DNA of 23,105 bases from a virus. The position numbers and the translations under genes are program-made. Positions 1 to 23,105 of this stretch are shown in pieces. Positions within the stretch are counted from its first letter, which is position 1. Every line of letters begins with the position of its first letter. The notes below the pieces were generated by a model that worked only from the letters and a program-made list of their open reading frames with translations, searched no databases and was not told the DNA's origin. The stretch spans positions 1-23,105 of IMG/VR virus record IMGVR_UViG_3300028608_000085, one strand, 5' to 3'.

Positions 1-148
1 GGTTGAAGCCTGGGATGCTCAAGGAGTAGCTGGGTATGGAGCCACTGAAGTCGATCACACCCTGCCAGAGCACCTGGTAAGTGAAGCTGTTGGTGTCCAT
101 GGCGAGCTGACCGCTCTCGTTGAAGACGCGCAAACCAAATGAAGCCAT
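1..148 (-). CDS. Phage protein of unknown function downstream of tail tip gene (partial, 3' end outside window)
   Basis: An ATG at 148 opens a minus-strand frame that stays open to the left edge, giving 49 residues that begin MASFGLRVFNESGQLAMDT. It starts 3 bases after the TAA stop of the tail tip gene, so it belongs to the same operon and is probably translationally coupled. The visible part alternates short hydrophobic and polar stretches, as expected for a beta-rich protein, with no transmembrane segment. Its position suggests a tail-tip accessory or adhesin-associated protein, but I recognise no domain. The tight junction and clean reading frame make a real gene likely. The C-terminus cannot be judged. 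Confidence 0.7.
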   Translation of the reverse strand, partial: MASFGLRVFNESGQLAMDTNSFTYQVLWQGVIDFSGSIPSYSLSIPGFN

Positions 149-151
149 GAA

Positions 152-3100
152 TTACCCCAGGTAGCCGAGACGAACGCGCAACACACCATTGACGTCGTAG
201 ACCGAGACGTTCAGCGAATTGATCACCAACCGGCCCTGACCGGGAACGATGCCATTGATTTCGAGCGTTCCGTCTTTGTTGAGAATCCAACCTTGCTGGC
301 CGGGTATGTAGTTGGACGAACTGATGTAATTGCCGATTTTTGCGTTGGTGATGCTGCCATCCATGATGAAAGCCGCATTCATGAAAACCTGACCGCTCTG
401 TACCGCAAACGGCACCGAGATCGCACCGCCGGCGATTGTGTTGACGAGAGCAAACCGATCCGCGCTCACCAGAAACTGGCTTTGGAACACCCCGCCCACG
501 TTCTCGATCCCAAGCCCAATACCTGCCGCGACATATTGCCCATTGGAAGTGACCGACATCTTCACCGACCACATCGTGCGCAGGTTGCCCTCGACATCAG
601 CAAAAGCTTCGGCGGTTTCCTGAATGGCTGAGGTGTTTTCGCCCACAGAGGCCGTCAGCTGGGTGATCGCTGTGGCGGTGGCTTCCTTGTCGGTGGCCAC
701 AACCTGACGGAGATCAGTAACGCTCGCCTCGTTCTCGCCAACCGCAGCCGTCAGCGTGGTGACTTTCTGCGCGGTGGCGAGGTTTTCCGAGGCCCGCACC
801 TTCTCTTCATTCGCGATAGCTGCCGTGCTACTCCAACCCTTCAGCGCATCGGCGAGGTCGCCCTCCCCATCATCATCACGAAAGGATGCGCGCAACGCCT
901 GGAACGCCGTAGCCTGGGCCGTGACCGCACCGTCAAGCTCGGTGATTTCAGTGGTATGGGTGGCCACCTGCTCAGCCAGGCCGTTGGCCGTTTCGAGAAG
1001 GTCGCCCACATCTGCCCAGTACAAAGGATCAGGTGGCGGCGTGTCGACCGGTACCGGCTGCAAAGCTTGGTAAATCTGGCCGTTGTCGACGACCATTTGT
1101 CCCTTCAAGTAGACCTGCTCGGGGTCATATCCTTCTAGACCGTCGAGCGAATCGATTTGATCCTGTAGGTCAGGGATCTTGCCGATTTCCTCTGCCAGGT
1201 CATCGCCCAGCTCGGTCTTGGTGATTTTCCCCGCTAATGCTGCCAGGTAGGCACTTACGTCATTCGACGTCTGAGCCGGCACCCAGAGAAAATCGCTCTT
1301 GCCATAGGCATTCGAAGATCGGACAAAATAGTAATAGTTCGTCCAGAAGCCAAGGCCGGTGTGGGTGAAGGACAACCCCTGCCCCAGGTACACAGCATCC
1401 TCTGCGGTTGCATTGGGCTGCGTACTGAAGAAGTACTCGTAGGTGCCGCCGTTCAAGCCATTCTGAGCATTGCCCGGGATCAGCACGATGTTGTCGATCG
1501 AGGACTGAACTACGCAGGACTCAGGGATTGGCGGGCCATTAATGCTGACCGTAATCGTCGCTTCGCCCGAGCGCGCCATAGGCCCAACCGCTGCCACGCT
1601 CATCGTGTAGTTGCCCGATGGCAAACCGCTGATCGCGCACTCCGTCGACGTGGCAGGAACGTTGTGCGACTGAATGGCAGTAGCACCCTGCCGAACGATG
1701 AGGATGTATTCCTTGACGATGCCTGCTGGGGGAAGCCATGACAGCACACCCTGAGCACCTTCGGCAGTCGTGTCTTGCGTCCAGGTCAGCGCAGTTGGTG
1801 TACCCAGCCCGCCAGCCGGCAAGTTGATAAAGCCAATGGGGTTGTACGGTTGGCCAACGGCGTCATCAAAGATCGCTGCCTCGTACTGTTTGACCTGGAC
1901 AACGCAGCCTTCGCGATCGCCCATCGACCAATCGGAAACGATGAACTCGCCGAGGATGCTCAGGGACGGCAGGTTGACGCGCACCACTCGGCCTGGCCGA
2001 CAGTTGTAGCCACCGAAGTGCATCGGAATGCTGATCGCACCACCAGCCCGCCGACGACGCAGCTCCATGTTCGCCAGGCGCTGGGCCTGGTATGGATCCG
2101 TGACGTAGGAATACGTGAGCGTTTCCGCCGCCTCCCCGCCATCCGCAACGATCCACTCAGAAACACTGACCTCGGGATAGTCGGTCTCTGTCCAGGATTG
2201 CGATGGATCAATGAAGGTGCCGCGAACGGTATTGATCGCTGAATCATTGGTCGGCTCGGTGCTGCCAGTGACGGTGCCGATCACCATGTCTTCCGTGATC
2301 TCGAAGTCATACGGGCCGTAGTAGGCGCCTGCCTGGAGCATCCAGCGACCGCCAACCCGGATCAGACGACCACCGCAGGCAGCTTCCAGTTTCTGCAGGA
2401 CGCCGGTGCGCTGTTCGTCAGCACCAATCACACACCCCGTCCGGTAACGCTGGCTGACCGAACCATCGGCATTGGTCAGCGCCTCATCGCAGACGTTGGC
2501 CGCGCTGGCAAAGGTCTCAAATACGATCTCGTCATCAGGCACACCGCAGCGTGCACGCAGGAACCAAAGCAGGTGCAGCGCGGTATTGGCGCTGTAAACG
2601 GCACTGCCAGTGCGCGGATCATAGACGTCGTTCCGGCCGCGCACCACGAAACGGGTGTCAGGGATGCCCGACGGGAATTTCTCTGCGCTGTACTGCAGCG
2701 ATACCCGGACAAAGGACAACCCCCGGCCGATCTGGCTGTCCTTCCAGTCCGGGCAGTTTGCTTTCAGGAATGCATTCACCTGAGTCGGGTTGACGATCAG
2801 TTCATAGCTGGCCTGCGCGCCGTAAGAACCGATGTCCTCTTCACCCAAATAGATGTTTTCCAGTGCGGCGATCGGTCCTTCGCACAGCACGTAGACCAGG
2901 TGCAGCCATTCACCATCACCCTGACTCCCAGCCTGCTCCTGCGTCCAAACAAGCACGCCACCGGTTGACACTCGGCCGAGGATGAATCGCACCGGCGCCT
3001 TCGAGGAACGCACGGTTTGCGCTGAGGGTTCGTTATCGCGAAGTGGTGACTTGGTGTTGAGCTTTTCCTGCTGCTCGGCCGCATAAAAAGCCAGCGCCGC

Positions 3101-3190
3101 ACCGGCGACCGCTCCCCATGGCCCACCCTGAGCAAAACCAACGACCGCACCGACGACTACCTGAGCGAGTTTTTTAACGCCGCCACTCAT
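152..3190 (-). CDS. Tail tip / central fibre protein (lambda J-like, host specificity)
   Basis: A 1012-residue protein expected at the distal end of the tail, where it contacts the host receptor. The N-terminus (about 1-35) is a Gly/Ala-rich hydrophobic stretch like that of other tail-tip proteins. Residues about 240-440 resemble the Phage-tail_3 type hub domain. Two fibronectin type III-like segments follow (about 455-550 and 557-640). Residues about 687-735 (YDPEQVYLKGQMVV, then IYQAL and YWADVG) look like a small CBM5/12-type carbohydrate-binding module. A helical, coiled-coil-prone stretch (about 745-865) leads to a DUF1983-like region (about 857-917) and a beta-rich tip. Its ATG overlaps the stop of the NlpC-like gene in an ATGA arrangement. 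Family membership is inferred from order and motifs; the receptor is unknown. Confidence 0.88.
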   Translation of the reverse strand: MSGGVKKLAQVVVGAVVGFAQGGPWGAVAGAALAFYAAEQQEKLNTKSPLRDNEPSAQTVRSSKAPVRFILGRVSTGGVLVWTQEQAGSQGDGEWLHLVYVLCEGPIAALENIYLGEEDIGSYGAQASYELIVNPTQVNAFLKANCPDWKDSQIGRGLSFVRVSLQYSAEKFPSGIPDTRFVVRGRNDVYDPRTGSAVYSANTALHLLWFLRARCGVPDDEIVFETFASAANVCDEALTNADGSVSQRYRTGCVIGADEQRTGVLQKLEAACGGRLIRVGGRWMLQAGAYYGPYDFEITEDMVIGTVTGSTEPTNDSAINTVRGTFIDPSQSWTETDYPEVSVSEWIVADGGEAAETLTYSYVTDPYQAQRLANMELRRRRAGGAISIPMHFGGYNCRPGRVVRVNLPSLSILGEFIVSDWSMGDREGCVVQVKQYEAAIFDDAVGQPYNPIGFINLPAGGLGTPTALTWTQDTTAEGAQGVLSWLPPAGIVKEYILIVRQGATAIQSHNVPATSTECAISGLPSGNYTMSVAAVGPMARSGEATITVSINGPPIPESCVVQSSIDNIVLIPGNAQNGLNGGTYEYFFSTQPNATAEDAVYLGQGLSFTHTGLGFWTNYYYFVRSSNAYGKSDFLWVPAQTSNDVSAYLAALAGKITKTELGDDLAEEIGKIPDLQDQIDSLDGLEGYDPEQVYLKGQMVVDNGQIYQALQPVPVDTPPPDPLYWADVGDLLETANGLAEQVATHTTEITELDGAVTAQATAFQALRASFRDDDGEGDLADALKGWSSTAAIANEEKVRASENLATAQKVTTLTAAVGENEASVTDLRQVVATDKEATATAITQLTASVGENTSAIQETAEAFADVEGNLRTMWSVKMSVTSNGQYVAAGIGLGIENVGGVFQSQFLVSADRFALVNTIAGGAISVPFAVQSGQVFMNAAFIMDGSITNAKIGNYISSSNYIPGQQGWILNKDGTLEINGIVPGQGRLVINSLNVSVYDVNGVLRVRLGYLG

Positions 3191-3585
3191 TCAACCCTCC
3201 ACGCGGCCAATGGCTCGCATACGACACGAGCAACGCCGTCGTCGGTTGTCGCCCAATAATCACCGGCCCAGAAAACAGCCATGCTTCGGCCGCCTGGCGC
3301 GTCGTACAGCACCACGTCACCGCGCTGAATGAAGGCCAGGGACACCCGTGCAAAGCAGGCATCCCATGCCGCTTCAAGGCTGCCGTGCTGTTTCTTCAGT
3401 TGTCGCTTCGCACCGGTTTCGGTTTTGTACTTACCGCGATAGTGTTCAGCCGGATCGACGCCACACACCGCCACTGTGCAGTCGGCAGCAAACAGGCAGC
3501 AGTCAAATTCGCCCCATGAAAAAGGCCGCTCTTGGGCGGCCTTGATCACGTCGTTCAGACAGGTTGTCCAGTCTCGATAGCGCAT
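3187..3585 (-). CDS. NlpC/P60-like tail assembly protein (DUF6950-type)
   Basis: 132 residues from the ATG at 3585, which lies 2 bases after the stop of the hub gene; a longer in-frame start at 3645 would overlap that gene by about 60 bases and is not favoured. The core reads FSWGEFDCCLFAADC, matching the nucleophile strand-helix of phage NlpC/P60-like proteins, followed by the GKYKTETGA and QRGDVVLYD segments typical of the short DUF6950-type members. A histidine at the usual second catalytic position (region GGRSMAVFW) is not evident, so peptidoglycan hydrolase activity is uncertain. Order hub, NlpC-like, tip protein matches lambda-like and gene-transfer-agent tails, where this protein acts at the tail tip. 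It ends inside the ATG of the tail tip gene. Confidence 0.8.
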   Translation of the reverse strand: MRYRDWTTCLNDVIKAAQERPFSWGEFDCCLFAADCTVAVCGVDPAEHYRGKYKTETGAKRQLKKQHGSLEAAWDACFARVSLAFIQRGDVVLYDAPGGRSMAVFWAGDYWATTDDGVARVVCEPLAAWRVE

Positions 3586-3587
3586 GA

Positions 3588-4190
3588 CTAACTTCCATAA
3601 TTGAATGTCGGAGCGTCCTTCTTCGAACCCCAATAGATGGGCCATTCGGACATTTGAGCAATCGCGTAAAAGAAGCGGTCACCGTCGTGGCGTGCACGGT
3701 GGTTTTCGTCGGTAAATCTTTCGGTACCGGTACGACTCCACTCGGCCATGCGATCAATGACAGGTACCGTGATGCTGTTGCCCTCCTCGCCATTACCCGC
3801 GAAAGAGAACTTGGCGGCATCCATTCGCCCTGAAAACAAAATGTCCGCCGCGTAATTACCCTCTTCGCCGAATACCACAAACATGACTTTGGCCAAGCGA
3901 CCGCGACAACCCCGCACGTTCGTCGCGGAAAGAATGTAGGCATCCAGACCACTGAGAGTCAGTTCGACCGACATCGGTGAGCTGGAGTTATCGCTCTCCT
4001 GTGACTGGCTCACCTGTCCGAAATTACCCACGCCGTCGTAAGTAATGCCATTGATCACCAGCTGGCCCGTGCCGGTGTGCGCGAATACCATGCCGTCGAC
4101 GAAATCGAGCTGCACGGCGTACACGGGCATGAACCTGCCGGTTGCGATTATGTTCACCACGTTTTGGCTGAACGGGAATGAAGATGGCAT
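3588..4190 (-). CDS. Tail hub-type protein (DUF2163-like)
   Basis: 200 residues beginning MPSSFPFSQNVVNIIATGRF. The protein is beta-rich (VYAVQLDFVDGMVFAHTGTG; QLVINGITYDGVG; SVELTLSGLDAYIL), the pattern of DUF2163-type hub proteins that sit between the distal tail protein and the tip fibre. The ATG at 4190 overlaps the stop of the upstream gene by one base (TGATG), indicating translational coupling, and its stop lies 2 bases before the NlpC-like ATG. The order Dit-like, DUF2163-like, NlpC-like, long tip protein is the conserved baseplate cassette of many siphoviruses and gene transfer agents. The C-terminal segment conserved in longer DUF2163 proteins seems shortened here. The exact family is inferred from context and general appearance. 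Confidence 0.7.
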   Translation of the reverse strand: MPSSFPFSQNVVNIIATGRFMPVYAVQLDFVDGMVFAHTGTGQLVINGITYDGVGNFGQVSQSQESDNSSSPMSVELTLSGLDAYILSATNVRGCRGRLAKVMFVVFGEEGNYAADILFSGRMDAAKFSFAGNGEEGNSITVPVIDRMAEWSRTGTERFTDENHRARHDGDRFFYAIAQMSEWPIYWGSKKDAPTFNYGS

Positions 4191-4774
4191 CAGAAAGCCT
4201 CCCTGAACTGAAAACTGCCATTCGCCACGACGGGCTGAATCGTCAGCTGGTTGGTGTCATCGGCACGGCGCATCTCGGAATAAGGGTTCTGATACTCCAC
4301 AGCTGCACCCGCCGCGATGGCACGGCGGATCCGTTTGTTGAGAAAGACCTGAACCCGGCCCTGAGCGCTTGATACGGCATCGCTCACCACCTCGAACATC
4401 TCACCCGCGATGGAAATGTAGTCGCCAAACGAAAAGACCTTTTGACTCGGTGTCACCCCGCCCAGCGTCATATTGGTAGCCTGGGCATTCGCAGTGACGA
4501 CCACCGGCAAGCCAATGTCGTCGGACCTGGTGCGAGTGAACGCCGGGACGTTTACCGTCCCGTACATTCCCTGGAGCTTGCCCAGCAGTGCCGTTATCTC
4601 GCGCTCATCATCATCAAACATGTCGTCGAAGCTGAGCGTGCACGACCAATAGGCACCCGGGTAACCCAAGATCTGCTGGGCATTTGATAGCGTCGACGTG
4701 AAAGCCCGGTTGTTGTAGACCATGCCCCACGTCATTTGCGACGGCCACACCGAAGCCGGCCAAGCGATAGCCAT
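4190..4774 (-). CDS. Distal tail protein-like minor tail protein
   Basis: 194 residues, start ATG 4774 preceded by AGGAG at good spacing. It follows the tape measure gene by 19 bases and overlaps the next gene by one base. The sequence opens with an aromatic-rich segment (WPASVWPSQMTWGMVYNN) and continues as mixed beta-strand with an acidic helix (DDMFDDDEREITALLGKLQG), consistent with proteins that cap the tail tube and anchor the hub. No transmembrane segment or catalytic motif is seen. The assignment rests mainly on position directly after the tape measure, where Dit/minor tail proteins are encoded. Confidence 0.7.
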   Translation of the reverse strand: MAIAWPASVWPSQMTWGMVYNNRAFTSTLSNAQQILGYPGAYWSCTLSFDDMFDDDEREITALLGKLQGMYGTVNVPAFTRTRSDDIGLPVVVTANAQATNMTLGGVTPSQKVFSFGDYISIAGEMFEVVSDAVSSAQGRVQVFLNKRIRRAIAAGAAVEYQNPYSEMRRADDTNQLTIQPVVANGSFQFREAF

Positions 4775-4793
4775 GAACTACTCCTACAGCCGG

Positions 4794-7700
4794 TTACCGG
4801 CGATTGATTAACTGACGGGCCGGGCCGTTTTGCTTAAGGTCCCTGAGCATCATTTGATAGCCGCCTTCAGCACCCCGACGTGCGGCCTCCTGGATACGGG
4901 CAAGAGTGGCTTCGTCCGCGTTACCCTGCACCGAAATGTGCTGCGTGACGCCACCAATCGACCAGGTCTGTGCCGGCTCAGCGGCAGGCGCCCCAGATCC
5001 ACCGATAGCCCGCACCCCAAGCGAACCATCGGCAGCCCGGGTCAGCGGCATGATTGCCTCTGGTCCGGCTTCGGCAAAGATACCGGCGCCCTTTGCGAAG
5101 GCGAATGTCTGCGGCGTGTTGTAAACCCCACCGGAGTAGGACGACAGGCTGGCAGAACTGTAAACACCGCCCTTAGCATTCGGCACCATCGCACCTTCGC
5201 TGAACCCGGTCATTGTTCCAGAGCTACTGCCACCCCCCGTAAAGGCGCCAAAGGCACTACTCAGAAAACCAGCGGCGGCCTGCCGAACCTGAATCCGAAT
5301 CAAGTCCTCGATGATGGAGTTCGCCAGGTCCTTGAATGACAACTTGCCGGTCTTAACAAAGTTGACGATGCCGTCTTCCAGCCCGCTGAAAGCGCTGGTG
5401 AATAGCGCTTGAGTCTGACCAGCAACATCGGCGGCCTGGTCGATGTAGTTTTGCAGCGCGTCCGAAGCACCGTTCGCCCAATTGGACTGCGCGGCATCAA
5501 CTTGGCCGTAATAGTTTTGCTGAGCGAGTAAGCGCTTGCCGAGTTCGTCCTGCAGGACCTTTGTTTCACTGGCATACAACTCAGGCGAAATCTGACCGGT
5601 ATTGCGCTGCTCGTTCAGGTTGGCCACGTCAGCGGCGTATTTCTGCCGAAGGGCCAGGTCCGCGCGCATGCGATCGCGGACCTTATCACCCATGCCGATG
5701 CCGGCCAGTTCCTGGTCGAAACCGTCCTGTGTAGCTTGCGTGCCGGTGGCCTGGGCTGCCTTGAAAGCCGTCAGCTTCAGATCGTCTTCGTTGGCCTTCT
5801 TGATTTTGTTCAGAGCGTCCAGCTCAGCCGCCATGCCGATCAGGCGCTTTTTCTGCGCTTCGGTCAGTTTGCCGAGTTTGCCTTCTTGCAACTCGAAGGA
5901 AAGCTTCGCGACTTCGGTGGCATCCTTCTGCTTGTCGCCGGTGGTGTTGATCAGCTCGATCTGGCGCTTATAGCTTTCTTCGGTTGATTCAAACGCCTTT
6001 AGTTGCTGTTTGGCAGCTGACTGCGACTCGCTGGTGTTCTTTTTTGCAGCCTTGGTCGCAGCCTCGTCTGCGGCCTTTTGCGCGTCCTTGGCGGCGGCTG
6101 CTGAGCGGATCGCAACAATCATTCCTTCGGTGAGGTCGGTGTTCTCGGCAATGAACCTGTTCGCAGCTTCCAGGGCTGTTTTGTCCTGGGCAGCACCCAA
6201 CTGCTTTTGCAGTTGATCCAGGTACTTCTGCCCTTCCTGGGCGGCAGCCGCAATGGCAGCGTTGTTCTTACCTCGTGCCGCAGTATTGGCATCGGTCTCA
6301 CCGGTCAGCTCCGCCAGAGTCTGCCGCTGCTTATCAAGCGTCACCGTGAGGTCGGAAACTTTGATCTGCCCGGTTTCAATGGACTGGGCCATTTCCTCAG
6401 TCACACCCGGAATCTGCCTGACCTGGTCGGCAACCGCCTTCCAATCCACCGCCTGCCCTGTTGCTGAATCGGCAACAGCCTTGTTGACGATATCCATTGC
6501 CGACTGAAATTCAGCAGGCAGTGGAGCGATAGCCCCCAAAAAGCCGGAAGCACCCGCCAGACCAGCGTTGGTTAAACCGGCCTGGAACTCGAATGCAATC
6601 GAGCCGGCAGCAGTGGAAAGATCCTTTTCGGTGTCTGCGATGGAAGCGCGCAATTCGCGCAAGGTGACGGATTGAGTTGCACGATTCAGGTTATTGAAGC
6701 GCTCAGTCAGCTTGTCGAGCGGATCGTTCAAATTTCCCAGCTGCTGCTCGAGCACGCTGGTGTTATTGCGCAGTGTCAGAAAGGCCGTGGCCGCACCGAC
6801 GGCGAGCGCTGCAACGCCAATTGGCCCACCCAAAATACCAAGCAGGCCTGCTCCCGCACGCCCTACTCCGGCCTGTGCGACAGCAACGGCATTGGTAGCT
6901 CGCGCTTCTACCATCCTGGCTTCGGCGAGTTGTAACGAAAGCTGTGTTTGAACGGCGGTACCGCGCGCTGCCACCGCTTCCTTCTGAGCAAGAAAGACTG
7001 AGGTTTGAGCTTTCTGCTGTTCGGCCTGAGCGGCGAGTAGGACGGCTGTCGCCTGGGCCTTGCGCGCAACGACATCTTGATAGGCCGACTTGGCAGCGGT
7101 CACTGCCGAGGCTGCGGCGGTTACGCCATATCGAGACAGTGCGGTAATTGCAGCAAAGATGGCGACGTCGGCCAGCGTCTCGAAGTTCTCACCCAAGACC
7201 CCAAGGCCCTTGGCCAACACGCCCGTAAAATCATTCGATTCGTTCAGGCGTCCGATGTACAAGGTGAACGCATTGGAAAGGTTTTGGACCGCGTCGCGCA
7301 CTGCGACACTCATGCTGTCTGCCAAAATCCCATTTGCCTCAGCGGACTTTTGCAGGCCCTCAGTCAGAACATCGAGGCTGAGTTTGCCTTGAGCGCCAAG
7401 GCTGCGAATTTCCTCTGCTGTCTTACCGGTAGATTTGGCGATGGTGTCAACCACCGTCGGCATGGCCGCGAGTATCGACTGCCAGCCATCAGCCTCAACT
7501 TTCCCAGTCTGCAGCGCCTTTGAGTAGGCATCGATTGCCGAGCTGGCCTTGTCTGCCGTGGCCGAGTTGGTCACCAACAGAAAGCTGAAGCTGTCCATGA
7601 CATCCAGCGCCTGGCCGGTGTCGTAGCCCATCGACTTCAAACTATCAGCCGTTCGGATGTAAAGCTCTTGGGCCTCGCTCAACGGACGATAGGTGCGTTT

Positions 7701-8042
7701 GGCGGTTTCCATCAGGCGCTGTTGAACCTGGTCATACTCGCTGACGCTGCTGGTGGCCATGCCAATGCGGTCGGACATTTGTCCGTAGGAATCTGCCGCC
7801 TCGATGATCTTACCGATGGACGCGGCACCAATGGCCGCTCCAAGAGCGTTTTTGATCAACCCGGCGGCATCCTGCGCACTTTCACCAGCCCGATCAAAAG
7901 CCTCGTCGATGCGGCCCAAACTCTTATCGATCTTGCCTGACGCCTGGGCCACGGTGGAATCCGCTCGGGCCATTTCCTGCCGCAGTTGTGCGGTGGTCGC
8001 CTCAATGCGGACCAGCATCCCCTGAACGTCGGTATCGGCCAT
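4794..8042 (-). CDS. Tail length tape measure protein
   Basis: 1082 residues, the longest gene in the window; start ATG 8042 has GGAG upstream. Residues about 60-280 match the tape-measure N-terminal module (YGQMSDRIGMATSSVSEYDQ, then a QSILAAMPTVVDTIAKSTGK segment). Residues about 315-395 are a long Ala/Gln-rich helix. Residues about 398-424 (GLLGILGGPIGVAALAVGAA) are a likely transmembrane segment used during DNA injection. A charged helical region follows, and the C-terminal part (SFKDLANSIIEDLIRIQVRQ) resembles the lambda tape-measure C-terminal domain. It sits between the tail chaperone/moron block and the distal tail gene. At the usual rule of about 0.15 nm per residue, a tail near 160 nm is expected (inference). 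The gene starts 17 bases after an intrinsic terminator. Confidence 0.93.
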   Translation of the reverse strand: MADTDVQGMLVRIEATTAQLRQEMARADSTVAQASGKIDKSLGRIDEAFDRAGESAQDAAGLIKNALGAAIGAASIGKIIEAADSYGQMSDRIGMATSSVSEYDQVQQRLMETAKRTYRPLSEAQELYIRTADSLKSMGYDTGQALDVMDSFSFLLVTNSATADKASSAIDAYSKALQTGKVEADGWQSILAAMPTVVDTIAKSTGKTAEEIRSLGAQGKLSLDVLTEGLQKSAEANGILADSMSVAVRDAVQNLSNAFTLYIGRLNESNDFTGVLAKGLGVLGENFETLADVAIFAAITALSRYGVTAAASAVTAAKSAYQDVVARKAQATAVLLAAQAEQQKAQTSVFLAQKEAVAARGTAVQTQLSLQLAEARMVEARATNAVAVAQAGVGRAGAGLLGILGGPIGVAALAVGAATAFLTLRNNTSVLEQQLGNLNDPLDKLTERFNNLNRATQSVTLRELRASIADTEKDLSTAAGSIAFEFQAGLTNAGLAGASGFLGAIAPLPAEFQSAMDIVNKAVADSATGQAVDWKAVADQVRQIPGVTEEMAQSIETGQIKVSDLTVTLDKQRQTLAELTGETDANTAARGKNNAAIAAAAQEGQKYLDQLQKQLGAAQDKTALEAANRFIAENTDLTEGMIVAIRSAAAAKDAQKAADEAATKAAKKNTSESQSAAKQQLKAFESTEESYKRQIELINTTGDKQKDATEVAKLSFELQEGKLGKLTEAQKKRLIGMAAELDALNKIKKANEDDLKLTAFKAAQATGTQATQDGFDQELAGIGMGDKVRDRMRADLALRQKYAADVANLNEQRNTGQISPELYASETKVLQDELGKRLLAQQNYYGQVDAAQSNWANGASDALQNYIDQAADVAGQTQALFTSAFSGLEDGIVNFVKTGKLSFKDLANSIIEDLIRIQVRQAAAGFLSSAFGAFTGGGSSSGTMTGFSEGAMVPNAKGGVYSSASLSSYSGGVYNTPQTFAFAKGAGIFAEAGPEAIMPLTRAADGSLGVRAIGGSGAPAAEPAQTWSIGGVTQHISVQGNADEATLARIQEAARRGAEGGYQMMLRDLKQNGPARQLINRR

Positions 8043-8059
8043 GGTTTTCTCCGGGCATG

Positions 8060-8085
8060 AAAAAACCCGCCGAAGCGGGCTTTTT
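8060..8085 (-). terminator. Intrinsic terminator upstream of tape measure gene
   Basis: On the minus strand a 5-bp GC stem, CCCGC-TTCG-GCGGG, is followed by TTTTTT and preceded by AAAAA. The loop is a C(UUCG)G-type stable tetraloop. It closes the lipoprotein/membrane-protein block and lies only 17 bases upstream of the tape measure start, so tail genes downstream need either read-through or antitermination. The A and T flanks make it potentially bidirectional. Confidence 0.85.
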
Positions 8086-8140
8086 GTTCATTTAGAAATC
8101 CACGCCACAACAAGCGTGAAACAGCGTGAATTTAAAAGGT

Positions 8141-8581
8141 TCACGTTGCAAAGAAGGGACTTAAGATCGCGCTTTGGGCGCCCATGAAAAAGACGGCGCA
8201 CATCGCGCCCTCAGCCACCGCCATGACTAGAATCATCCTGACAACTGCTAGTTTATGATTCTTCCGCACTTCAACAAACAGAGCCCAGATCCGTCGCAGC
8301 CCCTGAGTTTGATCTAGAGCATTGGAGGGGGCCGAATCTTTCTTTGAATAGACCGCAAGGGACTCTTCAAGAAACGTTGTCAGGTTCGCCAGAACAGATG
8401 CAAAAAAAACGAACATAAACACTGCATACAATAGCGTTCGCTTTACCCCTTCATAACTGGGATCAAACTTGGTCAAGTCCAATTTACTGCCAGCAATCAA
8501 TGCAAACGCCAAGAACAAAATTTGCGGTGTGAGATTGCGTAGAAAATCCAGAAGAGGCTTGCGTCCATTTCCAAAAAACAT
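8141..8581 (-). CDS. Multi-pass membrane protein, unknown function (probable moron)
   Basis: 146 residues from the ATG at 8581, chosen because AGGA sits 6 bases upstream. The frame stays open to a GTG at 8644 (167 residues, MSADGKADPN start), which has no visible Shine-Dalgarno. Three hydrophobic segments are evident: around QILFLAFALIAG, TLLYAVFMFVFFASVLANL and MILVMAVAEGAMCAVFFM. A charged loop (KKDSAPSNALDQTQGLRRIW) separates the last two. It has no counterpart in the core siphovirus tail module, appears to have lower GC than neighbouring structural genes, and is followed by a terminator. Together with the lipoprotein upstream it looks like inserted cargo. A role at the host envelope, for example superinfection exclusion, is a guess from topology and location. 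Confidence 0.72.
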   Translation of the reverse strand: MFFGNGRKPLLDFLRNLTPQILFLAFALIAGSKLDLTKFDPSYEGVKRTLLYAVFMFVFFASVLANLTTFLEESLAVYSKKDSAPSNALDQTQGLRRIWALFVEVRKNHKLAVVRMILVMAVAEGAMCAVFFMGAQSAILSPFFAT

Positions 8582-8738
8582 GTTGGTTCCTAAGTCGTAC
8601 TGATTGGTTATGAGGTTGGGGTCAGCTTTGCCGTCAGCCGACACGGGATAACGATTGCTTTACGCAGGGATCTAGGGCTTGCGTATATGTATTAGAACGG
8701 AGCCCGTAGACACCCTTTTCAACTGCAGGGCATTTGCC

Positions 8739-9182
8739 TCACTGTTTGGCAAACTTGAATGGGGCGGGAGTGGTCAGTAGAGGTTCTGGCTTATCCCACA
8801 TACCTCTGTAGCCTCGGACTTGATACGAATAACCTGGCTTGAGCTCCAGGAGGAGACCGCTCAAGTCACCTCCAGCACACATTGCATTGTTCTTGATGCT
8901 TAGCTGCACTGGGCCTGGTGCGTGGTAGAGCCTGACGCTTTCCCCATGGGTGGTCTTCGCGGCAAGCTGTCCATCAACATAAATAGACATCCCTGCACCC
9001 AAACAACTCATAGCCCCCGCATCCTGTGTGAACACGATTCGGGCATCGTCAGGATTCTTTTGACGGCCGAAAGCATAAACCTCTGATGGCGATACCTGTT
9101 TGGCCCGGTCCGGCGAGATTTGAGTAGTCTCACAGCCTGTCATCATCAACGCCAGAACGGCCATACATAGCACTTTTTGCAC
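8739..9182 (-). CDS. Secreted lipoprotein, DUF2846-like fold possible (probable moron)
   Basis: 147 residues from a GTG at 9182, preceded by GGGAGGG at 6 bases; an in-frame ATG at 9221 would add 13 residues but would break the signal peptide layout. The N-terminus MQKVLCMAVLALMMTGCETT is a classic lipoprotein signal peptide with lipobox MTGC, so Cys17 would be lipidated. Residue +2 is Glu, not Asp, which does not suggest inner-membrane retention. The mature part has a short beta-rich domain (MSIYVDGQLAAKTT, then LELKPGYSYQVRGYRG) recalling DUF2846/PEGA-type domains, with two further cysteines (AMSCLG, AMCAGG) that could form a disulfide. It is not a structural tail gene. Phage lipoproteins are often expressed from prophage and can block receptors, but no function is shown here. 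Confidence 0.78.
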   Translation of the reverse strand: MQKVLCMAVLALMMTGCETTQISPDRAKQVSPSEVYAFGRQKNPDDARIVFTQDAGAMSCLGAGMSIYVDGQLAAKTTHGESVRLYHAPGPVQLSIKNNAMCAGGDLSGLLLELKPGYSYQVRGYRGMWDKPEPLLTTPAPFKFAKQ

Positions 9183-9257
9183 ATTCAACCCTCCCTGTAG
9201 AAGGTGGCAATCTACCACCACTAAGGGAACAGCTAAAATACTAAAGCTCAGAAGGGG

Positions 9258-9524
9258 TCATCGCTGCCGCCCTGTCAGAGCCTGACGGAGCTTGGCCGCC
9301 ACCGTGTCCGGTTTCGGTCTCTCCTTCGGTCCAGCAGGCTTCCCGCCAAAAGGATTGGTCATCTGCGCCCATTCGATCCGGGCATCCATCGCCAAGAACA
9401 ATTCAGGGAGCGGAGTGCGCCAGGCGATATCTGGCGTCCAACCGAGCCAGCCCGTGGCCACCGCATACAGTCGGTCCACATAGCTGCCGTCCTCGACAGC
9501 GCTTACCCCTTCGTCGCTTGCGGC
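9258..9524 (-). CDS. Tail assembly chaperone, frameshift extension (T domain of G-T fusion)
   Basis: This frame is entered by a -1 shift at the GGGAAAG site at 9524-9530 and adds 88 residues (AASDEGVSAVEDGSYV, then DRLYAVATGWLGWTPDIAWR and onward) to the first 103 residues of the chaperone, for a fusion of about 191. The segment GWTPDIAWRTPLPELFLAMD is typical of the C-terminal part of phage tail chaperones that recruits tape measure and tube protein. There is no stop between the slip site and the stop at 9258. An in-frame GTG at 9479 could give a free 73-residue protein, but it has only a distant GAGG upstream. In lambda the equivalent product gpGT is needed for tail assembly; here this is inferred by analogy. 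Confidence 0.8.
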   Translation of the reverse strand, partial: AASDEGVSAVEDGSYVDRLYAVATGWLGWTPDIAWRTPLPELFLAMDARIEWAQMTNPFGGKPAGPKERPKPDTVAAKLRQALTGRQR

Positions 9525-9832
9525 TTTCCCTCGGGCTTACCTCGGGGGTTATAGAGGGCAGTCAGGTAGGCATTGAGAGCAATGGCCACATCCACAACGC
9601 CGACCTGCCATACGCTATCGGCAACTGAATCAGCGGCCTTGCCAGTGAGCCCGGCACCGGCGGCAATGATGACCGCACACCCGCTGACACTGAGCGAGTT
9701 GAGTGCTTGAGTAGCCCCACGTAACCCACCGAAGTGCGCCTCGATACTGCGTACCGCCGCAAGGGTAGGCACCAGTTCGTAATCTTCGCCGTCCAGTGTG
9801 ATCGTAGTGGAGCCGAACAGGGTTTTACTCAT
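9503..9832 (-). CDS. Tail assembly chaperone, short form (G-like)
   Basis: 109 residues starting MSKTLFGSTTITLDGEDYEL and ending GKPEGKPQATKG, located between the tail tube gene and the tape measure region. This is the standard place for the first tail chaperone, and the size, predicted helices (residues about 24-45 and 48-90) and lysine-rich tail suit that family. Six codons before the stop lies the heptamer G GGA AAG in the zero frame, so a fraction of ribosomes should shift -1 and make the longer fusion. The protein is not expected in virions; it would bind the tape measure and tube protein during assembly. Confidence 0.85.
   Translation of the reverse strand: MSKTLFGSTTITLDGEDYELVPTLAAVRSIEAHFGGLRGATQALNSLSVSGCAVIIAAGAGLTGKAADSVADSVWQVGVVDVAIALNAYLTALYNPRGKPEGKPQATKG
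9524..9530 (-). promoter_or_regulatory. Programmed -1 ribosomal frameshift slippery heptamer GGGAAAG
   Basis: Reading codons of the chaperone gene gives GAG GGA AAG, that is G_GGA_AAG, the X_XXY_YYZ form. It is identical to the lambda G-T slippery sequence. A -1 slip leads directly into the downstream open frame without a stop. It lies 19 bases upstream of the zero-frame stop. Confidence 0.85.
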
Positions 9833-9850
9833 GGATCAGTTCCTTGAAAG

Positions 9851-9870
9851 GCTGGGGCCGAGGCCCCGCC
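9851..9870 (-). terminator. Hairpin between tail tube and chaperone genes (weak terminator or processing site)
   Basis: Minus-strand GGC-GGGGC-CTCG-GCCCC-A-GCC forms a stem of 5 plus 3 bp with one bulged base, followed by TTTC only. It fills the 40-base gap after the tube protein stop. The short T run makes full termination unlikely. It may protect the abundant tube mRNA 3' end or lower downstream expression. Confidence 0.5.
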
Positions 9871-9872
9871 GA

Positions 9873-10361
9873 TTACGTCGGGAGGATTTCGAGGATGTCG
9901 GAGTTGATGCCGATCGTGACGTTACGGCGAACCACGTTGTCAGCGGCGCCGGGAGCGACGGTGTTGTTCATGACCTTGCCGCGCATGTAGAACGTAGTTG
10001 GCAAAATAGCTGGGGTTGCATCAGGATCGCCATCGTTCAGGGTGACTTTGATGTTGTAGTCACCCTTGCTGCGATCCTTGTGGGCAACCTTCAAAGCGGC
10101 TTGACCGGCGTCGCCATTGTCCAGGCCAACGGTCAGCGTCAGGTCGCCGGCATCGGCAGTGCCTTTGTACTTGCGTACTCGCCCATCGCGCAGGGAAGTG
10201 AAATTCACAGAACTGAAGGTGTCGCCGAATTCGCCGAGGTCTTCGATCTCGCCGACCTCGACATAAACGTCTGCCTTGTAAAGCGCTTCGGTGTCTGCGC
10301 CGGACTTCGTACCGATTGAGAATCGGCAGCCGGCGGCTGTATTAAGGTTGTCATCGGCCAT
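9873..10361 (-). CDS. Major tail tube protein
   Basis: 162 residues starting MADDNLNTAAGCRFSIGTKS; the ATG at 10361 has GGAGG 8 bases upstream, a strong site suiting an abundant structural protein. The sequence is beta-rich with conserved-looking strands (FSSVNFTSLRDGRVRKYKGT, DLTLTVGLDN, YNIKVTLNDG, TTFYMRGKVMNN, VVRRNVTIGINSDILEI), the pattern of siphovirus tube proteins of the lambda gpV type that polymerise as stacked hexamers. Location between the tail-terminator-like gene and the tail chaperone agrees. No Ig-like extra domain is present, so this is a minimal tube subunit. The gene is followed by a GC-rich hairpin. Confidence 0.88.
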   Translation of the reverse strand: MADDNLNTAAGCRFSIGTKSGADTEALYKADVYVEVGEIEDLGEFGDTFSSVNFTSLRDGRVRKYKGTADAGDLTLTVGLDNGDAGQAALKVAHKDRSKGDYNIKVTLNDGDPDATPAILPTTFYMRGKVMNNTVAPGAADNVVRRNVTIGINSDILEILPT

Positions 10362-10416
10362 GGGGGTTCCTCCAAAGGCACATTGGATAAAGCCGGGGGG
10401 CGGCTGGTGTGTGGAT

Positions 10417-10803
10417 TTAGTGGGTGGTGATTACGCGGACAACGATCGAGCCCTGGTAGGTGACGCCATCGGCGTCACGCTGGGCATCAGCTTGCTCAAC
10501 CCTGACGGATACAGCTCGCCCCACCGCCAGTGGCAGCCGGCGCTCGTCTAACGCGGCAACGATCTCGCCGTTGATACGTTTCACTTCGCTCTGGCCATGG
10601 GCGGCCGACCATACCGATAGATAGATCAACCGAGTTTCACGCCTGCGACCAGAAAGCGGCCGAATGTTTGCTGAAACCTCCCGATCAATAGAGATGTAGG
10701 GCATTGCCGTGTTCAGGGGGGCACCGTCGTACACAGGGCACGAGACCTCAGACTGAAGCCGAAAGAACAAAGCCTCTTGTAGTGCTACAGATGGATCAGC
10801 CAT
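10417..10803 (-). CDS. Tail terminator / completion protein (DUF3168-like)
   Basis: 128 residues from the ATG at 10803 (MADPSVALQEALFFRLQ), preceded by GGGAG and overlapping the end of the gp10-like gene by 8 bases; a longer start at 10869 would overlap that gene much more and lacks support. The short N-terminal helix, the PVYDGAPLNTAMPYISID strand region and an RETRLIYLSVWSAAHGQSEV segment are characteristic of DUF3168 proteins, which cap the tail tube and join it to the head. The position just before the tube gene is the canonical one. Confidence 0.85.
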   Translation of the reverse strand: MADPSVALQEALFFRLQSEVSCPVYDGAPLNTAMPYISIDREVSANIRPLSGRRRETRLIYLSVWSAAHGQSEVKRINGEIVAALDERRLPLAVGRAVSVRVEQADAQRDADGVTYQGSIVVRVITTH

Positions 10804-11371
10804 TGTCGGCTCCCTTACTGGCTTTGCTGAGCGTCCTTGCCACCGCAGCACGAATGTTCGCCAGGACAAATTCCCGATTAACCGTCATCGCCGGTCGAAG
10901 CCAAGGATGCGCTGGCCGAGCGGGGATGTCCGGGTATTTGCCGTAGAACGCTTTACCGTCGCTTTTGTTTTTCGTGGGGCGCTGGTTGAGTGCGTTGCGC
11001 CGCCCTTTGAGTTTCGATTTATCGCGGTTGTTGGTGTGCTGGCCACCGACAGCATCCGCGTCGGCACGACGGTAAATCGTGCCGCTATAACCCTTGGTGC
11101 CGTACTCAATGAACCGAAGATAAAAGAAACGGCGCATGTCCCTTTTTCCACGAATACCAATCTGGGCATCCAGGCCGCTTTTGGAAACGAAAGTTTTCAA
11201 CGCCGAAGCGGCAGCGCCGGTGTCCTTCGGTATCAATTGCCGCATGGTGGTCAGGATCTGATCTGCTGACTGCTGCATCGCAGGAACAAGTTCGTTGTCC
11301 ATGGTCGAGTGGATGTTTCGCAACATGCGTCTCAGCTTGAAATCACCGGACATACGCGAGCGACGGGCCAT
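10796..11371 (-). CDS. Head-tail joining protein, HK97 gp10 family
   Basis: 191 residues from the ATG at 11371, which has AAGGAG 6 bases upstream; a GTG one codon earlier (11374) is too close to that site. The segment LIPKDTGAAASALKTFVSKS is the hallmark of gp10-type proteins, followed by YLRFIEYGTKGYSGTIYRR and the conserved C-terminal PARPAHPWLRPAMTVNREFV. This family acts at the head-tail interface or tail completion. A basic insert (NNRDKSKLKGRRNALNQRP) lies in the middle. The gene starts 3 bases after the stop of a 57-residue protein. Confidence 0.87.
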   Translation of the reverse strand: MARRSRMSGDFKLRRMLRNIHSTMDNELVPAMQQSADQILTTMRQLIPKDTGAAASALKTFVSKSGLDAQIGIRGKRDMRRFFYLRFIEYGTKGYSGTIYRRADADAVGGQHTNNRDKSKLKGRRNALNQRPTKNKSDGKAFYGKYPDIPARPAHPWLRPAMTVNREFVLANIRAAVARTLSKASKGADNG

Positions 11372-11374
11372 CAC

Positions 11375-11548
11375 CTACTCCTTCGGAGGTGTCGCCGGCT
11401 TGGATGCCGTCGCAATTTTTTCAGGGACACGCTCCGCGATGCCGCGAGCGATGAGGCTTTGACCAATCTCGTCTTCAACTTCGAACTCTGCACCCTCCTG
11501 CTGGTCACCCACAGCGCCAGAAAGGTTTCCCAAGGCACGTAGTTTCAT
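11375..11548 (-). CDS. Small conserved-type phage protein, 57 residues, unknown function
   Basis: Starts at the ATG at 11548 (MKLRALGNLSGAVGDQQEG), preceded by GAGGAGG at ideal spacing; the frame extends upstream but that part would overlap the head closure gene. The core is a small strand-loop-helix layout, with a valine-led FEVEDEIGQSLIARGIAERV and a disordered Lys/Pro tail. Similar small proteins are common between head closure and gp10 genes in HK97-like heads. The strong ribosome site argues it is made in quantity. No enzymatic motif is present. It resembles the N-terminus of the 110-residue protein encoded at 12435-12767. Confidence 0.72.
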   Translation of the reverse strand: MKLRALGNLSGAVGDQQEGAEFEVEDEIGQSLIARGIAERVPEKIATASKPATPPKE

Positions 11549-11558
11549 AAAAGCCTCC

Positions 11559-11879
11559 TCATGGATTAACGACGTTAGAGCACAGGAGCCGAAGCAATGA
11601 ATCCTTATTGTCCGGCAGCGCAGCCTCAATCAAGTAAGTGACGCTCGACCTGGAAAGGCGCCTGCCGGCGATAAGACTGGGTCGTGGCCGCACACGAAGT
11701 TCGGCAGTGACTACGGCATCCAGCCGCTCGGCCACAGCTTCCAAACGGCCGGAGGGCAGTACCACCTCTGCCCATGTGCCGCCGACATCCCGCCATGTGA
11801 CAACAAAGCCGCCAGAGCCATTCGGCGTGTTCACCGCTTCCTGAATCCTGAACCGGCGGCGCGCTGGACCTGATCGCAT
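11559..11879 (-). CDS. Head closure protein (phage head-tail joining family)
   Basis: 106 residues (MRSGPARRRFRIQEAVNTPN) of the SPP1 gp16 / HK97 gp7-like head closure type: a small beta-barrel with the motif GGFVVTWRDVGGTWAEVVLPSG and later ELRVRPRPSLIAGRRLSRSS, the usual signature of this family. It plugs the connector after DNA packaging. Its ATG begins one base after the stop of the connector gene, implying coupling. Size is normal for the family. Confidence 0.85.
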   Translation of the reverse strand: MRSGPARRRFRIQEAVNTPNGSGGFVVTWRDVGGTWAEVVLPSGRLEAVAERLDAVVTAELRVRPRPSLIAGRRLSRSSVTYLIEAALPDNKDSLLRLLCSNVVNP

Positions 11880-11880
11880 A

Positions 11881-12432
11881 TCAAAACCTCGGCGGCACAG
11901 TGATTTCGGCCAGAAGCGTGTCCAGAATCGAACCTGGGAGCTCCGTCAGAATGGTACCGATGACCAGCGTTTCTCGCCCCTCGAAGGCCGTGGCTGCGTG
12001 CATCAATAGCCAAGACCGCACCGCTGGGTATTGCTCAAGATCGAGCCCTGCGCGATATCGGATCAGCAGATCACCGGGAGGTCGCCCCTCGGGGAAGTAC
12101 AGAAAGCTTTCACGCTGACGAACGCGGAGGTGATGGGCGACGGTCAGCGCTTCTTCTGTGCCATCGGGGTAGATGCGACTGATTGAAATCACTTCCCGGG
12201 CCTGCCCCTGATCGAGAGCATGCCCCGAACCATAATGCTCGGGCCACTCATCTTCATACTCAGCCATGCGGATGGCTGCACCCGACCGCGACTCAGCCTG
12301 TCCGGTTACGCCAGGAATGATGATTTCCTCGATCAGTTCTGGCTGAAGGTCTTCGGGTTCCAGCCTGCACTGGTGAGCGACCTGGTCAAGCGTCAGCACC
12401 GGCTCGCCGATGTAGGCAATGCGCCGGGCCAC
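11881..12432 (-). CDS. Head-tail connector protein (HK97 gp6-like)
   Basis: 183 residues, GTG start at 12432, 2 bases after the stop of the preceding gene. The pattern LTLDQVAHQCRLEPEDLQPE near the N-terminus, an IIIPGVTGQAESRSGAAI helix, and a C-terminal half ending in EQYPAVRSWLLMHAATAFEG with LLAEITVPPRF match the HK97 gp6 / phage gp6-like connector family, which forms a ring below the portal. Its order relative to capsid, head closure and gp10-like genes is canonical. The C-terminal pair of helices with an arginine-rich strand (LLIRYRAGLDLEQYP) is intact. Confidence 0.85.
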   Translation of the reverse strand: MARRIAYIGEPVLTLDQVAHQCRLEPEDLQPELIEEIIIPGVTGQAESRSGAAIRMAEYEDEWPEHYGSGHALDQGQAREVISISRIYPDGTEEALTVAHHLRVRQRESFLYFPEGRPPGDLLIRYRAGLDLEQYPAVRSWLLMHAATAFEGRETLVIGTILTELPGSILDTLLAEITVPPRF

Positions 12433-12434
12433 GG

Positions 12435-12767
12435 CTAGGGTTTCTCTTCGTCGTCGACATCGCCATCAACCACGTTATCCGTGGTTTCGTTGCCCCCGGC
12501 GTCGTCGGTTATTGTTGTCGTTTCTGACGAATCGCCTGTCGTGTTGGTGGTCGCTGCTTTTCCACTAGCTTTCTGGCTATTCGACTTTTGCGCTGCAGCT
12601 CGACCGGCTTTCGCCGGCTTTCGTGCCGACTCGCCGTCAGCCTCATAAGCCTCCGCGAACCCCTTTGTTTTGAGGCCATCGGCAACTGCCTCATCAAACC
12701 CTGCCAACTCATCTGCCGAGTAACCCCGCCAGGCTTTGAGAAATCGCACTACAACTTTATCTGTCAT
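12435..12767 (-). CDS. Small protein with low-complexity acidic tail, unknown function
   Basis: 110 residues directly after the capsid gene. The first 45 residues form a compact motif (VVRFLKAWRGYSADELAGFD, then DGLKTKGFAEAYEAD), while residues about 46-110 are a Lys/Ala-rich segment followed by a Thr/Asn/Asp/Glu-rich, probably disordered, acidic tail ending VDGDVDDEEKP. The position suggests a capsid accessory or decoration-type protein, but no family is recognised. Start ATG 12767 has a TGAGG-like site upstream. Similar folded-head-plus-tail small proteins follow capsid genes in other HK97-like phages. Function unknown. Confidence 0.68.
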   Translation of the reverse strand: MTDKVVVRFLKAWRGYSADELAGFDEAVADGLKTKGFAEAYEADGESARKPAKAGRAAAQKSNSQKASGKAATTNTTGDSSETTTITDDAGGNETTDNVVDGDVDDEEKP

Positions 12768-12790
12768 CGTTTTTGCCTCAGATATGCGAA

Positions 12791-12808
12791 GCCCCGCCGG
12801 TGCGGGGC
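12791..12808 (-). terminator. GC-rich hairpin after the capsid gene (no T tract)
   Basis: Minus-strand GCCCCGC-ACCG-GCGGGGC is a perfect 7-bp stem with a 4-base loop, in the 48-base gap after the capsid stop. It is followed by TTCGC, not a T run, so it is more likely a partial terminator or an mRNA-protecting structure that raises capsid message stability relative to downstream genes. Confidence 0.55.
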
Positions 12809-12815
12809 AAATGGA

Positions 12816-14135
12816 TTACATGCCAGCGCCCCACTTGACGTTGACTGCAACAACGATGCACTCGACGTGACGCGGCCCAAAGTCGTGCTTGGCGATTACT
12901 TTGACCAGGGTCTGGTCACGCTGGAAGGCGCTGACCATGTTGCCGTCAGCGTCCTTGTACGAGGCTTCGCTACTGAAGGAGATCGTCAGGTCCATGTCTT
13001 CACCGATCATCATGTCGGCGAAGTTGACGAAGTAGAACTCCGTCTCGTCGCCACCGGCACCCAGGTTCACCGGGATCTGGTTGCTCAAGCCAACCGGGTA
13101 GCCCTTGAATAGCCCCTGTTCGATTTCGGGATAGGCTTTGTTGCCATTGCCGTCACGCAGCGATTGCAACCAGCGCAGCACGCGCGGATGCATCAGCCAG
13201 CCGCAGTCCTTCATCATCACGTTGGCCGTTTCCAGACGCAGCATCATGCCGCCGCAGAACAGATCGATCTTCTCCAGGGTGATCGTGTCAACAGCCGGGG
13301 CTGGCAGCACGTTGAATGGCTGTGCCCAGTAACGCATGCCCTTTGGAAGCGAGCCGCTACCATCCGAACGAATGAAGTGCAGGTCTTCCGAGAGCCCCAT
13401 GGAAACTGCCAGGTCGTTCACGACCACGTTGTCGACGCGTGGATTGATGCCGGCATTTGCGATCAGGTCGTTGGAGAGCGGCACAATGGCTGCGGCTTTT
13501 TTCGCCGACAGCTTGGTGTCCGCGAACGTCATACCCGTCACTGGGATATCGGTTTCGGTTCCGATGTAGGTGACGACTGTGTTCCCGGTGATCCGGGGCA
13601 TGGTCAAGTTACCGTTGTTCAACGGCAAGCTTCGGGTACCCATCTTGCGCACAACCGACATCGGGCGAAGCGCCTCGATGATCTCGGTCGAGAAATTCTG
13701 CGGAACCAAGACGCCGCCGGCACCCGGGGTGACGGTGCTTAATGCCATGGCCACTTCAGTCGGATAACCACCCTGCTGCGCCATCTGCGCAGCCTGATGC
13801 TGATTGCCCTGGGCAGCAGCGAGCAGGCGAACCATTTGGGCCATACGCACACCTGGTGCCAGCTTCGGCGCATGCGGGCCAGAGATGTGAGTCGGTGGGC
13901 TATTCAAGCCCTGCGCCGATTCATTGAGAGGAACCGCGCTGGCCGCAGCAATCCGTTCGGCCTGTTCTGCTCGACTAATCTTGTCGGTCAACGCATTGAA
14001 CTGCGATTCAAGGTCTGCGAACTGCGCGAGCTGTTCAGCCGAAAGGGTTTCGCCTTTCGATTCAAGCTGCGCCAGAGCCTGAATCGACTCGTTGAGCTTG
14101 GCGCGTTCGCTACGCATTTGAAGTACAAGGGACAT
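12816..14135 (-). CDS. Major capsid protein, HK97 fold, with N-terminal scaffold (delta) domain
   Basis: 439 residues. Residues about 1-65 are a charged coiled coil (RSERAKLNESIQALAQLESK) followed by a flexible linker, as in the delta/scaffold domain removed by the head protease. From about residue 135 the HK97-fold body begins (GAGGVLVPQNFSTEIIEALR), with the P-domain and A-domain regions recognisable (FADTKLSAKKAAAIVPLSND; WLMHPRVLRWLQSL; FYFVNFADMMIGEDMDLTIS). The ATG at 14135 has AGGAGG upstream, consistent with high expression, and starts 16 bases after an intrinsic terminator. The neighbouring S49 protease is the likely processing enzyme. The cleavage site cannot be placed from sequence alone. 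Whether HK97-type covalent cross-links form is unknown. Confidence 0.93.
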   Translation of the reverse strand: MSLVLQMRSERAKLNESIQALAQLESKGETLSAEQLAQFADLESQFNALTDKISRAEQAERIAAASAVPLNESAQGLNSPPTHISGPHAPKLAPGVRMAQMVRLLAAAQGNQHQAAQMAQQGGYPTEVAMALSTVTPGAGGVLVPQNFSTEIIEALRPMSVVRKMGTRSLPLNNGNLTMPRITGNTVVTYIGTETDIPVTGMTFADTKLSAKKAAAIVPLSNDLIANAGINPRVDNVVVNDLAVSMGLSEDLHFIRSDGSGSLPKGMRYWAQPFNVLPAPAVDTITLEKIDLFCGGMMLRLETANVMMKDCGWLMHPRVLRWLQSLRDGNGNKAYPEIEQGLFKGYPVGLSNQIPVNLGAGGDETEFYFVNFADMMIGEDMDLTISFSSEASYKDADGNMVSAFQRDQTLVKVIAKHDFGPRHVECIVVAVNVKWGAGM

Positions 14136-14151
14136 GGTGCCTCCTGGGCAT

Positions 14152-14176
14152 AAAAAAACCCGCTCAGGGCGGGTTT
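14152..14176 (-). terminator. Intrinsic terminator between head protease and capsid genes
   Basis: Minus-strand stem AACCCGC-CCTGA-GCGGGTT followed by a T run of up to 7. It lies in the 62-base gap between the protease stop and the capsid start, on the coding strand of the operon. It would separate capsid transcription from upstream genes unless polymerase is antiterminated. Confidence 0.85.
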
Positions 14177-14197
14177 CGACGACTGCCGCGAACGCGG

Positions 14198-15142
14198 TCA
14201 GATCTGGGTTTGAAGTTGCAGCGCTGCTGCTCGGACCGAAAGGCGGCCTTGCTGCCGGATCGCTCGGCTCTGGGCTACCGAGTTGGATAAATCATCGACG
14301 GCCTGTTGTGGGCTCTGCATGCGGTCGGCTAGGCCCGCTGCAATACCTGATTGCCCTCGGAACAAGCCAGCCTCAGTGGCAATAACCTGCTGCACCGAAA
14401 GCCCGCGGTAGTCGGCGATCGCATTGACGAAGAGCTGATAGCTCTCCTGGACGACGTCGTTGAGATACTTCAGAGACTGGTCACTCAGCGGCTCGTGGGG
14501 ACTTAAGTCGTTTTTGTGAGCACCGGCAAACACGGTGGTCACTTTGACGCCCATCCCCTCCTCTTGTTTGGATCGGTCCATGTGACTGGCGATGACACCG
14601 ATGGAGCCGACGCCACTGGTCTGGCTTACCACCAGTTCGCTACACGCCGCACCAATCAGGTAGCCGCCGCTGTAGGCCATGAAATTGACAATGCCGGTGA
14701 TGGGCTTCTGTTGGGCCATGGCGCGAATGTCCGCCGCCAGCTCGAACGCGCCGACGGCAGAACCGCCGGGGCTGTCGATGTCCAACACGATGCGCTCGAC
14801 CATCGGATCCGCAACGGCGTTGCGAATCTGAGCCCGCAACGTTTCATAGCTGGTCATCGTCTCGCACATGCTGACGTGGCTGCCGCGACTGACCAATACG
14901 CCGCTGACCGGAATCACTTCAATACCGGTGCGTGCAATGGCTGTGCGGCGTTCTTCTTCGCGCTGGGCGATGCGGTCAAGGCTATCATCGGACCAGAGAC
15001 CGGCGCCGGCCACGGCGCCGATGTTGACGATGTTCAAGCTCATGGCCTGGTTGGCCCATCGTACGCCGAGGTCCAACATGTCAGGCGTGACCAACAGCGG
15101 CTGATTGAACAGCAGGCTGGATGCCCGTAAGTAACTTTTCAT
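14198..15142 (-). CDS. S49 family (SppA-like) head maturation protease
   Basis: 314 residues. The protease core shows VLDIDSPGGSAVGAFELA (residues about 119-136), the nucleophile motif MAYSGGYLIGAA with Ser158, and GVGSIGVIASHMD. Lys210 in AHKNDLSP lies 52 residues after Ser158, the spacing seen in bacterial SppA, giving a Ser/Lys dyad. Such enzymes replace the S14/U35 prohead proteases in many HK97-like phages and trim the capsid scaffold domain. It overlaps the portal stop (ATGA), so portal, protease and capsid are made in order. The about 60-residue C-terminal extension (QSPQQAVDDLSNSVAQSRA) is helical and may target the protein to the procapsid. There is no signal peptide. Confidence 0.92.
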   Translation of the reverse strand: MKSYLRASSLLFNQPLLVTPDMLDLGVRWANQAMSLNIVNIGAVAGAGLWSDDSLDRIAQREEERRTAIARTGIEVIPVSGVLVSRGSHVSMCETMTSYETLRAQIRNAVADPMVERIVLDIDSPGGSAVGAFELAADIRAMAQQKPITGIVNFMAYSGGYLIGAACSELVVSQTSGVGSIGVIASHMDRSKQEEGMGVKVTTVFAGAHKNDLSPHEPLSDQSLKYLNDVVQESYQLFVNAIADYRGLSVQQVIATEAGLFRGQSGIAAGLADRMQSPQQAVDDLSNSVAQSRAIRQQGRLSVRAAALQLQTQI

Positions 15143-16413
15143 TGTGCAAGCATCCTTTCGATATCGCGCTGTTGCAGCTCCAGCTGCGCCCGCACGGCAG
15201 GGTCGTTAAGGTCGGGTTTGCTCTTGCCTGCGTCGACCATGTTCAGAGGCTGCAAGTAGATATCGCCACCCGCTACAGGCGGCATGTTCTCCAAACGCCG
15301 GATGTCGTTGACCGAGAGCCAGCCCCATTGCCGCCCGATCGCATAGGCTTCGTAGCGACTTTTCTGATCGCCGCGCATGAGGCCGGCCAGGTTGAATTCG
15401 ATGAAGTAGTCGCGCCGATCTTGGGGCAGCAGGAAGTCACGCATCATCGCCTGCTCATGACGCTTGACCCATGGCAACAAGCCGAACACCACGAACTGAA
15501 TCAGCAGCTGCTCAATGGTGTTGTAGTTTGCTTTGTCCAGGTCGTTGACCATCGGCAATGGGATCTTGTAGATCCGCGCGCAATCGACACCGGACAACTT
15601 GAGGATACCGATGATCTCCGCATCCACGTTGGTCATGGAGACTGGTCTGAAGGTCATCCCTTCCTGCAACATCGCGACCTTTTTCGCGTTATCCATGCCG
15701 CCAAATTTATTTCCCCACTGATCCAGCACCCGATCAATCGATCCCTGATCCTTGATCGCCGGCGCCTCGCGAGGCCGCTCGATCACACCGGAGACGGAGG
15801 CACCGTTGGCAAACGACTTGCCGGTGTACTGGCGTACCGCTTGTGCCAGCCCCACCGCCTCCGCGTGTAGCAAGATCGGCGACAATCCCTCGTAGAAGTT
15901 ATGCGCGTGCCAGCGCACATGATGTACCTGACGCATTGCCAACCGCTCAGAGTGGGCTCCGACCTGGTAGTACGGCAGCAGATCGCTGCCCTTGCACACA
16001 ACGACCTGATCGTTGTGCAGCGGCCAGAGTGCGGTGACGTTGCCGTCCTCGCGACGCTCCATGAAGCTATAACTGTTGCCTCGTAACCCCAAGGCCATCT
16101 GGCCGCACTCGCGGTGTTCGTAAGGGGTCTGAAAGCCATTCGGCTGATAACGCAGTACGTCGTAAAGCGGATGGTTGATCGCGGCATCACGCTGGCCGTT
16201 TTCTTTGCGCCGGTACAGCTCCAGAGGCAGCTGCGCCACGCTCTCAGCGAGCAAGGTCACGCAGTTTTGAACAATCGGCACCGCCAGTGCCGACTCCGGC
16301 GTCACCCGGACGCCGGAGCTGTTTCCACCCGAACCGATCAGCCCGCGCCATACGCCACCACCAGTATTCGGCACCGCGCTGGGCAGGGCGCCGCGTTGCT
16401 TGCTGAGGAACAT
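15139..16413 (-). CDS. Portal protein, HK97 family
   Basis: 424 residues with the features of HK97-type portals: an N-terminal VTPESALAVPIVQNCVTLLA segment, then AESVAQLPLELYRR, NHPLYDVLRYQPN, GNSYSFMERREDGNV and the late block RQWGWLSVNDIRRLENMPPV. It forms the dodecameric ring through which DNA enters and leaves the head. Start ATG 16413 has GGGAGGAGG upstream. It follows a small membrane protein and overlaps the protease gene by 4 bases. Length is normal for the family. The C-terminus (QLELQQRDIERMLAQ) is a short helix. Confidence 0.93.
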   Translation of the reverse strand: MFLSKQRGALPSAVPNTGGGVWRGLIGSGGNSSGVRVTPESALAVPIVQNCVTLLAESVAQLPLELYRRKENGQRDAAINHPLYDVLRYQPNGFQTPYEHRECGQMALGLRGNSYSFMERREDGNVTALWPLHNDQVVVCKGSDLLPYYQVGAHSERLAMRQVHHVRWHAHNFYEGLSPILLHAEAVGLAQAVRQYTGKSFANGASVSGVIERPREAPAIKDQGSIDRVLDQWGNKFGGMDNAKKVAMLQEGMTFRPVSMTNVDAEIIGILKLSGVDCARIYKIPLPMVNDLDKANYNTIEQLLIQFVVFGLLPWVKRHEQAMMRDFLLPQDRRDYFIEFNLAGLMRGDQKSRYEAYAIGRQWGWLSVNDIRRLENMPPVAGGDIYLQPLNMVDAGKSKPDLNDPAVRAQLELQQRDIERMLAQ

Positions 16414-16415
16414 AA

Positions 16416-16604
16416 TCAGCCTCCTCCCGCATCAGGCTTGGGTTTAGGACCGGCAGCAGCCTTATCAGCCAGATAAGACCAACACATCAACAGCACTCCG
16501 CCAGTGATGAGTGCCGCCGGAACATTCAGCAGAGCCACGCCGGCGATCAGTAGACCGAAGCCCAACAGGCCCGCGATCCAGGCCAGCAGTTCAAGATGAT
16601 TCAT
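16416..16604 (-). CDS. Small two-helix membrane protein between terminase and portal
   Basis: 62 residues, with two hydrophobic segments (about 5-26 and 28-46: ELLAWIAGLLGFGLLIAGVA and PAALITGGVLLMCWSYLA) and a short Lys/Pro/Gly-rich tail. The ATG overlaps the TerL stop, so it is translationally coupled. Function unknown. The size and topology could fit a small holin/antiholin-like or packaging-associated membrane protein, but a separate holin is encoded upstream. Clear start and overlap make a real gene likely. Confidence 0.75.
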   Translation of the reverse strand: MNHLELLAWIAGLLGFGLLIAGVALLNVPAALITGGVLLMCWSYLADKAAAGPKPKPDAGGG

Positions 16605-18418
16605 ATGCCTGCCCCTTCGTCATAAATGGATGTACCACTGCCTTCAATGGCGGTACCGCTCAGACCAGTCGCCATCAGTCCCGCGATGATTCCGTCGATG
16701 CGGCCGGTGGCTTTGGCTTTGTCTGCCTTTCGGTTGCCCGCCGGATCACTGACAATCACGGCGTTACCCGCGCACCAGGTCATCACCGGATTGCCGTCAT
16801 GCCGCAGGGTTTCAACATCGCGGACTTCGCTGACGACATGAAAGTCGACGGGGTCCAGATCGATGACTTCGCCTTGTGGCGGCAGGCCCAACAACCGGCG
16901 CTCGAATTCGTCGACAGCTGGCCCCATATCCTTGAAGCCCTGTCCGAACGGTGCCATTTCTGGCAGCTCGATATCGTGCTCACTCATCAACTGCATCAAG
17001 TCTTCAATCCGCCAGCGGTCATAGGCGATCTTGCGCACATCGAAGTACGCACAGATCGTCTGCAAACGCCGCAGTACGTAGAGCTTGCTGATCGCTCGAC
17101 CGGGAGTGGTCTCAAGTTCTTTGTTCTTGATCCACAGGGCATAGGGAACCTTGTCGCGCTTTTCCCGTTCAGCCAGGTCGTGATCCGGAATCCAGAAGTA
17201 CGGCAGCAAACGCCAGTGCGGATCCGCCGCTGTCGGATAGAACAGCAGTACGAAGGCCGTGAGGTCGGTGGTACTGGCAAGGTCGAGCCCGCCCACGCAC
17301 GGCCGGTTTCGCAGCATGCGCATTGGCACCCGCTCGATTGCCTGGCTCCAAATGTCCCACGAAATCCATGGCGATTCGGCCTGGGTCCATTCGCAGAAGT
17401 TCAGACGCCGCACCACCGACTCTTGGGCTGGCAGACCGCGTGCTGATTGGACCTGTTCGCGCAAATACTTGCGGCCTGGAATCCCATCGGTCTGGCCGTC
17501 GGCAATGAAGTCGAGCGAAGGATTGACCTTGGGCCAGCAAGTCTCGTCCCTGAACGGATCATCGCCATCATCCAGAGAGCAGATAAAAGCAAAAAAGCTG
17601 TCGTCGTCTTCCTTGCCTGCGCAGATGCGCACGCCCAGATCGTGGTACTGACCGCAGACTGTTTTTTTGTCCGAGCCACTGTTGGTGATCATCACCACCA
17701 TGGCCTTGCGCCGGTTTTTGGTACCGGCACGCATCATGTTCACGGTGGTGGCTGTTTTGTGCTCATGCAGTTCGTCCAGCAAGCCGATGTGCGGACGCGG
17801 GCCGGACTGGCCTTCGTCAGCGCTGATCGGCTTGAAGAATGACTTGGTGTTTGGGTAGTAGAGGTTCCACACCTTTTCGTCGCGACCCGACTGCACCACG
17901 CGGCTGGACATGTGCGGCGACATGCTCACCATGCTCACGGCGTCGCGGAACAGGATCATGGCCTGATCACGCTTGGTCGCAGCGGCGTAGATTTCGGCGC
18001 GGTTTTCGCCATCTGAGACCAGGCCGTACAGACCGATGCCGGCTACCAGGGGGCTCTTTCCCGAACCCTTTCCCGTCTCGATATAAGCCAGGCGAAAACG
18101 GCGGTACCCGTCTTCTGTCATCCACCCAAACAAACTACCGACCACGAATGTTTGCCACGGCGCGAGGTAAAACGGCATCCCCTCATAATCGCCGCCATTG
18201 AGGCAAAGCACTTCCTCAAAGAAGCCGATGGCTCGGTCTGCGGCCTCCTGATCCCAGATTAGACCGCGAGCGGCGCCGTGCTCGAGATCACGCAGGTGTC
18301 GCACACATGCGTTGCGAACATCAGGACCTGCAACAATTTCGTCTGCCAGAACTGCATGAGCGAAGGCCGCTACCCGGTCATCAACTGAAGTATCGGTTAG
18401 CGGCGTCTCGTTGCTCAT
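16601..18418 (-). CDS. terL: Terminase large subunit (HK97-type ATPase and nuclease)
   Basis: 605 residues from the ATG at 18418, chosen because AAGGTGAG lies about 10 bases upstream; an in-frame GTG at 18433 lacks a well-placed site. Residues about 114-122 hold the Walker A motif ETGKGSGKS and about 209-220 the Walker B strand PHIGLLDELHEH; MVVMITNSGS (about 240-249) fits the coupling motif. The C-terminal nuclease carries the acidic positions GLDLASTTD, KIAYDRWRIED and RIDGIIAGLMA. It is the packaging motor and, with TerS and HNH, cuts at cos. The start overlaps the end of terS by 38 bases, and the stop overlaps the next gene. Confidence 0.95.
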   Translation of the reverse strand: MSNETPLTDTSVDDRVAAFAHAVLADEIVAGPDVRNACVRHLRDLEHGAARGLIWDQEAADRAIGFFEEVLCLNGGDYEGMPFYLAPWQTFVVGSLFGWMTEDGYRRFRLAYIETGKGSGKSPLVAGIGLYGLVSDGENRAEIYAAATKRDQAMILFRDAVSMVSMSPHMSSRVVQSGRDEKVWNLYYPNTKSFFKPISADEGQSGPRPHIGLLDELHEHKTATTVNMMRAGTKNRRKAMVVMITNSGSDKKTVCGQYHDLGVRICAGKEDDDSFFAFICSLDDGDDPFRDETCWPKVNPSLDFIADGQTDGIPGRKYLREQVQSARGLPAQESVVRRLNFCEWTQAESPWISWDIWSQAIERVPMRMLRNRPCVGGLDLASTTDLTAFVLLFYPTAADPHWRLLPYFWIPDHDLAEREKRDKVPYALWIKNKELETTPGRAISKLYVLRRLQTICAYFDVRKIAYDRWRIEDLMQLMSEHDIELPEMAPFGQGFKDMGPAVDEFERRLLGLPPQGEVIDLDPVDFHVVSEVRDVETLRHDGNPVMTWCAGNAVIVSDPAGNRKADKAKATGRIDGIIAGLMATGLSGTAIEGSGTSIYDEGAGI

Positions 18419-18914
18419 TGGGGAAAAGCTCACCTTGCGGCGCAGGGGCCGTTTTTAGATTGCGGCGGGCCATAGGTGAGAACCCGAACTGAGCACCGGC
18501 AGCATTGGCACGCTTCTCGGCGTCATTCGCTAGCTGCCGCAAAACGTGCATTTGCTGGGCACCGGTCTTGAAGGTCTGAACATCGCCGCCAAGCTCATCG
18601 ACTGAAGCTGCGTTACGCTTCGTGATCAACCGTTGGTAGCGCAACCAATCGGCGTAAGCCTGGCAATACGTGGCCAAGGCCATTTGATCCAGCGTCGAAA
18701 TCAGCCCCAGCGCGGTGAGGTCTGGAATCAGACGCTCCCACTCGGCTACCGCATCATCACTGAGCACGTCGGGCATTGGTGGCGCGGCCACTGGAACCGC
18801 GGGTGACTTGATTTCCTCAATCAATTCGTCAAAGTTTTTCTTGCTGCGGTTGCCCTGCAAGATATGCAATGATGCGGGCATCGAAGGGCGCCCGGAATTT
18901 CCATTTCCTGCCAT
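18381..18914 (-). CDS. terS: Terminase small subunit (P27 family)
   Basis: 177 residues with the P27-type start: glycine-rich GNGNSGRPSMPASLHILQGN, then PPMPDVLSDDAVAEWERLIP, a family signature. The helical core LDQMALATYCQAYADWLRYQ and the C-terminal GFSPMARRNLKTAP are also typical. It recognises the packaging site and loads TerL. AGAGGTGA precedes the ATG at 18914. It lies immediately downstream of the probable cos region, which its N-terminal domain would bind. The C-terminal segment overlaps the terL start. No truncation seen. Confidence 0.93.
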   Translation of the reverse strand: MAGNGNSGRPSMPASLHILQGNRSKKNFDELIEEIKSPAVPVAAPPMPDVLSDDAVAEWERLIPDLTALGLISTLDQMALATYCQAYADWLRYQRLITKRNAASVDELGGDVQTFKTGAQQMHVLRQLANDAEKRANAAGAQFGFSPMARRNLKTAPAPQGELFPNEQRDAANRYFS

Positions 18915-19077
18915 GATTCACCTCTGAAATTCGATACCCCCCCTCTCCTTTTTTCCCGCATTTTGCACACGGAGGGCGAGAGGCGGTCTAGCTAGCGATA
19001 GGACAAAACTTTTTCACCCCCCCTACCCATAGCCTCTTGCTATGCACCACCACGATGCGAGTTACGCGTCCCCACAA
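18915..19077 (-). other. Probable cos / packaging-initiation region between HNH and terS
   Basis: A 163-base non-coding gap between the HNH and terS genes. It holds two exact copies of ACCCCCCCT (18935-18943 and 19016-19024), each next to a T run; a CTAGCTAG palindrome at 18988-18995; and a perfect 6-bp inverted repeat CATAGC-CTCTT-GCTATG at 19028-19044. In HK97-like cos phages the packaging site lies next to these genes. The exact nick positions are not determined here. Confidence 0.55.
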
Positions 19078-19440
19078 TCAGCGCCGATTCCAATGGTGAT
19101 TGGGGTCGAGGGGCATTCCGTCAGTCGTGCAACCAATCATTCGGCCAGTCTTTTCAAGGCGCTGCTTGGTCGAGTCGTGACAGAACTTACACAGTGGCTG
19201 CCAGTTGTCCTGACTCCAGAACAACTTCCACGCAGCCTTAATGCGAAGCGGATCACCGCTGTCCTTCGCATCCTTCAATCGAGGCGGGATCTTGTGGTCG
19301 ACAATGATCGAGGCAACAGGCCTCATGTCGGTCGAGCACATACAGCAGAATGGGTGCTCACGAAGGAATACATCCCGCGACTGTTGCCAGCGAAATCCGT
19401 AACCACGCTCAGCACTACTGCCCCTTCGATCACTGCTCAT
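19078..19440 (-). CDS. HNH endonuclease (packaging-associated)
   Basis: 120 residues from the ATG at 19440, which overlaps the holin 3' end by 11 bases; a longer frame would run further into the holin gene and is not needed. The zinc-binding and catalytic elements are visible in order: PFCCMC, IIVDHKIPPRLKDAKDSGDP and NWQPLCKFCHDSTKQR, giving a CxxC...DH...N...CxxCH layout. HNH proteins encoded beside terminase genes are established components of cos-type packaging machines that help TerL cut DNA. Its placement next to terS and a candidate cos site supports that role over a selfish homing role. Confidence 0.9.
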   Translation of the reverse strand: MSSDRRGSSAERGYGFRWQQSRDVFLREHPFCCMCSTDMRPVASIIVDHKIPPRLKDAKDSGDPLRIKAAWKLFWSQDNWQPLCKFCHDSTKQRLEKTGRMIGCTTDGMPLDPNHHWNRR

Positions 19441-19780
19441 GCTGGCTACCCGGGGGCACCTCGCAGATCCCAGCCTTCTTTGCCAACCAACGTGCGTACA
19501 ACCCACTAGCCACATCGGCGCCGAGACAAGCCACGACACTACCGATCGCAGCAGCTGTCATCAGGCTACAACCCAGTGCCGTGGCGAGCATTACCGTTGC
19601 CAGACCAAATACTGCCGAAGCACCGAAGCGCAACAGCACCCGCTTGACCAACACAGGTACCGCCATCCCTGCCGCATCAGCGCGCCACATCTCCCCGGTT
19701 AAACCTGCGAGCGCCACAAGAATCAGTAGCCAGGTAGGAAGATCGGCCAGCGACTGCTGCACCTCCTGTTCAGTCGACAT
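19430..19780 (-). CDS. Phage holin (three-helix, holin superfamily III-like)
   Basis: 116 residues from the ATG at 19780, with GAGGAGG at good spacing; the upstream in-frame extension to 19894 would read through a terminator and is rejected. Three hydrophobic segments appear: about 16-33 (TWLLILVALAGLTGEMW), about 52-70 (FGASAVFGLATVMLATALG) and about 74-93 (MTAAAIGSVVACLGADVASG), with a soluble basic C-terminal tail. The SLADLPTWLLILVALAGLTG start matches LydA/Phage_holin_3_3-type holins. It would form the membrane lesion that times lysis. No endolysin is adjacent, so the lysis genes appear split, with the other part outside the window. Confidence 0.8.
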   Translation of the reverse strand: MSTEQEVQQSLADLPTWLLILVALAGLTGEMWRADAAGMAVPVLVKRVLLRFGASAVFGLATVMLATALGCSLMTAAAIGSVVACLGADVASGLYARWLAKKAGICEVPPGSQHEQ

Positions 19781-19805
19781 GCGTTGCCTCCTCGGCAATG
19801 GAAAG

Positions 19806-19828
19806 AAAAACCCCGCCGAAGCGGGGTT
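19806..19828 (-). terminator. Intrinsic terminator upstream of holin (late leader terminator)
   Basis: Minus-strand CCCCGC-TTCG-GCGGGG followed by TTTTTC: a perfect 6-bp GC stem with a stable UUCG tetraloop. It lies 25 bases upstream of the holin start. All late genes lie downstream, so polymerase must either start after it or pass it. Its stem and loop resemble the terminator at 8060-8085. Confidence 0.9.
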
Positions 19829-19932
19829 AGGTGACCGGCTCAGGGAGGCCGGGTGTAGCTGCACAGCACGTGCGAGGTCAGCGCCAAGGCGCAAATTTCA
19901 TATCGTGGTGACTTTTTACTCCCTGAGTACGG

Positions 19933-19957
19933 AACCGAAAAGGGGGCGTTTTCGGTT
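19933..19957 (-). repeat. 9-bp perfect inverted repeat at end of Q-like gene
   Basis: AACCGAAAA and TTTTCGGTT flank a 7-base GC-rich loop. The repeat overlaps the TAA stop of the Q-like gene. It could end the early transcript weakly or serve as a protein-binding dyad; it is not followed by a T tract on the coding strand. Confidence 0.7.
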
Positions 19958-20438
19958 ATCCAGCTCGACGCAACTTTGACGCAACTTTGAGGAGACTTTG
20001 AGGCAAAACGCCCCGACCAGCGGTAAGCCATTGACGAGCATCGGAACGCTCGGCCAGCACCACCAGCAGTCGCTCATGCAGGCGATGCACCTGATCGTAG
20101 TAGGTCTGTTTCGCTCGCGACTCCAATCCCAGCAAATGTAGCTGCATCGACCAGGTCGGCGCCGGATCATCGCCATAACGCAAACCAGCCAACCGCATCA
20201 ATCGATCACCCTGCTCATCCTGACGCCCGATCTCCGACAGCGCCGCCCCTACTTGCTGGGCAACCGCATCAGGCCCAGCTCCTGCACCGAGGATGATCCG
20301 CGATCCCGGAGTGCCGCGAGGTGCCGACCCACCCCACTCCATGATGGTCGCCATCGGGCTACCCATGCCGCCGCTTTCGCCGTTCAGTCGGCATTGCTCA
20401 CCCCAGTGCTTCAAAACCGCTTCCATTGCCCCGATCAT
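19956..20438 (-). CDS. Putative late transcription regulator, antiterminator Q-like
   Basis: 160 residues from the ATG at 20438, whose ATG overlaps the TGA of the preceding ORF (ATGA); a second Met (MEAVLKHWGEQ) lies 4 codons in and is also possible. The layout resembles Q-type antiterminators and sigma-4-like regulators: an N-terminal LKHWGEQCRLNGES block, a helical middle (AQQVGAALSEIGRQDEQGDR), then RAKQTYYDQVHRLHERLLVV as a possible helix-turn-helix region. This is a fold-level impression, not a firm family match. The position, last early gene just before the late leader and terminator, strongly fits a Q function. The 3' end contains three tandem 11-mers. Confidence 0.6.
   Translation of the reverse strand: MIGAMEAVLKHWGEQCRLNGESGGMGSPMATIMEWGGSAPRGTPGSRIILGAGAGPDAVAQQVGAALSEIGRQDEQGDRLMRLAGLRYGDDPAPTWSMQLHLLGLESRAKQTYYDQVHRLHERLLVVLAERSDARQWLTAGRGVLPQSLLKVASKLRRAG
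19967..19999 (-). repeat. Three tandem 11-bp repeats at the 3' end of the Q-like gene
   Basis: On the plus strand GACGCAACTTT occurs twice exactly (19967-19977, 19978-19988), followed by a diverged GAGGAGACTTT (19989-19999). It codes for the C-terminal residues of the Q-like protein. Because 11 is not a multiple of 3, the copies are read in different frames, so protein repetition is not the reason for the pattern. Confidence 0.75.
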
Positions 20439-20770
20439 CGCCCTTTCCCCCGAAAAACCGAACCCAACACAAAAAACCCGCAACCCAACACAAACCCAGC
20501 ACAAATAAATCCCTTAAAAATCAATATCTTCAATCTATCTGTGTTGAGTGTGTTGGGTTTGTTAGGTTTTTCTGCCCTCGCATAAGAAAAATTTCCGCCC
20601 TCCGTTTTCGCTGTAAATAACATCACGCATGCGCGCACGCGACGCCAAACCCAACACACCCAACACACTGCCCGCAAACCCACGGGATTAAAGGCCTTAA
20701 ACTGTGCTGGGTCGCCAAAACCAACCCGACACACGCCCGACACACCCAACACACTATTAGGCGTATTCAT
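20435..20770 (-). CDS. Repeat-derived 111-residue ORF, function unknown (may be a DNA/RNA element rather than a protein)
   Basis: An ATG at 20770 overlaps the primase/helicase stop (ATGA), and its own TGA at 20435 overlaps the next ATG, so it is fully coupled in the operon. The protein (MNTPNSVLGVSGVCRVGFGD) has repeated Val-Gly-Cys-Trp-rich runs (VCWVCWVWRR, CAGFVLGCGFFVLGSV) and a KPNKPNTLNT segment, all of which are translations of one nonamer in different orientation and frame. This indicates that the nucleotide repeat, not the protein, may be selected. I recognise no domain. It may be translated simply to hand ribosomes from helicase to regulator, or encode a small hydrophobic protein. 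Confidence 0.5.
   Translation of the reverse strand: MNTPNSVLGVSGVCRVGFGDPAQFKAFNPVGLRAVCWVCWVWRRVRACVMLFTAKTEGGNFSYARAEKPNKPNTLNTDRLKILIFKGFICAGFVLGCGFFVLGSVFRGKGR
20463..20753 (-). repeat. Nonamer array CCCAACACA / TGTGTTGGG (iteron-like)
   Basis: Plus-strand CCCAACACA is exact at 20463, 20484, 20650, 20659 and 20745, with one-mismatch copies at 20495, 20725 and 20736. The reverse orientation is exact at 20549, with one-mismatch copies at 20540 and 20703. That is 11 copies in about 290 bases, some in tandem. A stretch of about 78% AT lies at 20504-20539. The primase/helicase gene is adjacent. Confidence 0.85.
20540..20667 (-). repeat. 22-bp inverted repeat within the nonamer array
   Basis: Arms 20540-20561 and 20646-20667 are reverse complements at 21 of 22 positions, 84 bases apart. 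In minus-strand RNA the single difference is a G-U wobble, so a continuous 22-bp stem can form. The loop contains the AAAAATTT-like AT-rich bases and a CGCATGCG palindrome (20626-20633). Confidence 0.85.
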
Positions 20771-23105
20771 GCTGCAGCCGCCTTGACGTGTTCCCAGTTG
20801 TCCACGTTCCAACCGGCCAACTTTGCCTGGGCACGCCAGTCACTTACCGTCTTGCCCAGATCGGCCGCCTTCAGTGATGGGGGCTGGGAAGCCCCGGGAT
20901 CGTTCGGAAAGAAAAACGCACCAAACCGCCGATTGCTGCCTTCAGTCCAGGGAATTGATCGGGTCTTATCGACTTCGGACCCTATGAACAGTGAAAACTT
21001 CGTCTGGCTCATCACGTGTTCTTTGTTGCGGTGGCACCACTCCAGGAACAGCGAGTAGAGATCGGTCGAAAGGCACACGCCCCACAAATCACGCCCCAGC
21101 TCGCCGTACTTCCAAAGGTTGAGGAATGTCTGCCAGCCGGCCCGACTCAATGCCACCAGCCGCTCGCGGGCAGCCGTACTCGGCGGCCGGGTGCGCTGGT
21201 CAAAGTCGTCGAGATCAATCGACAACAGCCAGCCATACAGCGCCGCGACTCCGCCGTTCTTCAGCTCCTGGCCGATAGCCTTCTGTCGGTCTGTCGGTAG
21301 GGTTAGCTCGGGCCACATCACCAGCATCCGCCGGTCGCTTTCGCTGATGGGCCACGGCAAGATTTCATTACTTAGGAACACCGCGTTCATGTGGTTGGCT
21401 TCTTCCCAGCCATTGATGAACTTCGACTCCATTCGCACCGTCTTGCCGGTGATCAAATGCTTGATCTTGCCCACCTGGTTGTACCGCTGATCGCGGCTGA
21501 CAACCTCTTCAAACACCGACCAGAGCTTGCGGCTTTGCCAGGCGTTGAAGTTGCTTTCAAGCTGGGTCTGTCCAACGGTGGCCGCGTACTGACCGTAAAG
21601 CATGCCCATCGCATCGGCGAACAGCAGGCTCTTGCCGGAACCCTCCATGATCGAATGCATCAACACAGCCGTGTCCATCTTGGCGCCGAGGTGCTGCAAC
21701 GGGTACGCCATCCAGCGCGTCAACCACCGCGTGGCATCCTGATCATGGTTGCAAAGGAACGAAATCAACCACCGTAGGTTCTCGCAGGCAGCCTCATCAT
21801 GGGTCGGTTCGAGTGGTAGTCCATCGAACGTGTTGATGTACACACTCGGATCTTTAGTCATCGTCGGGTCAAACACGATATGGTCAACATCAACCACCCG
21901 ACGCTCGCTGCTGTTCAACCACAAAGGGTAGGTATCACCCAAGGCCATCTTCACCGCGCCCTCGGCCACACGCCGTTTTTTCTCCCGGTCCCACACGTCC
22001 TTCGTGCCATCGATGTACACGTAACGCTCGGTTGGCGGCATACCAAAAGCACCACCTTTCTTGCCCGACATCCGCCGCGCCTGTTCGATGTCGCGAACAT
22101 GGTCATCAGAAATCAACTTGCGCCGCTCGGTGTCTTCCAACCACTGCTTCGCCAAGGGTTTGCCGACGCGCGCTTCAAAAGCTGACTTCTTCATCACCCG
22201 CGATTGGTCGAAGTCCCAGACATGGGTCGTCCCCTCCACCAACGCAAACCGACGCAGGACGTGCTCAAGTGACAGCACCTCCCCCGCACCCCCATTAGGA
22301 GCCGGAGCGGCCTCGCTGATGTCGTCGTTCGCGCAGCTCGGCCCGGGCATGTCACCAGATGGGGTCGGGGGAAGATCACGCGGATCAGGACGGGATGAAT
22401 GCTGCATGCCCAACATGCGCGCAGCGTCCTTCACCGCCTTCGACTGATCACCGCCGTGCTCGAGCAAACAGAACACTTCAAAGGCGTCGTTCTGATGTCC
22501 GTTCGCCAGTGGATCGGCGCCGTGGTGCGAGTAGACCTTGCCTTCATCGCTGATCGTCACGCCCGGCAGACCGGTACTGCTCTGCGGGTACAGCCACTTG
22601 CTGCCCCGCTTGATATAGCCGTGGGAGCGAAGCAGCTCTTGCACATCGTGGCAACGGTTGAACTCATCGATCACCGATGGCCGATTACCCGTTGCAGATG
22701 CTGGACGCTTGACGACCTTCGCTGGCGGCGCGGCAGGTTTGATCGCCCAAGGGCACGCCGCTTCGGCATCACGCTTGAAGATGTCCCAGCCCTGCCAGAT
22801 ATTCAGCAAGTCAGCATTCAGCGTCGGCAGACCATCAGTGGCGCTCGGTGGAGTGCGCCAGATGTAAGGCTTGCCGGTGCCCGGGTGAATTGAAGGTGGG
22901 AACACATCCTGCACCAGCCCAGCGCGCAGCTCGAACACCGTGAAACGCTTGTACTCTTCTGCCTCGGCGCGTGCCGCAGCATCACCGGCCTCATCGCCCT
23001 GCTCTTTTGCCGCCTTGGCCTTAGCCATCAGACCTTTGTGGATCGAACCATCTGGGTCTTTTTCATTGGGCCACGACAGAGAATGCCGGGTCAGCTCGTC
23101 GCCGT
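20767..23105 (-). CDS. Phage primase/helicase (DUF5906-type SF3-like helicase), 5' end outside window
   Basis: The frame is open to the right edge; an internal ATG at 23028 gives 753 residues, but in-frame codons continue upstream (GDELTRHSLSWPNEKDPDGS), so the true start is most likely outside. Counting from 23028: residues about 120-208 look like a primase-linked winged/zinc-less accessory domain; the helicase core has Walker A MEGSGKS (461-467), Walker B LWSVFEEV (502-509), sensor NAVFLSNE (548-555) and a probable arginine finger SESDRRMLV (562-570). Residues 240-330 are a variable linker region. It would unwind and prime phage DNA. A DNA primase/polymerase domain may precede it, unseen. 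Its stop overlaps the repeat ORF. Confidence 0.88.
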   Translation of the reverse strand, partial: GDELTRHSLSWPNEKDPDGSIHKGLMAKAKAAKEQGDEAGDAAARAEAEEYKRFTVFELRAGLVQDVFPPSIHPGTGKPYIWRTPPSATDGLPTLNADLLNIWQGWDIFKRDAEAACPWAIKPAAPPAKVVKRPASATGNRPSVIDEFNRCHDVQELLRSHGYIKRGSKWLYPQSSTGLPGVTISDEGKVYSHHGADPLANGHQNDAFEVFCLLEHGGDQSKAVKDAARMLGMQHSSRPDPRDLPPTPSGDMPGPSCANDDISEAAPAPNGGAGEVLSLEHVLRRFALVEGTTHVWDFDQSRVMKKSAFEARVGKPLAKQWLEDTERRKLISDDHVRDIEQARRMSGKKGGAFGMPPTERYVYIDGTKDVWDREKKRRVAEGAVKMALGDTYPLWLNSSERRVVDVDHIVFDPTMTKDPSVYINTFDGLPLEPTHDEAACENLRWLISFLCNHDQDATRWLTRWMAYPLQHLGAKMDTAVLMHSIMEGSGKSLLFADAMGMLYGQYAATVGQTQLESNFNAWQSRKLWSVFEEVVSRDQRYNQVGKIKHLITGKTVRMESKFINGWEEANHMNAVFLSNEILPWPISESDRRMLVMWPELTLPTDRQKAIGQELKNGGVAALYGWLLSIDLDDFDQRTRPPSTAARERLVALSRAGWQTFLNLWKYGELGRDLWGVCLSTDLYSLFLEWCHRNKEHVMSQTKFSLFIGSEVDKTRSIPWTEGSNRRFGAFFFPNDPGASQPPSLKAADLGKTVSDWRAQAKLAGWNVDNWEHVKAAAA

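Follow-up and report, generated by a model that had tools for sequence, protein, structure and literature searches.

Organisation of the locus

The stretch of DNA analysed here (the window, 23,105 bp) is an IMG/VR virus fragment carrying terminase, portal, head and tape-measure genes. At one end it has a gene for a primase-helicase, the putative initiator (20767–23103, minus strand; open frame of 778 aa), whose 5′ end is cut by the end of the contig. Between the stop codon of this gene (20767) and the ATG of the next gene (20438) lies a gap of 328 bp, which is non-coding and is filled by an array of short repeats. With up to one mismatch, the nonamer CCCAACACA has 15 matches across the 23,105-bp window, where 6.0 are expected by chance; 11 of them, 6 being exact, fall within 20463–20753, in both orientations, where the chance expectation is about 0.08 per 291 bp. 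A search made de novo gives the same picture: the score for the best repeated 8-mer is 5.0 in the window, compared with a mean of 2.8 and a maximum of 4.5 in 300 shuffles, and it averages 7.5 in related loci.

The matches form two arms. Arm A, which resembles ori1 of phage P4, consists of S1 TGTGTTGGG (20745–20753), S2 TGTGTCGGG (20736–20744) and S3 TGTGTCGGG (20725–20733), all on the minus strand; S4 TGTGCTGGG (20703–20711), which is on the plus strand and so opposite in orientation to its neighbours; and, after a gap of 35 bp (20668–20702, 46% AT), S5 and S6 (both TGTGTTGGG; 20659–20667 and 20650–20658, minus strand). A central spacer of 83 bp follows (20567–20649), containing an alternating CG tract (20627–20641) and a T-rich/ATGCG element (20577–20595). 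Arm B, which resembles P4 crr, begins with S7, a twelfth and degenerate copy, TTTGTTAGG, with two mismatches (20558–20566). This is in 9-bp tandem spacing with S8 TGTGTTGGG (20549–20557) and S9 TGTGTTGAG (20540–20548), all three on the plus strand. The position of S7 is kept in relatives, most of which have a better copy there. Arm B continues across a gap of 36 bp, a proposed DNA unwinding element (20504–20539), to S10 TGTGCTGGG (20495–20503), S11 TGTGTTGGG (20484–20492) and S12 TGTGTTGGG (20463–20471), on the minus strand.

A previous sequence-only reading had described 11 copies, 6 of them exact, in both orientations within about 290 bases, with an AT-rich segment inside. The word count reproduces these copies, and the segment, the gap between S9 and S10, is indeed 77.8% AT (window, 42%). 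Three features escaped that reading: site 7, the division into two arms, and the fact, described below, that relatives have rewritten the word.

Some elements between the sites are conserved as well. The S9–S10 gap has a mean AT content of 66% in representatives compared with 41% for their loci (p = 5e-19), while in the S4–S5 gap AT is only slightly raised across representatives (46%). In most loci the central spacer has an alternating CG/CA tract, with a mean of 13 nt compared with 5.5 in shuffles, across word classes. The T-rich/ATGCG element that follows it is conserved in the window's clade. Both are independent of the word, being conserved though the words differ. A Z-DNA-prone stretch, a hairpin and a site for a host factor are guesses as to what they are. 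There are no DnaA boxes and no IHF boxes in the window's array. In two other loci (L176 and L179) the central spacer contains a perfect DnaA box, TTATCCACA.

The gene downstream of the array (19956–20438, minus strand; phrog_4300, E 3.1e-40; weakly PA0613-like) has a weak match to NF051483 and nothing credible in Pfam, and is not part of the putative origin. This gene and its homologues occupy the position where the lambdoid Q gene lies. In Halomonas phage H4907 the gene in the same position is annotated as an antitermination protein. The product is possibly a Q-type antiterminator.

The primase-helicase

Profile searches match the protein to phrog_1156, DNA primase (E 3.9e-108), and to DUF5906 (E 7.7e-18), the latter at an SF3-type helicase core in residues 484–592 (21328–21654, minus strand). 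The AlphaFold model of the C-terminal half has a pLDDT of 90.5. Its fold matches include the C-terminal region (CTR) of NrS-1 primase-polymerase (E 1.9e-20), the closest solved fold, which is a hexameric ring (PMC7102993), and the SaPI5 primase-helicase (E 5e-10).

Downstream of the core, the models have a domain with two helices followed by three strands, the pattern of a winged helix, at about residues 690–735 (20899–21036, minus strand). We propose this domain as the reader of the iterons. It is followed by a C-terminal tail (residues 736–778; 20770–20898, minus strand). The assignment as a winged helix is a prediction: it draws on the models, on a Pfam Pox_D5 match that has E 6.5e-4 in KT1 and is weak and below the cut-off in the window, and on a profile of the C-terminal region whose best PDB match, again the SaPI5 primase-helicase, is borderline (E 0.011). 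A PDB fold search with the model of the isolated domain gave no significant match.

The same helicase half occurs joined to primase halves that are unrelated to one another, either Prim-Pol or PriCT-2 with Toprim, in different members of the family (L002/L412 and L004/L413, compared with the window and L001). The phages with such swapped halves have contractile tails (PG1) or apparently non-contractile ones.

Conservation of the array

The comparison drew on 330 distinct loci whose sequence continues past the stop codon of the helicase gene, consisting of phage relatives and of contigs fetched by similarity of the primase-helicase. In 326 of them there is a repeated 8-mer 3′ of the stop codon that scores above the shuffle null. 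In the other direction, 116 viral loci were found by the word alone, and the helicase gene adjoins the array in 112; the rest are contig edges or a chance three-copy match. The juxtaposition of array and primase-helicase gene, on which the earlier reading had relied, is thus found in nearly all relatives. Among the loci found by word there were no convincing orphan arrays lacking the helicase, which might have been satellites, and no plasmid carriers were found.

Within the window's clade the sites lie at offsets of 16, 25, 36, 58 (reverse), 102, 111, about 203, 212, 221 (reverse), 266, 277 and 298 from the stop codon. The spacing is nearly fixed, length variation being mainly in the central spacer. 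In 100 close relatives, conservation is 94% at site positions compared with 77% at other positions (p = 6e-20). Moraxella phage Mcat3 and Halomonas phage H4907 also have arrays, with a helicase identity of only about 35%; in YuA, Chi and ZP6, which are remote lytic relatives, no array was found.

Variation of the word

The word itself differs between clades. The search de novo identified TGTGTTGGG, TGTCTAGGG, TTACTAGGG, TGGTTAGGG, TGTGCGGG and GCCGGAGG, as well as GTGCAGGG, GCCCAGGG, GTATACGGG, TGCCGATA and more. Average linkage on cross-recognition sorts them into 24 word classes; single linkage merged almost everything and was abandoned in its favour. On a helicase-core tree, the word changes at least 29 times, compared with 68–72 times for shuffled labels. 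The layout stays while the word changes between lineages.

Some arrays contain two words. In eight loci (L133, L139, L148, L149, L151, L157, L159 and L171), TGTGTTGGG is found only among the outer sites 1–3 and 10–12, and TGTGTAAGG only among the inner sites 4–9. In L367, eight sites are GCCACGGG and a single site, at offset 256, is still GCCCAGGG, the word of its relative L359, as if the array had been caught mid-change.

Relationship between word and protein

To see which part of the protein changes with the word, 24 disjoint pairs of loci with different words were compared with matched pairs having the same word. No locus was used twice, so that the pairs are matched but few. The loss of identity is small in the helicase (0.765 for different-word and 0.788 for same-word pairs) and large further on: identity is 0.509 compared with 0.675 in the winged helix (p 3e-5) and 0.412 compared with 0.561 in the C-terminal tail (p 4e-5). 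The helicase core also has slightly lower identity in the pairs whose words differ (p 0.003), which leaves a component of general divergence in the contrast. A sliding scan locates the loss of identity that accompanies a new word mainly at residues ~690–775, plus a shorter stretch of the linker, 340–354.

Natural recombinants help to tell the candidate readers of the word apart. L243 and L256 have helicase cores that are 96.5% identical, divergent winged helices, and different words. SC_9 and KT1 have a primase half in common (86%), and differ in both the C-terminal half and the word. Conversely, PG1 and pAN have an unrelated primase half (PriCT-2/Toprim in PG1) together with a similar C-terminal half of the helicase and the same word, and 117 pairs combine the same word with unrelated primase halves. 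The neighbouring genes behave differently. In L007/L061, L196/L198 and L359/L367 the downstream proteins are 83–94% identical and yet the words differ, while 177 pairs have the same word and no detectable similarity between their downstream proteins. The same word also occurs alongside different packaging genes: the window has a P27-type small terminase, and the terminase of phage Meadow carries the annotation DNA packaging protein A. In these sequence comparisons, the word tracks the predicted winged-helix end of the primase-helicase; it tracks neither the primase half nor the terminase nor the downstream gene. We consider it probable that the C-terminal domain recognises the word.

Comparison with known origins

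P4 is the classical member of its class and was chosen as the yardstick; it is the one origin that was compared in detail, using the annotated P4 record. The type I sites of P4 ori1 have spacings of 10, 11, 22, 43 and 10 and the orientation pattern ---+--, the fourth site being inverted. In arm A of the window the spacings are 9, 11, 22, 44 and 9 and the pattern is +++-++, again with the fourth site inverted. All six sites therefore match in orientation and, to within 1 bp, in spacing, a match that was not reached once in 20,000 random layouts of six sites. The full ori1 layout is also present in representatives of four word classes. For arm B, five of six sites agree with P4 crr when 2 bp are allowed, as happens in 0.2% of random layouts; the count includes a crr site with two mismatches. 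This is the weaker half of the likeness to P4. Overall the array resembles a joined version of P4 ori1 and crr.

There are further similarities. In P4, crr is directly 3′ of the alpha gene, as the array is 3′ of the primase-helicase gene, and alpha carries DUF5906, which is common to the window protein, as well as Pox_D5. The C-terminal origin-binding domain of alpha is a winged helix, according to Yeo et al. (2002) as cited in PMC10516667. There are also clear differences. P4 has ori1 and crr about 4.7 kb apart, whereas both arms of the window lie within 291 bp of a full-size phage; P4 has a duplicated crr, a primase half different from that of the window, and a satellite lifestyle. Its type I iteron is GGTGAACA whereas the window's word is TGTGTTGGG, though in this family of phages the word is itself variable. 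The two proteins are only remotely similar (24% identity over 126 aa), and TIGR01613, the P4 primase family, gives the window protein 23.9 bits, not reaching its cut-off of 108.7. We regard arm A as likely to be homologous to P4 ori1, while for arm B and crr the chances of homology appear evenly balanced.

The SaPI and PICI satellites provide a second parallel. SaPI Rep uses its C-terminal domain to recognise an origin that lies directly 3′ of the gene encoding it (PMC7581432), and an E. coli PICI origin, in the same place 3′ of the helicase gene, has been tested for replicon function (PMC6092414). The window shares this pri-rep-ori order, with the array directly 3′ of the gene for the putative initiator helicase; it shares two sets of short iterons flanking an AT-rich region (spacing was compared with P4 only); and it shares the fold seen in the SaPI5 match given above. 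In contrast to these satellites, which have no capsid genes of their own, the window belongs to a tailed temperate phage that encodes a terminase, a portal, a major head protein and a tape measure. For NrS-1, two copies of an 8-nt recognition sequence have been reported as a possible origin, compared with a 12-site array here.

Origins of Rep_3/RepA iteron plasmids also have repeated short sites beside an AT-rich segment and a replication gene. However, they use a dedicated Rep that is not a helicase, together with host DnaA boxes, whereas in the window the initiator would be the primase-helicase itself and there is no DnaA box in or near the array; the window sites also differ in being 9 bp long and in both orientations. 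A Rep_3-type origin was rejected in favour of the P4-alpha / SaPI-Rep kind, in which a helicase gene is followed directly on its 3′ side by short words that occur in both orientations.

Function of the array

The linkage to the helicase gene, the conservation of the sites, the tracking of the C-terminal end by the word and the P4 geometry together support the array as an origin or initiator-binding site. The sequence-only reading had made this proposal, which agreed with all of the computational tests, except that the iteron-plasmid type of origin which it had in mind was not borne out. As far as sequence can tell, the array is very probably the origin at which the primase-helicase encoded next to it starts replication, and belongs to the P4-alpha / SaPI-Rep type. 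Cumulative GC skew was uninformative: in four complete relatives it did not point to the array.

Other functions have to be weighed. Iteron arrays titrate initiators in plasmids, and the array might thus be a replication-linked accessory element for the helicase (incompatibility, copy number or handcuffing), with melting elsewhere; the separate crr of P4 indicates that melting does not take place at every cluster of sites. However, the four complete relatives have no second cluster of the word, the AT-rich gap is conserved inside the array, and arm A has the geometry of ori1, making this reading unlikely. An operator, at which the phrog_4300 product or a repressor would control downstream transcription, seems improbable too. 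The array directly precedes a gene that is placed like a late regulator, and operators with multiple sites exist, but the word and the downstream protein vary separately in both directions, no sigma-70-like promoter was found in the array region, and an operator would not be expected to have twelve sites across 290 bp in the P4 ori1 arrangement.

The repeats might instead act in the RNA of the primase operon, as hairpins, a terminator or an antitermination element. Copies in opposite orientation can pair, concerted change would preserve the pairing, and there is a terminator-like hairpin within the central CG tract. Against this, the array region matches no Rfam family at gathering score (weak sub-threshold matches only), the central spacer shows no better folding than shuffled sequence (DNA parameters), and pairing leaves unexplained both the many copies in the same orientation and the change of the word together with the winged helix; a role in RNA is very unlikely. 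Least credible is a packaging site (pac or cos) read by the terminase. The terminase genes are 1.5 kb downstream, but the window and Meadow have the same word with different packaging genes, the word tracks the C-terminus of the helicase instead, and in P4 such geometry is located at ori and not at cos.

Taking the array as an origin, replication might proceed as follows. The predicted winged-helix domain of the primase-helicase would bind each nonamer, and the protein would gather on both arms, perhaps as one hexamer per arm. The AT-rich gap between S9 and S10 would then melt, and SF3-type rings would load and unwind the DNA, with the fused primase priming theta replication. The step of one hexamer per arm is weak and is, on balance, doubtful, because only some representatives are mirror-symmetric: a 6+6 mirror layout is strong in L362, L363, L366, L368, L378 and L392 but not in the window's clade, and mirror scores are on average only slightly higher than random (3.3 compared with 2.2). 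Mirror symmetry was therefore rejected as a general rule.

On the same scheme, ori and crr of P4, which are separate, would correspond to the arms of an origin of this type that have been moved away from each other. More broadly, and tentatively, they may be halves of an ancestral 12-site, two-armed origin, still intact in many temperate phages and loaded as two hexamers, whose word has been rewritten at all sites dozens of times with its geometry kept. The two-word arrays and L367 would then be natural intermediates or functional classes of site.

The kind of origin is already known from P4 and from SaPI/PICI (PMC6092414, PMC7581432). What is new here is its presence in full-size temperate phages, with 12 sites, a conserved geometry and a rewritten word; in the open-access library that was searched we found no paper describing such an origin in these phages, although there may be one elsewhere. 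The layout of the PICI origin has been stated to occur in no other replicon (PMC6092414). The array bears on this view that it is exclusive to PICIs, and suggests a module common to satellites and full-size phages. If the proposal is correct, these phages offer natural initiator/origin pairs by the hundred, sharing one geometry and spanning at least 24 classes of word, making directly testable the long-standing question of how an initiator changes its specificity when a dozen sites must change too. The separate crr of P4 would be explained as a second origin arm, and replication origins could be located in many unannotated prophages. In Stenotrophomonas phage S1, a hypothetical gene (gp2; positions 2454–2804 of L415) is annotated over the array, and is probably not a gene.
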